From Syntrophobacterales bacterium (GTDB taxonomy: Bacteria > Desulfobacterota > Syntrophia > Syntrophales > UBA5619), in assembly GCA_019429105.1 (NCBI GenBank), contig JAHYJE010000011.1, forward strand, positions 1-64,000: a DNA stretch of 64,000 nucleotides. Direction: 5' to 3'. A program made the translations under genes and the position numbers. Below, piece by piece: positions 1 to 64,000 of this stretch. The notes beneath the pieces were generated by a model that saw only the letters and a program-made list of their open reading frames with translations, had not been told where the DNA came from and did no database searches. How positions within the stretch are numbered: position 1 is the first letter of the stretch; every line of letters starts with the position of its first letter.

Positions 1-2
1 TC

Positions 3-1151
3 GTCCTGACCGTACCCAGGGGGATTGACAAACCCTATTTCGACAAAAACGGCGTCATCTGGCTGAAATGCGGGGCGGACAAACGGCGGATCAATTCCAA
101 GGAGGAGCTGCGCCGGCTCTTCCAGATTTCCGATCAGTTCCACGTCGATGAATTGCCCACCCGGGCGGGCATCGACAAACTCGACAAGCTGCGTTTTCGC
201 GATTTCCTGCGCGATGTGTACAAGCAGGAATATCCCGACTCGCCCGCCGAACTTCTGCGGCTTTTACAGAACATGAACCTGGCCACCGCTGAGGGGATGC
301 TGAATCTGGCGGGTGTTCTTCTGTTTGCCGAGCGTCCGGAGTGGATCAAACCCCAGTTTGTCGTCAAGGCGATCCGCTATCCGGGAAACGAAATCCACGT
401 CAGCGACTATATCGATACCGAGGATTTTTCCGGTTCCCTGCGCAAGATGTTCGACGATTCCCTGGCGTTTGTCATGCGCAACCTGCACAAGGTGCAGGCC
501 GGGCGCGGCGTCAATGCGCCGGGTCTGCCGGAGATCCCGGAGGCGGTTTTCGAGGAGCTGCTGGTCAATGCCCTGATCCATCGGGACTATCTGGTAAGCG
601 CCACGATTCGTCTTTTCATCTTCGACAACCGCATCGAGATCATCAGTCCCGGCCATCTGCCCGATAACCTCACGGTGGAGAAAATTCGTACGGGGATGTC
701 CAATATCCGCAACCCGATTCTGGTTTCCTTTGTGGCCAAGGGGCTTTTGCCCTATCACGGGCTCGGCTCCGGGATCAAACGGGCGCTGGAGGAATGGCCT
801 GATATCGACTTTACCGATGATCGGGATTGCTGCCTGTTCACCGCAACGGTTCACCGGAAAGCAATATCTGGTTCGGGAGAACTCACTGGTTTGCCGGAAA
901 GTGCGGGGAAAACGTCGGGGAAAAGTTCACCAATAAGTTCACCAATAGGTTCACCGAAAACAGAAGATCGAATAATTGAACTTCTCCGGCAAAACAATTC
1001 CATTACAACGGGAGAATTGGGAAAAACAATTGGAATATCCAAGAGGGCGGTATTGAAACAGATCAATAAGCTGAAAGAACAAGACCGTCTTCGTCGCATC
1101 GGCCCGACCAGGGGTGGGTATTGGGAAGTAATCGAAAAGAGTGAAGGATAA
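3..1151 (+). CDS. AlbA/RecG-C-type ATP-binding transcriptional regulator-like protein (5' end outside window)
   Basis: The reading frame is open from base 3, so the start lies before the window. The visible 382 residues show a RecG-C-terminal-like ATP-binding domain (HATPase_c_4 type) around the motif ELLVNALIHRDY (about nt 550-590) and the following EIISPGHLP and GLGSGIKRALEEW blocks. The C-terminus (about nt 960-1110) is a winged helix-turn-helix (ITTGELGKTIGISKRAVLKQ). Such proteins usually have an N-terminal Schlafen AlbA_2 domain; only its end could be visible here. Family members are putative regulators or defence-associated proteins, and the substrate is unknown. The next gene has the same ATPase-wHTH architecture and overlaps this one in the ORF sense. 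The linker between the two domains is a small tandem repeat. Confidence 0.75.
   Translation, partial: VLTVPRGIDKPYFDKNGVIWLKCGADKRRINSKEELRRLFQISDQFHVDELPTRAGIDKLDKLRFRDFLRDVYKQEYPDSPAELLRLLQNMNLATAEGMLNLAGVLLFAERPEWIKPQFVVKAIRYPGNEIHVSDYIDTEDFSGSLRKMFDDSLAFVMRNLHKVQAGRGVNAPGLPEIPEAVFEELLVNALIHRDYLVSATIRLFIFDNRIEIISPGHLPDNLTVEKIRTGMSNIRNPILVSFVAKGLLPYHGLGSGIKRALEEWPDIDFTDDRDCCLFTATVHRKAISGSGELTGLPESAGKTSGKSSPISSPIGSPKTEDRIIELLRQNNSITTGELGKTIGISKRAVLKQINKLKEQDRLRRIGPTRGGYWEVIEKSEG
924..959 (+). repeat. 12-nt tandem repeat in a protein linker
   Basis: Three consecutive 12-nt units (AGTTCACCAATA twice, then GGTTCACCGAAA) encode SSPI-SSPI-GSPK-like linker residues between the ATPase and winged-helix domains. 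The repeat number probably varies by slippage in whole codons, so the frame is kept. Confidence 0.8.
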
Positions 1152-1173
1152 TCGATTCGATAACGTGAAAACT

Positions 1174-1335
1174 ATGAAGAAACCTGCAACCTCTAAAACG
1201 CCCCCGATGGTTCGGGAAGACCTACTGCCGGAGTATAACTTTGACTACCGGAAGGCCAAGTCCAACCGCTTCGCCGATCGGAAGGAAGATCAGCGCGAGA
1301 ATGAACAACCGGTGGGCACAGGCGGAGGCGCCACG
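1174..1335 (+). pseudogene. antitoxin-like N-terminal remnant, in frame with the DUF4062 gene
   Basis: The stretch encodes MVREDLLPEYNFDYRKAK followed by SNRFADR. The core EYxFDYxKAKxNRFA is, to my knowledge, typical of short (about 70-80 residue) antitoxin-like proteins that sit beside PIN or RelE-type toxins. After the motif the sequence diverges and runs without a stop into the DUF4062 protein. I see no ribosome binding site for ATG 1174 or ATG 1207. It is probably a decayed fragment, although translation as an N-terminal extension of the next gene is possible. Confidence 0.45.
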
Positions 1336-2874
1336 ATGACCACGAAGCTCTGTGTTTTTGTCAGTTCGGTCCAAAAGGAACTGGAAGACGAGCGCCTTAT
1401 CGTCCAGAACCTGGTCAACACCGATGCTTTTCTGTCGGCTTACTGCACACCCGTACTTTACGAGCTGGAACCGGCCTCCCCGGAGAAGGCGCTGGAGGGA
1501 TGCCTGCAATCTCTCGACGGTTGCCAGGTTTATCTGCTGATCGTCGGTAGCGAGTACGGCACGCCGGTGGGAGGTCTGTCGATCACCCATGCCGAGTATC
1601 GACGTGCTAAGAAAAAAGCACTGCCCATACTGGCGTTCATCAAGGGCGACCGCAGCTTAAAAAGGGAGCGGGGGACATCAAAACTTCTTGCTGAACTCGA
1701 TGCAGACGGGCCGAAATTCAAGCGTTTCGGCAACGTCATCGAGCTCCAAAAGGAAGTCCGTGCTGCCTTGGTGAAGCTTCTTGCAGACAAATTCGGCATT
1801 GCCCCGTCCAGCGACGAGGATAAGATCGCCCAGCAGACCATCGAGGCCACCTCTTCGTTCGAATCGCAGCCGCTTGTTCGTCTCCGTTGGCAGGATCTTG
1901 ACCACGATGTGTTACGCAGATTGATTGCCGTGGCCGAGAACCGAGACGCAGGAAGTCTTTCGGCGGCGGATCTCATGTCGGGTGCCTCTGCTCGCGGCCT
2001 TGCCTGGCGTGACCAGGGCACAGGCTTAACCTACGCCACCGCTGCTGGCATTGTTCTCCTTGCCAAGGATCCCTCGATGGTGTTTCCCCAGTGCCGCATT
2101 CTCGCCGATGCCTACCGAAGTACTGAACCGGACGGCGACCCGCGGGACCACGAGGACATCCGGTCGCCCATGCCGTTGGCAATCGATCGCGCCATCGCCT
2201 TCATAGATCGCAACACCCGCCACCCGATGCGTATCGTCGGGCTCGAACGCCTGCGTCTTGACGAGTACCCTGTCGATGGTCTGCGCGAGGCGCTGGTCAA
2301 CGCAGTGGCGCATCGCCAGTACGAGGACGCCGGTCGCAAGATCATCCTTGAGATCTTCGCTGATCGAGTCACCCTCTTGAGCCCTGGCCTTCCCCCTCGA
2401 CCGCTCACGCTCGCCAACTTGCGCAAGGGGAAATACCGCCCCTGTTCGCGAAACCCTGTTCTGGCCCAGTGTCTGTCATACTTTCACCGAATAGAGGAAC
2501 GCGGCAGCGGCTTCCGCCGGATGCACGACCAGATGCTCGACCACGGGCTCGATCCGCCGCTCCTTGGTACAGACATGGGCTATTTCCAGATTACATTCCC
2601 CGGTCCGGGCGATAACGTCGAGCGACTGCGAGTGCCTGAGAAGCGGCTTTTGGTGACCCCGGCGATCGAGGCGCGTCTGAATGATCGGCAAAAGGCGATA
2701 TTGGCGTATATCCTGGAGCATGGATCGGTCACAAGCGGATGGTGTCGAAAAGAGTTTGGAGTTGCCTACCTGACAGTGTATCGCGACTTGACCGCGCTTC
2801 TCGAACTTGGAATCGTTCAAACCACCGGTCGCGGTCGAAGCACGAAATATATCATTGAAGGGGATCATGGTTAA
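1336..2874 (+). CDS. DUF4062 / RecG-C-like ATPase / winged-helix protein
   Basis: The start at ATG 1336 is chosen because GGAGG lies 7 nt upstream and the protein then opens directly with the DUF4062 fold ([16 protein letters not shown], about residues 4-85). Residues about 310-420 form an HATPase_c_4 (RecG C-terminal) domain with [14 protein letters not shown] and a glycine-rich [13 protein letters not shown] block. The last 60 residues are a winged helix ([21 protein letters not shown]). DUF4062 is found in defence and signalling proteins; its biochemical role is not settled. An in-frame extension back to GTG 1141 carries the antitoxin-like remnant. It is probably co-transcribed with the preceding ATPase gene. 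The function is unknown; a regulatory or defence role is inferred from architecture and position beside another defence remnant. Confidence 0.75.
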
Positions 2875-3005
2875 TCCATCACTTTTCTATCACCATATTG
2901 GCGGAATCTATCACCGGTCGTCCGAAATCGGCCGGAAAAGACCTGACGATGGGGCTGAATCGGCGACAAACAAAGGAAGTCGGCCGGAAAACTTCTGAAA
3001 ACGGC

Positions 3006-3380
3006 ATGAACTATAAGAAAAAACTCATTGAAGTCGTATTGCCGCTGGATGCCATCAACAGGGCGTCGGCTCGGGAGAAGTCTATCCGCCACGGGCATCC
3101 GAGCACGCTGCATCTCTGGTGGGCGCGGCGGCCCCTGGCGGCGGTGTTGAAACGCTTCCATGGAACCGTGACTCTGGACCCCGCCCGTGTGGGGCGAGAC
3201 GCCAGCCGCATCGCCGATGAGGTGATTGCCCATCTCTCCGGTCTGGTCGGTGCCGCTGTAACTGTCACGCTGGAGGTGGAGGCGGATATCCCCTCCGGCG
3301 CCCCGGAGCACGTGGTTCGCACCGTGACCGAGAACAGCCGGACCTTGAAATTCACCAGCCAGGAATTCGAAAAGGAATAA
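3006..3380 (+). pseudogene. chimeric remnant: DUF1156 methylase N-terminus joined to DUF499 ATPase C-terminus
   Basis: The first 44 or so residues ([20 protein letters not shown], then [21 protein letters not shown]) match the conserved start of DUF1156 DNA methylases. The remainder ([36 protein letters not shown]) matches the conserved C-terminus of DUF499 ATPases. Full members of each family are several hundred to over a thousand residues long, so this 124-residue ORF looks like the in-frame product of a large deletion between two neighbouring anti-phage genes, with a junction near nt 3138-3150. Upstream codons are open to 2898, but ATG 3006 aligns with the usual methylase start. Neither catalytic domain remains, so a function is unlikely. 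Confidence 0.7.
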
Positions 3381-3405
3381 ATATTAATAATCTTAGGGGA
3401 ATGCT

Positions 3406-4977
3406 GTGCTGAAGAGCATCAATAATTTCAGGGAAGACCGGGTTTTGCAACGAAGGATGCTGCTGGCGGCGCTCTCGGGCGGCCTGCTTTTTTTCTCTTT
3501 TCCGCAATTCGGAAACGGGCTGGTGGCCTGGTTTGCCCTCTTGCCGCTGTTTTATGCGCTGAAGGGGTCAACCCCGGCGGAGGGTTTTCGGACTGGTTTC
3601 ATCACCGGCATGGTTGCCAACATCGGCATTCTTTACTGGATTTCCTATGTCGTCGTGCAGTATGGCGGCCTGCCTCTCTATGTCGGAGTGGCGGTGATGC
3701 TGCTGCTTGCCGCGTACCTGAGCATCTACACAGGACTTTTTGCGGCCGGGGCGGTTTTCTTCCGTAAAGGCGGGAACGATTCGCTGCTGGTCGTCCCGCT
3801 GCTGTGGGTTATCCTCGAGTTTGCCCGTTCCCGTTTCTTCACCGGTTTTCCCTGGGAAAATCTTGGCTATTCCCAGTATCTTAACTCAATCATTATCCAG
3901 ATAGCAGATATTACTGGTGTTTACGGAGTATCGTTTGCGATCGTGCTGGTCAACAAGGCGATCTTTGAAATTCTGGAAGCGCGCCGCGCGACCGGCAGGA
4001 TACCCATCGGAAAGCTGCTGATTGCGTTTGCCGTTGTGCTGCTGATCGTTTTCTATGGTTTTTTCCGGCTTGCCGACATCAAAGATTCACTGACCGAAGC
4101 GCCGTCGGCCGAGGTGGCCCTTGTGCAGGGGAATATCGATCAAAACAGCAAGTGGGACCCCCGCTATCAAGCGGAAACAATCGATATTTATGCAGGCCTT
4201 TCCCTGGGTGCGCTTCCTGCCCGAGGCGGCCTCATCGTCTGGCCGGAGACGGCGGCGCCGTTCTTTTTCGGTTATCCTTCTCCTTTACAGAAAAAGGTGA
4301 TCGCCCTGGCCCGGACGGCTGAGCGCGCCCTGCTTTTCGGCAGCCCCCATTATGAACAGGAAGGCGCAACTGCAGCCTACATGAACAGCGCCTATCTGCT
4401 GGAACCGGGTGGGGCGGTTGCCGGTCGTTACGACAAGGTGCACCTTGTCCCTTATGGCGAATATGTCCCGCTAAAACAATTATTTCCCTTCATCGGCAAG
4501 CTGGTGACAGGCATCGGCGATTTTCGGGCTGGAAGTGATTTTGCGCCCCTTGTCAGCGGCAAGCGCCGTTTCGGGGTTTTTATCTGTTATGAGGGAATCT
4601 TTCCCGAGGCGGCCCGGGCGTACAAAAAGCGCGGGGCCGAGCTGCTGGTAAATATCACCAATGATGCCTGGTTCGGTAAAACTTCAGCCCCGTATCAGCA
4701 TCTGTCGATGACCGTCTTCCGGGCCGTGGAAACCAGGCTCTTTCTCGTGCGTGCGGCCAATACCGGGATCAGCGCCATCATCGCTCCCACCGGCCAGATT
4801 AGCTCCCGGACGGCCATTTTTACCAGGACCGTTCTGAGGGGGGAAGTGAAATATGTTGACAAAAAGACCTTTTATGCGGCATACGGCGATACCTTTGCAT
4901 ATATCTGTTTTATCATGCTGATCGTATATGAAGTCATAACAAGAAGGAGAATGAAACATGCAGGAAGAAATACATGA
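3406..4977 (+). CDS. lnt: apolipoprotein N-acyltransferase
   Basis: Inner-membrane enzyme that transfers an acyl chain from phospholipid to the N-terminal cysteine of apolipoproteins, the last step in lipoprotein maturation. The N-terminal about 210 residues are hydrophobic with several membrane spans; the C-terminal part is a nitrilase-like periplasmic domain. The catalytic triad is visible as Glu in IVWPETAAPF, Lys in RYDKVHLVPYGEYVP and Cys in GVFICYEGIF. The length (523 residues) is normal. The start is GTG 3406, with AGGGGA 5 nt upstream. The 3' end overlaps the prfB start by 20 nt, so the two are probably translationally coupled. The lipoproteins encoded in this window (LysM transglycosylase, RND adaptor) would be its substrates. 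Confidence 0.96.
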   Translation: MLKSINNFREDRVLQRRMLLAALSGGLLFFSFPQFGNGLVAWFALLPLFYALKGSTPAEGFRTGFITGMVANIGILYWISYVVVQYGGLPLYVGVAVMLLLAAYLSIYTGLFAAGAVFFRKGGNDSLLVVPLLWVILEFARSRFFTGFPWENLGYSQYLNSIIIQIADITGVYGVSFAIVLVNKAIFEILEARRATGRIPIGKLLIAFAVVLLIVFYGFFRLADIKDSLTEAPSAEVALVQGNIDQNSKWDPRYQAETIDIYAGLSLGALPARGGLIVWPETAAPFFFGYPSPLQKKVIALARTAERALLFGSPHYEQEGATAAYMNSAYLLEPGGAVAGRYDKVHLVPYGEYVPLKQLFPFIGKLVTGIGDFRAGSDFAPLVSGKRRFGVFICYEGIFPEAARAYKKRGAELLVNITNDAWFGKTSAPYQHLSMTVFRAVETRLFLVRAANTGISAIIAPTGQISSRTAIFTRTVLRGEVKYVDKKTFYAAYGDTFAYICFIMLIVYEVITRRRMKHAGRNT

Positions 4978-6050
4978 AATGCTCGTCGATTTAACCCAAA
5001 GGCTGGAAAAATTCGGAGACTGTCTTTGACTTGCCTGAAAAGGAACTGCGAATACGAGAGCTGGAAAAGGAGTTGGAAAAGGCCGGTTTCTGGGATGACC
5101 CGGAGAAAGCCGGAACCTTGCTCCGCGAGAAGAGCAATCTGTCAGAAATTGTAGGGAAGTGGAAGGGACGTACGGAGAGTCTGGCCGATTTCCGGGAACT
5201 TGCCGAAATGGCCGCAACGGAAAAGGACAATAAAGCCGAAGCAGACATAAGAAAAGAGCTTGCTCAAATCGACGCCGAGCTGCGCGATGAAGAGCTGAAA
5301 ATGATGCTGGGCTCCGAGCAGGATGTGATGAACGCCATCATGTCGATTCATGCCGGGGCGGGGGGCACCGAAGCGCAGGATTGGGCCGAGATGATTCTGC
5401 GGATGTATCTGCGCTGGGCGGAAAGAAAAGGCTTTCAAACCGAGATCATAGACTACCTCCCCGGCGACGAGGCGGGTCTCAAGAGCGTATCGTGGACGCT
5501 TAAAGGCGAGTATGCCTACGGCTACGCGAAGGCGGAGATCGGCATTCACCGGCTGGTGCGAATCTCCCCCTTTGACGCCGGGGCCAGACGGCACACCTCT
5601 TTTGCCTCCGTTTTCGTCTTCCCGGAGGTTGATGACCGCATCGTCGTCGAGATTGATGAAAAAGACCTGCGCATCGACACCTTTCGTTCCTCCGGCGCGG
5701 GCGGGCAGCATGTCAACAAGACCGATTCGGCGATCCGTATTACCCATCTGCCGACCGGGATTGTCGTGCAGTGTCAAAATGAGCGTTCGCAGCACAAAAA
5801 CAAGTCAATGGCAATGAAATATCTGCGCTCGCGCCTCTATGCGATGAAATTGAAGGAGCAGAACGAGAAACTTGCCGAAGTGAATAAAACGAAGAAAAAC
5901 ATCAACTTTGGAAGTCAGATACGTTCCTATGTTTTGCACCCCTACAAAATGGTAAAGGATCACCGCACGGATTTGGAAACCGGGAACGTCAGCCAGGTGC
6001 TCGATGGGGACATAGACCGTTTTATTGAGGGATATCTGATCCAGAATTGA
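4958..6050 (+). CDS. prfB: peptide chain release factor 2 (programmed +1 frameshift)
   Basis: Recognises UGA and UAA stop codons and triggers peptide release. The start is ATG 4958, with AAGGAG upstream at 4944-4949. After 23 codons the zero frame reaches TGA at 5027-5029. A +1 shift at CTT-TGA-C continues at GAC 5028 into 340 further codons, giving a 363-residue product of normal RF2 length. The SPF tripeptide anticodon is seen in RISPFDAGARR and the catalytic GGQ in SSGAGGQHVNKTDSA. Level-sensing by the frameshift is the classic autoregulation: low RF2 slows termination at the in-frame UGA and favours the shift. The 3' end overlaps the convergent mocA gene by 29 nt. Confidence 0.95.
5015..5030 (+). 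promoter_or_regulatory. RF2 +1 recoding site
   Basis: The slippery CTT TGA C sits at 5024-5030. A Shine-Dalgarno-like GGAG at 5015-5018 replaces the AGGGGG of E. coli at the same position relative to CTT. The internal SD, the slippery CUU and the weak stop context UGAC are all present, which supports programmed frameshifting rather than a sequencing error. Confidence 0.92.
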
Positions 6051-6672
6051 TTGTTGAAGTTGGAGAGACCTGCTTCTCGAGCCTGAGGAGATTCCGATAA
6101 TCTTCCTCGGTGTCAATGTCTAAATGGATGGCGCGATCGCCAACAGGCGTCTCCAGTATCTGATCGGCATATTCCGCGAAGATGGCTCTGGCACCGCAAT
6201 CACCGGTCAGCGCTGCTATTTTGGGGAAGGTCTGCCGGGCAAAGAGGACGGGATTGCCGCGGACTCCTGCAAATACCGGGATGACAATGGGCGCTTGCGA
6301 CCGATGGTAGGCTGCCAGGACGGCGTCTATTAATTCCGGACTGATGAGCGGCTGATCTCCAAGGAGAAATAATACCGCCTCTATATCCGGCGTCAGTGCC
6401 TGCAAACCAGCCTTGAGAGAAGTGCTCTGACCGTCTTTGTAGCCGTAATTTATAACAGTCTTCAAATCCCGCCCCTGCAGCAAGGGGAGGATGCTTTGCG
6501 CCTTATGCCCGAGGATCACAGCTACCTCGCTTAGCGACGACGCCAGGGCGGCGTCCACAACGCATTCCAGGATGGTTTTCCCCCGAAAGGGGAGGAGTTG
6601 CTTCGCCCTGTTCATCCGGGAACCTGCTCCGGCGGCAAGGACCACCCCGGCGACGCGCGCGGGACGATTCAT
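6022..6672 (-). CDS. mocA: MocA/MobA-like nucleotidyltransferase (molybdenum cofactor cytidylyl- or guanylyltransferase)
   Basis: The N-terminal signature GVVLAAGAGSRMNRAKQLLP is the NTP-binding loop of the MobA/MocA family, and FLLGDQPLIS carries the metal-binding Asp. MocA-type enzymes attach CMP to molybdopterin for xanthine-dehydrogenase-class enzymes, and this gene is last in a hydroxylase operon, so cytidylyltransferase is the best guess. Some relatives act in the selenium-dependent hydroxylase system. The start overlaps the yqeC stop by 4 nt (ATGA), so the genes are coupled. The 3' end overlaps prfB, which is convergent. Confidence 0.85.
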   Translation of the reverse strand: MNRPARVAGVVLAAGAGSRMNRAKQLLPFRGKTILECVVDAALASSLSEVAVILGHKAQSILPLLQGRDLKTVINYGYKDGQSTSLKAGLQALTPDIEAVLFLLGDQPLISPELIDAVLAAYHRSQAPIVIPVFAGVRGNPVLFARQTFPKIAALTGDCGARAIFAEYADQILETPVGDRAIHLDIDTEEDYRNLLRLEKQVSPTSTINSGSDIPQ

Positions 6673-7457
6673 TTCGCTCCCTCCAGGGGGTGAAATGAAT
6701 GGATGCGCACCCCCGCAAGCGCTTGCCCGACGACAACTCCCGCAACTCCGGGATGCAGGCTGTGGCGGAGCAATTCGGCAATCCGGACGCCGCTCTCCCG
6801 CCTTTTGCGGTCGTCGGCCTTGTTCAAAAAGATGAAGCGGCGGGCCTTGGGGGGGGATCCCTTCAAGAGGCCGTGGGGGTTGACAAAGAGGCGCGTCAGC
6901 GCCGCCTCGGTAATCGTTTCTCCTGCAGAAAGCTCCATCAGCTCACCGGCGCGCCCGGAACGGAAGACCATATTTTCATTCAACTTTGCCCCAACCGCCT
7001 CCAGTCCCGCCACCGCAACATGAATCGTCGTGCAGGAGGGAATGACCGGTTCGTGATCATCCGGCGACTTGAGGGGGCGCATCGCCGCTCCGTCGGCCTC
7101 CACGATGATCCAGTCGAAAAGACCAGACTCGGCGAAGGTGCAGATTGTCTCCGGGGAAAAACCCTGGAGTTTGCCGGAATCCGCCAGGCGCGTGGAGACG
7201 GCGGTAACATGCCTGGCCGCTTGAATGCAGGCCGACGCCAGCCGCATTATCAACTCCGGGTCTTGGTCAATAAATACCTTTTCTGACTGCTCCGCGGTGG
7301 GCGGAAAGATCCTGGTTGTGGTCGTGGTCAGCACCCTCATCCCGGTCCCAACCAGCAGCCGGGCGAGCTGAAACATCAGACTCGTTTTTCCGCCGCCCCC
7401 GGTCAGGCTCAATACTCCCCGCGATTCATTGCAAAATATCTCTTCGATCGTTTTCAT
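6669..7457 (-). CDS. yqeC: selenium cofactor biosynthesis protein YqeC
   Basis: A 262-residue P-loop protein with the Walker A loop LTGGGGKTSLM at residues 18-28 and TTTTTRIFPPT shortly after, both typical of YqeC. Members occur with YqeB in genomes that use a labile selenium cofactor in molybdenum hydroxylases; the exact reaction is not established. The conserved block FDWIIVEADGAAMRPLKSP follows around residue 115-135. The gene lies 7 nt after yqeB and overlaps mocA by 4 nt, as part of the same minus-strand operon. Confidence 0.88.
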   Translation of the reverse strand: MKTIEEIFCNESRGVLSLTGGGGKTSLMFQLARLLVGTGMRVLTTTTTRIFPPTAEQSEKVFIDQDPELIMRLASACIQAARHVTAVSTRLADSGKLQGFSPETICTFAESGLFDWIIVEADGAAMRPLKSPDDHEPVIPSCTTIHVAVAGLEAVGAKLNENMVFRSGRAGELMELSAGETITEAALTRLFVNPHGLLKGSPPKARRFIFLNKADDRKRRESGVRIAELLRHSLHPGVAGVVVGQALAGVRIHSFHPLEGAK

Positions 7458-7464
7458 GTGCCGC

Positions 7465-8274
7465 TTACCGGTTATAGGCGTTGAGCAGCGCTTCGAGAAC
7501 GGCGCCGCCCAGGGCTCGGGCTTTTTCCGAGATGGTGTCGCAATAATCTGCTTTACCGCGCGGATCGACGTCGCCGATCTTGAGCCCCCGGGCGACGATA
7601 GACGCGGGCCTGATCAGGCCGCGCAGGATGCCGTCGATCTTGGCAGTTATCTCATCCGTGCCGATTCTGCCGATCACTTCCCCCTTGCGGACCAGATCGC
7701 CGATCTGCTTTTCGGAACTGAAGACGCCGTCCGCCGGGGCGCGCAGCACCCGTTTTGCCGTGTAACCGCCGATATTGCCGGGGATGCCGGTATTCGCCTC
7801 GGCCATTCCCTCGGAAATCAGGCGGCCGAGATTGTGGCCGCGGTTAGTCTCGATCACTGCATGACAGTCCACTCCGGCCGTGAAGCCGGGGCCCAGGGCG
7901 ATCACAAGCGGGGCGTCGGCTATGGAAATACCCAGGTTTCGTTTGGCAACGGTTGCATCTATAAGCACATCCGGCCGCAAAAGGTGAATGGCTTCTCCCG
8001 CCGGATCCACTTGGACGGCGATCTTCCCGGCCGCCCAGGCGGCGGCAAGTTCGGCCCGGTCAACAACCTTGATTGCCTCGATTCCTTCCACTGTCATGCT
8101 CTTTTCGTGAACCGCTTCGCAGAAGGAGACATGCCGCCGGACAGCCAGGGGGGAACTGGTCTCTAACATCAGTATTCGCCTGAAGTTGGCGCAATAGAGT
8201 CGGCAGGCGATGCCGGTGGCCTGTTCTCCGGCGCCCTTGATAATTATGAAGAGCTCTTTTAGCCGGATATCCAC
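7465..8274 (-). CDS. yqeB: selenium-dependent molybdenum hydroxylase system protein YqeB
   Basis: Members of the EF2563/YqeB family accompany selenium-dependent molybdenum hydroxylases. The Rossmann-like N-terminus (ELFIIIKGAGEQATGIACRL) is preceded by an open frame back to 8358, but that extension lies inside xdhC and has no family character. I therefore place the start at GTG 8274, one base after the xdhC stop, giving 269 residues. Conserved segments include VLIDATVAKRN, VIALGPGFTAGVDCHAVIET and RGHNLGR. Together with YqeC it is the best sequence marker that this operon makes a selenium-containing hydroxylase. Confidence 0.87.
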   Translation of the reverse strand: MDIRLKELFIIIKGAGEQATGIACRLYCANFRRILMLETSSPLAVRRHVSFCEAVHEKSMTVEGIEAIKVVDRAELAAAWAAGKIAVQVDPAGEAIHLLRPDVLIDATVAKRNLGISIADAPLVIALGPGFTAGVDCHAVIETNRGHNLGRLISEGMAEANTGIPGNIGGYTAKRVLRAPADGVFSSEKQIGDLVRKGEVIGRIGTDEITAKIDGILRGLIRPASIVARGLKIGDVDPRGKADYCDTISEKARALGGAVLEALLNAYNR

Positions 8275-8275
8275 T

Positions 8276-9037
8276 TCATTCCAGTCCGTTATAGGTGGCG
8301 ATAAGCTGGCAGGCGATGCTGATTGCGATCTCCCGCGGGGAATTTCCGCCGTTGTCATGGCCGATTGGACAGCGGACAGAGGAGAGATCCAACCCCTTTT
8401 TCTCCAGGTTTTGTTTGATGCCGGCCCATTTGGATTTGCTGCCGATCATGCCGAGGTAACGGGTCGGATGGGGCAGAACCTCCTCCAGCACCTGCTGATC
8501 GACAGCGCCGCTGTAGGTCTGGATGGCAACGAAACTCCGCTGCGGATCCCAGTTGGTTTTTTCGATAAAGTCACGCCACTGGCACTGATGGCGGACCACG
8601 CCCTGCGGGATGGCCGGCGAGTTGATCCACTCTTCGCGCGTGTCGATCAGGTGAATCCGGAAGGGGGTTCCTTCCAGAACCTGACAGAGGGCCTGACCGA
8701 CATGGCCGGCGCCGAACAGGTAGAGCGACGGGCTATCGTTGAGCACTTCCAGATATAATTCCATGGTTCCTCCACAGGCGGGAAATTCCCCCCTTGGTTT
8801 TAACGGTATCTCCGAGGTGGCGCCCCTCAAACTGTCGAAGCATTTACGGGCATCCTCCAGGGCGTGAAGCTCCGGCGTTCCGCCGCCTACCGTGCCGAAG
8901 AATGTTCCGTCCGCAAGAACGATCATTTTGGCCCCCTGCTTGCGCGGGGTTGACCCGCTGCTCTTGGTGACGGTAACCAGTACGCACAACTGATCATTAC
9001 GCCGCAGTTCTTCTAATTTGCCGATCCAGTCCCACAT
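8276..9037 (-). CDS. xdhC: XdhC/CoxI family molybdenum cofactor insertion and sulfuration chaperone
   Basis: XdhC proteins bind sulfurated or selenated molybdenum cofactor and deliver it to xanthine-dehydrogenase-type enzymes. The N-terminal domain shows VTVTKSSGSTPRKQGAKMIV and FFGTVGGG. The C-terminal Rossmann domain begins at LYLFGAGHVGQALCQVLEG, and IGSKSKW follows. The 253-residue length is typical. The 5' end overlaps the 3' end of the molybdopterin subunit gene by 41 nt, and the stop is one base from the yqeB start. Confidence 0.9.
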   Translation of the reverse strand: MWDWIGKLEELRRNDQLCVLVTVTKSSGSTPRKQGAKMIVLADGTFFGTVGGGTPELHALEDARKCFDSLRGATSEIPLKPRGEFPACGGTMELYLEVLNDSPSLYLFGAGHVGQALCQVLEGTPFRIHLIDTREEWINSPAIPQGVVRHQCQWRDFIEKTNWDPQRSFVAIQTYSGAVDQQVLEEVLPHPTRYLGMIGSKSKWAGIKQNLEKKGLDLSSVRCPIGHDNGGNSPREIAISIACQLIATYNGLE

Positions 9038-11345
9038 GCCTGCCTCCTTCCTCGCCTTCCTCTTTACGCTTTTTCTTGAGAGATCGCCAGATCTTTTCGT
9101 AACTCAACGGCAGGCTGTTGACGCGCACTCCCATCGCGTCAAAAATGGCATTGGAGAACATTCCCAAGGTGGGATTGGTTGAGCCTTCGCCAATCTCCTT
9201 GACCCCCCAGGGGCCGCTCGGCTCATAGCTATCTACAACCTCAGAATGGACCGGCGGCATATCCAGGGCGGTAAGCACCCGGTAATTGGCCAGGTCGGCG
9301 TTTTTGATCCTTCCCTTGTCGTCGAAAAGAACCTCCTCCCAGGCTGCCTCTCCCATTCCCATGTACAGCGCACCATGCACCTGCCCGTGCAGCAAGCGCG
9401 GGTTGATCACCTTGCCGCAGTCGTGCACGTCCCAGATTCCCATAACCGTGATCTCCCCGGTCTCCTCGTCAATCGCCACCTCGCCCACCTGGACACCGAA
9501 GCTGTAGGCGGGCGATGTGCCAACCGCGGCGCCCTTGAAGGTTCCCCCCAGTTTGGGCGGCGTGTAGGCGCCTTTGCCGAGGAGCGGCCCCCTGAGCACG
9601 AAATGCCGGCGCGCTGCCTCCTGAAAGGAAATGGTCTTATTGGCGCGGGATTTGGAAAAGATCACGCCCTCCTCGCAGTCCAGATCAGCGACAGGCAGGG
9701 AGAGCATGGTTGATGCCATTTCGAGGAGCTGTTTTTTGATCTCCTCGCCGGCCTGTTTGACGGCAGCCCCGGACATATAGGTTTGGCGGCTGGCGTAGGC
9801 GCCGAAATCGATGGGTGTAAGTTCGGTGTCCGCGGCGACTATCTTCATCTGTTCGTAGCGGTATCCCATTGCCTCTGCGGCCATCTGGCAAAGAATCGTG
9901 TCAGAGCCCTGGCCGATGTCGGCCGCGCCGGTGTAAAGAGTGGCCGATGTGCCGTCCTCATTGACCTTGATGACTGCCGCTGCATGGGGGAGATCGGTGC
10001 GATAGATGGAATAGCCGGCCCCGGTGACGAAACTACCCGTTGCCACTCCAATGCCCCGGCCGGGGGGGAGATTTTTCTTTTTTTCATCCCATCCCGAAAT
10101 TACCCTGGCCCGCTCCAGACATTCCCGGAGCTTGCAGGAGTTCACCTGAAAATCATTGGGTGTAACTGTATCCGGCCTGCGGGCATTGAGGAGCCGGATG
10201 TCCATCGGATCGATCCCCAGGTCGGCGGCAACATTGTCCAGGTGGCTCTCAAAGGCATACTTGGGCTGGGGGGCGCCATGTCCGCGCTGAGCGCCGCAGG
10301 CAGGCAGGTTGGTATAAACCCGGAACATGTCGAACTTGTAGTTGTCAAATTCATAGGTCAGGGGGAGCAGCGCTCCAGCGTAGTAGGCGCTGGCTATCCC
10401 CAGGCTTGTGTAGGCGCCTCCGTCCATGATGAAGTTGGCCTTGACGGCAAGGATCTTCCCTTTCTTATCGACGCCGGTGGTGATCTCCATGTGTTGGGCG
10501 TGCCGTCCCCGGTTATGGGCAAACATCTCGGCCCGGTCGTAAAACATCCGCACCGGCCGTCCGGTGAGTTTTGCCAGCACCGAACCGGCGAATTCCAGCC
10601 CGGTCGGCTCCATTTTACCGCCGAAACCGCCTCCCACATGAGGTTTGATGATCCGGACATCCCCCATGGGCAGGTCGAACTGTCGGGCTATGTAGTGCTG
10701 AAAGTAGTGGGGAGACTGGGTGCTCGCATAGATAGTGAGCTTTTTCCCATCCCACATGGAGATGGAGGAGTGCGGTTCGATGGGGGACTGATAGGCGCGC
10801 TGCCCCCGGAAGGTGTCGGTGCGCACGTGGAAGGAAGCGGCCAGGGCCTGCTCCACATCGCCGAACTCCTGATGGATCTCGGTGTTGATGTTGCGCTTGA
10901 ACTCGTCGTGAATCAGGGGTTGTCCCTCATCCATGGCATGGAGGTAATCGAGCACGGCCGGCAGCTCTTCGTACTCTACCTTGATGAGCTTCAGGGCCTT
11001 GTAGCAGGTTTCTTCATCCACGCAGCACACAGCGGCAACCTTGTCGCCGACGAAGCGCACCTTGTCGCTGCAGAAGATGTTCTCGTCCCAGCGGGCCGGA
11101 CTGAGCCCATACTTCAGGGACGGCACATCCTTGTGGGTGATGATTGCCTTTACCCCTGGGAGTTTTTCAGCCGCGGCGGCATCGATGGAAATGATCCGGG
11201 CATGGGCGTGGGGACTTGTCAGGATCTTTCCGAAAAGCATATTGGGAAATTTCAGGTCGCCGGCGTACTTCGCGGCGCCCGTTACCTTGTCCGGGCCGTC
11301 GATGCGCGGGACGCTGCGGCCGATTACTTTATAGTTGTTATTCAT
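8997..11345 (-). CDS. molybdenum hydroxylase large (molybdopterin-binding) subunit, xanthine dehydrogenase / hydroxybenzoyl-CoA reductase family
   Basis: A 782-residue catalytic subunit. The N-terminal a/b hammerhead domain (residues about 18-125) includes RIDGPDKVTGAAKYAGDL. The Moco-binding domains show KPHVGGGFGGKMEP, ACGAQRGHGAPQP and TGAADIGQGSDT, and the C-terminal GPWGVKEIGEGSTNPT carries the conserved Glu. The AYRCSFR motif of aerobic CO dehydrogenases is absent, so it is not a CoxL CO oxidiser. The substrate cannot be read from sequence: purine, nicotinate-like or aromatic CoA substrates are all possible. The yqeB/yqeC/xdhC/mocA genes downstream suggest a selenium-dependent enzyme. 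It starts with a 4-nt overlap with the 2Fe-2S subunit gene. Confidence 0.9.
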   Translation of the reverse strand: MNNNYKVIGRSVPRIDGPDKVTGAAKYAGDLKFPNMLFGKILTSPHAHARIISIDAAAAEKLPGVKAIITHKDVPSLKYGLSPARWDENIFCSDKVRFVGDKVAAVCCVDEETCYKALKLIKVEYEELPAVLDYLHAMDEGQPLIHDEFKRNINTEIHQEFGDVEQALAASFHVRTDTFRGQRAYQSPIEPHSSISMWDGKKLTIYASTQSPHYFQHYIARQFDLPMGDVRIIKPHVGGGFGGKMEPTGLEFAGSVLAKLTGRPVRMFYDRAEMFAHNRGRHAQHMEITTGVDKKGKILAVKANFIMDGGAYTSLGIASAYYAGALLPLTYEFDNYKFDMFRVYTNLPACGAQRGHGAPQPKYAFESHLDNVAADLGIDPMDIRLLNARRPDTVTPNDFQVNSCKLRECLERARVISGWDEKKKNLPPGRGIGVATGSFVTGAGYSIYRTDLPHAAAVIKVNEDGTSATLYTGAADIGQGSDTILCQMAAEAMGYRYEQMKIVAADTELTPIDFGAYASRQTYMSGAAVKQAGEEIKKQLLEMASTMLSLPVADLDCEEGVIFSKSRANKTISFQEAARRHFVLRGPLLGKGAYTPPKLGGTFKGAAVGTSPAYSFGVQVGEVAIDEETGEITVMGIWDVHDCGKVINPRLLHGQVHGALYMGMGEAAWEEVLFDDKGRIKNADLANYRVLTALDMPPVHSEVVDSYEPSGPWGVKEIGEGSTNPTLGMFSNAIFDAMGVRVNSLPLSYEKIWRSLKKKRKEEGEEGGRHVGLDRQIRRTAA

Positions 11346-11875
11346 CGGGAATCTCCTTCTTTGAGATCGACAGGGGTGATCTCCCCACGGGAAGCGGCGA
11401 GGACGGCTTCAACAATATGGACGTATCCCGTGCAACGGCAGAGGTTGCCGGCAATGGCCTCCCGCACTTCCCGTTCCGAGGGGTGGGGGTTGCGGGTCAA
11501 AAGGGCCTTGGCTGAAAGCACCATGCCGGGGGTGCAGTAGCCGCACTGCACTGCGGCATGGTTGAGCATTGACTGCTGGATGTCGTCAAGCTGGCCATTG
11601 GCGGCGACCCCCTCGATGGTCGTGATTTCCCGACCGTCGGCTTCCACGGCCAAAACCATGCACGAGTCAACCGGCTTGCCGTCCAAAAGCACGGTGCAGG
11701 AGCCGCAGTCGCCGAGCTCGCAGCCCTTCTTGGTGCCGGTGAGATTGAGATCGTCGCGCAGCACGTTGGTCAGGATGGCATTCCCCTTCACCAGCAGGGA
11801 ATGGGAATCGCCGTTTACATTAATGGTGATCAGATAGCGTTTCACTCCGTTTTTGTCCGTTATAACCTGCGACAT
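11342..11875 (-). CDS. molybdenum hydroxylase small subunit, two [2Fe-2S] clusters
   Basis: Electron-transfer subunit of 177 residues. The plant-type ferredoxin ligands are in CELGDCGSCTVLLDG, and the second cluster ligands are in CGYCTPGM and NLCRCTGY. The length is slightly above the usual 155-165 because of short extensions at both ends. It would pass electrons from the molybdenum site to the FAD subunit. GAGGAAAAGAT upstream is a good ribosome binding site. The gene lies between the FAD and large subunits, the common M-S-L order. Confidence 0.93.
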   Translation of the reverse strand: MSQVITDKNGVKRYLITINVNGDSHSLLVKGNAILTNVLRDDLNLTGTKKGCELGDCGSCTVLLDGKPVDSCMVLAVEADGREITTIEGVAANGQLDDIQQSMLNHAAVQCGYCTPGMVLSAKALLTRNPHPSEREVREAIAGNLCRCTGYVHIVEAVLAASRGEITPVDLKEGDSR

Positions 11876-11887
11876 ATCTTTTCCTCC

Positions 11888-12757
11888 TCAAATATGACCC
11901 TTGTCGATTGCCTTGCGAAGGGCGCGCTTCGTCAGCACTTCCACCAGGTTCCTGCGGTACTCGGCAGAGCCGCGGATGCTGTCCCGGGGACGGCTCTCCG
12001 CCGCGGCCATTGCCCCTGCCTCGGCCAGCAGTTTGCCGCTGATCTTTTTGCCGCGCAGGAAGCCCTCCGCATTGCGGGCCCTCATCACGGTTGGAGCGGA
12101 GGAGGCCAGAACGATCCGGGCCTCGCGTAAAATGTTTTTATCAACCGTAACCGATACGGCAACGCCGGCAACGGCCAGGGCGCCGGAACGGCGCAGACCG
12201 AATTTGATGTAGGTGCTGCCGGTTGTGGACTGCTCGGGAATGGTCGTGTCGGCGAGGATTTCGCCGGGGACGATCCGGGTCTGAGCCGCCCCGCAGAAGA
12301 AATCCTCCAGCGCCATGCTCCTTTCGCCTTGGGCGGATACCAGGCGAATGCATGCCTTGAGTGCAATCAGGATCGGAGGGAGATCGGCGGAAGGGACGCC
12401 GTTTACGATATTTCCTCCCAACGTCCCCAGGTTGCAGATCTGGTTCGAGGCCATGGTGTGGGCCGCCATCGGGAGCGAGAGAAAGAGCTCCTGCAAAAGC
12501 GGCGAGTTATATATTTCATTGTGCCGGGTGAGCGCCCCGATGACAATGCCATGGCCGGATTTGCTCCGGATATTCCGGAGTTCGCCCAGGCGCTTGAGAG
12601 ACACCAGATGCCCGGAGGCCAGTTTTCCCGTCTTCATCTTGTGAAGAACGTCCGTTCCGCCGGCCAGCACGGTGGCATTTCTTCCGAGTTCGGCCAAAAG
12701 CGCACAGGCCTCCTGCAGAGTCTCCGGGGCATGATACTCAAAATCGGGCATGTTCAT
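11888..12757 (-). CDS. molybdenum hydroxylase medium (FAD-binding) subunit
   Basis: A 289-residue FAD subunit. ATVLAGGTDVLHKMK and NQICNLGTLGGNIVNGVPSAD are the two FAD-binding motifs of the family; the C-terminal CO_deh_flav_C domain follows from about residue 175. The start at ATG 12757 has AAGGAG 8 nt upstream. It is the first structural gene after the MarR regulator on the same strand. A palindrome at 12813-12822 in its leader is a likely regulator site. Confidence 0.92.
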   Translation of the reverse strand: MNMPDFEYHAPETLQEACALLAELGRNATVLAGGTDVLHKMKTGKLASGHLVSLKRLGELRNIRSKSGHGIVIGALTRHNEIYNSPLLQELFLSLPMAAHTMASNQICNLGTLGGNIVNGVPSADLPPILIALKACIRLVSAQGERSMALEDFFCGAAQTRIVPGEILADTTIPEQSTTGSTYIKFGLRRSGALAVAGVAVSVTVDKNILREARIVLASSAPTVMRARNAEGFLRGKKISGKLLAEAGAMAAAESRPRDSIRGSAEYRRNLVEVLTKRALRKAIDKGHI

Positions 12758-12812
12758 CTTTCATCTCCTTCAAATTCTAAAATAGACGGGGCAATTGCGT
12801 TTCCAAGATACC

Positions 12813-12822
12813 TCGTATGCGA
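12813..12822. promoter_or_regulatory. candidate MarR operator upstream of the hydroxylase genes
   Basis: TCG-TATG-CGA is an inverted repeat in the 92-nt gap between marR and the FAD subunit gene. It shares the GTATGC core with a longer palindrome upstream of marR. The shared core and positions are seen; operator function is inferred. Confidence 0.4.
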
Positions 12823-12849
12823 TGTATATAGGTAAAAATTTTTACTCCG

Positions 12850-13263
12850 CTATTCCTGGATGTCACGCAGGAAACGTTTAAAAAGAAGCTTTTCTTCCAA
12901 GCTGAAATTATTCAACAATTCACTATTTGTGCGTTCGATGACTGCTTTTAGATCGGTTATTGCTGCCCGCGCTTTTTTCGTCAGTGAGACTCTTCCCACC
13001 CGTCCGTCATCGGGATCAGCTTCTCGCCGCAGCCATCCTGCGGCAACCAGGCGCTCCAGCACCCCTGCCAGCGTAGCCGTATCCAAGGCAATTCGCCTGC
13101 CGATTTCTCCTACGGAAAGCCGTTCTTCTTCCCAGAGAGATTCCATGACCAGGCATTGCATAGGGGTTAACTCGAAAGTGCGGAGTCCCCCCTTCAAGGC
13201 GCCCTGTGCCCGCTGGTGGGCTTTGGCAAGTAAAAAAACTATATTTTCCCTATACGAAGTCAT
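12850..13263 (-). CDS. MarR family transcriptional regulator
   Basis: A 137-residue winged-helix regulator with the MarR DNA-binding region LSVGEIGRRIALDTATLAGVL and the wing DPDDGRVGRVSLTKKA. The frame is open back to 13557, but the upstream part has no family similarity. ATG 13263, with AGAGGA 9 nt upstream, gives normal MarR length. It lies directly upstream of the molybdenum hydroxylase genes on the same strand and probably controls them, plausibly responding to the hydroxylase substrate, as MarR proteins often bind aromatic or planar ligands. Related palindromes occur before this gene and before the structural genes. Confidence 0.88.
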   Translation of the reverse strand: MTSYRENIVFLLAKAHQRAQGALKGGLRTFELTPMQCLVMESLWEEERLSVGEIGRRIALDTATLAGVLERLVAAGWLRREADPDDGRVGRVSLTKKARAAITDLKAVIERTNSELLNNFSLEEKLLFKRFLRDIQE

Positions 13264-13275
13264 TTTCAAAAATCC

Positions 13276-13289
13276 TCTTGTATGCAAGA
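13276..13289. promoter_or_regulatory. candidate MarR operator in the marR leader
   Basis: TCTTG-TATG-CAAGA is a perfect 5-bp inverted repeat around a 4-nt spacer. It overlaps the ribosome binding site of marR, so occupancy would block expression. It shares the GTATGC core with the site at 12813-12822. Confidence 0.5.
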
Positions 13290-13327
13290 TAACAACAACG
13301 GAAAAACATGTCAAGAAAAAAATGCGC

Positions 13328-13433
13328 GCTGGAGATATCGAACTTTTCATTGAGGCTATCCGCTCCAGCATTGATTGTCCGGGCCGACGCGAATCCAAGG
13401 CGGACCAAAGTCCGCAAGATCGCCCGCCCGGAC
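13328..13433 (+). other. intergenic region with nested hairpins (candidate structured RNA)
   Basis: The gap 13264-13620 has no convincing gene. It contains consecutive stems: 13328-13334 with 13363-13369 (7 bp, GCTGGAG/CTCCAGC), 13377-13384 with 13426-13433 (8 bp, GTCCGGGC/GCCCGGAC), and nested in the latter a hairpin 13400-13415 (GCGGAC-CAAA-GTCCGC). A further CCCG/CGGG pair follows near 13457-13471. On the plus strand it would be the leader of the lytic transglycosylase gene. I do not recognise a known riboswitch class. Confidence 0.35.
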
Positions 13434-13620
13434 GGTTGAAATCATTGGGGGGAGATGCCCGGGATGTTCGGGAAAATAAACGTTGGTGCAGAATAAAAAA
13501 CATGATAGGAGAACCAGCCGAACGCACTACAAATATTGTGCAGGCAGTTGGATTCATTCGTTGTAACTATGGGAGTCATCTCTGCCTGCTGCAAGATTAA
13601 CGATGGACGGAGAAAAAAAA

Positions 13621-15645
13621 ATGAATAAAATCAGCCGGCCGAATACTGCGACAGTGGTTGCCGTATTGTTGTGTTTAAGCGTCTTCATGTTTTCAGCATG
13701 TGCAACCCTCCCGCCGGAAACTGCCGGAAACGAAAGCGTCGCACCCCAAAGCAATGGCCGCACGGAGAATGCTCCGTCAGCAGCCTTCCCTTCCCCGACC
13801 GGGAAAGTCACCGCCGAAAAGTCGGGGGTTTCAACCGGGGAAAAATTATCTCCGGTCGCTGCTCCCCTTAAGGAAACGAACCTCGTTAAAAGTTCAGTTC
13901 CCCTTTCCGCCAACAGCAGGGCGAGTGTTTCCGCGCCGGCGAATTCGCCGTCTTTTATAAAACATCAACCATCCACCTGGGATGAGCTGAGGGACACTTC
14001 TCTTGTGGATGATGAAAGGAATCCCGCGAAGAATAAAAATTCAGCGGAAGCCGAGAATGAAAAGGATATCATGGAAGAGGCGCTTGTTCTTTTGGACGAG
14101 TCGCACAAATACTGGGCAAAGGGCGAGCTGGACGATGCCCTGCAGATGCTCGATCAGGCGTATGCCCTGTTGCTCGATACCAACGGCAATTCTGAAATTG
14201 TCAGGCAGAAGGACGATCTTCGCCTGATAATTTCCAAGAGGATCCTCGCCGTTTATAATTCCTTTCCCACTGCCGCCAAGGGGAAGCGCGGGGAAATACC
14301 TTTAATATCCAACGCCGACGTTGAAAAGGAGATACGTTCCTTCCAAAACTATGAGCGCGATTTTTTTATATCCTCTTATTACCGCTCCCTTATCTATCGC
14401 CCGATAATTTCGGCGGAGCTCAAGAAAGCGAACCTGCCGGATGAGCTATCCTGGCTGCCCCTCGTGGAAAGCGGCTTTAAAATAAACGCCCTTTCTTCGG
14501 CAAGGGCACTGGGTCTATGGCAGTTCATCCCCTCGACCGGCTACAAGTACGGTCTGAATCGGGATGACTGGGTTGATGAACGGATGGATATTGAAAAATC
14601 CACGAGGGCGGCAATTGCTTATTTCAAAGACCTCCATGCGATGTTCGGAGACTGGCTTACCGTTTTGGCCGGATACAATTGCGGGGAGGGACGGGTCGCG
14701 CGCACAATTGCCTCTCAGCAGATAAACTACCTGGATCGCTTCTGGGATCTATATCAGAAACTGCCCAATGAAACTGCGCGCTATGTTCCCCGGTTTATTG
14801 CGACGTTGCTGGTCGTTAAAGACCCCGCAAAGTACGGGTTCGATTTTACAGCGGAAAAGAGCAAATACGACGTGTCCGCCTATGAAACGGTTGAGACAAC
14901 CAAGTCAATGCGGTTACAGGACATTGCGGCAAAACTGGAAGTATCGGAAGAAAACTTGATTATCCTGAATGCCGAATTGCGGCTCAAGACAACTCCAAGC
15001 AAACCGTACAGGTTGAAGGTCCCGTCAGGCAATGCCGACAAACTCCTGCAGCTTGCCGCCGACATTCCCAATGCCGACATTCCCCACGCCTCTTCCCGGA
15101 CGGTAAAAGGCGTTTTCATAAAATACAAGGTACGAAGGGGAGAAACCCTGGAATCCATCGCAAAAAAATACAGAACATCCGTAAGCTCAATACGTTCCGC
15201 CAACAAGTTGTCCAAAAAGGGATTGTATGCCGGGCAGAAATTGAATATCCCGATTACGAAAACGAGCGTTTCGGCAACTTCTGTAAGTTCTTCGGCGACT
15301 GCCAAGGCGAACGTCCATAAAGTCAGGAAGGGCGATACCCTTGGGAAACTTTCCAATACCTATCACGTTTCCGTGGCCGATCTGAAGAAGATCAACAATC
15401 TGAAGAAGGATGTCTTGAAGATCGGACAAACCATCCGGCTTTCACAAAAAGAAGGCAAGAATTCTAAGAAAGCCGCGGTTCCCCAAAAGGGCAAGGCGGA
15501 AGCCAGGACATACAAGGTGAAAAAGGGGGATAATCTTGCCAGGATAGCAAAAGAAAAGGGGGTTGCCCTCCAGAAGTTGCTGACCCTGAACAAGCTGACC
15601 CTCAAGGACGATATCTACCCAGATCAGGAGATACTTGTTCAATAG
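13621..15645 (+). CDS. membrane-bound lytic murein transglycosylase with three LysM repeats (MltD-like)
   Basis: Cleaves the glycan strand of peptidoglycan. A lipoprotein signal with the lipobox MFSAC lies at residues 21-25, so it is anchored in the periplasm. The SLT domain spans roughly residues 275-370, with catalytic Glu in LPLVESGFK (about residue 283), then ALGLWQFIPSTG and YNCGEGRV. Three C-terminal LysM repeats, near residues 500-545, 565-606 and 630-674, start YKVRRGETLESIA, HKVRKGDTLGKLS and YKVKKGDNLARIA and bind glycan. A possible start at ATG 13603 lacks an RBS; ATG 13621 has GGAG 9 nt upstream. The region between lipobox and SLT (residues 25-270) is low-complexity and then helical. 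The gene is probably monocistronic. Confidence 0.93.
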   Translation: MNKISRPNTATVVAVLLCLSVFMFSACATLPPETAGNESVAPQSNGRTENAPSAAFPSPTGKVTAEKSGVSTGEKLSPVAAPLKETNLVKSSVPLSANSRASVSAPANSPSFIKHQPSTWDELRDTSLVDDERNPAKNKNSAEAENEKDIMEEALVLLDESHKYWAKGELDDALQMLDQAYALLLDTNGNSEIVRQKDDLRLIISKRILAVYNSFPTAAKGKRGEIPLISNADVEKEIRSFQNYERDFFISSYYRSLIYRPIISAELKKANLPDELSWLPLVESGFKINALSSARALGLWQFIPSTGYKYGLNRDDWVDERMDIEKSTRAAIAYFKDLHAMFGDWLTVLAGYNCGEGRVARTIASQQINYLDRFWDLYQKLPNETARYVPRFIATLLVVKDPAKYGFDFTAEKSKYDVSAYETVETTKSMRLQDIAAKLEVSEENLIILNAELRLKTTPSKPYRLKVPSGNADKLLQLAADIPNADIPHASSRTVKGVFIKYKVRRGETLESIAKKYRTSVSSIRSANKLSKKGLYAGQKLNIPITKTSVSATSVSSSATAKANVHKVRKGDTLGKLSNTYHVSVADLKKINNLKKDVLKIGQTIRLSQKEGKNSKKAAVPQKGKAEARTYKVKKGDNLARIAKEKGVALQKLLTLNKLTLKDDIYPDQEILVQ

Positions 15646-15646
15646 T

Positions 15647-16099
15647 TCAATCCAGACGGTAATTTCTCAACAGAAAAAATAATTCATCCTCTTTTGCTTT
15701 CATCCTTGCCACTTCCTCCGGAGGGGCATTTTCGTGGTTATACCCAAGCAGGTGCAAAAGGCCGTGGAGCAGCAGGAATTCCAGCTCGTCCATTAGCGGC
15801 AGCTCCGCGCAAGCGGCGTCCCGCGCTGCCGTTTCTGCCGAAATGATGATATCCCCCAATACCTCGGGGTGAATATTTCCCCCTTCGCCCTCCGTCATCG
15901 CAAAGGAGATGACATTGGTCGGCCGGTTCCGGTCGAGATAGTCGCGGTTTATGGCCTGAATCTGTTCATCGTCCACGATAAGGACGTTCACTTCACCGTT
16001 TTCCCGCTTAAGTTCCTTCAAAAGTCTCTTTAAACTCCGACGGAACCGGCTTTTATTGATCGTTTCTTTTTTCTGTTTATTGTGAAGCGAAACCGTCAC
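15647..16099 (-). CDS. ybeY: endoribonuclease YbeY (rRNA maturation factor)
   Basis: Zinc-dependent RNase for 16S rRNA 3' maturation and ribosome quality control. The metal-binding motif H-x3-H-x5-H is seen in LLHGLLHLLGYNHE near residues 113-126. The 150-residue length is standard. The start overlaps the phoH stop by 4 nt, the conserved phoH-ybeY arrangement. The stop lies one base from the convergent transglycosylase stop. Confidence 0.95.
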   Translation of the reverse strand: MTVSLHNKQKKETINKSRFRRSLKRLLKELKRENGEVNVLIVDDEQIQAINRDYLDRNRPTNVISFAMTEGEGGNIHPEVLGDIIISAETAARDAACAELPLMDELEFLLLHGLLHLLGYNHENAPPEEVARMKAKEDELFFLLRNYRLD

Positions 16100-17088
16100 G
16101 GTTTTTTCCTCCCGCTTTTTTGCTCCCCCAGCTCGTAAGCGCGAATTACCTGCTGTACGAGAGGATGACGCACCACGTCCCGATCGGAGAAATAGATGAA
16201 ACGTATTCCCTCGATGCGACTCAGCAAATTCTTTGCTTGGACGAGTCCCGAAACCTTGTCCGCAGGAAGATCTATCTGGGTTATGTCGCCGGTAACAACT
16301 GCCTTTGAACCGTAACCGAGTCGCGTTAAAAACATCTTCATCTGCTCGGGGGTTGTGTTCTGGGCTTCATCGAGAATGACAAAGGAATCGTTCAGCGTAC
16401 GCCCCCTCATAAAGGCAAGCGGTGCGACCTCGATTACTCCCTTGTGGATCAACGCCTGGGCCCTGTCAAAATCAATCATGTCGAACAGGGCGTCATACAG
16501 GGGACGGAGATAGGGGTTGACCTTTTCGGCAAGATCGCCGGGCAGGAATCCCAGTTTTTCTCCGGCTTCCACGGCTGGGCGGGCGAGCGAGATGCGGCTT
16601 ACCTTCTTTTCCATCAATGCGGCGACGGCCATGGCCATTGCCAGGTAGGTCTTGCCGGTTCCCGCCGGTCCGATGCCGAAGACCATATCGGAGGTTCTGA
16701 TCGCGTCTATATAGCTTTTCTGCGAGAGGCTTTTGGGGGCGATAATGCGTTTTTTCGAAGCGATGAAGATCGTATCGAGAAATATTTTCTCCAAATCGGC
16801 ATGGGAATCCTCCGCCAGGATTTTATGGGCTTGTTCGATGTCGAGCGGAAAAATGTTATAACCTTTGTTCGTTATTTCATAGAGTTGCAAAAAGAGATTT
16901 TTAGCGTGCGGAATTAGAGATCTGTCTCCGCCGAGAACAACGACATTGCCGCGAACGCCGATCTTTACGGCCGTGAGTTTTTCCATCAGCCTTAAGTTCT
17001 GGTCATGCTCTCCGCACAGCGTGCGCAGGGAATCATTGTCGCTAAAACTCAGTTTTTCCAGAATTTCCGGCGCTGTCGTTTTTTTCAA
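16096..17088 (-). CDS. phoH: PhoH-like ATPase
   Basis: P-loop ATPase of the PhoH/YbeZ family, thought to act with YbeY in RNA metabolism. Walker A is GIGPAGTGKTYLA (about residues 138-150), Walker B is SFVILDEAQNTTPEQMK, and the conserved LARPAVEAGEKLGFLPGD block lies between. The N-terminal KH-like region (residues 30-110) is typical. The length of 330 residues is normal. The 5' end overlaps the upstream small membrane protein gene by 47 nt. Confidence 0.94.
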   Translation of the reverse strand: MKKTTAPEILEKLSFSDNDSLRTLCGEHDQNLRLMEKLTAVKIGVRGNVVVLGGDRSLIPHAKNLFLQLYEITNKGYNIFPLDIEQAHKILAEDSHADLEKIFLDTIFIASKKRIIAPKSLSQKSYIDAIRTSDMVFGIGPAGTGKTYLAMAMAVAALMEKKVSRISLARPAVEAGEKLGFLPGDLAEKVNPYLRPLYDALFDMIDFDRAQALIHKGVIEVAPLAFMRGRTLNDSFVILDEAQNTTPEQMKMFLTRLGYGSKAVVTGDITQIDLPADKVSGLVQAKNLLSRIEGIRFIYFSDRDVVRHPLVQQVIRAYELGEQKSGRKKP

Positions 17089-17368
17089 AGTTCCGCAATT
17101 CCTCCTGCGTTTTTTCTCTATCCGGCGTTTTAAGACGTCCGTAAATTTTAAAGAAGGAAAATATTACTCCGACGCTGCTCACCAGAATCATGAAACTGGC
17201 GGAGAAAAAATACATGATGAAGTCCAGTGGGTTTTTTAATGAATAGGCGCCGATCAGGGTTTCTATGCCGTAAAGCAGAAAAAAGAGGGAAATCAGCCCC
17301 ATCAGAGTTATTTTCACCCACCAGAACAGTGCTAGCAAGGGATTCAATTTTTGATTTTCCGTCCGCAA
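17042..17368 (-). CDS. small two-TM membrane protein upstream of phoH
   Basis: A 108-residue protein with two hydrophobic helices (ITLMGLISLFFLLYGIETLI and a segment around FIMYFFSASFMILVSSVGVI), followed by a charged tail rich in Lys and Glu. I do not recognise the family. Its 3' end overlaps phoH by 47 nt, and the three genes read as one operon. The overlap is long, so either start could be slightly off. Confidence 0.6.
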   Translation of the reverse strand: MRTENQKLNPLLALFWWVKITLMGLISLFFLLYGIETLIGAYSLKNPLDFIMYFFSASFMILVSSVGVIFSFFKIYGRLKTPDREKTQEELRNFEKNDSAGNSGKTEF

Positions 17369-17663
17369 ATCAAATTACCCCCAAAGGACGGATCGTAATG
17401 GACAAAAGCTGCATTTTAAGGACCTTCATTTGAGGCTGAAGAAGTTTTCAGGGAAACTGCCGATAAGGTGACGACGAAATCCGCTCGTGCCGTTTTGTCT
17501 TGGCGCTGGAAAGTCGGTACATGAAAAAAATTGGCCCTCAAGCGGCGCTGAAGCGCCAAAGGGTCCTGTTGCTCTTTAAATGTTGCAATCCAGCAGTCCG
17601 ACTCAATAGCGAACACAGCAGACCCCGCCGTCGCCATCCATATACTAACATCGAAAAAGCTTG

Positions 17664-19016
17664 TCAAGCATCTTTACGACCCCTGGTCATTAATTTCAGT
17701 TTCTGGTAAGCGGCAAGGGTAAACGACTGATTCCTGCAGGGAAGCAAGGTGTTGTTTTGAAAAAGTGGTTCCGCTGCGATCGGGTCGGGGGAAGCGGCCA
17801 CGGCCTCGCCCCAGAGTCCGGTGCCGGGAATCGGCGAATATTCTGCCAGAATTGGCCGCGCCCCGAACGATTGCACGTATTGGATGCTTTCGGCAACCTC
17901 TTCGGCCGACTGGCCGGGGAGGTTGCAGAGAATGTATATCCCGATGTCGGAGGGTGAATAGCCCCCTTTTTGAAGATTTTTCACGGCCTCCCGCAGATCT
18001 TCGTTACTGACCTTGCCGCCCGTTATTTTCTGCCGAAGCAGATCGGAGGTTTCAAAGCCGAAGCGGAGTGTTTTAAAGCCGGCCTTATACATGAGCCTGC
18101 TTATTTCCGGGGTCACTTCTCGCAGATGCAGTCCGTTCGGACAATGGAAATGGAGCGGCAGCTTTCTTCGGATTAACTCTTTTAAAAGCGGCGCTGCCAT
18201 TTCTTGCGAATTCACCAGCAGGGCGTCGTCATAAAAGGAAAAATTTCTTGTTCCATAACGCCGATGCCAGAACTCTATCTCCGCGGCGACAAGGAGCGGG
18301 TCTCTTCTGCGGAAGCCCGGGTACAGCAGATGCGAGGCGCAATAACTGCAGCGGCAGGGACAGCCGCGCGAGGTCAGGATCGGCAAGCTGGCAGGGTTGC
18401 AAAGGAGGTCGAAGGCCGGGTAGGGGTGTGAGTCGAGATTGCCGGGGTCGGGAAGGAATTGCATATCTATTTTTAAAAGGTCTTTTAAAAGTCCGGGCAG
18501 GGTTGCCTCGCCCGCCCCGGGGAGACAGAAATCCGCCCCCGCTTGCGCTGCATGTTGCGGGCAAAGGGAGACGTAATTGCCGCCGATAACAACGGGAACG
18601 CCCGGGAAAACCTGCTTCACGCAGGGGATTACGGCAAACAGGCCGGGATACCAGTAAGTCATCATCGTCGTTATCATGATGATGTCCGGACGGGGGAGCT
18701 GGCGCAGTTTTTTCAGGAAGATTTCGGGGGGCAGGCCAAAACGGTGATAATTTCTCGGGATCATCCGCAGTGGCAAAGGTTTGATGATACGCTCCCGGGA
18801 ATATGTCCCCGCGCCGTCGGCTCTTATTTTCCCTGGGTAAATTGCACTTTCGGGGCGCAGCTCCGGATCGTCTTCAAGGCAGTCGATAAACGAGACGGCA
18901 ATCCCGTTTATCCGCAGCAGGGAGGCTATGGACAAAAGTCCCAGTGGCTTATACCAGAGGTTGTACGCGGAGAAATCATAAATCCACGGGTTGATAAGCA
19001 GCGCCTGATATTTCAT
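17664..19016 (-). CDS. B12-binding-domain radical SAM protein
   Basis: The N-terminal region resembles a cobalamin-binding fold (LLINPWIYDF, YKPLGLLSIASLLR, VIGGNYVSLCP). The radical SAM cluster is in TSRGCPCRCSYCASHLL, which contains C-x3-C-x2-C. LRFGFETSDLLRQ and DIGIYILCNLPGQSAEEV are typical of the B12-radical SAM group with an elongator-like SAM core. The substrate is unknown; such enzymes are often methyltransferases or make unusual C-C or C-S bonds. ATG 19016 is chosen because the family sequence starts there; a TTG at 19052 is an alternative. No linked pathway gene is seen. Confidence 0.85.
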   Translation of the reverse strand: MKYQALLINPWIYDFSAYNLWYKPLGLLSIASLLRINGIAVSFIDCLEDDPELRPESAIYPGKIRADGAGTYSRERIIKPLPLRMIPRNYHRFGLPPEIFLKKLRQLPRPDIIMITTMMTYWYPGLFAVIPCVKQVFPGVPVVIGGNYVSLCPQHAAQAGADFCLPGAGEATLPGLLKDLLKIDMQFLPDPGNLDSHPYPAFDLLCNPASLPILTSRGCPCRCSYCASHLLYPGFRRRDPLLVAAEIEFWHRRYGTRNFSFYDDALLVNSQEMAAPLLKELIRRKLPLHFHCPNGLHLREVTPEISRLMYKAGFKTLRFGFETSDLLRQKITGGKVSNEDLREAVKNLQKGGYSPSDIGIYILCNLPGQSAEEVAESIQYVQSFGARPILAEYSPIPGTGLWGEAVAASPDPIAAEPLFQNNTLLPCRNQSFTLAAYQKLKLMTRGRKDA

Positions 19017-19086
19017 AACTCGCTTGCTAACACAGAAGCGTTTCTGCTGCAATAACCGGAGGGCAGTTTCTTTGTGGATTCAGGTG

Positions 19087-21669
19087 CTATATTCGATCTT
19101 CGCAAGCGCCGGAAGCGATGCAATCAACGACGATATTCCTTCCGTCTGTCGTTATCCGGACGGCGCCGTCTTCGTCAGTGCGATACAAATCGGCGTTTAT
19201 CTGCCGATATTTTTCCAGCGTTTCCGGGTGGGGAAAACCGAAGAGATTTTTATAACCGCAACTGACAATGGCGATTTTGGGCGCAACCCTCTCGAGAAAG
19301 GGGATGCTGCTGGAGAAGCGGCTTCCGTGATGGGGAACAATCAGCGCATCGCTTTGCAAATCAAGGCCTGATTCGACCAGCTTCTTTTCGGAGACCTTGG
19401 AGATGTCCGAGGGCAGGAGAATGCTCCGTTTCCCCAGGGAAAATTTTATTGTGAGAGCGTGGTCGTTTGTCCCGGTAGGATAAGCTCGCTCTTTAGTCTC
19501 CTCGGCAATAAAGGGGAGGGGAGTCGGAGGGGAGGCGGGCGGGTTCATAATCAGGATGCGAACGCCGGAGAAGTCAATCTCGGGCAGCCCGCTTGCCATA
19601 ATTCTGTGGGTTATTCCCTTTTTCCCGACAATATCCAGAAAGGAACGGTATTGAGCGGTTGCCGCTTCATCGCCGCTGCTCCAGACCTCGTTTACACGGA
19701 AATTCTCCAAGATGAATAAAAGACCGTTGAGGTGGTCGGAATCGGGATGCGTCAGCACAACGGCGTCTATCTTTGTTATCCTTTCGCGGAGGAGATAGGG
19801 CGCCACTACAAGTTTTCCGATGTCGAAGCTCTCGTCGAAAAAACCGCCCCCATCCACAAGCATGCTTTTTCCGCCGGGAAACCTCACCAGGATGCTGCTC
19901 CCCTGACCGACATCGATGGCTGTCACCGAAAGGTCAGTCTGATGGGCGTTGCTTAAATAGTGATATGTCCAGGTTGAAACAAGGAACAGAACTACGACAA
20001 GCGGGGTCGCGATGAAAAAAAATCTGCCGGTCGGACTTATTTTCTGCACCGCTGTTTTGGAAAAGCGGTGCAGGGCCAGACCCGACCAGATAAGCAATGC
20101 GTACCAAGCCGACACCTCTAAAATGGTTGGGGTGGAAACAATGAGGGAAGCCCAGGGAAGGGCGGCAAAACGATCAACGAAAAAGAGCGAGATTTTAACG
20201 AGCAGCTCCGTCAGACCCACCACCAGACCGGCCAGGGAGGAAGAGAGCGGCGCGGCAAGGACAATGGCCAGGGAGACAGGAATCGCCAGCACCCCGAGAA
20301 TCGGGACGCAGATCATGTTGGCGGCAAGGCCGACAAGTGGAATCCGGTTGAAATAGAAGATAATCAGGGGCAGCGTTCCCAGGGTCGCTGTCAGCGATAC
20401 GAGAAAAAAGATGACAATTCCCCGGACGGACAGCTTGATGATGTAGATCATTCTCGTTTTTATATTGGCAAAGGCTTCTTTTGCCGGGGGCGGCGGCAGA
20501 ATATTCATGAATTCAGGCATGAAAAAGATCAGCGCGGCGACCGCGGCGAACGAAAGCTGAAAGGAAATGTCGAAGAGCGAAGAGGGGGCAAGGATTAAAA
20601 TCAGAAAGGCGGCAAAAGCGAGAATGTTGAAGAGGTCGCCCTCCCGGTCGAGCAAAAGCGCCGTCAAAAAAACCGTAAACATGATCGTCGCGCGCAGCAC
20701 CGAGATTCCGGCGCCGGCAACTCCGGTGTAGAAAACAACAACGAAGATGGCAATAATTACAGATAATTTAGCGACGTTTCCCCTCAGGAGGATGTACTCC
20801 GCCTTCAGCAGCAGGCGCGCCAGAAAAAGGGCAAAGGCGGCGACAATCCCGATGTTGAATCCGGAGATGGCGATAATATGGGTAAGCCCGGTCTTGTTGA
20901 ACTTTTCCATCGTTTCTCTGGGGATGGATTTCTGATCGCCGAGGATCATCGCCTGAATGATGCTTCCCTCCGTGCCGGGCGATTTTTCGGAGATGGTGCG
21001 GCGGATCAGCTCCCGAAAACCCTCCAGCTTTGCCTTCAGCGGGTTCCCTTGGTCGCGGCGCAGGACAACAAAGGAAATATTGTCATTGAGAAAACCCCTG
21101 ACGAGGATGCCCCGCAGGCGCAGATACCTTTCGTAATCGAAGGCGCCGGGATTCCTGAAACTACGGGGAATTTTAAGGCGAGCATGAAAACGGATGAAAT
21201 CACCGTAGCGAAACGGGTTTTCTCCGCGGATACTCAGCAGCACAGAACCTGAGGCGGGGATGTAGCTCCTGTCCTTTAGAATGCGGGAGATGGAAACGAC
21301 CAGATCGGTCTTCTCCGGAGAACTCAAGGGATTCTCGGAGACGATTCCCTCCGCGGTCAGCGGACGGTCTTCGATGAAATGGACAATGTGGTTTTTCGGC
21401 AACGGCGGATAAAGATAGAGACTGATCAGCAGGATTCCCAGCAAAAAAACACAAAGCAGCAAGGAAGTCAGGACGATGGCAGACCGATTGAAAAAATGCA
21501 AACAGAAGCGGATTTTTTCAAGAGATGGTTGGCGGTGTTCGTAAAGGACGGTCGCGACGAGCAGCAAAACAAGAGAGGCAAGAACGGGAAAAACCGGAAT
21601 AATCCAGATGCTTCCGCACGAAATGCCTGCCATCAGCGCCGCCGTCATGGCAACAAAGGGTCTTCGCAT
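19087..21669 (-). CDS. comEC: DNA internalisation competence protein ComEC/Rec2
   Basis: Inner-membrane channel for single-stranded DNA uptake during natural transformation. The N-terminal DUF4131 region (about residues 30-200) with early membrane helices is followed by the polytopic Competence domain ([21 protein letters not shown]) at about residues 240-510. A C-terminal metallo-beta-lactamase domain from about residue 585 includes [33 protein letters not shown] and LIVPHHGS. At about 860 residues it is full length. The start is set at ATG 21669 after AAAGAGG; TTG 21690 is possible. Other competence genes are absent here. Confidence 0.93.
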
Positions 21670-21951
21670 GCCTCTTTCGCCTTTATCCAAAGGAAGGCCG
21701 GCCCGGGTGATTATTAAAAAGGAGGATAACCGGCGAATGCAAGATAGGAGGTACGCGAGCGACTGTCAATAGAAAAATGCAGACGCTGTCAAACGTCCGG
21801 CCTCTGAGAATCGGGACACTACAATCCATCATTCGTCAATCGGGTATTTTAAGGAGTGAATTTGAATCTTTGATTTCAAGCGGGAAACGCATGGAATAAT
21901 TGCTTGCATTTTTAGATAACGCCTTGTAAAGTCACCAATCGGAGGTAAATT

Positions 21952-22188
21952 ATGCAAACAGCAGTCACAAAACGGGGACAGACGGTCATCCCGGCGGCGA
22001 TCCGGAAGCGCCATCAGATCAGTGGAGGGGCCCGTCTGGTCTGGCTGGACGACGGGGAGACGATCCGCATAGTCCCGACACCGGCGGACCCGATTGCCTC
22101 GCTGCGGGGCCGGGGTCGGGGGGAGAACCTGACCATACGCCTGCTGAAGGAGCGTCGTGCGGACGGCAAGCGCGAAGCAAGGGGTTGA
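21952..22188 (+). CDS. AbrB/SpoVT-type antitoxin (VapB-like)
   Basis: A 78-residue protein with the swapped-hairpin AbrB fold: TAVTKRGQTVIPAAIRKRHQ at residues 3-22, then ARLVWLDDGETIRIVP. It lies one base before a PIN-domain toxin gene on the same strand, so it is the cognate antitoxin, expected to bind the toxin and its own promoter. CGGAGG lies 7 nt upstream of the ATG. The C-terminal tail (about residues 48-78) is positively charged and is probably the toxin-binding part. Confidence 0.85.
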   Translation: MQTAVTKRGQTVIPAAIRKRHQISGGARLVWLDDGETIRIVPTPADPIASLRGRGRGENLTIRLLKERRADGKREARG

Positions 22189-22189
22189 C

Positions 22190-22612
22190 ATGGCCAAGCC
22201 GACCGCAGCCGGCACCATCTATCTCCTCGATACCTCGGCGCTCTTGACCTTCATCGAGGATGAACCGGGCAGCGACCGGGTAGAGGAGATACTGAAGGAC
22301 GCCGCCATTCTCATGCCCTGGCCGGTTCTCATGGAGACCTACTACATCACTTTTCAGGAGAAGGGCCGCGCCGAAGCGGACCGTCGCTACGCCCTGATCC
22401 GTCAACTGCGTGCGGAAATCCTCTGGGCCATGGATGAGCCGATCCTGCTGACCGCGGCCCGTCTCAAGGCGGAGCATCATGTTTCGCTGGCCGATGCCGT
22501 GGTGGCCGCCTTTGCCATTCGGAACAATGCGGTACTGATCCACAAGGACCCTGAATTCGACGCCCTCGCCGGTCTCTTGCCAATGGAGGCGCTGCCCTAC
22601 AAGGCGAAATGA
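22190..22612 (+). CDS. vapC: PIN-domain toxin, VapC type
   Basis: A 140-residue PIN ribonuclease. The acidic residues of the metal site are visible in LLDTSALLTFIEDE, in the Glu of PVLMETYYIT, in SLADAVVAAFAI and in IHKDPEFDAL. The start at ATG 22190 follows the antitoxin stop directly, with AGGGG upstream. VapC toxins cleave tRNA or rRNA when freed from the antitoxin. The frame extends upstream to 22157, but that part lies inside the antitoxin gene. Confidence 0.88.
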   Translation: MAKPTAAGTIYLLDTSALLTFIEDEPGSDRVEEILKDAAILMPWPVLMETYYITFQEKGRAEADRRYALIRQLRAEILWAMDEPILLTAARLKAEHHVSLADAVVAAFAIRNNAVLIHKDPEFDALAGLLPMEALPYKAK

Positions 22613-22640
22613 GAACACGCTTACCCGGTGTAAGCTTCTC
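22611..22640 (+). terminator. possible weak terminator after vapC
   Basis: GAGAA-CAC-GCTTAC-CCGGT-GTAAGC-TTCTC forms an 11-bp hairpin interrupted by a 3-nt bulge. It overlaps the vapC stop and has no U-run, so termination is uncertain. Confidence 0.3.
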
Positions 22641-22817
22641 CATTATCTGGACATAAATTTTCAGTATATTTGAGAGCAACATCTGGATTTTCACACTGCA
22701 TGAGATCGGGTAAAAGGTGAACAAGAAATCGGGGCCAAGCATTCCCAGCCCCGAAGAGGTTTAGAAGGCATTTAAATCCATGCCGTATTGAAGGACCCAG
22801 GTGCAAGGAGATTAATT

Positions 22818-23699
22818 ATGGAAATAAGCTCACGTTTCGTTGGCGCTGTCCTCAAACCACTGGAAACTGAGATTACCTGGCGGCAGACGACAAATTATGC
22901 CGCCGCGGTGGGCGATGTCAACCCCCGCTATCTGGACGATGAGAGGCCCGGAGGCATCGTGGCCCCGCCGATGTTCTGCGTGGCAATCACCTGGCCGATC
23001 TCCGAGCGAATCCGGGAATATCTGGACATCCCCGATTTTCCCTATGAAGTTCTGCTGTCGCAGGTGCATTATACGGAACATCTCCAGCTTTATCGTCTGG
23101 TCTTGCCGGGAGACCGCCTTTCCATAAAGGGGAGACTGGCGGCCATAATCCCGCACAAGGCGGGCGTCTTGATGGTTTTGCGCTACGACGCTTATGACGA
23201 GAGGGACAAGCTTGTCTTTACGGAGCATTTGGGGGCGCTGATGCGGGGAGCGCTCTGCCCTGATGGAGGCGCTGGCGCAGATCAACTCCCTGAAATTGCT
23301 GTAAATGACGGAAATCCCTCGCTGCTCTGGGAAACGATTATCCCCGTGTCGAAAGAAGCTCCGTTCATTTACGATGGCTGCACGAACATCTGTTTCCCGA
23401 TCCACACCTCCGTCAAGTTTGCCCGCCAGGTTGGCCTGCCCGGCATCATCTATCAGGGAACTGCGACGCTGGCGCTGGGGGTGCGCGAGGTTATAGACAG
23501 GGAATGCGGCGGCGACCCCGCACGGGTAAAAGCCATAGCCTGCCGCTTTACCGGGATGGTTTTGCCGGGAAACGAAATATGCGTGCAGGCGGTCGGCCGC
23601 CTCCGCAAGGGAGAGGATGTAACTGTTTTCTTTAACATAATTAATTCCGAGGGTAAAAAGGCCGTAAGCGGCGGCGTTATCTCTTTCGCCTCACGGTGA
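22818..23699 (+). CDS. double hot-dog MaoC-like / FAS1-type dehydratase
   Basis: A 293-residue protein with two hot-dog halves. The N-terminal half (ITWRQTTNYAAAVGDVNPRY, then GGIVAPPMFCVAITWPI) resembles FAS1_dehydratase domains. The C-terminal half (PIHTSVKFARQVGLPGIIYQ, then GTATLALGVREVI) resembles MaoC hydratases. It probably hydrates or dehydrates a 3-hydroxyacyl or enoyl thioester. AAGGAG is 8 nt before ATG 22818. The acyl-CoA synthetase gene follows after 67 nt, suggesting that the two act on one acyl-CoA substrate. Confidence 0.8.
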   Translation: MEISSRFVGAVLKPLETEITWRQTTNYAAAVGDVNPRYLDDERPGGIVAPPMFCVAITWPISERIREYLDIPDFPYEVLLSQVHYTEHLQLYRLVLPGDRLSIKGRLAAIIPHKAGVLMVLRYDAYDERDKLVFTEHLGALMRGALCPDGGAGADQLPEIAVNDGNPSLLWETIIPVSKEAPFIYDGCTNICFPIHTSVKFARQVGLPGIIYQGTATLALGVREVIDRECGGDPARVKAIACRFTGMVLPGNEICVQAVGRLRKGEDVTVFFNIINSEGKKAVSGGVISFASR

Positions 23700-23766
23700 A
23701 GAGCAAAAAAGCGGCAGACAAGAATTATCCGGACAGGCGCCTATCAAACGAACGGAGGAAACACTT

Positions 23767-25350
23767 ATGAGCTGGCAGGATTTGAATTTGACTTGGCATT
23801 ACGTGGAAAAATGGGCAGGGGAAAGGCCTGTGGCCGAGGCGCTAATCTACGAAGAGGAACGGCTGACCTGGGCTGATTTCAAGAAAAGGATGGACCAGAT
23901 CGCCCGCGCCTATCTGGAAATCGGTTTGCAGAAGGGCGAGCGGGTTGCGCTGCTTGCCGCTGCCCGCAATGAGTTTCCGTTAAGTTATATGGCGGCGGGC
24001 AAGGTAGGGGCAATCTGGCTGGGGTTGAATCCGAAGCTTACCATAGACGAGCTGCGCTACCAGATTGGCGACTCCAAACCGTCTGTTCTAATGGCGGTTC
24101 GGTCATTTCTTGGCGCCGATCTGGGAGATAAAATTACTGCCCTGAGGCAGGAATTTCCTTTCATCAAAAAGGTGCTTGTGATTGGCGAGCCGCTTGAGGG
24201 CGCCGATAATTTTACTGACTTTGTAAACAGACCCCGGCCGGAGTTTGACGCCCTCCTGACAAAACGCGCCGCGGAGGTTGGTCCTGACGACGAGGCGCTC
24301 CTTCTGTACACATCCGGTTCTACCGGGAAACCAAAGGGGGTTCTCCACACCCACGCAGGAATAGTTGAAAACATCAAGGTGGAGGTTTTAAAGTTCGGTG
24401 TGGATAACGAAGCCCGCTGTCTCCTCCATTTTCCGATAAACCACGTCGCGGCGGATACCGAGATTGCCTTTGCCTCGATAATGAAAGGCGGCGCCATTGT
24501 TCATATGGAGCAGTTTGATCCGGTCGGCACTCTGAAGACCATCGAAAAGGAGAAGATTACGCTCTGGGGGCAGGTGCCGGTTATGTTTCTGTTAGAGATG
24601 AAGCAGCCGGAGTTTTTTCAAACCAATTTCAGCAGTTTGAAGGCGATTGTCTTTTCCGGCGCCGCCGCCCCGAAGATTATGCTCGAACTGCTTTCCGGAA
24701 TCTGCAAGAATGCCGGCGCCGCTCTGCTCACCGGCTATGGCAGCACTGAGGTTTGCGGGTTTGTCACCTACTCCGAAAAAGGGGATGACCTGGAAACCCT
24801 GCTTACTACTGCGGGAAAGATTGCGCCGCCGTTCGAATTGAAGATCGTTGATGAAAACCGCAAGGAGCTGCCGGACTCTCAGATCGGAGAGATCGCCCTC
24901 CGGGGGCCTTCGATATTCAAGCGTTATCTCAACAAACCGGAGATGACGGCGGAGGTGCTCGACCAAGACGGCTGGTTCTATACCTCCGATCTGGCAAGCA
25001 GGGATGCCCGCGGCTATATATCCATTACCGGGCGAAAATCGGAGATGTTCAAGACCGGCGGAGAAAATGTTTATCCCCGCGAGATAGAGGAGGTTCTGGA
25101 AACCAGTCCGGGGGTGTTGTTTGCCGCCGTAATCGGGGTTCCCGATGAGCTGTACCAGGAAGTCGGCTGGGCCTGGATAATGCAGATGCCGGGGCAGGAA
25201 GCCTCCGAAGAAGAGCTGCGGGAGCTGTGCCGCTCCCGGCTCGCCAACTTCAAAATTCCGAAGAAATTTTTCATCCGTCCGCTTCTGCCGCTGCTGGCGA
25301 GCGGCAAGGTGAACAAACTTGCGTTGCAGGAAGAGTTAAAGGATAAATAA
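23767..25350 (+). CDS. AMP-forming acyl-CoA synthetase
   Basis: Adenylate-forming enzyme that activates a carboxylic acid to its CoA thioester. The P-loop LLLYTSGSTGKPKGVLHTHAG spans about residues 178-198, TGYGSTEVCGFV about 318-329, YTSDLASRD about 407-415, and the hinge and C-terminal GRKSEMFKTGGENVYPREIE about 425-445; the catalytic Lys is in SGKVNKLAL near the end. The 527-residue length is normal. The substrate is not readable; a medium- or long-chain or aromatic acid is plausible in a syntrophic-type anaerobe. It is 10 nt upstream of purB. Confidence 0.88.
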   Translation: MSWQDLNLTWHYVEKWAGERPVAEALIYEEERLTWADFKKRMDQIARAYLEIGLQKGERVALLAAARNEFPLSYMAAGKVGAIWLGLNPKLTIDELRYQIGDSKPSVLMAVRSFLGADLGDKITALRQEFPFIKKVLVIGEPLEGADNFTDFVNRPRPEFDALLTKRAAEVGPDDEALLLYTSGSTGKPKGVLHTHAGIVENIKVEVLKFGVDNEARCLLHFPINHVAADTEIAFASIMKGGAIVHMEQFDPVGTLKTIEKEKITLWGQVPVMFLLEMKQPEFFQTNFSSLKAIVFSGAAAPKIMLELLSGICKNAGAALLTGYGSTEVCGFVTYSEKGDDLETLLTTAGKIAPPFELKIVDENRKELPDSQIGEIALRGPSIFKRYLNKPEMTAEVLDQDGWFYTSDLASRDARGYISITGRKSEMFKTGGENVYPREIEEVLETSPGVLFAAVIGVPDELYQEVGWAWIMQMPGQEASEEELRELCRSRLANFKIPKKFFIRPLLPLLASGKVNKLALQEELKDK

Positions 25351-25360
25351 GGAGGATAAA

Positions 25361-26665
25361 GTGATACCGAGGTATTCACGGGAAAAAATGGAGGCGATCT
25401 GGAGTTCGCAGAACCGGTTTCAGAAATGGCTGGATATCGAGATTCTGGCCTGCGAGGCTATGGCAGAAAGGGGTGAAATTCCCCCGGAGGCGCTGAAAAA
25501 CATCAAGGAGCGGGCCGGTTTCGATATTGAACGGATTGACGAGATTGAAAAAACTACCAAACACGATGTGATCGCCTTTTTAACATCCGTATCGGAGAAG
25601 GTTGGCCCGGATAGCAGGTTTATCCATCGCGGCATGACCTCGTCGGATGTGCTTGACACCTCCCTGGCGCTTTTGTTGCGCGAGGCGGTAGAGCTGCTGA
25701 TCGAAGATGTTGACCTGCTGCTCGGCGCGCTGAAAAAAAAGGCGTTTGCCCACCGCCGGACGCTGATGATTGGCCGATCTCATGGAATCCACGCGGAGCC
25801 GATAACCTTTGGTCTGAAGCTTGCCGTCTGGCACGCCGAGATGGAGCGCAACCGCGAACGACTCGTCCGGGCGAAAGAGACGATCAGCGCCGGCAAGATT
25901 TCCGGCGCCGTCGGCACGTTTTCCTTCATTGATCCCTCTATTGAGGAGTATGTCTGTAAAAAAGCGGGGTTGAAACCGGCGCCCGCCTCCTCGCAGATCG
26001 TCCAGCGGGATCGCCATGCGGAATATTTCACGACGCTGGCGATTGTGGCGTCCTCGCTTGACAAATTCGCCCAGGAGATCCGGCTTTTGCAGCGGACGGA
26101 GGTGCGGGAGGCGGAGGAGTATTTTTCGCCGGGGCAGAAGGGTTCATCCGCGATGCCGCACAAACGCAACCCGGTGCTTTCGGAAAATATCTCCGGTCTG
26201 GCGCGCCTGATGCGCTCCTATGCGGCGGCCGCCCTCGAGGATGTCGCCCTCTGGCATGAACGGGATATCAGCCACTCCTCCGTTGAACGGGTGATCGGCC
26301 CCGACGCGACAATCCTGCTCGATTTCATGCTGTCGCGTTTCACCGGGCTCATCGAGAGGCTGGTCGTCTATCCGGAGCGGATGCTGGCCAACCTCAACAT
26401 GACGAAGGGGGTTATTTTCTCCCAGATGGTGTTGCTGAAACTGATCGAGAGGGGGATCACGCGGGAAAACGCCTACGCGATCGTCCAGCGCAATGCGATG
26501 AAATCATGGGAAAACGGCGTCGAATTCAAGGAGCTGCTCCTCCAGGACGAGGAGGTCGTCTCCCGCATCGCCAAAGCCGATCTCGCAGAGGCGTTCGATG
26601 TGCAAAATTTCATCCGGCAGGTCGATTTTATCTTCGCCCGCGTCTTCGGTCCCGAGGCAGGCTGA
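25361..26665 (+). CDS. purB: adenylosuccinate lyase
   Basis: Cleaves SAICAR and adenylosuccinate in purine synthesis. The fumarase/aspartase-superfamily signature GSSAMPHKRNP is seen, along with HRGMTSSDVLDTSLAL and IGRSHGIHAEPITFGLKL. At 434 residues it is of the Bacillus/Thermotoga size class. The start is GTG 25361 with GGAGGA upstream. It lies close behind the acyl-CoA synthetase, and a PurF-like gene follows after 113 nt. Confidence 0.95.
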   Translation: MIPRYSREKMEAIWSSQNRFQKWLDIEILACEAMAERGEIPPEALKNIKERAGFDIERIDEIEKTTKHDVIAFLTSVSEKVGPDSRFIHRGMTSSDVLDTSLALLLREAVELLIEDVDLLLGALKKKAFAHRRTLMIGRSHGIHAEPITFGLKLAVWHAEMERNRERLVRAKETISAGKISGAVGTFSFIDPSIEEYVCKKAGLKPAPASSQIVQRDRHAEYFTTLAIVASSLDKFAQEIRLLQRTEVREAEEYFSPGQKGSSAMPHKRNPVLSENISGLARLMRSYAAAALEDVALWHERDISHSSVERVIGPDATILLDFMLSRFTGLIERLVVYPERMLANLNMTKGVIFSQMVLLKLIERGITRENAYAIVQRNAMKSWENGVEFKELLLQDEEVVSRIAKADLAEAFDVQNFIRQVDFIFARVFGPEAG

Positions 26666-26778
26666 TTGCCGGGCAAGAAAAATTGTTGTTGGTTATCAGT
26701 CTCATCAGGTTGATGTTTTGTGGGTAGCCACAGAGGGCGCGGAGTTGGGGAGATTTCTGAAAAAAAGGAGAGAAGATT

Positions 26779-28182
26779 ATGGGCGGTTTTTTCGGTACGA
26801 TTTCAACATCCGACTGTGTCGATGACTTATTCTACGGAACAGATTACAATTCTCACCTTGGCACAAAGAAGGGGGGGATGGCGGTCAGAAATTCCGAGGA
26901 ATTTAAAAGGAAAATCCATAACCTGGAAAGCTCCTATTTCAGAACAAAATTCGAGCCGGAACTCCCTCAACTGCATGGCAACAGCGGCATCGGCATTATC
27001 AGTGATACGGAGGCGCAGCCGATCATGATCAAATCCCATCTCGGGGAATTTGCCATTGTCACGGTCAGCAAGATACACAATATCGAGGAGCTTACCGTAA
27101 GGGCGCTGAAGAAATACAGACATTTTTCGGAAACCATCGATGGCGAAACCAACCCCTCAGAACTGATCGCCATGTTGATAGATGAAGAAGATTCGTATGA
27201 AAGGGGCATAGAAAATGTTTTTGAAAATGTAAAAGGGTCCTGTTCACTGTTGCTGCTGACGGAGAAAGGGTTGTTTGCAGCAAGGGACAAACTGGGGAGA
27301 ACCCCTGTGGTCATAGGGAAAAAGACCGGGGCATTTGCGGTAAGCTCGGAATCAAGTTCTTTTTGCAACCTTGGCTACGAAACGGAGAAGTTCCTGGGGC
27401 CGGGTGAAATCGTCTTTATCACTGCCGATGGATACGAGCAGCGTCGGAAGCCCAATGACAAGATGCAGGTGTGTGCTTTTCTGTGGGTTTATTACGGTTA
27501 TCCCAGCTCTGATTACGAAAACATCAATGTCGAAGAATGCCGGTACCGATGTGGAGCGGCACTGGCAAAAAATGACGATGTCCTTGCCGATTTTGTCTCG
27601 GGCATTCCTGATTCCGGAGTTGCTCATGCGATTGGCTATTCGATAGAGAAACAAATCCCCTATAAACGGGCTTACGTAAAATATACGCCAACATGGCCGC
27701 GAAGCTTCATGCCGCAAAACCAGGCGATGAGAGACCTGGTGGCGAAAATGAAACTGATCCCGATAAAAACGCTGATAAACGGAAAAAGGATTGTCTTCTG
27801 CGACGATTCAATTGTCAGGGGGACTCAGTTAAAAGACAACGTCAGGATATTATACGACTATGGCGCTGAAGAAGTCCACATCCGCCCTGCCTGCCCCGCC
27901 CTCATTTTTCCTTGCCTTTTCCTTAATTTCTCCCGGTCGCGCTCGACGCTTGACCTTGCCGGGCGCAAAGCGATAATGGACATTGAGGGCGCCGAAGCAA
28001 GCCATCTGGATGAGTATGCAAAAGCAGGAACAGACCGTTATCAGCAAATGATTGAAAAAATCAGGCAAAATATTGGCGTAACTACGCTAAAGTACCAGAA
28101 GCTTGGCGATCTTGTAGAAGCTATCGGCCTGCCAAAGGAAAGAATTTGCACCCATTGCTGGGACGGCTCAAGTTATTTCTGA
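26779..28182 (+). CDS. amidophosphoribosyltransferase-like protein lacking the catalytic Cys
   Basis: The protein has a class II glutamine amidotransferase-like N-terminus and a PurF-type phosphoribosyltransferase domain. The PRPP motif IVFCDDSIVRGTQ (about residues 337-349) and the C-terminal CTHCWDG match PurF. The mature N-terminal Cys nucleophile of PurF (MCGI) is replaced: the protein begins MGGFFGTIS. Without that Cys, glutamine hydrolysis by the standard mechanism cannot occur, so it may use free ammonia or have a different role. Similar MGGFFG proteins are known to me in other anaerobes. The 467-residue length is normal, and AGGAGA precedes ATG 26779. It follows purB, so a purine role is likely. 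A terminator lies just behind it. Confidence 0.8.
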   Translation: MGGFFGTISTSDCVDDLFYGTDYNSHLGTKKGGMAVRNSEEFKRKIHNLESSYFRTKFEPELPQLHGNSGIGIISDTEAQPIMIKSHLGEFAIVTVSKIHNIEELTVRALKKYRHFSETIDGETNPSELIAMLIDEEDSYERGIENVFENVKGSCSLLLLTEKGLFAARDKLGRTPVVIGKKTGAFAVSSESSSFCNLGYETEKFLGPGEIVFITADGYEQRRKPNDKMQVCAFLWVYYGYPSSDYENINVEECRYRCGAALAKNDDVLADFVSGIPDSGVAHAIGYSIEKQIPYKRAYVKYTPTWPRSFMPQNQAMRDLVAKMKLIPIKTLINGKRIVFCDDSIVRGTQLKDNVRILYDYGAEEVHIRPACPALIFPCLFLNFSRSRSTLDLAGRKAIMDIEGAEASHLDEYAKAGTDRYQQMIEKIRQNIGVTTLKYQKLGDLVEAIGLPKERICTHCWDGSSYF

Positions 28183-28209
28183 GGCTGTCTTACTTCTGCT
28201 TATCAGGTT

Positions 28210-29820
28210 TTATATATCGTTTCTCGAGATGACCGTGTCTTTTAGCCAGACACGGTCGTTTTTTTCGGGATAGTCGAGATTGTAATGCAAGCCGCGGCTT
28301 TCCTTGCGAATTCTGGCGCAGGTGACGATAAGCTTGGCTGTGAGCGCGATATTTCTCAACTCCAGCAGATCCCTCGTTACGAGGAAGTCCCGGTAATACT
28401 CGTCTATTTCCCGGTTTATCATGTCAATCCGGTGTTGGGCCCGCTGCAGGCGCCGGTCGGAGCGGACGATGCCCACATACTGCCACATGCAGCGGCGGAT
28501 CTCTTCCCAGTTGTAGGTGACGAAGATTGCCTCGTTAATTTCTGTCGCCCCCCGCGGGTCCCAGGGGGGAATGGGGATAGTCTCTTCCTGTCGGAGTTCC
28601 CTGAACAATTCGGCGACCCGGTTCGCGGAGCGATGGGCAAGGACGGCGGCTTCCAGGAGCGAATTGCTTGCCAGCCGGTTGGCGCCGTGCAGTCCCGTGC
28701 AGGAGACCTCGCCACAGGCAAAGAGCCCCGGGATGGAGGTCTCGCCGGTCTCGTTCACCACAATTCCGCCGCAGAGGTAGTGCTCCGCCGGGGCCACGGG
28801 GATCGGTTCCGTTGCCATATCGATCCCGAAGTCAAGGCATTTTCCGTAGATGTTGGGGAACCTTGCCGAGAGGAACGCCCGCCCTTTATGGGTGATATCG
28901 AGAAAAACGCACTCATCGCCCGATTTCTTCAGCTCCGTGTCAATCGCCCGAGCGACGATATCCCGCGGCGCCAGGCTCTGGAGGGGATGGTATTTTTCCA
29001 TAAAGGTATCGCCGTTTTTCAGCTTGAGCACCCCTCCTTCGCCGCGAACCGCTTCACTGATCAGAAAGGATTTGGCTTCAGGGTGGTAGAGGCAGGTCGG
29101 GTGAAACTGGATAAATTCCATATTGGCGATTTTTGCCCCCGCCCGGTAGGCCATCGCCACCCCGTCTGCCGTCGCGATGTCGGGGTTGGTGGTAAGAAGA
29201 TATACCTTGCCGATGCCTCCGGTTGCCATCATTACGAATTTTGCCCGGAATGTATGAACCTCCCTGTCTTCGATATCGAGGACATAAGCGCCGATGCACC
29301 GGTCTTTTTCGGTTTTTTGCCCAAGGGCTGCGGCCTTCATGATCAGATCGATGGCGATGTGATTCTCGAATAACCGGATATTGTCGATGTTGCCGGCTTT
29401 TTCGTTCAGGGCCCTTTCAATTTCCCGACCGGTTAGGTCTTTGGCGTGCACAACCCTTCTGCGGGAATGCCCACCCTCGCGGCCCAGATCAAACTTGCCG
29501 GCATTTTCCGTTGAATGGGTGAATTCCACCCCCCATTCAACGAGTTCTTCAATTCGGGCTGGTCCCTCTTCCACGACAAAACGGACGGTCTCTTCCTTCG
29601 AAAGTCCCGCTCCGCAGACGAGGGTGTCGGCTATATGCTCCTCGAAACTGTCGAGTTCATCCTGAACCACCGCGATGCCGCCTTGCGCGTAATTGGTATT
29701 CGATTCCATCCTTTCCTTTTTTGTCACCATCGCCACGGTGCCGTATTGCGATGCCTTGATGGCAAAACTGAGGCCGGCGATTCCGGTGCCGAGAACGAGA
29801 AAGTCAGTATAAATTTCCAT
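28210..29820 (-). CDS. nadB: L-aspartate oxidase
   Basis: FAD enzyme oxidising L-aspartate to iminoaspartate for quinolinate and NAD synthesis; in anaerobes fumarate is the electron acceptor. The FAD fold starts FLVLGTGIAGLSFAIKAS. SNTNYAQGGIAVV, HSRRRVVHAKD, CGGIVVNETGETS and GLHGANRLASNSLLEA are family blocks. The 536-residue length is normal. The gene converges on the PurF-like gene, whose terminator is embedded in the nadB 3' coding end. No nadA or nadC is in the window. Confidence 0.96.
   Translation of the reverse strand: MEIYTDFLVLGTGIAGLSFAIKASQYGTVAMVTKKERMESNTNYAQGGIAVVQDELDSFEEHIADTLVCGAGLSKEETVRFVVEEGPARIEELVEWGVEFTHSTENAGKFDLGREGGHSRRRVVHAKDLTGREIERALNEKAGNIDNIRLFENHIAIDLIMKAAALGQKTEKDRCIGAYVLDIEDREVHTFRAKFVMMATGGIGKVYLLTTNPDIATADGVAMAYRAGAKIANMEFIQFHPTCLYHPEAKSFLISEAVRGEGGVLKLKNGDTFMEKYHPLQSLAPRDIVARAIDTELKKSGDECVFLDITHKGRAFLSARFPNIYGKCLDFGIDMATEPIPVAPAEHYLCGGIVVNETGETSIPGLFACGEVSCTGLHGANRLASNSLLEAAVLAHRSANRVAELFRELRQEETIPIPPWDPRGATEINEAIFVTYNWEEIRRCMWQYVGIVRSDRRLQRAQHRIDMINREIDEYYRDFLVTRDLLELRNIALTAKLIVTCARIRKESRGLHYNLDYPEKNDRVWLKDTVISRNDI
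28231..28265 (+). terminator. rho-independent terminator for the PurF-like gene, inside the nadB 3' end
   Basis: A perfect 10-bp stem GACCGTGTCT / AGACACGGTC with a 7-nt loop is followed by G and eight T. It is 49 nt after the PurF-like stop and within the coding end of the convergent nadB. Confidence 0.9.
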
Positions 29821-29904
29821 GATTATTCCTTCTTTGAAAAGTTTAATTGCAAAAACTGGTATAGCTATATATATTTCCCCCCGCTTTGTAAATAAAATTC
29901 AGGG

Positions 29905-30924
29905 ATGTGGACGGGGATGCTGGTGCTGGGAATAGAATCTTCATGCGATGAAACTGCCGCCGCGGTTGTGAAAGACGGGAGCGCCATGCTTTCCAATGTT
30001 ATTGCCTCCCAAGTGAGGGTGCATGAACGTTACGGGGGGGTGGTTCCGGAAATCGCCTCCCGGAAGCATATCGAGGCGATCGCGCCGGTGATCATCCAGT
30101 CGCTTGAAGATGCGGCCATAGCCATAGACGAAATTGATGCAATTGCCGTGACAAAAGGGCCGGGACTGGTGGGCTCGCTCTTGATCGGACTTTCCACTGC
30201 CAAGGCCCTGGCCTTCGGCCTGAGGTTGCCGCTCGTCGGCGTCAATCACCTCGAAGGTCATATCGCGGCGATATTCCTGACCGATAATCCCCCCGCCTTT
30301 CCCTTTGTCGCCCTTGCCGTCTCCGGCGGGCATACATCCATTTATTTTGTCAAAGGATTCAGTGATTTCACCCTGCTTGGGCAAACGAGAGACGACGCGG
30401 CGGGCGAGGCCTTTGACAAGGCCGCAAACCTTCTGGGCATCGGCTATCCGGGCGGGGTGGAGATCGACAGACTCGCCAAAAAGGGCAACCCCCTCGCTTT
30501 CAATTTTCCTCGGGCGATGCGCGACAGCCTCGATTTCAGCTTCAGCGGGTTGAAAACGGCCCTCCTGACGAAACTAAAAAAGCGGGATGTTCCTTTAACT
30601 CCCGAAGAGATACCCGACTATGCCGCTTCCTTTCAGGAGGCAATCTGCGACGTGTTGACGGAAAAAACGATCCGGGCCACGCAGGGGGTTTCGACAAAGC
30701 GGATTGTTGTCTGCGGCGGCGTTGCCGCGAACAGCCGCCTGCGGGAGAAAATGTACGGTGAGGCCCAAGCCGCAGGAATTGACGTTTTTATTCCTCCCGC
30801 CATTTTGTGTACGGACAACGCGGCAATGATCGCGGTGGTTGGAAACCACTTGCTGCAAAGCGGGGTTAAAGACGGTCTTGACCTCAATGCCGTATCACGC
30901 ATCCCTATTGCCGCGGCTATATGA
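29905..30924 (+). CDS. tsaD: tRNA N6-adenosine threonylcarbamoyltransferase
   Basis: Catalytic subunit for t6A37 modification in ANN-decoding tRNAs. The ASKHA fold begins LGIESSCDETAAAVV. The metal-binding histidines are in GVNHLEGHIAAIFL, and KGPGLVGSLLIG and VCGGVAANSRLREKM are conserved. The start may be ATG 29905 or the internal ATG 29917, where family similarity begins. At 339 residues it is full length. It overlaps the next gene by 4 nt. Confidence 0.95.
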   Translation: MWTGMLVLGIESSCDETAAAVVKDGSAMLSNVIASQVRVHERYGGVVPEIASRKHIEAIAPVIIQSLEDAAIAIDEIDAIAVTKGPGLVGSLLIGLSTAKALAFGLRLPLVGVNHLEGHIAAIFLTDNPPAFPFVALAVSGGHTSIYFVKGFSDFTLLGQTRDDAAGEAFDKAANLLGIGYPGGVEIDRLAKKGNPLAFNFPRAMRDSLDFSFSGLKTALLTKLKKRDVPLTPEEIPDYAASFQEAICDVLTEKTIRATQGVSTKRIVVCGGVAANSRLREKMYGEAQAAGIDVFIPPAILCTDNAAMIAVVGNHLLQSGVKDGLDLNAVSRIPIAAAI

Positions 30925-31370
30925 TCATCCAGGATAAACTAAGAGACTTTTATCGGCGCTTTCTCAGCCTCCAGGGCGACCCCGGGGAGATCGCCATGGG
31001 AATGGCGATCGGGGTTTTCGTCAGCATTACCCCGACAATCCCCTTCCATACAGCGCTGATCGTCCTGATCGGGCTAACGTTCCGGCAGAATATATCGGCT
31101 GCCTATATTGTTTCCTGGCTCGTGTCCAACCCGCTTACCATTCCCCTTCTTTACCTTTCCCAGTACAAGCTCGGCCGTTTTCTCCTCGGCATGGGAGGCA
31201 GCGGTTTCCAATTTAATGACTACAGTTTGCGGGTACTTGCGTCAGCCGGGCGCGAGATACTCGTGCCGCTTTTGGTCGGCGGGATCTGCATGGCCCCGTT
31301 TTTCGCCGTTCCCGCCTATTTTATCGCTCGCTATTTTGTCAGTAAAATAAGAAAGCGGACTGCCTCGTGA
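30921..31370 (+). CDS. DUF2062 membrane protein
   Basis: A 149-residue protein with the DUF2062 pattern SLQGDPGEIAMGMAIGVFVS, TPTIPFHTALIVLIGL and WLVSNPLTIPLLYLSQYKLG, and two to three membrane helices. The function is unknown. It is overlapped by 4 nt at both ends by tsaD and rsmA, which indicates a tight operon. Confidence 0.85.
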   Translation: MIIQDKLRDFYRRFLSLQGDPGEIAMGMAIGVFVSITPTIPFHTALIVLIGLTFRQNISAAYIVSWLVSNPLTIPLLYLSQYKLGRFLLGMGGSGFQFNDYSLRVLASAGREILVPLLVGGICMAPFFAVPAYFIARYFVSKIRKRTAS

Positions 31371-32197
31371 CAACCGTTCGGAAATTGATCGCTGCCTATG
31401 ACATTCGTCCCCGGAAGAAACTGGGGCAGTCGTTTCTCACGGACATGAATATCATGAGGCGGATTGCCGCCCTGTCCGCGTCTGCGGCGGATGAAACGGT
31501 GGTAGAGATTGGGGCGGGGCTCGGTTTCATGACCGAGGAACTGGCCAAAACGGCCCGCCGGGTGATTGCCCTGGAGATAGACCCCCGACTGTTGAATATT
31601 CTGCATGAGCGCTTTGACGGTGTTGAAAACGTTCAAGTCCTCGGCCAGGATGTCCTGAAATACGATTTTTCCGCGGCTGACAAAGATAAAAAAATAAAGG
31701 TTATCGGCAATATTCCCTACTATATTTCCACCCCGATTCTCTTTCGCCTGCTGTCATTTCGCAACGCGATAGCGTCCGTTATCCTGATGTTTCAAAAGGA
31801 ACTGGCCGACCGGATCACCGCTATCCCCGGGACAAAAAAATATGGAATACCCTCGGTAATGGTCGCAAAATATACGGACGCAGTTTATGAAATGACGGTT
31901 CCCCCGCAATGCTTTTATCCCGTTCCGGATGTTGCTTCCGCTGTAGTGCGGATGACCGTTAAAGAGGGCTTGGACGATTCTCGCAATGATCTTTTTGACA
32001 AGCTGGTTCATGCCGCCTTTGCTCACAGGCGCAAGAACATTTTCAACAACCTTTTATATATGGGTTTTTCAAGGGAAATGCTTGATTTTTCCTTTGCCGG
32101 GTGCGGGATTGAGCCGACAAGACGGGCGGAGACCCTGACTCTGGAAGAGTTTACACAGCTTACGGCTTGCCTTGCCGAAAGCGCCATTCGGGAATAG
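31367..32197 (+). CDS. rsmA: 16S rRNA (adenine1518/1519-N6) dimethyltransferase
   Basis: Also called KsgA. RPRKKLGQSFLTD, the SAM-binding VVEIGAGLGFMTEELAKTA and the catalytic NIPYYISTPILF are present. The length is 276 residues. GTG 31367 overlaps the DUF2062 stop. It is the last gene of the tsaD operon. A small 6-bp hairpin directly follows the stop (about 32196-32212), but with a poor U-run. Confidence 0.95.
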   Translation: MTTVRKLIAAYDIRPRKKLGQSFLTDMNIMRRIAALSASAADETVVEIGAGLGFMTEELAKTARRVIALEIDPRLLNILHERFDGVENVQVLGQDVLKYDFSAADKDKKIKVIGNIPYYISTPILFRLLSFRNAIASVILMFQKELADRITAIPGTKKYGIPSVMVAKYTDAVYEMTVPPQCFYPVPDVASAVVRMTVKEGLDDSRNDLFDKLVHAAFAHRRKNIFNNLLYMGFSREMLDFSFAGCGIEPTRRAETLTLEEFTQLTACLAESAIRE

Positions 32198-32234
32198 CTG
32201 CTTTGCGGCTGTTCTTTAGCCGGGCAATGAGCGG

Positions 32235-32912
32235 TCACTCCCCTTCCGCCAGCTCGCTAAGCGCCTCCCGATCCAGAATCAGGATCGACCTGCCGTCCAC
32301 CGCCAGCAACCCGGCGTTGCTCATTTTCCGGATTCCCCGCGAAAGGGCTTCCGGGGTGGCGCCCAGGATCTTGGCCAGCTCCCGCTGCGTGATCGTCAGT
32401 TCCAGTTGGTTTGTCTGTGCACCCTCCATCCTCTGTGCATGGAGCAGGAAAGAGGCGAGCCGCTGCGGGAGCTCCTTGAGCGACAACGACTCGATCAGGA
32501 TCATTGATTCCCGGAGGCGATCAGAGAGAACCTGGATGATGTTCACCAGCAGGCGCGGCTCTTGCATCGCGACGGCCTCCATGACCGTCCCGGGGATCAA
32601 GAGGAGGCTGCTGTCTTCCAGTGCCATCGCGTTTGCCGGAAAAGAATCGATGGCGAAGGCGGTGCACATGCCGAAGGGGTCTCCCGGCCTTAGCAGATTG
32701 AGCGTCTGTTCCCTGCCCTCGGGAGAACTTTTGTAGAGCTTTACCTGGCCGGTGACGATGACATAAAAGGCATGGGCGGGATCCAGCTCGCCCAGGAACA
32801 TTTCTCCTGCCTTGTAGGTTCTGTAACGGGCGTGTTCCGACAACGCCTTGAGCTTTTCGGCAGGCAGCCCCTGGAATAAGTCCAATGTCTGCATTTGCTT
32901 CAAGATATCCAT
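32235..32912 (-). CDS. CRP/FNR family regulator (DNR-like, without FNR-type cysteines)
   Basis: A 225-residue protein with an N-terminal cyclic-nucleotide-like effector domain (about residues 10-125), a dimerisation helix and a Crp-type helix-turn-helix at about residues 165-200. The recognition helix ATPEALSRGIRKM carries E-x-x-S-R, the pattern FNR uses to read TTGAT half sites. No N-terminal Cys cluster is present, so oxygen sensing by a 4Fe-4S cluster is unlikely; a haem- or ligand-based DNR-like mode is possible. RBS GGGGAGGA lies 5 nt upstream. A perfect TTGAT-N4-ATCAA box sits just before the RBS, which suggests autoregulation. Confidence 0.88.
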   Translation of the reverse strand: MDILKQMQTLDLFQGLPAEKLKALSEHARYRTYKAGEMFLGELDPAHAFYVIVTGQVKLYKSSPEGREQTLNLLRPGDPFGMCTAFAIDSFPANAMALEDSSLLLIPGTVMEAVAMQEPRLLVNIIQVLSDRLRESMILIESLSLKELPQRLASFLLHAQRMEGAQTNQLELTITQRELAKILGATPEALSRGIRKMSNAGLLAVDGRSILILDREALSELAEGE

Positions 32913-32926
32913 AAAAATCCTCCCCG

Positions 32927-32940
32927 TTGATTCAGATCAA
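32927..32940. promoter_or_regulatory. FNR/CRP-type box before the regulator gene
   Basis: TTGAT-TCAG-ATCAA is a perfect FNR-consensus palindrome, with its nearer edge 15 nt from the regulator start codon. That position near the transcription start favours negative autoregulation. The remaining gap to the tolC-like gene (32941-33214) shows no gene. Confidence 0.75.
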
Positions 32941-33214
32941 TGATATTCCGCCCGCGAGCGCGTATTTATCGCGCAAAGATTGGAAAATGTTTAACACAGG
33001 GAGCGAATGGAAACAAAATATAATTTGCAGTCCGCTTTTACAAAATGGTGTCCGATGATATTTTTTCTGGAAAAGTCAGGCGTTCCGCGCGATAACGAGC
33101 GAAAGGGGAATCTTTCCAAGAGCAACGCGAAACATCCCTATACCGCAGCAACGAATCGGTAAGTTCCTTGTTCAACCCAACCCGGAGCGGTTCCGTCAGG
33201 CAGCAGGAGGCAAG

Positions 33215-34612
33215 ATGAAAACAACAAACGAGATGAGAAGCAGACATCAGCGACGAGCCGTTGCCGCTATTTTCTTTATTATTTCCCTATTTGTGGCGAT
33301 GACGGGAGCAGGAAACGCCGCGGAAGAAAGGCTTACATTGGATGAGGCCGTAAGGATGGCCCTGAAAAACAACCATGAACTCCAGGCGCACAGAAACGCC
33401 AACGCTGCCAAGGGTGCGGAGGTGGGCATTGCCCGCAGTTCCCTGCTGCCCAAAATATCTTTGGAGGAGAGATATTTACGAACGACCAGTCCTGTTTACG
33501 CCTTCATGACCAAGCTCAATCAGCAGCGGATCGGAATGGCCGACTTTGTCCCCGAGACGCTGAACCATCCGGAGGCCGTCAACGACTTTCAGACAGCCTT
33601 CACGCTGGAACAGCCCCTCTTTGTAAAAAAAGCGAATATGGGAATAGCGATGTCCAAAACGGAGGCGGCTGCCTCGGAAGAGTCGCTGCAAAGGAAAAAG
33701 GAAGAGGTGGCCTTCAAGGTGGTTCAGTACTACCTGATGGCGGGCACCGCCGGCGCGTATGTCCAGGTTGCACAAAAAGCCCTGGAGGATGCGCAGGAGC
33801 ATGAGCGCCTTGCCAAGGTTCGCTATGAGGCGGGCCTTGGGCTTTACTCCGATACGCTCCGAGCCAGAACGGCAGTGGCAGAGGCCCGGCAGCGGCTTGT
33901 CAGTGCGGAGAAGAATTTCAACGTGGCCAAACGGGGGCTGGGACTCATGATCGGCTCCGCGGAAGCGGTCGAAGTTTTCGCGGATACGCCCGTTTTTCCG
34001 GCGCCGGAACTTGAATCGTTGCGCAACCAGGCGCTGTCCCGGAGGGATGTCAAATCCCTGGAGCTGCGGACCGAAAACGCCCGGAACCAGATCAAACTGG
34101 CCGAAGCTGGTTATTACCCGATGGTGGGAGTGGGCGGAACCTATCAGTGGAATGACCGCAACCACCCGTTGGGCGGCGAGGGGGACGGCTGGCAGGTGAT
34201 GGCATTCCTCCGCTGGGAACTCTTTGACGGCGCCAAAACAAGGTATGAGAAGATCAAGGCCGGGTACCAGGCCGCTGAGGCAAAAGAGTATCTCGAAGGC
34301 ATGAAAAAGATGGTTGCTTTCCAGGTGGACGAGGCGTGGCTGACCCTGAAAGAGGCGGAAAAAAACAGGGAACTCGCGCAGGAAGAGTTGAAAACCGCCG
34401 AAGAGGGCCGACGGCTCGTGCGGGTGCGGTACGAAGGCGCGCTGTCGCCGCTGGTGGATATGCTGGACGCACAGTTAAGTTTTGACCACGCGCGGGCCAA
34501 CCGGGTGGCCCGGGAAAATGAATACAAGCTGGCGGTCTTCAACCTCGGTTATGCAAGCGGCACGATTCTCCAGGGGTTGCAGATAGAAGAGCAAAGTGGG
34601 AGGGCAAAATGA
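33215..34612 (+). CDS. TolC-family outer membrane efflux protein
   Basis: A 465-residue outer-membrane channel subunit. A signal peptide (AIFFIISLFVAMTGAGNAAE) is followed by two OEP repeats, with LTLDEAVRMALKNNHELQAH at the start of the first and long coiled helices (residues about 150-240 and 350-430). GGAGG precedes ATG 33215. It is the first gene of a three-gene efflux operon; its stop overlaps the adaptor start by 4 nt. Confidence 0.92.
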   Translation: MKTTNEMRSRHQRRAVAAIFFIISLFVAMTGAGNAAEERLTLDEAVRMALKNNHELQAHRNANAAKGAEVGIARSSLLPKISLEERYLRTTSPVYAFMTKLNQQRIGMADFVPETLNHPEAVNDFQTAFTLEQPLFVKKANMGIAMSKTEAAASEESLQRKKEEVAFKVVQYYLMAGTAGAYVQVAQKALEDAQEHERLAKVRYEAGLGLYSDTLRARTAVAEARQRLVSAEKNFNVAKRGLGLMIGSAEAVEVFADTPVFPAPELESLRNQALSRRDVKSLELRTENARNQIKLAEAGYYPMVGVGGTYQWNDRNHPLGGEGDGWQVMAFLRWELFDGAKTRYEKIKAGYQAAEAKEYLEGMKKMVAFQVDEAWLTLKEAEKNRELAQEELKTAEEGRRLVRVRYEGALSPLVDMLDAQLSFDHARANRVARENEYKLAVFNLGYASGTILQGLQIEEQSGRAK

Positions 34613-35766
34613 ATGCAATATTAATAGGCGGGCGGCAGAAAAAAGAAAAATGGCCGCTCCTGCAGGCGCTGTTTTTGCTGCTGGTCGCGGCCCTTCTGCT
34701 GACTGGCTGTGGCGAGAAGGCGGCGTCGGTTGCCGCGCCGGTAAAGCGGCCGGTTATAAGCGGTGTATCGGTCGCAACGGTTGCTCCCACCGCGGTTGAT
34801 GAATTTTACGAAGCCGCAGGCACTATCCGGGCTGCCAAAACCAGCTATGTGGCCGGGCGAATGATGGGGACGGTTACCGCCCTGTTCGTAAAGGAGGGGG
34901 ATGCGGTCGAGAAGGGGCAACTGCTCCTGACCATCGACGACCGGGATGTGGTGCAGAAGGTGAACGCAGCCGAGGCGGGCCATCAGGAGGCGGCCAAGGC
35001 CCTGGAATCGGGAAAGCAGAATCGCGAGTTGGCTGAAATTACCTATCAGCGTTATAAAAAAATGTACGAGGAAAAGGCCATCTCCCGGCAGGAGATGGAT
35101 CAGTTTGAGACACAAAAAAGAGTGGCCGGGCTGGAATACGAGCGCGGGCAGGAGATGGTGAAACGGGCGGCCGCCGGTCTTGCCGAAGCAAGGATTTATC
35201 TCGGTTTCACCAGGGTGACCTCCCCGGTAAAGGGTGTGGTTACGGAAAAGAAGACCGAAGTGGGGAGCATGGCCGTGCCCGGCATGCCGCTTCTGACGTT
35301 GGAAAGCGCGGCCGACTATATGGCGGAAATCGCCGTTGATGAAAGCCTCGCCGGCAGGCTGAAGATCGGTGCGCCGGTTTGGGTGTCGATCGAGGCCCTC
35401 AACCGGCAGATGACGGGAAAGATCAAGGAGATTCTTCCGGCAGTTGACCCCATGTCGCGTTCCTTCACGGCGAAGGTTTCCGTAAGCGGCCCCGGCCTGA
35501 GAACCGGTTTGTACGCCAAAGTCAGGATTCCCCGGGGTAAGAAAGAAATCCTGCTGGCGCCCCGCGCTGCCGTTGTTGAAAAGGGGCAGCTTGCCGGAGT
35601 TTATGCCGTGGATGACCAGAACATTGTCGCCTACCGTCTGGTCAGGACCGGCAGGGAGTATGAAGGTCGCCTGGAGATCCTGTCGGGCCTGAAACCCAAC
35701 GACCGGATCATCGTTGGCGGGGTTGAAAAGGCTATGGACGGCGGAATCCTGAAAAACGAAAAGTAA
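34609..35766 (+). CDS. RND efflux periplasmic adaptor (membrane fusion lipoprotein)
   Basis: A 385-residue HlyD/AcrA-type adaptor. The lipobox LLLTGCGE near residues 23-30 marks an inner-membrane lipoprotein. The lipoyl halves are [20 protein letters not shown] and [13 protein letters not shown]-like (here [20 protein letters not shown]), with a coiled-coil hairpin between them (about residues 120-190), then the beta-barrel domain. It links the TolC-type channel and the RND pump encoded on either side. Confidence 0.92.
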
Positions 35767-35777
35767 AGGAATTCATC

Positions 35778-38700
35778 ATGGAAGGTATCGGAATATCGGG
35801 AAAGATTGCCAAGGCGTTTATCAAATCCAAACTGACGCCGCTTGTGATCATTGCCTCTCTGCTGCTCGGGCTGCTGGCGGTTGTTATCACCCCTCGCGAA
35901 GAGGAGCCGCAGATCCTCGTGCCGATGATCGACATCTTCGTCGCCTATCCGGGGGCTTCGCCGCAGGAAGTGGAAGCCCGGGTTACAAAATCCATGGAAA
36001 AGCTGCTGTGGGAAATCAAGGGAGTGGAGTATGTCTATTCCATCGTCAAGCCCGGCTTCAATCTGACGATTGTCCGTTTTTATGTGGGGCAGGGCATGGA
36101 GGAGAGCATTGTCAACCTGAACAACAAGCTTTCGTCCAACTTCGACCGGATGCCGCCGGGCGTAATGCCGCCCTTGGTCAAACAGCGTTCCATTGACGAC
36201 GTTCCGATTCTCACCTTGACCCTTTGGAGCGACAGCGACCGCTACTCCGGCTATGAACTTAGGCGGATCGGCACCGAGGTTTGCGACGAAATCAAGAAGA
36301 ACCAGGACGTATCGGAATTTTCGCTGATCGGCGGGCAGAAACGGCAGGTTTTAATTACGCTGGATCCGGCGAAGCTCAAGGCTTACCATTTGTCCTCCTT
36401 CCAGATCATGGGCGCGCTGCAGAAGGCAAACTTCCGTCTTCCTTCCGGATCTTTTCCGACCGGAAACAGGGAATATCTTGTGGAAACGGGGGCTTTCCTG
36501 AAAAACAGCGAAGATGTGGGCAGTGTAGTCGCCGGCGTTTTTAACGGCCGACCCGTAACCTTGCGGGATGTGGCCACGATCGCCGATGGTCCGGAAGAAC
36601 CGTCCAATTATGTTTTCATGGGACTGGGAGCGGCGGCGGCCCAAAAGGGAATCAAAAGCGGGGCGGCCGGGCAGAAAGAGGCTGTTACCATCGCCATCGC
36701 CAAGAAAAAAGGCGCCAACGCCAGCCTTGTAGCGCACGAGGCGCTGGCAAAGGTGGAGGCGCTGAAGGGCAAGCTTATCCCCGGGGATGTGAACGTCACC
36801 GTAACCCGGAATTACGGCGATACGGCCAAAGAGAAATCCGACGAGCTCTTGAAGCATATGTTGCTGGCCACCATCGCCGTGATCATCCTGATTGCGCTTA
36901 CCCTCGGCTGGCGGGAGGCTGTTGTGGTCGCGGTTGCCGTTCCGGTGACGCTGGCCCTGACGCTTTTGATCAACTACCTCTACGGCTACACTTTGAACCG
37001 GGTGACCCTTTTTGCACTGATCTTTTCTATAGGCATCCTGGTTGACGACGCCATCGTCGTCGTGGAAAACATCCATCGCCACTTCAAGCTCCACAAGATA
37101 GAACCGCTGACTGCCGTCCTGGCTGTCGCCGAGGTGGGCAATCCCACCATCCTGGCCACGCTGGCGGTAATCGCCGCGCTGCTGCCGATGGCCTTCGTCT
37201 CCGGCCTGATGGGGCCCTATATGCGCCCGATCCCGGTCGGCGCGTCGGCGGCGATGATCTTTTCGCTGCTGGTTGCCTTTATCGTCAGCCCGTGGCTTTC
37301 CTACATCGTCCTGAAGAACGTGAAAAAAACCGCTGTAACCGAAGAAGGCGGACGGATGTTCAGCATTTACCGAAAAATTATGGGGCCCCTGCTGAAAAGC
37401 AGGTTCAAGCGAATGCTGACGTTGGGGAGCGTTGTCTTTCTCCTGTTGCTTGCCGTCACGCTGATTCCCCTCAAGCAGGTTACGGTGAAGCTGCTGCCGT
37501 TTGACAACAAGAGCGAACTGCAGGTTATCATCGACATGCCGGAAGGCAAGACCCTGGAAGAAACGGCGGCGATGGCCCGAGAGATGGGGGAATATCTGAA
37601 AACCGTCCCGGAGGTCACCGATTATCAGACCTATGTGGGAACTGCCGCCCCTTATAACTTCAACGGTCTGGTGCGCCACTACTTTCTGCGCGCCGGCAGC
37701 ACAGTTGCCGACCTTCAGGTCAATTTCGTCGCCAAGGAAGAGAGGAAAGAACAGAGCCATGGGATCGCCAAGCGGCTGCGTCCGAACTTGAAGAAAATCG
37801 GCGACCGCTACGGAGCCCGGGTCAAGGTGGCGGAAATTCCTCCCGGGCCGCCTGTCCTAAGCACGCTTGTGGCGGAGATATACGGTCCTGATGACAAGCG
37901 GCGAATCGAGATTGCCCGCGAGATTAAAAAGATCTTTGCGGAGACCGACGGAGTGGTCGATGTGGACTGGTACGTGGAGGAAGACCAGCCCAAGATAAGT
38001 TTGGTGGTGGATCAGGACAAGGCGGCCCGGTCCGGGGTGACTGCCGAGGCGGTTTCTCAGAGTTTGAGAATTGCGTTGCAGGGAACGGGCGCCGGAGTTG
38101 TTCATCTGGATAAAGAAAAGGAACCGGTAGAACTCTTCCTGCGGATGCCGCTTGCGAAGAGGGCCGATATCGCTTCCCTTAAATCGATCGGGATGCCGAC
38201 TCCGGGAGGGGCCATGATTCCGCTTTCTGAGCTGGTGAAACGTCAGGACGGCTTCGAGGAAAAGACAATCTACCACAAGAACCTCAAAAATGTGACCTAT
38301 GTTCTGGGGGACGTAGCCGGAACGGAGGAGAGCCCGGTTTACGCGATTATGAAGATGAAGAAAACAATCGAAAAGATGAAGCTGCCCGAAGGCTACGGCC
38401 TGAAACAGTACTCCACCGTTCAGCCCTGGCTGGAGGACACCTACTCGATGAAGTGGGATGGAGAGTGGCACATAACCTACGAGGTGTTCCGGGATTTGGG
38501 ACTGGCCTTTGCCGCGGTGCTGATCCTGATTTATGTCCTCATAGTTGCCTGGTTCAAAAATTTTATCACGCCGCTGATCATCATGGCGCCGATTCCGCTG
38601 ACCCTGGTCGGGATTCTGCCCGGTCACTGGCTTTTCGGCGCCTTTTTCACGGCCACCTCGATGATCGGTTTTATCGCCCTCGCGGGGATAATTGTAAGGA

Positions 38701-39020
38701 ATTCCATCCTCCTCATTGATTTTGTCGAGATGGAGTGGCGCGAAAAGGGGCATTTGGAAAACGCGCTGATCATGGCCGGCGCTGTCCGCTTCCGACCGAT
38801 TGTTTTGACCGCCGCGGCCGTTGTGGTCAGCTCGTTCGTGATGCTCTTCGATCCGATCTTTCAGGGACTGGCGATCGCGATAATGTTCGGTGCTGTCGGC
38901 GCCACAGCCTTGACGCTGATCGTGGTGCCGCTCCTCTATTTTGAGTTTTTTCAGAAAAAATCCTGCCCGATGGCCGAACAGATGGAGGAAAGCTGCAATG
39001 AGGAAAAGGAACAGAAATGA
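35778..39020 (+). CDS. RND-family efflux transporter, inner-membrane pump
   Basis: A 1080-residue AcrB-superfamily permease with the usual twelve-helix layout and two large periplasmic loops (about residues 45-355 and 565-880). The proton-relay aspartates are in [19 protein letters not shown] in TM4. The C-terminal half repeats [20 protein letters not shown]. The substrate is not readable; the sequence does not show the metal-sensing Met pattern of CusA. It starts 11 nt after the adaptor. The 3' end converges on the small selenoprotein-like gene, leaving 43 nt between stops. Confidence 0.92.
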
Positions 39021-39063
39021 GCATTTTCCCCCTTGCCGCACTCCCTTTTCATAGAATAGGCGG

Positions 39064-39219
39064 TCAGTTTTTCGGCTTAATCTCTTCCGCTTTCTTTTTG
39101 CCGCTCTCAACGGAGCAGCCCGAGCGCAGTCAGGAAGAGACGCCCATTTTGGGAAGGAGCCACAACTGGACGAAAAGCCACACTGCGACCACAATCAATA
39201 AAATATAAAAATCGTTCAT
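39064..39219 (-). CDS. candidate small membrane selenoprotein with in-frame UGA
   Basis: ATG 39219 has AGGA 5 nt upstream. Twenty-nine codons encode one membrane helix (FYILLIVVAVWLFVQLWLLP) and then KMGVSS. The next codon is TGA (39130-39132). The frame continues LRSGCSVESGKKKAEEIKPK and ends at a second TGA (39064-39066), for 51 residues with selenocysteine at position 30 and a Cys five residues later (U-x4-C). A hairpin downstream of the UGA matches bacterial SECIS geometry. Read conventionally it would be a 29-residue peptide. Function is unknown; a membrane-anchored redox pair is plausible. An FNR-type box lies upstream. Confidence 0.65.
39100..39119 (-). promoter_or_regulatory. candidate bacterial SECIS hairpin
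   Basis: On the minus strand, GCUGCUC (39119-39113) pairs with GAGCGGC (39106-39100): 7 bp with one G-U. The 6-nt loop is CGUUGA (39112-39107). The loop begins 17 nt after the UGA, has G as its second base and contains GU. From memory, E. coli fdhF also has 17 nt between UGA and a 6-nt loop. Confidence 0.6.
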
Positions 39220-39303
39220 TATTATCCTATATATACCCCCTTCGCATTCGTTAGTATTTATCTTTTGCTATTCATCTCCGGCGATTCTCATGGATACGGC
39301 TGT

Positions 39304-39346
39304 ATGATAACCCCGGGTGCGGGGGCTTGTCATTGATCTATATCAA
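39304..39346 (-). promoter_or_regulatory. FNR-type box and possible class II promoter for the selenoprotein gene
   Basis: TTGAT-CTAT-ATCAA (39333-39346) is a perfect FNR-consensus palindrome. On the minus strand TATCAT at 39309-39304 lies where a -10 element would be if the box were centred at -41.5. The box itself is symmetric, so it could also serve panC; spacing favours the minus strand. The regulator at 32235-32912 is a candidate binder. Confidence 0.55.
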
Positions 39347-39393
39347 CGGCGGAAGTTTTGCGAGTAGTTGCCAGCGCCAATTAAACAAAATTC

Positions 39394-39521
39394 TTGACAA
39401 ATCACAGGGTGTCTGATAGGGCGCGAACAACGCTTGGATCCGAATGCGGACTGGGACGTAAGGGATTGATTATCTGTGTTTTTATTGCAGGCCCCCCCGT
39501 CTTTGGCGAGGGGGCTTTTTT
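39394..39521 (+). ncRNA. possible short transcript or leader ending at a terminator before panC
   Basis: TTGACA at 39394-39399 is followed after 17 nt by a weak -10 (TAGGGC). About 100 nt later a strong terminator ends at 39521. There is no ORF between. This could be a small RNA or an attenuated panC leader. I do not recognise a known family. Confidence 0.3.
39491..39521 (+). terminator. rho-independent terminator upstream of panC
   Basis: GCCCCC (with one more C) and GGGGGC form the stem around a loop of about 13 nt ending in TTTGGCGA, followed by six T. It lies only 14 nt before the panC start, so either it ends an upstream RNA or it attenuates panC. Confidence 0.85.
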
Positions 39522-39535
39522 GCAGGTAGCGGAAG

Positions 39536-40399
39536 ATGAAAATAATTAAAACTGTTGATGAGATGCATAAATTTGCCGAAACCGAAAGGTTGCGGGGACA
39601 AAGGATTATCCTCGTGCCGACGATGGGTTATTTCCATGAAGGACATCTGAATCTGATGAGGATGGGGCGGCAGGCCGGCGATTGTCTGGTAGTCAGCATC
39701 TATGTAAATCCGACCCAGTTTGCCCCTACGGAGGATTTTGAGGCCTATCCCCGTGATTTTGAACGGGATAGAGCCCTTGCCGCAGGGGTGGGCGTCGATG
39801 TAATTTTCAATCCGGACAACCACGAGATGTACCCGGAAGGATATCAGACATACGTTGAGGTCCAGGAGACAACAAAAAACCTCTGCGGCGCTTCCCGCCC
39901 CAATTTTTTCCGCGGGGTTGCGACTGTCTGCACGAAACTCTTCCATAGCGTCAAACCGCACGCGGCGATCTTCGGGAAAAAGGATTTTCAGCAGTATGTG
40001 ACAATCAGGCAGATGGTACGCGATCTCAACCTGGATATTGAAATTGTCGGGATGGAGATAACGCGCGAGCCTGACGGTCTGGCGATGAGTTCCCGGAACG
40101 TTTATTTGAACCCGGCAGAGAGAAAATCCGCCCTGTGTCTCAGCCGTTCCCTGGCGCTTGCCGGCGACCTCTATGCTCAGGGGGAGCAAAACGCCGCCCC
40201 GATCCTCGAAAAGGTGAGGGAGATGATCTCCAATACTCCCCATACCCGCATTGATTACGCCAAGCTCTGCGATGCGGCGACGATCAGGGATGTGGATAAG
40301 ATTGCCGGGGAAGCGGTTCTTGCCTTGGCGGTGTGGGTCGGAAAGACAAGGTTGATAGACAACCTGGTTTTCCCGAATAAAAAGAATACAACTATCTGA
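39536..40399 (+). CDS. panC: pantothenate synthetase
   Basis: ATP-dependent condensation of pantoate and beta-alanine. The HIGH-type motif is in [16 protein letters not shown] and the KMSKS-like motif in [30 protein letters not shown] is conserved. The length is 287 residues. panD follows after 41 nt, so the pair supplies beta-alanine and uses it. A terminator hairpin stands directly before the gene. Confidence 0.96.
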
Positions 40400-40440
40400 T
40401 AGTTAAAACATTAAACTTTGTTTTCACGGGAGGTATGCTC

Positions 40441-40797
40441 ATGTTGAGGTTTATGCTCAAGTCCAAGATCCACCGGGCCACTGTTACGGATGCGGATCTT
40501 CATTATGAGGGAAGCATTACGATCGATGAGGGGCTCATGGAGGCGGCTAATTTCATCCCTTATGAAAAAGTCGATATCTATGATGTTTCCAATGGCGAGC
40601 GATTCTCCACCTACGTCATTCCCGGCCCGAAAGATTCCGGAGTATTCTGCCTCAACGGCGCTGCGGCCAGAAAGGTTGCCAAGGGGGATCTGATAATCAT
40701 TGCGACCTACGTAATGGTTGATGAATCCGAAGCGGCCAACTGGCATCCCCGGAAGATTTTGCTCGATGAAAATAACCGGATCAAGAGTATTTCCTGA
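40441..40797 (+). CDS. panD: aspartate 1-decarboxylase
   Basis: Pyruvoyl enzyme making beta-alanine from aspartate. The self-cleavage site Gly-Ser is in [13 protein letters not shown], and the mature start [20 protein letters not shown] is typical. ATG 40441 is chosen because GGGAGG lies 7 nt upstream; ATG 40435 would touch the RBS. The 118-residue length is normal. Confidence 0.95.
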
Positions 40798-40814
40798 TAG
40801 AAGGCGAAGATTTA

Positions 40815-41447
40815 ATGTTTAAAAAGAAAATAAAAAGGTTTTTTTTAACCGGTCTTGTTGTAGTAATCCCCGCTAGCCTGACGATCTATATCCTCTCTTT
40901 TATCATCGGCGTTATGGACAACCTCCTTTTGGTAATCCCTGAGAGGTATCAACCGGAGACTTTGCTTGGTTTCCACGTTCCCGGGTTGGGCGCGATCTTT
41001 ACGGTGCTGCTCATCCTGCTTGCCGGGATGGTGACGGCAAGCTATATCGGCAATCGCGTTGTAGAGTTCGGCGAGCGCTTTGTCGGTAGAATCCCGGTGG
41101 TCAGAAGCATCTACCAGGCCATAAAAAGTATCTCGGACAGTCTGTTTACCAATAAAACAAAGAGCTTTAAACGGGTAGTTCTCGTGGAGTATCCCCGCCG
41201 CGGCATCTACAGCATCGGTTTTGTGACCGGGACTCCCAATCGCGAAATCCAGGAGAAATTGGGCCCGACACTGGGGGTGTATTTTCCCCATGCCCTCACC
41301 CCGACGACCGGCACCTATATTATCGTGCCCCGCGACGAAATTATCGACATCAATATTTCCGTTGAGGAGGCCTTTACCCTGATTATTTCCACCGGCGTCG
41401 TAATCCCCCATGATCGTACCGATTCTGTTAACGGGTTCGGCAAGTGA
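40815..41447 (+). CDS. DUF502 membrane protein
   Basis: A 210-residue protein with two N-terminal helices (FLTGLVVVIPASLTIYILSF and AIFTVLLILLAGMVTASYIG). DUF502 blocks include RIPVVRSIYQAIKSISDSL, RVVLVEYPRRGIYSIGFVTG and HALTPTTGTYIIVPRDEI. The family is of unknown function. It lies 17 nt after panD, probably in the same transcript. Confidence 0.85.
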   Translation: MFKKKIKRFFLTGLVVVIPASLTIYILSFIIGVMDNLLLVIPERYQPETLLGFHVPGLGAIFTVLLILLAGMVTASYIGNRVVEFGERFVGRIPVVRSIYQAIKSISDSLFTNKTKSFKRVVLVEYPRRGIYSIGFVTGTPNREIQEKLGPTLGVYFPHALTPTTGTYIIVPRDEIIDINISVEEAFTLIISTGVVIPHDRTDSVNGFGK

Positions 41448-41523
41448 AGAGCTGTTTTGTAAACGCGGGTGGCGGTAAATCCGCCTGTCGCCAATCGATG
41501 AAATAATAAAAGGAGATTAACGC

Positions 41524-42948
41524 ATGAAATTTTTGAAGCTTGACAGCAAGTTGCCGTACCGGGTTGCCGATCTTTCACTGGCGGATTGGGGACGGGAGGA
41601 AATGCGGCTTTCGGAAAACGAGATGCCGGGGTTGATGGCAATCAGAAAAAAGTATGGGCCGAAGAAACCCCTCGCGGGGCTGAAAATAATGGGCAGTCTG
41701 CATATGACCATTCAAACGGCGATGCTGATCGAGACCTTGAAAGAGCTGGGAGCTGATTTGCGCTGGGCGTCGTGCAACATCTTTTCCACCCAGGATAACG
41801 CCGCTGCGGCGATTGCCAAGGCCGGCTCCGCCGCCGTCTTCGCCTGGAAGGGGGAGACCCTCGAAGAGTACTGGTGGTGCACTGAACAGGCCCTGACCTG
41901 GCCGGATGGCTCAGGACCGGACCTGATCGTTGATGACGGCGGCGACGCGACCCTGATTGTGCATGAAGGGGTAAAGGCGGAGGATGACCCCTCTTTGCTG
42001 AAAAAACAGCTGGAAAACAAGGAGATGTCAATTATCATCGAGCGCCTGGCGAAGCGCCTGAAGGAAGATCCGCAGCACTGGCACAAGGTGGCCAAAAAGA
42101 TCCGCGGGGTTTCGGAAGAGACGACAACCGGGGTGCATCGGCTCTACCAGATGGAAAAGAAGAAAGAGCTGCTTTTCCCGGCCATCAATGTGAACAATTC
42201 GGTCACAAAGTCAAAATTTGACAATGTCTATGGCTGCCGGGAGTCCCTTGCCGACGGCATCAAAAGGGCCACCGATGTGATGATCGCCGGTAAAAAAGTG
42301 GTGGTTTGCGGTTATGGCGATGTGGGGAAGGGGTGCGCCCAGTCGATGCGAGGGTTTGGCGCCCGGGTTGTGATCGTGGAAATTGATCCCATTTGCGCCC
42401 TGCAGGCGGCGATGGAGGGGTACGAGGTCAAGACGCTGGGCGACGTTGTCGCGGAGGGGGACATTTTTGTCTCGGCCACCGGCTGCTGCGACGTGATAAC
42501 CGGCAAGGATATGGAAAAGATGAAGAACGAGGCGATTGTCTGCAACATCGGCCATTTCGACAGCGAAATAGACATGCACTATCTGGAGAGCAACCCGGAA
42601 TGCAAACGCCATAACATCAAGCCGCAGGTCGATAAATGGACGTTGAAATCCGGCAAGAGCATTATTGTCCTTGCCGAGGGGCGCCTGGTGAATCTCGGCT
42701 GCGCAACGGGGCATGCCAGTTTTGTGATGAGCACAAGCTTCAGCAACCAGTGTCTTGCCCAGTTGGAATTGGCAACCGGCAAATTGAAAACCGCAGTTTA
42801 TACCCTTTCCAAGAAGATGGATGAAGAGGTGGCGATGCTCCATCTGGAGCGGCTTGGAGCGAAGCTGGGGAAACTTACGAAGAAACAGGCGGACTATCTG
42901 GGCGTTCCTGTTTCCGGACCGTTCAAAGCGGAAGACTACCGTTATTGA
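41524..42948 (+). CDS. ahcY: adenosylhomocysteinase
   Basis: Hydrolyses S-adenosylhomocysteine to adenosine and homocysteine, recycling SAM by-product. The NAD-binding loop [40 protein letters not shown] and [12 protein letters not shown] are present. The 474-residue length fits the long bacterial form with its extra insert. AAGGAG precedes the ATG. The 76-nt leader has a 5-bp hairpin (41471-41485) but no recognisable SAH riboswitch. A strong bidirectional terminator follows. Confidence 0.96.
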
Positions 42949-42967
42949 TTTCTCTCGTGAACCACAC

Positions 42968-42996
42968 AAAGGGCGGCCCAATGGTCGCCCTTTTTT
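42968..42996. terminator. bidirectional terminator between ahcY and lptG
   Basis: AAAGGGCGGCC / GGTCGCCCTTT forms an 11-bp stem with a CAAT loop, T-rich after and A-rich before. It serves both convergent genes. Confidence 0.88.
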
Positions 42997-42999
42997 AGT

Positions 43000-44085
43000 T
43001 CAGCTTTTTACTCTGGACAAAAGAAAAACCGACCCCAAGCCGAAAAGGATATTGGCAAACCAGGCGGCGAGGATGGGAGAAAGCGCTCCCGAACGTCCGA
43101 GCGAAATCCCGAAGGCAAAGACTATCCAGTAGGAAAAGCCGATGATTAATCCGGCTCCGATCCCGGCGGCGATCCCGCCGCTCCTTTCCGAGCGCAGCGA
43201 GAAGGAAAAACCGATCACGAACAGGATGATGCTGATCAGCGGGAAGGCGATTTTGCCCTGAAGCTCGACAAGATAGCGGGTGGCGTTGTACCCTTCCGCC
43301 TGCAGCTTTTTGATATATCGCCTCAACTCCAAATAGCCCATGGCCTCCGCATCTTTCTGCACGATCTTGAAATCAGCAGGCGTTTCGGGGATATCGGCTG
43401 TTTGCTTTTTCAGCCTGGAAATGACCGGAAAATCGCCGCCTTCGAACCGGGTGATCAGCAGATCGTAAAAAAGCCACTTTCCCTCTTTCCATTCCCCTTT
43501 TTTGGCGTCGAGGCGTTGCAACAGATTCATCTGGCGGTCGAGATAGTAGATGGTTATCCCCTGCAGCGAGTTGGCGCCGGCATCAAACATGCGGAAATTG
43601 TAAATGCCTTTCTCGCCCCGGTACCAGATCTGCCCCTGATTGAAGCTTCCCGGGCTGGGTCGTTTTTGCACCTCAACATAGCGGATATAGTCAGCTCTTG
43701 CATAGGCGTAGGGGGTAATCCATTCGTTGAGGAGGAAAATCGCCAGCGCGGTCAGAAGCGCGACGCCCAGGGTCGGGACGGCAAAACGGAACAGGCTGAT
43801 GCCATTGGCCTTCAGGGCGATGATCTCGCTGTGACGCGACAGATTGCCGAACGTGATCAGCGCCGACAGTAAAACGACGGCGGGGAGCGTTTGCGACAGG
43901 GCAATCGGGACTTGCAGGAGGGAGTAGGCGAGCATCTGCTCCAAGTTGGCGTGGTTGCTGAGAAACATTCTGATTTTTTCGAAGAAATCGATGGTGAGAA
44001 AAAGAAAGACAAAGATAATGGCAATTAAAAGCATGTTGCGCAGGTATTCTTTCAGCAGATAGCGGTCGAGAATTTTCATGGTCAT
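43000..44085 (-). CDS. lptG: LPS export ABC transporter permease LptG
   Basis: A YjgP/YjgQ-family inner-membrane permease of 361 residues with six helices and a large periplasmic domain. ILDRYLLKEYLRNMLLIAII at the N-terminus, SQTLPAVVLLSALITFGNLS and the C-terminal ILFVIGFSFSLRSERSGG are typical. With LptF and LptB it extracts LPS from the inner membrane. It starts with a 4-nt overlap with lptF. Confidence 0.92.
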   Translation of the reverse strand: MTMKILDRYLLKEYLRNMLLIAIIFVFLFLTIDFFEKIRMFLSNHANLEQMLAYSLLQVPIALSQTLPAVVLLSALITFGNLSRHSEIIALKANGISLFRFAVPTLGVALLTALAIFLLNEWITPYAYARADYIRYVEVQKRPSPGSFNQGQIWYRGEKGIYNFRMFDAGANSLQGITIYYLDRQMNLLQRLDAKKGEWKEGKWLFYDLLITRFEGGDFPVISRLKKQTADIPETPADFKIVQKDAEAMGYLELRRYIKKLQAEGYNATRYLVELQGKIAFPLISIILFVIGFSFSLRSERSGGIAAGIGAGLIIGFSYWIVFAFGISLGRSGALSPILAAWFANILFGLGSVFLLSRVKS

Positions 44086-45242
44086 TCTTTGGTTTTTCGA
44101 GTGCTGAAAAAGTTCAGCAGCGTTTTTTCGCGGGCCGAGCTGAAAAATAGCAAAGTCCCGGCAACGGCAAAGAGGGCGTTGGGCGTCCAGACGCCGACAA
44201 AAGGGGCGATTTTGCCGGATTCGACCAGCCCCTCGCCGATCAGCCGCAGCAGGTAGTAGATCATCACCAAAAACACGCCTGCAATAAAGCCGCGGGTGCG
44301 AACGGAGCGGTGGGCCCTCATTCCCAGCGGAATTCCGAGCAGCGGGAAGATCAGGCAGGAGAGCGGGATTGCGAGCTTTTTATTTAACTCAATCAGCAGC
44401 TCTCTTATTTCCACGTCTTTAAGGCTCCGGTCGTTAACCATGCGCTTCAATTCGGGGAAGGTCATCTCCGCGCTGGACTTGCGTCTGCCCTCATCCCCGG
44501 CGATTGCGGCGCCGATTTCCAGCTTCATATCATAAAAACGAAAATCAGCCTTGCGGTAGGTGTTCAGATTTTTATCTACGGTATGCGTGCTGCCGTCTTC
44601 CAGCCGGAGCGTTATATAACGTCTATCGGGATCGGAGATGAGAGATGCCCGGCGGGCGATCACCGTGTTTGCCTCCTTTCCCAGATGATTGTCGGAGATG
44701 AAGATTCCCTCCAGAAAATCGCCCTGCGCGGGAATCCTGTCCGCGTACAGCAGAATATCCTTGAAGTAGTCGATAAAGATCTTTTCATGGATGCCGACGC
44801 CGGCGCCGCTGCGGGCTATCTCAAAAAGCAGCGACCGGGAGGCGAGATTGCCCTTGGGGACAAGAAAAAGCGTTGTTGCCAGGGTTATCAGAAAGGCCGC
44901 AAAGGCAACGCGGGCGATCGGCCGCGAAAGCTGCAGCAGGCTAAGGCCGGACATGCGCAGCACGGTCCATTCATTATCGCCGGATAGCCTGCCCACCCCG
45001 ATCAGGATGGCGATCAAAAGGGAGATTGGCACCGTATAAACGAGAAAACCGGGGACAAGAAAGATAATCAGCCGGAAGATATCGAGAAAAGAAATCCCCT
45101 TGTTGACCATCAGATCCATCACCTGCAGGATCTTGCCCATGAGGAGCACGAAGGTCAGCACCGCGAGGATCATGAAAAAGGGAACGACTATTTCCCTCAG
45201 GATGTAGCGGTTGATAATTTTGAACATCAATCCTTGCTTCAT
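44082..45242 (-). CDS. lptF: LPS export ABC transporter permease LptF
   Basis: The partner permease of LptG. INRYILREIVVPFFMILAVL and VPISLLIAILIGVGRLSGDN are family blocks; a jellyroll periplasmic domain lies between helices 3 and 4 (about residues 135-265). ATG 45227 is a likely alternative start, since the family sequence begins MFKIINRYIL. The order lptF-lptG with coupling is conserved. Confidence 0.92.
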   Translation of the reverse strand: MKQGLMFKIINRYILREIVVPFFMILAVLTFVLLMGKILQVMDLMVNKGISFLDIFRLIIFLVPGFLVYTVPISLLIAILIGVGRLSGDNEWTVLRMSGLSLLQLSRPIARVAFAAFLITLATTLFLVPKGNLASRSLLFEIARSGAGVGIHEKIFIDYFKDILLYADRIPAQGDFLEGIFISDNHLGKEANTVIARRASLISDPDRRYITLRLEDGSTHTVDKNLNTYRKADFRFYDMKLEIGAAIAGDEGRRKSSAEMTFPELKRMVNDRSLKDVEIRELLIELNKKLAIPLSCLIFPLLGIPLGMRAHRSVRTRGFIAGVFLVMIYYLLRLIGEGLVESGKIAPFVGVWTPNALFAVAGTLLFFSSAREKTLLNFFSTRKTKE

Positions 45243-45265
45243 CTGGTTACATTTTATCCCCGCTT

Positions 45266-45982
45266 CTACATCGTCAACTGCAACGGCTCGATAAACTTGG
45301 GATCCTCATTATCCATGGCGTCAATGATGTATCCATACATGCGTTTTTTTATTTCACCAAAGATCGGCCGTTTCTTCGTGAAGGATTTTGCAAACAGAAG
45401 CGACTCTGCCAGCAGTTCTTCTACGTCCTTGCAGGATTTTGTGATAACATGACTTTGCTCCAGCTCCGGAGCGCCGACCCTTTTTCCCGTCAAAATGAGT
45501 TCCTGCAACTTATGTTCAGGAATCGCCTTGCGGGTTAGGGCAAGCATGCCGGGAAGAAAAGGGATGTTGATGTCTATCTCCGGGAAACAAAAATAGCCGC
45601 GGTCCGCCTTCATGAAGCGAAAGTCGCAGGCGCAGGCCATGATGCTCCCGTCGCCGAAAGCGTGGCCGTTAATCGCTGCGATAATCGGCATGGGATAGAG
45701 AAGCATCCGCTTGAACAGGCGGTTGAGACCGTACATGAAAGCCCTTATTCCCTGAAGGTCGTTTTCGGCAATGGCGGCAGTCATCCACTGCAGGTCGATT
45801 CCCTGCGACCAGTTTTTCGGATCGTCGGACGTTATTATCACGGAAAATACATCCGCATCACTTTCTATCTCATCAAAAGCGGAAAGAATTGATTCGATAA
45901 ACTCCGGGTTGTGCCTGTTTTCACCATTGGTCATCGTGATCACGGCGACTGTTTCCGTTTTTTGCCATTTTATGAGTGACAT
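45266..45982 (-). CDS. enoyl-CoA hydratase/isomerase family protein
   Basis: A 238-residue crotonase-fold protein. The oxyanion-hole regions are visible as WSQGIDLQWM and INGHAFGDGSIMACACDFRF. The catalytic Glu pair of classical hydratases is not clearly conserved (PEIDINIPFLPG at the second position), so it may be an isomerase or another crotonase activity. It ends 24 nt from the start region of lptF on the same strand but is probably a separate unit. No linked beta-oxidation genes are present. Confidence 0.8.
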   Translation of the reverse strand: MSLIKWQKTETVAVITMTNGENRHNPEFIESILSAFDEIESDADVFSVIITSDDPKNWSQGIDLQWMTAAIAENDLQGIRAFMYGLNRLFKRMLLYPMPIIAAINGHAFGDGSIMACACDFRFMKADRGYFCFPEIDINIPFLPGMLALTRKAIPEHKLQELILTGKRVGAPELEQSHVITKSCKDVEELLAESLLFAKSFTKKRPIFGEIKKRMYGYIIDAMDNEDPKFIEPLQLTM

Positions 45983-46312
45983 GCCTCAAGCCTCCTTCGG
46001 GGAAAAAGAATAGATATAGTCAGAATCAAGCGGCACCTGAATGGCATATATTGCGCAGCATGTCAAGAATACGTGACCGCAACCCTAAAAGAAAATCGCC
46101 GCCGTCGGCACACGATATATAAGGGAAGCTTGAAAAAAATACGCATGATAGGCACATTGCCTCTTACGCTCTGCTAAAAACTCTGCCATGCTGCGTCCAG
46201 ACTTTGTAACGGAAGCCAAAGCCAAAATTACCGTGAGAATTCATGAGACCTATACCTACTGCTTGTGCCAAATGTAAAGCAAGACTTCTGCGATTATTTG
46301 TTACTCTAAACG
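45983..46312. other. intergenic region, no gene seen
   Basis: The 330 nt between the crotonase-family gene and the ABC ATPase gene show no ORF with coding character, no tRNA and no strong terminator. It probably holds the crotonase-family promoter and the 3' end of the cooS operon. Confidence 0.5.
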
Positions 46313-47113
46313 TCAGATCGAGTATTCGGCATCCTGCAAAGCCTGTTGATGCACCAAGCGGAATTCGTTGAAAAGCTCACGGCGAAACATCGCGAAGTCG
46401 TCGCGCGTAAGCTCCCGCGGGTGAGGCAGACTAACTTCGAGTATGCGCTGAATTCTTCCGGGAGCTGGAGCCATGAGCACTACACGCTGTCCAAGGGCAA
46501 TTGCCTCATCCAAATCATGAGTAACAAATATGATAGTTGGTCCTTTCTCCTGCCAGAGGCGTAGCAGTTCATCCTGCAGGTGCAGCCGGGAAAAAGCATC
46601 CAGTGCCGCGAATGGTTCGTCCATTAAAAGGACGCTCGGTTCCACGGCTATAGCACGGGCAATCGCAACCCGCTGTTTCATGCCGCCGGAAAGTTCATGA
46701 GGATGTTTTTCTGATGCCTGGCGCAGCCCCACCAGTTCCAGCGTCTCCATTGCCCTTGCCCGCGCCTCGCCAGCCGACACTCCCCTGGCCTGCAGGCCAA
46801 AGAGGACATTCCCCAATACCGTGCGCCAAGGATAGAGCCCGTAATCCTGGAAGATCATGATATGTTCGCGATCAGGACCGGTAACCGGCTTGCCGTCGAT
46901 TAAGATCAATCCATGGGATGGTTTTTCAAAGCCGGCCATGAGGTTGATAAGAGTCGTTTTTCCGCAGCCGCTGGGACCGATCAGGCAGACAAATTCTCCG
47001 GTCTGTATTTCCAGATCAACAGAACTTAATGCCGTCTGCACCACGCCCTGAGCTGTGGTGAAACACTTCTCCAGGTTCTGGAGCGATATTTTTGTTGAAT
47101 GCGGTGTTGTCAC
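46313..47113 (-). CDS. ABC transporter ATPase, nitrate/sulfonate/taurine (SsuB/TauB) type
   Basis: A 266-residue ATPase with Walker A GPSGCGKTTLI, the ABC signature [15 protein letters not shown], Walker B VLLMDEPFAALD and the H-loop FVTHDLDEA. It energises the importer encoded upstream and overlaps the permease by 4 nt. It is the last gene of the Rrf2-cooS operon. Confidence 0.9.
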   Translation of the reverse strand: MTTPHSTKISLQNLEKCFTTAQGVVQTALSSVDLEIQTGEFVCLIGPSGCGKTTLINLMAGFEKPSHGLILIDGKPVTGPDREHIMIFQDYGLYPWRTVLGNVLFGLQARGVSAGEARARAMETLELVGLRQASEKHPHELSGGMKQRVAIARAIAVEPSVLLMDEPFAALDAFSRLHLQDELLRLWQEKGPTIIFVTHDLDEAIALGQRVVLMAPAPGRIQRILEVSLPHPRELTRDDFAMFRRELFNEFRLVHQQALQDAEYSI

Positions 47114-47868
47114 GCATCACCCCACTGACGCTTTACCGAGCGCTCTACTAATCCCATCGCCCGATCAATAACCAGACCCGACAGACCGATCAGGATAATA
47201 CCGACAATGACCAGATCAGTGCGCAGGTTGTTCCGGCTGTCGATGATCAGGTAGCCGAGCCCTGAGCGGACTCCCAACATCTCTCCTGCCACAAGAAATA
47301 CCCAGGCAGACCCGATAGCAATATGAAAGCCTACCGTTATCTGGGGGAATGCCGCCGGTATGATGACACCCCAGATGGTCTTTCCGCGGGATGCACCAAA
47401 ATTAGCGGCCACCTTGAGGTAAAGCGATGGTACATTGCGCACCGCAGCAACCGTGGAAAGCAAGATCGGATAGAATGCCGCCAGAAAGATGATCACCACC
47501 GCCGGGAGGTTGCCGATGCCGAACCAGAGACTGACCAGGGGAAACCAGGCGATGGGCGACACCGGGCGGAGCACCTGAACCAATGGATCAAACGCCCTCC
47601 AGAGCAGCAGACAGCGGCCAAACAGCAAGCCCAGGGGAAATGCCAATATCACGGCAGCTCCGTAGCCTGCCCCGAAGCGGAGCATACTGACCCGGACATA
47701 CGGCCAGAGATCTCCGCTTCGAAATAGCTCCAGGATGCCAAGCGCAACCGATAGAGGGGACGGGAAGAGGTACTCCGGATAGATCCGCAGTCCGGCAGCT
47801 ATATGCCAAGTCCCCAGCAGTGCCAGGAAGGTGAGCGCTGGCAGAAGGAGGGAAGTAAAGCGTCGCAT
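47110..47868 (-). CDS. ABC transporter permease, SsuC/TauC type
   Basis: A 252-residue inner-membrane permease with about six helices and the EAA loop NFGASRGKTIWGVIIPAAFP. It touches the substrate-binding-protein gene stop at 47868 and overlaps the ATPase gene by 4 nt. Confidence 0.9.
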   Translation of the reverse strand: MRRFTSLLLPALTFLALLGTWHIAAGLRIYPEYLFPSPLSVALGILELFRSGDLWPYVRVSMLRFGAGYGAAVILAFPLGLLFGRCLLLWRAFDPLVQVLRPVSPIAWFPLVSLWFGIGNLPAVVIIFLAAFYPILLSTVAAVRNVPSLYLKVAANFGASRGKTIWGVIIPAAFPQITVGFHIAIGSAWVFLVAGEMLGVRSGLGYLIIDSRNNLRTDLVIVGIILIGLSGLVIDRAMGLVERSVKRQWGDA

Positions 47869-48848
47869 TATTTATTCCCTTTTCTGGTCGGCGCCGCCAC
47901 CAGAGAGTAATCGATAACTTCACCCAGGTTAACCGGCTTCTTGAGAAGATTCAGTTCCAGGGCGTATTTATGCAACTGCTCCACCTCATTACGTTTTATT
48001 CGGAGGTCGCTGTAAGTAACATCGAGCCTCAGGGATTGTTCGAGTACCTTTTCGTCGATGTTCATATACTGGCGGGCTATCCTGATTGCCTTATGCCGAT
48101 TACTGTCGATGAACCGACCGGCAGCGGTAAAGCTATCCACATATTCCTTAACTGCGGCCGGATACTGCTTCATGAAGGCGGGATTGACCACCAGGCTGCA
48201 GCAGATGTAGTCAGGCCAGATATCTTTGGCATTAACTAATTTCTTGCCGAAACCGGCCTGAATCGCCTTGGCGCCGAACGGTTCTGCCACAATGAAGCCG
48301 CTGATGTCACCCCGCGCCAGGGCTGCCGGCATATCGGGCGGCGGCATCTCGAGCCACTCCACATCTTTCAAAGACAAGCCTTCCTTTTTCAGGGCCTGTG
48401 ACAACAGAATGTTGTGCACTGACATCCGGTGAGGAATGGCTACCCGTTTTCCTTTGAGATCCCGAACGGAATTAATATTCTTAGTCACGGTCAGAATGTC
48501 GCCATAACGATGACTAAGGGCCACCACCTTCTCAGGAACACCCCGTTCGGCGCCGGCCAGAGCCAGTACCAGTAACTCTGATGCCGCCTGTATTTCCCCG
48601 GAATTATAGGCATCCAGCAGTTCCGGCCAGGAGCTGAATTTGACCAACTCCGGTTTCAGATTGCTATATTTGCCGCGATTGAGGCTGTCCGCTACCACCA
48701 CGGCGAGTGAATGAGTGATGGGCAGGTAGCCGACCTTGAAGGTTGGCGGCGATGCCGCAAAGCCGGTGTTAGCCTGAATGAGCAATATCGTCGCCACAAA
48801 AACAGCGGGGACAAATTGTTTCGCTTTGTCAAAAATACTTCTAATCAT
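47868..48848 (-). CDS. ABC transporter substrate-binding protein (NMT1/SsuA-like)
   Basis: A periplasmic protein with a signal peptide (FVPAVFVATILLIQANTGFA, cleavage near AAS) and the NMT1 fold (FKVGYLPITHSLAVVVADSL, DLKGKRVAIPHRMSVHNILL, MPAALARGDISGFIVAEPF). ATG 48848 is chosen because AAGGAG lies about 7 nt upstream; the frame extends to 48878. It overlaps the cooS stop by 8 nt, so translation is coupled to CO dehydrogenase. The family carries sulfonates, nitrate, thiamine precursors or metal chelates. The ligand here is unknown. Confidence 0.87.
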   Translation of the reverse strand: MIRSIFDKAKQFVPAVFVATILLIQANTGFAASPPTFKVGYLPITHSLAVVVADSLNRGKYSNLKPELVKFSSWPELLDAYNSGEIQAASELLVLALAGAERGVPEKVVALSHRYGDILTVTKNINSVRDLKGKRVAIPHRMSVHNILLSQALKKEGLSLKDVEWLEMPPPDMPAALARGDISGFIVAEPFGAKAIQAGFGKKLVNAKDIWPDYICCSLVVNPAFMKQYPAAVKEYVDSFTAAGRFIDSNRHKAIRIARQYMNIDEKVLEQSLRLDVTYSDLRIKRNEVEQLHKYALELNLLKKPVNLGEVIDYSLVAAPTRKGNK

Positions 48849-50874
48849 GGTCATGCTCCTTTGTATCATGATGGTCATGGGTATGTGTTAGTCCATGCCA
48901 ACGGGCATTGGGATGCTCTTTCTCTTGCTGCAATGCCGACAGCCTGTTTGTTGCCGGTGCAGCACTTTCTTGCCAGCCAAGTGCGGCCCGCCGTTCATCA
49001 AAATCGGCAATGATCCGCTGAGCCAGCGCGACCGGATCCGAATCGACCACCATGACGGCGCCGAGCAGTTCCCGGGTATCCTCATAGATGAATTTCGTAA
49101 CCTTATCCGAGCCATACATCGGCGGAGCAATGCAATGGTATGAGTTGAGCCCCAGAAGGCGGAACGCCATTGCTGCTCCGAGCCCCTTTTCGTTGGCCCA
49201 CTCAGGACTGGAGAAGGCGAGCGGCAGACGCTTGAGCGGCTCTCCTAAGGCATTGGCAATAACGCTAAAAAATGCCGAGGCCCGGGCATTGTCCAGGCAT
49301 TCTCCCATGTGCCAGACCGGCGGGAGCTGATGGGATGTAAACGCCTCATTCAGACCGGTACCAGCCGCAGCCAGACCTTCCGGCAGGCAGAAGCCTAGCT
49401 TCAAGAGGGAATAGGCGGCGCAGCCGTTGGTAAACACCAGTACATCGTGGGCGATCAATTCGTCAGCCACCTTCACTACGGCCTCTTCATAAACCACCTT
49501 GGGGTTGTTGCATCCCACCAGGTTCACCACGCCACGGATGCGCCCACTTTTCAGGTGCTCCAGCAAAACATCAGCACCGCTGAAGGTAGCCAAGATGTTT
49601 TCCACCGAAAAACCGACCTCCGCTTCCATGCGGGCCTTGGGAATAAAAACCTTGCCGCTTTGGCGTTCACCATAGGCCTGGATGCCTCGCCTCACGATCT
49701 GTTCTGCCAGTTGGTCTGCCTGAGCCAGATTGCTGTGGTGATGATCGAAGGCAATATGTTCGGCGCCGGGGAGTCTGGCCGAATCGCTGGTGGTCACTAC
49801 CCGGGTATGGAAGCAAGCAGCCACATCCATGATTCCCGGAAAAACATCCTGTACGTCAGCCACCCAGAGATCAAGGGCGCCGGTAGCCAGCACCAGTTCC
49901 GCACCCATGGCGTTGGTTAGTGGCGTTATATCGCCAAACCTGGCCAGTGCCGAGTGGCCGGAACAGCAGATGCCGTAGAGCCTTATGCCCGAAGCACCGA
50001 CTTCTTTTGCCTCATCAATCAAGTCGCCGCTCCGACTGGCCTTGACGATGGCGGCTACCAGCACTGGTGAGTGGCCATGCACAGCGATATTTACCGTGTC
50101 CTCAGTTATGGCTCCCACATTCGTGCTAATCCGTCCCCGCTTGGGGAGGCCGTAGAGGCAGTCCATAGCGATGGCCGAGCCAACCACACTGCTCCAGGCA
50201 AAAGCGAGACCGCAGCGGAGCGTTTGGCGCATCACGTTCTCCCAGTCGCCGTCGGTACCGGTTGTAGTGCGGTGCAATGCCTCAAATACCTCGTGATATG
50301 CGCCAATCGGCAGGATATTCATCTCCTTCCAGACCCTCAAGCGTTCAGGCGGGGCCATGGCTTCCAAGGTCCGGTGTGGCCCCGGCACGATGCGGCACAT
50401 ATCGTCCAACAAAATCAGGGCAATCTGGCCAGCCAGTTCCTTAATCGTCTTTTCCTCGGCAAAGATGCCGAAGGCTTTGGCGGTGGCAATGACCTTCTCT
50501 GGGCCGAGAATGGGCAGATCAAGAGTGCCGTTCGCCGCTCCACTGAGGGCCAACATTACCTCACGACCTCTGGCGCCGTGTGCTGCCGCACCGGCGGCAG
50601 TCCAGCGCAAAATGTTGCGAGCCACGATCAGATGGGCGTCGGCGCCGCAGACTCCCCTTGGACTTTTGGGAGTTATCCGGCAAGGCCCCATATGGCAGTT
50701 CTTGCAGCAGGTACCGTTTAATCCGAAACCGCAGTGCGGTTTCTGGGCATCGAAACGATCAAAAGGAGTATCGATGCCAGCCTGCTCCAGATGGACGAGT
50801 AATTCACGTACTGCGGAATCGGGAGTACGTGCTATGACATCAGACTTATTTGGAAATTTATTCTGTATGACCAT
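48841..50874 (-). CDS. cooS: anaerobic carbon monoxide dehydrogenase, catalytic subunit, with His-rich tail
   Basis: Ni-Fe CODH that interconverts CO and CO2. The N-terminal cluster D/B cysteines are in CGFGLNGTCCKNCHMGPC. C-cluster cysteines are in GICCSGHS, VVNLVGCNNPK, FTNGCAAYSLLKLGFC and MGECLDNARAS. The 677-residue length is slightly above usual because of the C-terminal tail THTHDHHDTKEHDHD, likely a nickel reservoir. No CooF ferredoxin, CooC or ACS subunit is in the window, so the physiological partner is unclear. An Rrf2 regulator precedes it and an ABC importer follows, coupled. Confidence 0.95.
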   Translation of the reverse strand: MVIQNKFPNKSDVIARTPDSAVRELLVHLEQAGIDTPFDRFDAQKPHCGFGLNGTCCKNCHMGPCRITPKSPRGVCGADAHLIVARNILRWTAAGAAAHGARGREVMLALSGAANGTLDLPILGPEKVIATAKAFGIFAEEKTIKELAGQIALILLDDMCRIVPGPHRTLEAMAPPERLRVWKEMNILPIGAYHEVFEALHRTTTGTDGDWENVMRQTLRCGLAFAWSSVVGSAIAMDCLYGLPKRGRISTNVGAITEDTVNIAVHGHSPVLVAAIVKASRSGDLIDEAKEVGASGIRLYGICCSGHSALARFGDITPLTNAMGAELVLATGALDLWVADVQDVFPGIMDVAACFHTRVVTTSDSARLPGAEHIAFDHHHSNLAQADQLAEQIVRRGIQAYGERQSGKVFIPKARMEAEVGFSVENILATFSGADVLLEHLKSGRIRGVVNLVGCNNPKVVYEEAVVKVADELIAHDVLVFTNGCAAYSLLKLGFCLPEGLAAAGTGLNEAFTSHQLPPVWHMGECLDNARASAFFSVIANALGEPLKRLPLAFSSPEWANEKGLGAAMAFRLLGLNSYHCIAPPMYGSDKVTKFIYEDTRELLGAVMVVDSDPVALAQRIIADFDERRAALGWQESAAPATNRLSALQQEKEHPNARWHGLTHTHDHHDTKEHDHD

Positions 50875-50970
50875 TTTTCACTTCCTTCCTACTTTTCTCA
50901 TCCGTTAGTTTGTTTTATCAATTGATTTGCCCTATCGATTTAGTAGATTATTAACATAAAAAAATTGTTA

Positions 50971-51432
50971 TTAAATAACATAGTTTGAAATTCCCTCTTT
51001 TTTCTCTTGCGCTTTTGCAACCCGTTCCAGCACGTCCGCCAGGCTCTCGTTGTCCAAAATTTTTGCTGTGGCGTCCCGGACTTCCCTCATCAAGAGACGA
51101 ATGCCGCATGTTTGCTCGTCCCTGCACTCACTGCACGTTTCGTATGCCGATTCGCTCACGCAAGGAACCGGCGCCAATGGACCCTCAAATATACGGATCA
51201 GCGTTCCCATACTGACCTCCGCCGGAGATTTGCCTAAGTAATAGCCGCCGCCCTTTCCTTTCTTGCTCTGAAGGATGCCGTGGTTTTTCAATGTAAGGAG
51301 AATCAGCTCCAAAAACTTTTTCGGAATCTTTTCCTCCCTGGCCAAATCGGCAATAAGGATTGGCCCCTTGTCATAAAGCATGGCAAGGTTAATCATGGCC
51401 TTAAGGGCATATTTTGTTTTCTTAGCTATCAT
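50971..51432 (-). CDS. Rrf2 family transcriptional regulator, Fe-S type
   Basis: A 153-residue winged-helix regulator: KTKYALKAMINLAML at the N-terminus and IPKKFLELILLTLKNHGILQ as the DNA-binding region. Cysteines in PCVSESAYETC, CSEC and DEQTC resemble the cluster-ligand region of IscR/RsrR-type members, so redox, Fe-S or CO/NO sensing is plausible. It lies 97 nt upstream of cooS on the same strand and probably controls that operon. Confidence 0.88.
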   Translation of the reverse strand: MIAKKTKYALKAMINLAMLYDKGPILIADLAREEKIPKKFLELILLTLKNHGILQSKKGKGGGYYLGKSPAEVSMGTLIRIFEGPLAPVPCVSESAYETCSECRDEQTCGIRLLMREVRDATAKILDNESLADVLERVAKAQEKKEGISNYVI

Positions 51433-51521
51433 TTCATTACTCTACTTAGTCGATGTGCCGTACGATATATTATCCAAAGAGGCTTGTCAAGATGTTTTTT
51501 CACTACTGTCAGGAATAATCC

Positions 51522-52079
51522 GTGAATAAGTTCAGCTCATCCCGCACGCTTCTGGATCTCCTGAAATTGATCGCCTTTCAGGTAGGAAGCGAAGTGTCCC
51601 TTAATGAATTGGCGACCCAGGTAAAGCTTGATGTAAAAACCGTCGGTCGGTATCTGGATATCCTGGAAAAGGCATTCGTTATTGTGCGGCTGGGAGGATT
51701 CAGCCGCAATCTGCGCAACGAGGTGACCAGCAAGGCAAAATACTATTTCTTGGATAATGGGATTCGCAACGCTATCATCGGCCAGTACAACCTACTTGAT
51801 TCCCGTAATGACATCGGTGCTTTGTGGGAGAACTTCCTTGTCGCCGAGCGGCTGAAAAAACGATCGTACACCGGGATATACGGCAACATTTATTTTTGGC
51901 GCACATACGATGGGAAAGAGGTTGACTATGTCGAGGAGCGCGATGGCGGGCTGTTCGGTTTCGAGTGCAAATGGACGAAGAAAAAGAAGGACAAGCCACC
52001 TAAAAAATGGCTTGAATCCTATCCGGGTGCGACGTTCGAACTGGTTACATCAGACAACTATCTGGATTTTATAGGATAG
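51522..52079 (+). pseudogene. C-terminal half of an AAA ATPase (DUF4143 domain only)
   Basis: The 185 residues match the DUF4143 C-terminal domain of AAA_14 ATPases (SLNELATQVKLDVKTVGRYL, LDNGIRNAIIGQYN, GALWENFLVAERLKK, FWRTYDGKEVDYVEE). The N-terminal P-loop ATPase half (about 200 residues) is missing upstream. GTG 51522 with AGGA upstream might be translated, but the ATPase is lost. I call it a 5'-truncated remnant. Confidence 0.75.
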
Positions 52080-52659
52080 CATAAGGCGCACGCTCAAGGG
52101 GACTGAAGTCGTCGCCGGCGCAGGCAGGCAGCACGAAAAAGCTTCTTGCTGCTGCAGAAGTTTCTTCAACTTGCCGCGGTGATGTTCATGCCATTTTTCA
52201 TCAACTGCTGAAAAAGTTCGCGCTTTCTCAGCGAAATATCTTCGTTGCCGCAGAAAATCCTGCGCCGACGATCGTAATATTACCCCGTTGAACAAAGCTG
52301 CAGTTGGGGAGTGCCGACATCATATCCGCTTTATTATCTGGATGTTGAAATTGCCTGGCGCCTGGCGTAGAGAGAGGCTCGGCGTGAGTCTGGCGATGAA
52401 CATGGATACTATCTATCCAGCAGATTCGGTAAAGCGGGTGATGTGCGTATTTTATGCGCAGCGGTCGGCGGCGTTGCAGAAGATCGTCACTTGTCTTTTG
52501 ACGTTCGCAATACATTAGGCAGCGTAATAACAATATGTTGAATATATATTGCAGCCCCAATGGGCATAGTGGCACGCTGCTTGCTATAGGAGTGCCAAGC
52601 GGAAATGAGTTACTATCCGGGGTGAGTAAAAAATTTATCAACTTTGAGAGGAAAAGAAA
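52080..52659. other. 580-nt region without a convincing gene
   Basis: Overlapping minus-strand ORFs of 81 and 148 codons have no recognisable motif and look spurious. There are no long inverted repeats or tRNA. It probably holds degraded sequence behind the DUF4143 fragment and the promoter of the next gene. Confidence 0.5.
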
Positions 52660-53151
52660 ATGAAACGGATGCAAAAAGGTAAGACTCTATTGGCTTTAGC
52701 GGTGGTTGCGGCATTGGGAGTAGGATCGTACGCGTATGCCGATTGGGGCAAAGGTTCCGGCCGCAATACGGGTGAATACGGCAGGGGTTATGGCCCGGGG
52801 ATGATGGGTGAACCCGAAGAGGGATGCGGCAACTGGGGGAATTTCAGCGACGAGGACGCAGCGAAGCTGGAAAAGGAAAGGGCGGCCTTTTTAGATGCGA
52901 CCCAAAAGACCCGACAGGAGCTTTACGCCAAAAAGCTTGAGTTAAGAGCTGAATTTGTCAGGGAAAAGCCCGATGCCGAGAAGGCTGCTCGTCTCCAGAA
53001 AGAGATCTCCGAACTGGAGGGGCAGTTTGAGCAAAAGCGGATTGAGCACATGCTTGTCGTCAGAAAAGCCATTCCCAATGCCGGCAGGGGTTTTGTCGGC
53101 AGAGGGATGATGGATTACGGCGCCGCAGAAGGCGCTCCCTGCGGACGGTAA
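52660..53151 (+). CDS. periplasmic Spy/CpxP-like heavy-metal-resistance protein
   Basis: A 163-residue secreted protein with a signal peptide (LLALAVVAALGVGSYAYA). The mature part has a Gly/Met-rich N-terminus (GRGYGPGMMGEPEEGC) and a helical region with alternating charge (LEKERAAFLDATQKTRQELY), as in the Metal_resist/Spy families. It is probably a periplasmic chaperone or metal-stress protein. AGAGGA precedes the ATG. A small SHOCT protein gene follows after a hairpin. Confidence 0.72.
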   Translation: MKRMQKGKTLLALAVVAALGVGSYAYADWGKGSGRNTGEYGRGYGPGMMGEPEEGCGNWGNFSDEDAAKLEKERAAFLDATQKTRQELYAKKLELRAEFVREKPDAEKAARLQKEISELEGQFEQKRIEHMLVVRKAIPNAGRGFVGRGMMDYGAAEGAPCGR

Positions 53152-53164
53152 AATTTATCTGCGA

Positions 53165-53193
53165 GTGGGAGCGGTCGCTGCGACTGCTCCCAC
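53165..53193. repeat. intercistronic hairpin, 13-bp stem
   Basis: GTGGGAGCGGTCG pairs with CGACTGCTCCCAC (one G-U) around the loop CTG. There is no T-run after it. It may stabilise the 3' end of the upstream message or be a REP-like unit. Confidence 0.6.
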
Positions 53194-53235
53194 CCGAGAG
53201 GGGATTCGGCGCAATAAAATGAGGAGGCCACGAAG

Positions 53236-53553
53236 ATGAAAAAATATTTTGCAGCGGTTATAATGACGATAGGCGTTTTGTCCCTGGCCAGCGCCGGGGA
53301 GGCTTTCTACGGTCTGCGGGGGGGCGGATGCCTGGGGCCGTTGAATTTTGGCTACGGAGGAATGTTTATGGGAATGATTCTTTTGATTGTTTTAATTGCG
53401 GCGGCGATCTGGTTTTTTACCCGCGGCGCCGGAAGCAGGAATTATGGGCAATTTCAGCGGGAAACCCCGCTCGACATACTGAAAAAACGCTATGCCAGAG
53501 GCGAGATTGCCAAGGAAGAGTTTGACAGGAGCAAAAAGGATCTGGAGGCGTAA
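53236..53553 (+). CDS. small SHOCT-domain membrane protein
   Basis: A 105-residue protein. The N-terminal signal-like helix (YFAAVIMTIGVLSLASAGEA) is followed by a second helix (GMILLIVLIAAAIWFFTRGA) and a C-terminal SHOCT motif (PLDILKKRYARGEIAKEEFD). SHOCT segments mediate oligomerisation in small membrane proteins. It is probably co-expressed with the Spy-like gene; GAGGAGG lies upstream. Confidence 0.78.
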   Translation: MKKYFAAVIMTIGVLSLASAGEAFYGLRGGGCLGPLNFGYGGMFMGMILLIVLIAAAIWFFTRGAGSRNYGQFQRETPLDILKKRYARGEIAKEEFDRSKKDLEA

Positions 53554-53725
53554 AGCGCCGGGCGGATCACCGGCAGGCCGCACCGGCTAAGACAGGGATG
53601 GAGATGAGCTGCGAAAGATAGTCTTGCGGCAAATGACATGGTTTTCCGCCGACCGCAAGGCCGTCTGGCTCAAACCGGGGAGTCTCGATGAGGCGATCGG
53701 TGTTTTTCAAAGTAAAACAGAAAGG

Positions 53726-54934
53726 TCAGGCCATAATTTCATTGAGAATGTCTAAATGATCAATCAGACAACGGGTGGTAAGGAATTTGGTTCTGACTGT
53801 TTCCCGCCCTTTTTCTCCCATATTCTTTGCCGTATCAGGGTTTTTCAAGATTTCAATGATTCTATTGGCAAACTTGGCCGTGTCGGAGGGCTCAACCAAA
53901 AAACCGTTAACCCCGTCGATTATCTGCGTTGGAATTCCCCCTACATTGGAGGCTACGACCGGCGTTCCTTTCCATAAAGCCTCCGACACGGTCAGTGCAA
54001 AGCCTTCCCTTATGGACTTTTGTATGATAACGGAGGCGCTTCGCTGCAGGGCGTTTACAAGAATGTTATTTTCGAGCGTGATCAGGATAACATCGCCGGT
54101 TGCAATCATCTTTTCTGCTTTCTTAAAAACTCTTTCATAAATGGCCTGAGATTCAGGGTCGTCCATCGCCATTCCCCCACAGAGTACCAGTCTGCATTCG
54201 ATCTCATTTTTGACAAGCATAAAGGCATCCAGCACCCCTTCCGGATCTTTCCAGACATCAAATCTCGATATCTGCGCCAATAATGGCTTATCAGTCTTTA
54301 TCCCAAATTTATTGAGATATTTGGCAATGTCTCTTTTTGAGAGTTCCATGTTTTTGGGGGATAATGGGTCTATGGCCGGATAGACGATTTTTTGTTCAAC
54401 CGGCAGATTTTTCATCCGATACTTTTCATTGCTGATGATGGCAAGGTCGTATTTTAAGATATACCCTTTGATGAAATCGTACATTTCGCTGTTTATATTG
54501 GATAAATCCACATGGCATCGCCATATCCAGGGCTGCCTTTTTTTGTAATATTTTATCAACGGAAGAGGCTGAGGGTCATGCACAATCACGCAGTCATGAT
54601 TGATATGCGTATAGACGGAAAAATTTTCATTGGTCTGAAGGTACAACTGTTTTTTCATGTTGCTGAGGTTGATGCTTGCCCCCTGCATCGCGTTATGGAA
54701 TTTTTTGGTGATGGTGAAGAAGTCAGCATTGCCATGCAGCACCTTCCAGTCTGCATCCAGACCGGCATCGTTCAAGAGCGGCAGAAGGCTGTTTAGTATT
54801 TCGGCAACGCCGCCTCCAATATATGTGGAATTGACATGCAGAATATTTTTCCCGTAAAGTTTCTTTGCCTTGTTGTAAATTTCACTGATTACTTCATCCC
54901 CCACGATCTTTCTGTAATCCTCTATTGTTCTCAT
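53726..54934 (-). CDS. treT: trehalose synthase TreT-like glycosyltransferase
   Basis: A 402-residue GT4 enzyme resembling TreT, which joins NDP-glucose and glucose to trehalose. The N-terminal block ILHVNSTYIGGGVAEILNSL and WRCHVDLSN are family-like. The donor site shows ISRFDVWKDPEGVLDAF, KSIREGFALTVSEALWKGTP and VVASNVGGIP. It overlaps the OtsA-OtsB fusion gene by 4 nt. The pair is more AT-rich than its neighbours, which hints at transfer. Confidence 0.82.
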   Translation of the reverse strand: MRTIEDYRKIVGDEVISEIYNKAKKLYGKNILHVNSTYIGGGVAEILNSLLPLLNDAGLDADWKVLHGNADFFTITKKFHNAMQGASINLSNMKKQLYLQTNENFSVYTHINHDCVIVHDPQPLPLIKYYKKRQPWIWRCHVDLSNINSEMYDFIKGYILKYDLAIISNEKYRMKNLPVEQKIVYPAIDPLSPKNMELSKRDIAKYLNKFGIKTDKPLLAQISRFDVWKDPEGVLDAFMLVKNEIECRLVLCGGMAMDDPESQAIYERVFKKAEKMIATGDVILITLENNILVNALQRSASVIIQKSIREGFALTVSEALWKGTPVVASNVGGIPTQIIDGVNGFLVEPSDTAKFANRIIEILKNPDTAKNMGEKGRETVRTKFLTTRCLIDHLDILNEIMA

Positions 54935-57090
54935 ATTAAGTCCTCCAGAAGTTTTCTGACATCCCGGAACGAACTCAGATTGAACCGGGCCCTCGAGGCG
55001 CCCGAGCCAACCTTCAGTGAATATGCCGTATCCGGAAGAACACGGAACAAGTCTTCATCGGTGCAGTCATCGCCAATGGCCAATATGAAATCCCAGTTTC
55101 TTTCCGATATCCATTTCATGGCGGCCTTTCCTTTATTGATATTGGTGTCTTTAACCTCGATGACCTTTTTCCCCTCGATGAAGCCGACATTGAGATTGGC
55201 GGTAAGGCTCAGAAGAATGTCTTTCAATTCCTTTGCCCTGACCTCGGCGAGTTCTGAGTTGCATTTTCGGTAATGCCAGACGAGAGAAAAATCTTTTTCC
55301 TCTATAAATGAGCCGGGAGTTCTGTCAACGTACATTTCAATAATAGGCATGATTGATTTCTTCCATTCCGTTATCGTCGGCTCCACTGTTTTCCATTCTT
55401 TCTTTTTTTCCTTAATCCAGGCGCCGTGCTCCGCAGCCATTGCCAGTTCCAAGGGGGCCAGCCAGTCCTCCAGGGTTTGTTTGTTTCTGCCGCTTAAGAT
55501 AACAACGGTGTTTCTTGTTTTGAGCGACGTCAAAATCTGCAAAAGCTCTTCATCCGGTTCGGCTTTTTCGGGCATATCCGCAATAGGGACCAGGGTTCCA
55601 TCGTAATCAAGGAGAATCAAGCTTTTGCTGCTTGCGGCATGTCCAGCCAGCATCTCGATTTTTGATCTATATGTTAATCTTGTCGTATCAAGGTCTGCCT
55701 GCCTTTTTTTTACATCGGTTAAAGTGTCGGTGAATTCTTGAGCCCACTTTTCGACATTGTATCTTTGCAGTCGTGTGCGCATCGCTCTGTTTCGCGTTGT
55801 TTGCATTTTATCGGGCGTTGACAGGGCATCTTTTATGGCTTCCACAATTTCATCCCTGTCATTGGGATTGACAATGACGGCTTCTCCCAGTTCCTCCGCA
55901 ACCCCGGCGGTTTCACTGAGAATAAGTGTTCCATTCAAATCGTTTTTGGAGGCGATGAATTCCTTGGCAATCAGATTCATTCCGTCCCTGAAAGGGGTGA
56001 CAAGGGCAACGTCGGCAAGGGCATAAAGTGCGGCAAGCGTATGAAATTGCAGGGAAGAATAGATATACCATACAGGCATCCATCCAAAGGTTCCATGAGC
56101 GCCATTGATTTTTCCAACCAGTTCATCCACCTGTTTTTTCAGCAGCCTGTAATCCTCAACCTTTGTTCGCGACGGCACGGCAACGAGTATGTACGTTACT
56201 TTTCCTTCAAACTCCGGGTATTTGTCAAGAAAGGAGTTGAATGCCTCCAACCGCTGCGGCATGCCTTTTGTGTAGTCAAGCCTGTCAATGGACAGCAATA
56301 TTTTTTGCTCTTTGATATTCTTACGGATTTTGCTGATTTCTCGTTTCACTTTGGCATGATTGGCCGCCTTGGAGAATTTATCAAAGTCAATTCCCATGGG
56401 GAAGGAATCCACTTTGACCGGCCTGGTGCCAACCGTTATTTCACCATAGGAATTTTCAAACCCCACGGTTCTGCGTACGCTGTCCAGAAAATGCTTAACA
56501 TAGCTGAAAGTATGAAAGCCGACAAGGTCAGCTCCCAATAGACCGCTGATAATCTCTTTCTTCCAGGGGAGCAGCCGAAATATTTCAAAAGAGGGAAAGG
56601 GAATATGGAGAAAAAAGCCAATGGATGCATTGGGTAACTTTTCGCGTATCAGTGCCGGCAGCAGCATCAAATGGTAATCGTGCACCCATATGATATCTTC
56701 AGGATCGGCTCTTTCCAGAACCATATCCAGGAAAAGGCTGTTCACTTTTTCATAGGATTGCCAGAATCTTTTTTCAAAAACCGCATACTGAATCAGATGG
56801 TGAAAAAGCGGCCAGATAGTTTTATTGCAAAAGCCGTTGTAGAACAGATCAAAATTGTTCTGGTTCAGGAATATGGGGTAAAGCGAATCCTTGGCCAGTC
56901 TCGTTTTGATGAATTCCTTTTCCTGGGCGTCAATCTTCCCTGAAGAAATTCCCGGCCATCCAATCCATATCCGCTGGGAATCAAGAATAGAACCGAGGCC
57001 GGTCGCAAGTCCCCCGACGCTTGGCTGGAAATTGAACTGATTAATTTTTTTTACAACGGTAATGGGTAATCTGTTTGAAACGATAATCAA
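54931..57090 (-). CDS. otsA: bifunctional trehalose-6-phosphate synthase / phosphatase
   Basis: A 719-residue fusion. The OtsA part (about residues 1-460) shows VSNRLPI, SVGGLATGL, WVHDYHLMLLPALIREKLPN, SIDRLDYTKGMPQRLEAF and TPFRDGMNLIAKEFIAS. The OtsB part (about residues 485-719) is a HAD phosphatase with LILLDYDGTLVPI and ILAIGDDCTDEDLF. It makes trehalose from UDP-glucose and glucose-6-phosphate in one protein. The frame starts at ATG 57090. The role is probably osmotic or storage protection. Confidence 0.93.
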   Translation of the reverse strand: MIIVSNRLPITVVKKINQFNFQPSVGGLATGLGSILDSQRIWIGWPGISSGKIDAQEKEFIKTRLAKDSLYPIFLNQNNFDLFYNGFCNKTIWPLFHHLIQYAVFEKRFWQSYEKVNSLFLDMVLERADPEDIIWVHDYHLMLLPALIREKLPNASIGFFLHIPFPSFEIFRLLPWKKEIISGLLGADLVGFHTFSYVKHFLDSVRRTVGFENSYGEITVGTRPVKVDSFPMGIDFDKFSKAANHAKVKREISKIRKNIKEQKILLSIDRLDYTKGMPQRLEAFNSFLDKYPEFEGKVTYILVAVPSRTKVEDYRLLKKQVDELVGKINGAHGTFGWMPVWYIYSSLQFHTLAALYALADVALVTPFRDGMNLIAKEFIASKNDLNGTLILSETAGVAEELGEAVIVNPNDRDEIVEAIKDALSTPDKMQTTRNRAMRTRLQRYNVEKWAQEFTDTLTDVKKRQADLDTTRLTYRSKIEMLAGHAASSKSLILLDYDGTLVPIADMPEKAEPDEELLQILTSLKTRNTVVILSGRNKQTLEDWLAPLELAMAAEHGAWIKEKKKEWKTVEPTITEWKKSIMPIIEMYVDRTPGSFIEEKDFSLVWHYRKCNSELAEVRAKELKDILLSLTANLNVGFIEGKKVIEVKDTNINKGKAAMKWISERNWDFILAIGDDCTDEDLFRVLPDTAYSLKVGSGASRARFNLSSFRDVRKLLEDLI

Positions 57091-57526
57091 TTTTTTTACG
57101 ATAACACATTCCTCCCTAGTTCACGGTGTCTGTGGGGCGTCCTTTAACGGCATGTCCCTGTCCGGTCTTCCCTCAAACTCAGCCAATATCTACTTGATAA
57201 GACGTTACTTCTCGATGGGCGAAGTATAGGGAGACCATTCGGGGATGTCAAGGGATAATTTGGCGACTATTTTACACGGAAGTGCAGGGGCTGGCGAGAC
57301 GATTGGAGGTGGTAGGTGGATCGGTGGCCGCTTTCGTGAGAAAGCGAAGCATAATATTCATAAATCATCCCATCTTTTGGTCGAGTCACCCGGCAAGACG
57401 GCATTTTTGAGCGCAATCCAGACATTCCCCTCTGTTCGACGCTCCGCGTTAACGTTTGTGCTTAGGGGAAGCTTGAATTGCACTTCGGCAAGGATGTCCG
57501 TTTGATGGTTCGCGAACGGATCGTAT
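57091..57526. other. 436-nt region upstream of the trehalose operon, no gene
   Basis: It holds the presumed trehalose promoter. Short ORFs here lack family motifs. The part near 57450-57526 may be the broken 5' end of the HD-GYP gene, but I cannot show that. Confidence 0.4.
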
Positions 57527-58330
57527 ATGACCGTAAGCCGGCAGCACATCAAAGACGGGCACTTCATCTCCGTCAAGCTCTATGACCTGGAGCAAGAAAT
57601 AATCGTTGCAGCGAACCATCCCGACGCGCTGCCGATAGAAGAAAAAATCAAAAGACATCGTCTCGATGTTGCCCGGCTAGACGGCGACCATTTCCGGCAG
57701 TTTTATGGAGCTGGCGGCCAGATTCTCGTTGTGGCGCAGATACCGCTGAAGACCGCCGGCGGAAAGTTGGAGGGTTATTTCGAGGGGGTTTATAAAGCCG
57801 ATTTCCAGACGATGACGGAGATGAAAAACCGGATTTTTTTCGCTCTTCTGCAGGTTGTGCTGATAATTTTTTTTACGGCTCTGGCGGTTTACCCGATCTT
57901 CCTGTCTCTGAACAAAGGGCTGATCGGGATGACGGGCGAGCTCTTTCACGCCAATATCGGAACGCTGAAGGTCTTGGGCAGCGCCATTGCCAAGCGGGAC
58001 AGCGACACGAACATTCACAATTACCGCGTCACAATCTATGCCGTCCGTCTGGCGGAGGCCGATGTCTTTGACGCGCTGACCTCGCAGCGCCCCTACAAGG
58101 AGCCGTTTTCTTTGGAAGAGGCGATGCGGATTTTGATGAAGGAAAGAGGGCGTCACTTTGACCCGTCGCTGATCGATTCCTTTGCCGGCATAGCGGGCGG
58201 GCTCTACGAAGAGATAAGCAAAGCCGGGGATAATCTCCTTGAAGCGGTATTGGACGAACTCATTGACCGGTATTTCTCCGCGGAGCTTCCGGTCTTCGAT
58301 AGCGGGAACCATGACCCGGCTCGGCGATAA
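57527..58330 (+). pseudogene. HD-GYP-type sensor phosphodiesterase with the HD-GYP core deleted
   Basis: The ORF encodes a sensor-like extracytoplasmic part (residues 1-100), a membrane helix (FALLQVVLIIFFTALAVYPI), then the start of an HD-GYP domain (GSAIAKRDSDTNIHNYRVT). It jumps at AVRLAE directly to the domain's end (ADVFDALTSQRPYKEPFSLE, ERGRHFDPSLID). The catalytic HD, the metal histidines and the GYP motif, normally about 100 residues between these points, are absent, yet the frame is kept. A first transmembrane helix is also missing. The product cannot hydrolyse c-di-GMP. Confidence 0.78.
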
Positions 58331-58336
58331 GGCGCA

Positions 58337-58519
58337 CTATAAACCTTGCCGCGTCAGCGCCCCGCGCCCAGCGCTGGTCGGGCAAACTACAATTGTGTTT
58401 ATTCGGCTGGCATTAAATAAATTGCTTTGAATTACGATATGAGGATGACGATATCCGGGTTCCGAACCCCTGGGCTCAGTAAGGTCAACCCAATATATTT
58501 CACCCTGTTTGATTACCAT
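58337..58519 (-). pseudogene. truncated MazF/PemK toxin
   Basis: The first 46 residues (MVIKQGEIYWVDLTEPRGSE, then RHPHIVIQSN and INTIVVC) match the start of MazF RNases. After VVC the sequence diverges and stops at 60 codons instead of about 110. No antitoxin gene lies upstream. It ends near the HD-GYP remnant, so a rearrangement probably truncated both. Confidence 0.75.
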
Positions 58520-58579
58520 GACTCTTGCTCAATCATATTATTCTGTTTGACATGCATGGATTTTAAAATTCCCTTTTCT

Positions 58580-59434
58580 TCATTTCTCCGGCAAACCCGA
58601 AGCTTCGATCTCCGACAGGATCATCCCGGCAAGAATCATGAGCGCGCCGACAAATCCCGGCATTCCCAGACGCTCCCCTGCGGCATAGTAGGCGTAAATG
58701 GCGGCGAAGACCGGTTCCAGGCAGAAAATCAGGGCCGTGCGGGTGGGGCTTGTAAACCTCTGCATGGATGTCTGTACAAGAAAGGCAAATACCGTCGCGA
58801 AAATAACGGTAATAGCCAGCGCCCATGCTATCTCCTGATGCCAGACCAGGATACGGTCTCCGATAAACGCCGAAACAAGGGCGCTCAGCAGCGCGACTAC
58901 TCCAAGCTGGATCGCCGTAAGCCAGAACACGTCGCCTGAACCTGCGTATTTACCGGTATATATGACATGCAGCGCGACGCTGACGGCGCAGATCCCCGCA
59001 AGCAAATCCCCTTTATTCGGGTTCAGAGTCCCTCCCTGCGTGGAGAGCAGGTAGAGACCAACCGCGGCAAGAAGCACCCCCAGAAACGTGTATCTACTGA
59101 CGTGATAACCGTAGAAGAACGTGCCCAAAATCGGTAGCAGCAGCACATTTAGCCCGGTCAGAAAAGCCGCATTGGATGCGGACGTGTAAAGAAGCGCCGC
59201 CGTCTGAAACGCATAACCGCCGAACAGAAAGAACCCCATGATCGCCCCCCGTGGCAGCAGTTCGATCTTGAAGGGCCGGCGCAGCAAAAGGCAGATTGCC
59301 GCCATCAGAATCGCCGCGAGGGTAAAGCGCTGGGACAGAAAAACAAAGACGCCGGTACTCCTGATCGCCTCTTTCACGACAACAAAGGTGATGCCCCAGA
59401 AAAATGCCGTCATCACGAGCAGAAAATCCGCCAT
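58580..59434 (-). CDS. EamA/DMT-family transporter
   Basis: A 284-residue polytopic membrane protein with two EamA repeats and about ten helices (LLVMTAFFWGITFVVVKEAI at the start; TSPTRTALIFCLEPVFAAIY in the second half). The substrate is unknown; the family exports amino acids and metabolites. The frame opens at 59593, but family similarity starts at ATG 59434 with AAAGG nearby. Confidence 0.85.
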   Translation of the reverse strand: MADFLLVMTAFFWGITFVVVKEAIRSTGVFVFLSQRFTLAAILMAAICLLLRRPFKIELLPRGAIMGFFLFGGYAFQTAALLYTSASNAAFLTGLNVLLLPILGTFFYGYHVSRYTFLGVLLAAVGLYLLSTQGGTLNPNKGDLLAGICAVSVALHVIYTGKYAGSGDVFWLTAIQLGVVALLSALVSAFIGDRILVWHQEIAWALAITVIFATVFAFLVQTSMQRFTSPTRTALIFCLEPVFAAIYAYYAAGERLGMPGFVGALMILAGMILSEIEASGLPEK

Positions 59435-59811
59435 CAGCCTTTGGCCTCTTTGTTCAAACCCCGTTTTTCTCATCAGCGCCAGCCAAAAGCGAAGTTTAAT
59501 ATTCCTGATTCCCCGTCCGGTAATCGCTTTGCGCAAAACCGCTCCTCTATTTAAAGCGCGGGCACTTATATACAATGCCGATAATGAAAGCAATGAAAAG
59601 CTGAAGACATTTCCCTTGACAAAAACGGTCTGCCGGGGGTAAATCGCCTTGCTTCTTAACGACGTTGCCCTTGGGAACCGTTGCTTTTAGGCGCGCTGTC
59701 GGCTCGCGTTTTCATGACGCCGGAACGCACAAACGGCGTCGAACGCAGGGATGCACATAAAAATATCATGCCAATAAATCAATATAATCAATATTAAGGA
59801 GGAAGGATACC
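59435..59811. promoter_or_regulatory. intergenic region with a possible promoter for the amino-acid ABC operon
   Basis: TTGACA at 59616-59621 and GTAAAT at 59639-59644 are separated by 17 nt on the plus strand. Otherwise no gene is seen apart from the upstream extension of the DMT frame. AAGGAGG precedes ATG 59812. Confidence 0.35.
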
Positions 59812-60573
59812 ATGAAGGTTTATCGTGTTACGCTTGTTGTCATCGCCCTGTTCGCCATGCTCGTCTCCCCGCTGATGGAGGCCCCGGCAGCGGCCGCAGC
59901 AAAAAAAACCATCACCGTGGCAACCGATGCGACCTGGCCCCCGATGGAGTTTGTTAATGCCCAGAAAAAAATCGTCGGTTTGGATATAGATTTTTTAAAG
60001 GCGGTGGCCAAGGAGGGCGGCTTTAAGGTTGTCTTCAAAAACACCGCCTGGGACGGGATCTTCGCCGGCATCGAGGCCGGGAAATTCGACGCGATCATCT
60101 CGTCGGTAACGATTACCGACGAGCGCAAAAAAACGATGGATTTTTCCACACCCTACATCAACGCCGGGCAGATTCTCGTCGTTCCCAAAAAGGATAAGGC
60201 GACGCAGAAACTTGCGGATCTCAAGGGGAAGAAGGTCGGCGCCCAGATCGGCACAACCGGCGCGATGGAGGTCAAGAAAAATGCAGGCGTAGAACTTAAG
60301 ACCTACGACGAGATAGGCCTCGCTTTTGAGGATATGGCGGCAGGCAGAATTGCCGCTGTTGTCTGCGATACCCCGGTTGCCGCCAACTATGCGCTTCAGC
60401 GCGAAGAGTACAAGAAAAATTTCAAGATCGTCGGCAAGCCGTTCACCGAAGAGTTCTATGGCGTTGTTGTTAAAAAGGGCAATAAGGAACTGCTGGAGAT
60501 GATCAACAAAGGCATTGAACAGGTAAAAGCTAAGGGCCTCAACGAGGCTATTGAAAAGAAGTGGCTCCAATAA
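59812..60573 (+). CDS. polar amino-acid ABC transporter substrate-binding protein (family 3)
   Basis: A 253-residue periplasmic protein with a signal peptide (LVVIALFAMLVSPLMEAPAA). The family 3 pattern is VATDATWPPMEFVNAQKKIV, GLDIDFLKAVAKEGG, FDAIISSVTITDERKKTMDF and LKGKKVGAQIGTTGAMEVKK. It would bind a polar amino acid such as glutamine, arginine or histidine. The permease gene overlaps its 3' end by 13 nt. Confidence 0.92.
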   Translation: MKVYRVTLVVIALFAMLVSPLMEAPAAAAAKKTITVATDATWPPMEFVNAQKKIVGLDIDFLKAVAKEGGFKVVFKNTAWDGIFAGIEAGKFDAIISSVTITDERKKTMDFSTPYINAGQILVVPKKDKATQKLADLKGKKVGAQIGTTGAMEVKKNAGVELKTYDEIGLAFEDMAAGRIAAVVCDTPVAANYALQREEYKKNFKIVGKPFTEEFYGVVVKKGNKELLEMINKGIEQVKAKGLNEAIEKKWLQ

Positions 60574-61373
60574 AGGCCCCCCCCAACAGCAATAACCTGG
60601 CGACGCCGGCGGTCATCGAGGTGACCGATGGCGTCGCCATCCCGTCGCGACGGGACAAGGGGCTTTTTACGGCCTGGCGAACGGCATTTATCGGCGCGAT
60701 CGCGATCGTCGTCTATCTCGCCTGGACCCGGCCGAAGCCCTATCTGGAGATTCTCCGCTTCATCCCCGACGGCATCCTGGTCACCTTTCAGGTAACGATC
60801 GAGGCTATTGTCCTGGCCTTGATCATCGGGCTTTTCACTGGCCTCGGCCGGATCTCCAAAAACCGGATTATCAACGGAATCGCTTCATTGTACGTCGAGG
60901 TGATCCGGGGCATTCCGCTGCTCGTTCAGCTTTTCTACATCTATTACGCCCTGGGCCGGATCGTCAACCTGCCGGCGGTTATCAGCGCCGTCATTGCGAT
61001 GGCCGTCTGCTACGGGGCCTACATGGGCGAGATCTTCCGTGCCGGGATAGAATCGGTTTCCAAGGGGCAGATGGAGGCGGCGCGCTCCCTCGGCATGACG
61101 CACGCCCAGGCGATGGTTCATGTCATCCTGCCGCAGGCGGTAAAGACCATCCTCCCGCCGATCGGCAACGAGTTTGTCGCCCTGTTGAAAGACTCCTCGC
61201 TTGTCTCGATCCTGGCGGTTTCGGATCTTTTGAGACGCGGCCGGGAGTACGCGTCCGAATCATTTTCCTATTTCGAAACCTACACGATGGTGGCGTTGAT
61301 TTACCTGATCATTACCCTCTTTTTGTCCAAAATCATCAGCATCATGGAGGATAGGATCAATGTCGGCAGATAA
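60561..61373 (+). CDS. polar amino-acid ABC transporter permease
   Basis: A 270-residue HisM/GlnP-type permease: [40 protein letters not shown] and the EAA loop [21 protein letters not shown] long hydrophilic N-terminus (about 30 residues) precedes the first helix. The start GTG 60561 lies inside the binding-protein gene. Confidence 0.92.
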
Positions 61374-62112
61374 ACTCCGGAAAATTGTGGAAATCCGGGG
61401 CCTGGAAAAATATTTCGGCACACTCAAGGCGCTCGACCAGGTCTCGCTCGACATCTACGACGGGGAAAAGACCGTCATTATCGGCCCGAGCGGTTCCGGG
61501 AAAAGCACGCTGCTCCGAACAATCAACCAGCTTGAAAGTTTTGACCGGGGAAGCATTCTCGTGGACAATGTCGATATCCAGGATAAAAATACCGACATAA
61601 ACAAGGTTCGCGAGGAGATCGGCATGGTCTTCCAGTCCTTCAACCTTTTCCCCCATAAAACGGTGCTCGAAAACGTCAACATGGCGCAGATGCTCGTGCG
61701 GAAGCGTTCCCGCAATGAGGCTACAGCCATTTCCGAGGAGCTTCTCAAAAAGGTCGGCATCCTGGACAAGAAGGATGAATATCCCCAGAAACTCTCCGGC
61801 GGTCAGCAGCAGCGGGTGGCAATCGCCCGGGCGCTGGCGATGAAGCCGAAGCTGATGCTGTTCGACGAGCCGACCTCGGCGCTTGACCCGGAGATGATTG
61901 GTGAGGTGCTGGGCGTCATGAAAAACCTCGCCCGCGAGGGGATGACGATGATCGTCGTCACCCACGAGATGGGGTTTGCCCGCGAGGTAGCCGACCGCGT
62001 GATCTTCATGGATTACGGAAAAATCGTTGAAGAAGGAAAACCCGATGAACTCTTCCGGACACCGACTCAGGAGCGGACTCGGCTTTTTCTGAAACAGATT
62101 CTCCAGGCCTGA
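61360..62112 (+). CDS. polar amino-acid ABC transporter ATPase
   Basis: A 250-residue GlnQ/HisP-type ATPase. Walker [16 protein letters not shown], signature [15 protein letters not shown], Walker [17 protein letters not shown]-loop VVTHEMGFA. It overlaps the permease gene by 14 nt. The operon ends here, 13 nt before a convergent gene remnant. Confidence 0.94.
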
Positions 62113-62124
62113 TAATTATCCCCA

Positions 62125-62260
62125 TCAGCTTATCATGAACGCCGTTATCTCCATCACGTTTGTGCCAGTGGGCCCGGTTATGATCAGGTCTTCCGTCTGT
62201 TCAAAAAATGACAGGAGTCGTTTCGAGAGAGGTACTCGCCGAGACGACTTAAGCGCGACG
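62125..62260 (-). pseudogene. 3' remnant of a glycerate 2-kinase (MOFRL) gene, frameshifted
   Basis: The minus strand encodes FFEQTEDLIITGPTGTNVME and a stop at 62125-62127, matching the conserved C-terminal end of type-2 glycerate kinases (TGPTGTNV). The preceding family segment (EYLSRNDSCHF) is in another frame, with the shift at a run of six T. The rest of the gene is missing. Confidence 0.6.
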
Positions 62261-62339
62261 CTCTTTTCCGTGTTCCAGTTTATGCTTTTCATGGTTCGAA
62301 TATTAGCACATTGTGTGCATTATGGAAACACTTACTTAG

Positions 62340-62427
62340 GGCCAACGCCATGCATCAACCGACGCCGCCACGGACTTTCGGGAATCCACCGTAGGCGCCC
62401 GGCGTTGGCTGGATGCAATTGTTGGCC
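62340..62427 (-). repeat. integron attC-like recombination site
   Basis: Two 27-nt arms (62340-62366 and 62401-62427) form an imperfect inverted repeat with GGCCAAC and GTTGGCC at the ends. This fits the R''/R' boxes of attC except for one position in each. The right arm resembles classical attC ends (GGCGTTGGCT...AATTGTT), as does the left (CAACCGACGCC). The 88-bp total is within the usual attC range. It directly follows the MazF-like gene in that gene's orientation, as in a cassette. Confidence 0.6.
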
Positions 62428-62436
62428 GCGCCTATC

Positions 62437-62748
62437 TTAAATATCGAGGGCAAAACGTATTGCACGCCCAACTGCAACCATTTTTGGCAGAGGCAAAAAT
62501 GTGATCAATGCTCCAATCTTCCCCTTTGAAACAGTCTGCAAGTGATCGCAATTGACAGCACAATCCTGGGGCATGCCGTCAGCTTTCGAGAGAAATACCT
62601 CAGATGGTATGTTGCGGATTGTAGTTGTGATGGGAGCGATTGTTACCTCATCAAGGTATTCCAATACAGAATCTCGGGTCAGGATTAGAACTGGCCGCTT
62701 TTTATCTGGCGGTATGAACTTGTACCACCGTATTTCACCTTGTTTCAT
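62437..62748 (-). CDS. MazF/PemK-like toxin
   Basis: A 103-residue protein with MKQGEIRWYKFIPPDKKRPV, LILTRDSVLEYLDEVTIAPI and TTTIRNIPSEVFLS, characteristic of the PemK/MazF RNase fold. It overlaps the ribbon-helix-helix antitoxin gene by 4 nt. Its stop lies 9 nt from the attC-like site. Confidence 0.88.
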   Translation of the reverse strand: MKQGEIRWYKFIPPDKKRPVLILTRDSVLEYLDEVTIAPITTTIRNIPSEVFLSKADGMPQDCAVNCDHLQTVSKGKIGALITFLPLPKMVAVGRAIRFALDI

Positions 62749-62978
62749 TCATCACCCCAAGCCTGCTCAATTTCCCAAGCTGAGAACTCATCGACGGCAA
62801 CCGGGTATCGTTCGTACCCCCGGCGATGCTGGTGTTCTAGTTGCTCAAGGGTGTAGCGCGCAAGTGCGTCACGAAGTGCCTTTCTTGCGAAAGCAGAACG
62901 ACTTGTTCGGAGCTCCTTTGAAACGCGGTCCACCGCTGTGACAAGGTCATCATCAAGTGTCATCTGAATGGTTCTCAT
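62745..62978 (-). CDS. ribbon-helix-helix antitoxin
   Basis: A 77-residue CopG-type protein: MRTIQMTLDDDLVTAVDRVS, then ELRTSRSAFARKALRDAL. The N-terminal strand-helix-helix binds DNA; the C-terminal acidic and aromatic tail would wrap the toxin. It is coupled with the MazF-like gene. Confidence 0.87.
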   Translation of the reverse strand: MRTIQMTLDDDLVTAVDRVSKELRTSRSAFARKALRDALARYTLEQLEHQHRRGYERYPVAVDEFSAWEIEQAWGDE

Positions 62979-62991
62979 ATCGCACCTATAT

Positions 62992-63025
62992 AATGTGGCT
63001 TTTTATAGCTATATTAATCCACATT
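62992..63025. promoter_or_regulatory. inverted repeat in the toxin-antitoxin promoter
   Basis: AATGTGG and CCACATT are separated by 20 AT-rich nt, just upstream of the antitoxin start and beside a TATATA -10-like element. It is a candidate site for autoregulation by the antitoxin. Confidence 0.4.
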
Positions 63026-63383
63026 GCAGACTATGTCAAATCGATTTTTTCGGCAAACAGTATAATTGGGCTAAAGCTGATTGCCTTGGGTAACGTTTGG
63101 GAAGCCGTTCAATGGGTGCTTGGCAATACAGCATTTACATTCCCGTGTGTCAAGAAGAATATTTGCGCCGACTTGAGTGCAATCAATAGTTTAATATCTA
63201 TGTGAGGGCCGATGAAAACAGCTTGAGTTGTGGTGTGCACTCTGTTGTTTTCGCCGGCATGGAAAAGCAAAAAGATAAAGTCAGCGGTGCCGTGAATAGT
63301 GCCGGGGCAGAAAAGGGAACTGATTTATTTCTGCACGCTGCTTCTGCTAACGTCAGCTCATTATTTTCCCCCGCCATGAGGCT
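63026..63383. other. region without a convincing gene
   Basis: The short ORFs in this stretch have no recognisable motif. No second attC site is evident. It separates the toxin-antitoxin cassette from the ArnT-like remnant. Confidence 0.45.
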
Positions 63384-64000
63384 GTTCTATGGCGAGGGGA
63401 GTTAATCCCGATACTTGGGCCCTATCTGCTTTTGCAGCGCCGTCCTTTTGACCTGTTGCGGATGAGCTGGTTGCCGCTGCTTGCCTTTTTGCTGTTGCAG
63501 TTTTCGGGCGATCACGGTTTCCAGCCGTACAGCAAGCCATGGAAAGTGACAATGGCGGTAAACGGGCTTCTTTTTCTGGTCATCTTTTGCCTCGGGGCTT
63601 TTAAAACCAAAACATCGGAGGTAATTGCAAAACCATTTGTCATTCCCGAATGTCTCTATCGGAAATATGGTTTTTCAAGCAGTTAGAACCAGATTCCCGC
63701 TCAGAATCGTTGAGGGAATGACAGAATGGGGAGTTTTGCAATTGCCTCATCGGTAAGCAAGGTTCTACTGTTTGGCATGGCGCCGCTTTTTCTTTTTTTT
63801 ATTTTTCACTTTGTGGTTCCGGATACGACCCTTGCGGCAAAAGCGCCGGGCCGCTTTCTTGAACAATACAAAAAAGAGATAGACGCCGATGCGGTCATTA
63901 TTTCCGACGAAGATTCGCTGAAGTCTGTCTGCTGGTATTGGGGGCGTACCGATGTCAATATCCTGGGCGGAGCGGGAGAGCTTGATTACGGATTGAATTA
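63384..64000 (+). pseudogene. ArnT-like glycosyltransferase family 39 remnant, interrupted and running off the window
   Basis: Plus-strand sequence encodes membrane segments of a GT39/ArnT-type lipid-linked sugar transferase: RRPFDLLRMSWLPLLAFLLL, WKVTMAVNGLLFLVIFCLGA, then after the insertion GMAPLFLFFIFHFVVPDTTL and the conserved tail VCWYWGRTDVNILGGAGELD. The 5' half is missing (in-frame stop at 63348). A 117-bp insertion brings in a TAG at 63684-63686. Removing it restores EVIASSVSKV across the site in the same frame. Confidence 0.75.
63629..63745. mobile_element. MITE-like inverted-repeat element with 6-bp target duplication
   Basis: AATTGC occurs at 63623-63628 and 63740-63745, flanking or ending the insertion. 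Terminal repeats pair: AATTGCAAAAC with GTTTTGCAATT, and TGTCATTCCC (63638-63647) with GGGAATGACA (63714-63723). There is no transposase. The inner CATTCCC/GGGAATG repeat resembles short repeats that are common in bacterial genomes. Confidence 0.65.

Follow-up and report, generated by a model that had tools for sequence, protein, structure and literature searches.

Eukaryotic selenoprotein S (SELENOS, or VIMP) is a single-pass membrane selenoprotein with a cytosolic tail and a Sec-Cys pair, for which thioredoxin-dependent reductase and peroxidase activities have been reported (PMC5553675). Among bacteria, genome analysis has yielded small selenoproteins such as KCU-star, UXX-star, TsoC with its NEPxGxxU motif, and proteins with the CC/Se motif, many of which have NCBIfam models (PMC13188914), and members of the phylum considered here were already regarded as selenoprotein-rich (PMC5029168). 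The homology step of the newest selenoprotein finder relies on relatives that have Cys or are known to have Sec, and by its authors' own account deep-Sep may overlook selenoproteins without Cys homologues (PMC12013277). Here, we describe a short gene with an in-frame UGA that appears to encode a membrane selenoprotein of a previously uncatalogued family.

The gene lies in a 64,000-nucleotide stretch of DNA from a Syntrophobacterales bacterium (the window). An earlier note on this DNA had proposed a 51-residue selenoprotein candidate with an in-frame UGA, leaving the strand unstated. The gene is on the minus strand (Table 1), and its frame, UGA, and flanking residues are conserved across the phylum. 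Translation from the ATG (39219-39217), which the note had rated a good start together with its ribosome-binding site, gives MNDFYILLIVVAVWLFVQLWLLPKMGVSS-U-LRSGCSVESGKKKAEEIKPKN when UGA is read as Sec (U), and the second UGA terminates the frame. The divergent gene on the other flank (39536, plus strand), recognized by eye from its sequence, is presumably panC-like. A scan of the window also found yqeC and yqeB, bearing out the note's mention of selenium-cofactor genes; in the minus-strand stretch 6672-11345 these two adjoin a protein matching the alpha subunit of 4-hydroxybenzoyl-CoA reductase, possibly forming a labile-selenium molybdenum hydroxylase locus. Beyond the terminating UGA, DNA at 39021-39063 of the window (UPVLCKRTPA-like in frame) resembles that at three other loci (L079, L082, and L141), perhaps as a shared terminator or repeat or as a second coding stretch, the pattern being too inconsistent to call.

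Table 1. Positions of the selenoprotein gene, its elements, and related features in the window.
Feature	Position	Strand	Basis
Selenoprotein gene, 51 codons; UGA codon 30 read as Sec, UGA codon 52 as stop	39064..39219	-	Translation; orthologues with one TGA
AGGA ribosome-binding site, 5 nt ahead of ATG	39225..39228	-	Sequence
Single membrane helix, residues 3-21 (predicted)	39157..39213	-	AlphaFold; family mean hydropathy +2.3
UGA codon for selenocysteine, residue 30	39130..39132	-	All 146 family loci have TGA, 0 have Cys
Cys35, candidate partner of Sec30 (U-x4-C)	39115..39117	-	Position +5 is Cys in 128/146
SECIS hairpin with 7-bp stem; loop CGUUGA begins 17 nt past UGA	39100..39119	-	Folding, covariation, published bacterial SECIS model
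RND efflux permease, convergent neighbour	35778..39020	+	NCBIfam; neighbour clusters
CRP/FNR-type regulator	32235..32912	-	Relatives divergent from thioredoxin-selenoprotein pair in other Syntrophales
yqeC	6672-7457		Window scan
yqeB	7468-8358		Window scan

Within the window's taxonomic family, of which 21 genomes were searched by protein, 11 have relatives with an in-frame TGA, the window's own genome included. A profile built from 17 relatives matched 80 of 155 genomes of the order, which named contigs (Smithella, Syntrophaceae, Syntrophales) identify as Syntrophales, and a profile built from 76 members matched 167 of 395 genomes, an even draw across the phylum, in dozens of families; per-genome E-values in these profile searches reached 1e-26. 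In all, 146 loci were extracted. The family has a median length of 52 residues and the motif LP[RK]xG[VI]xTU downstream of the membrane helix. With positions numbered from Sec, P(-7), G(-4), and U(0) were invariant across all 146 loci, W(-16), T(-1), and L(-8) were nearly so (144, 143, and 142 loci, respectively), and a conserved Q/N(-12) lies on the helix face alongside W(-16). A match in a Dehalococcoidia genome (L077) was set aside as a chance match within another protein's frame; it lacks the motif. Outside the phylum, one scan of named genomes with narrow patterns was made and plasmids were searched, the latter giving chance matches only.

The Sec column held UGA in every one of the 146 loci and UAA or UAG in none. 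No Cys codon occurred at this column among the matches of the order and phylum searches, in which the profile carried Cys instead of a stop at that column and therefore had no bias toward UGA. Of the homologues anticipated by the earlier note, those with UGA at the corresponding position and conserved flanks were recovered, and those with Cys were found in no genome searched. Cys homologues are customarily looked for when selenoprotein families are screened but do not define a selenoprotein. When the 17 weakest matches were read by hand, 16 had UGA at the site, the sole exception (L270) probably being a non-member, and in eight weak matches first listed as lacking TGA the codon sits 1-2 residues beyond the matched stretch.

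Selection on the flanking codons was estimated from 154 related, non-independent pairs, which give the direction and not precise values of dN/dS: 0.18 upstream of the UGA, 0.32 downstream of it, and 0.26 for the four codons preceding the hairpin. Judging from these comparisons, the codons past the UGA are under purifying selection, whereas loss of conservation there was one of two grounds that the earlier note had named for abandoning its candidate. The same values bear on the alternative that translation ends at the UGA, giving a membrane peptide of 29 residues, with the frame and hairpin beyond it serving as an attenuator or terminator. The low dN/dS of the residues ahead of the UGA agrees with this reading, and a hairpin could in principle regulate translation. 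However, coding constraint persists past the UGA, Cys recurs at position +5 in 128 of the 146 loci, a normal stop codon would vary among UAA, UAG, and UGA instead of remaining UGA throughout, and the hairpin has the loop and spacing of a SECIS element; we consider a true stop very improbable.

The hairpin was found as the earlier note had described it, with a stem (GCUGCUC/GAGCGGC, one G-U pair) that begins 10 nt past the UGA and a 6-nt, GU-containing loop. Alone, it folds at -10.4 kcal/mol, and it conforms to the published constraints on bacterial SECIS elements, which ask for a loop at a distance of 16-37 nt, a G at one of the first two positions of the loop, a stem of 4-16 bp, and MFE <= -7.5 (PMC13188914). 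So did 115 of 145 family members, as compared to 11.7% of 3,000 TGAs picked at random from these loci; the apical loop lay 14-36 nt from the UGA in 142 of the 145 and had a G early in the loop in 137. Windows of 48 nt from the UGA had a mean z of -1.49 against shuffles, as compared to -0.37 for coding windows just upstream. Since flanking sequence swamps the hairpin when a 76-nt stretch is folded (z = -0.11), we relied on the 48-nt window and on covariation. Neither Rfam SECIS_1 (RF00031), which matched neither the locus nor the controls and is therefore uninformative, nor a cmscan of the locus, which returned only chance miRNA-like matches, contributed to the assignment.

The 7-bp stem was 93% paired across 41 gap-free sequences from Syntrophales, and it contained 30 double-sided changes, compared to 8.6 in shuffles, with none of 500 shuffles reaching 30. 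Sliding the partner by 1-3 columns lowered pairing to 32-46%. Some of the compensatory changes are silent in the protein on one of the two sides, at the third base of the Cys codon or of the codon preceding it, and a second clade has a 6-bp stem in a shifted register that also covaries (0/500). Short frames and hairpins are common, and more than a tenth of random TGAs pass the hairpin rules, so a chance open frame beside a chance hairpin might be proposed; conservation across the phylum together with this covariation refutes it through the homologues, and we regard it as practically dismissed.

The genome of the window encodes decoding machinery that the earlier note had suggested looking for, and the note's other ground for abandoning the candidate, a genome lacking selB and selC, does not apply. 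It has selB (at C12, 344 bits) and tRNA-Sec (selC; C1:167802-167895, 77 bits), both above cut-off, and selA (C3:96731-98098). Recoding of UGA to Trp, a frameshift, and a eukaryotic SECIS were rejected in view of selB and tRNA-Sec and because UGA also terminates many genes of the family. Within the phylum, the family was rarer in genomes where no selA was found (6 of 36) than in those with it (161 of 359; Fisher p = 0.001, on raw genome counts that ignore phylogeny). Put differently, a selA call was absent from 6 of 167 family-positive and 30 of 228 family-negative genomes; the six positives are mostly fragmented or incomplete assemblies, but two are 98-99% complete. Since selA is nearly universal in the phylum (359 of 395 genomes), its presence discriminates weakly. 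Taken together, the comparative evidence establishes the UGA as a sense codon, the hairpin as a SECIS element, and the family as phylum-wide, and on this basis we are nearly certain that the UGA specifies selenocysteine and that the family is one of genuine selenoproteins.

Four members from a single genus (L262, L263, L265, and L266, in genomes G454, G354, G416, and G435) have two in-frame UGAs. Their sequence runs LP(K/R)LG(I/L)PS-U-GAP, then KRP(I/V)PT-U-DG(P/Q)(S/T)C, and ends in a conserved SKK-stop, with a hairpin after each UGA. The PT-U-x4-C motif is missing at the first UGA and restored at the second, and these genes are candidates for a double selenoprotein variant with an inserted linker.

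The single membrane helix that had been noticed earlier was also predicted by AlphaFold (block pLDDT 87). The tail was modeled with low confidence (pLDDT <50 in places), so the geometry of the active site cannot be judged. Charges were -0.5 for the N-terminal flank, +1.1 for the juxtamembrane region, and +1.1 for the tail, a bias from which the positive-inside rule predicts a cytosolic tail. Sec lies seven residues past the proline at the membrane edge. The earlier note had further suggested that Sec and Cys form a U-x4-C redox pair on a membrane anchor. The pair is indeed common but not universal, since Cys is at another spacing in 13 loci and absent after Sec in 5. Variants without Cys(+5) (L105, L094, L096, L125 and L133, L135, L140, L144) are of the MVQARQ or VQTRQ type or of a U-x-C, CPDGKDS type, and some of them are paralogues in genomes that also carry a Cys(+5) form (L082/L105, L083/L140, and L093/L133). 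Because Cys(+5) is missing in this minority, an internal U-C selenenylsulfide cannot be obligatory, and the resolving thiol can be elsewhere.

In part of the family, gene context points to thioredoxin. Of all neighbours, the strongest was the gene for a thioredoxin with a WCGPC site, which lay directly upstream on the same strand, within ~160 bp, at 28 of 83 Syntrophales loci, as opposed to 3 of 59 loci outside the order, and in Syntrophales a CRP/FNR regulator is often divergent from the thioredoxin gene. The window retains the RND operon and the regulator but has no thioredoxin gene adjacent to the selenoprotein gene. Outside Syntrophales, the genes are mostly solitary, with unconserved neighbours and none common to most loci. 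At four loci (L104, L109, L129, and L197, the last from another family than the window), MFP and RND efflux genes come after the thioredoxin and selenoprotein genes, all on the same strand, an order that possibly reflects a shared operon.

A redox role is suggested by the selenol itself, by how often the U-x4-C pair occurs, by the prediction of a cytosolic tail, and by the gene linkage to thioredoxin, and we propose the following mechanism. SelB and tRNA-Sec, guided by the hairpin past the UGA, would insert Sec at residue 30, and the N-terminal helix would anchor the protein in the inner membrane with its basic tail presumably in the cytosol. The selenol would thereby be placed about seven residues from the membrane surface, where it would most likely reduce an oxidized substrate at or in the membrane (a peroxide, a disulfide, or the thiol of a membrane protein), and it may be regenerated via Cys(+5), where present, and cytosolic thioredoxin. 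The clade-limited thioredoxin linkage is a counterpoint to this mechanism. We judge the whole account, an uncatalogued Sec membrane protein whose membrane selenol is recycled by thioredoxin, to be evenly poised between right and wrong. The broader formulation, a phylum-wide single-helix family with Sec, no Cys relative, and a thioredoxin-linked redox site at the cytosolic face of the membrane, we put forward tentatively, at a little short of even confidence.

Two other readings accept the selenoprotein and differ as to its function. Single-helix proteins of ~50 residues are often accessory subunits, and this one might belong to a larger membrane complex, such as the RND pump encoded alongside it or a respiratory complex, as a small subunit with a regulatory or structural role, its selenol binding a metal or cofactor instead of cycling with thioredoxin. 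The conservation of W(-16), Q/N(-12), P(-7), and G(-4) suggests a specific helix partner, and RND efflux genes are close by at the window and seven other loci, including one with the thioredoxin-selenoprotein-MFP-RND order (L197). However, that makes just 8 of 146 loci, and beyond Syntrophales no single neighbour recurs at most loci; we consider a subunit role unlikely, albeit deserving of attention. Alternatively, the protein could handle selenium or sulfur itself, for instance as a membrane persulfide or selenosulfide donor or sensor. Selenols and thiols are able to carry persulfide and selenosulfide groups, the phylum consists mainly of anaerobic sulfur- and metal-metabolizing bacteria, and the divergent CRP/FNR regulators suggest regulated expression. 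Nevertheless, the neighbours of the loci showed no recurrence of a rhodanese, selD, or desulfurase gene beside the selenoprotein gene, and such a role seems to us improbable. Redox chemistry at the membrane is our preferred, if tentative, reading.

Within the open-access literature and model libraries searched, the family appears to be previously uncatalogued. No Pfam or NCBIfam model matches it, only chance-level matches to other proteins being returned; a profile search of the PDB gave one chance-level match and nothing else; and a May 2026 catalogue of 119 families contains no fitting entry (PMC13188914). Homology-based finders plausibly missed it because Cys relatives are lacking. It is present in ~40% of the sampled genomes of a selenoprotein-rich phylum, yet absent from the catalogues and libraries checked. 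If our reading is true, a class of selenoproteins is invisible to homology-based finders and other Cys-less families remain undiscovered. A protein that never has Cys at this position across a phylum would offer a direct test of what selenium does beyond sulfur, and at ~50 residues it is small enough for chemical synthesis and study.

The family also differs from the described systems to which it might be assigned. The models of the small selenoproteins named by NCBI matched none of 76 family members at E <= 1. A redox role is likely common to the family and to the bacterial thioredoxin-fold selenoproteins (UxxC/CxxU), but that fold does not fit into 51 residues, here a helix and a low-confidence tail, and the new family mostly has U-x4-C instead of UxxC. 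The closest functional analogy, likened by description and with no kinship claimed, is SELENOS, which is likewise a single-pass membrane selenoprotein with Sec paired with Cys and a cytosolic tail, the pairing and the tail being only predicted in the new family. SELENOS, however, has 189 residues, a far longer tail, a penultimate Sec next to the C terminus, and a VCP-interacting motif, whereas the new family has Sec at residue 30 of 51, a 21-residue tail, Sec near the membrane surface, and a SECIS of the bacterial type.
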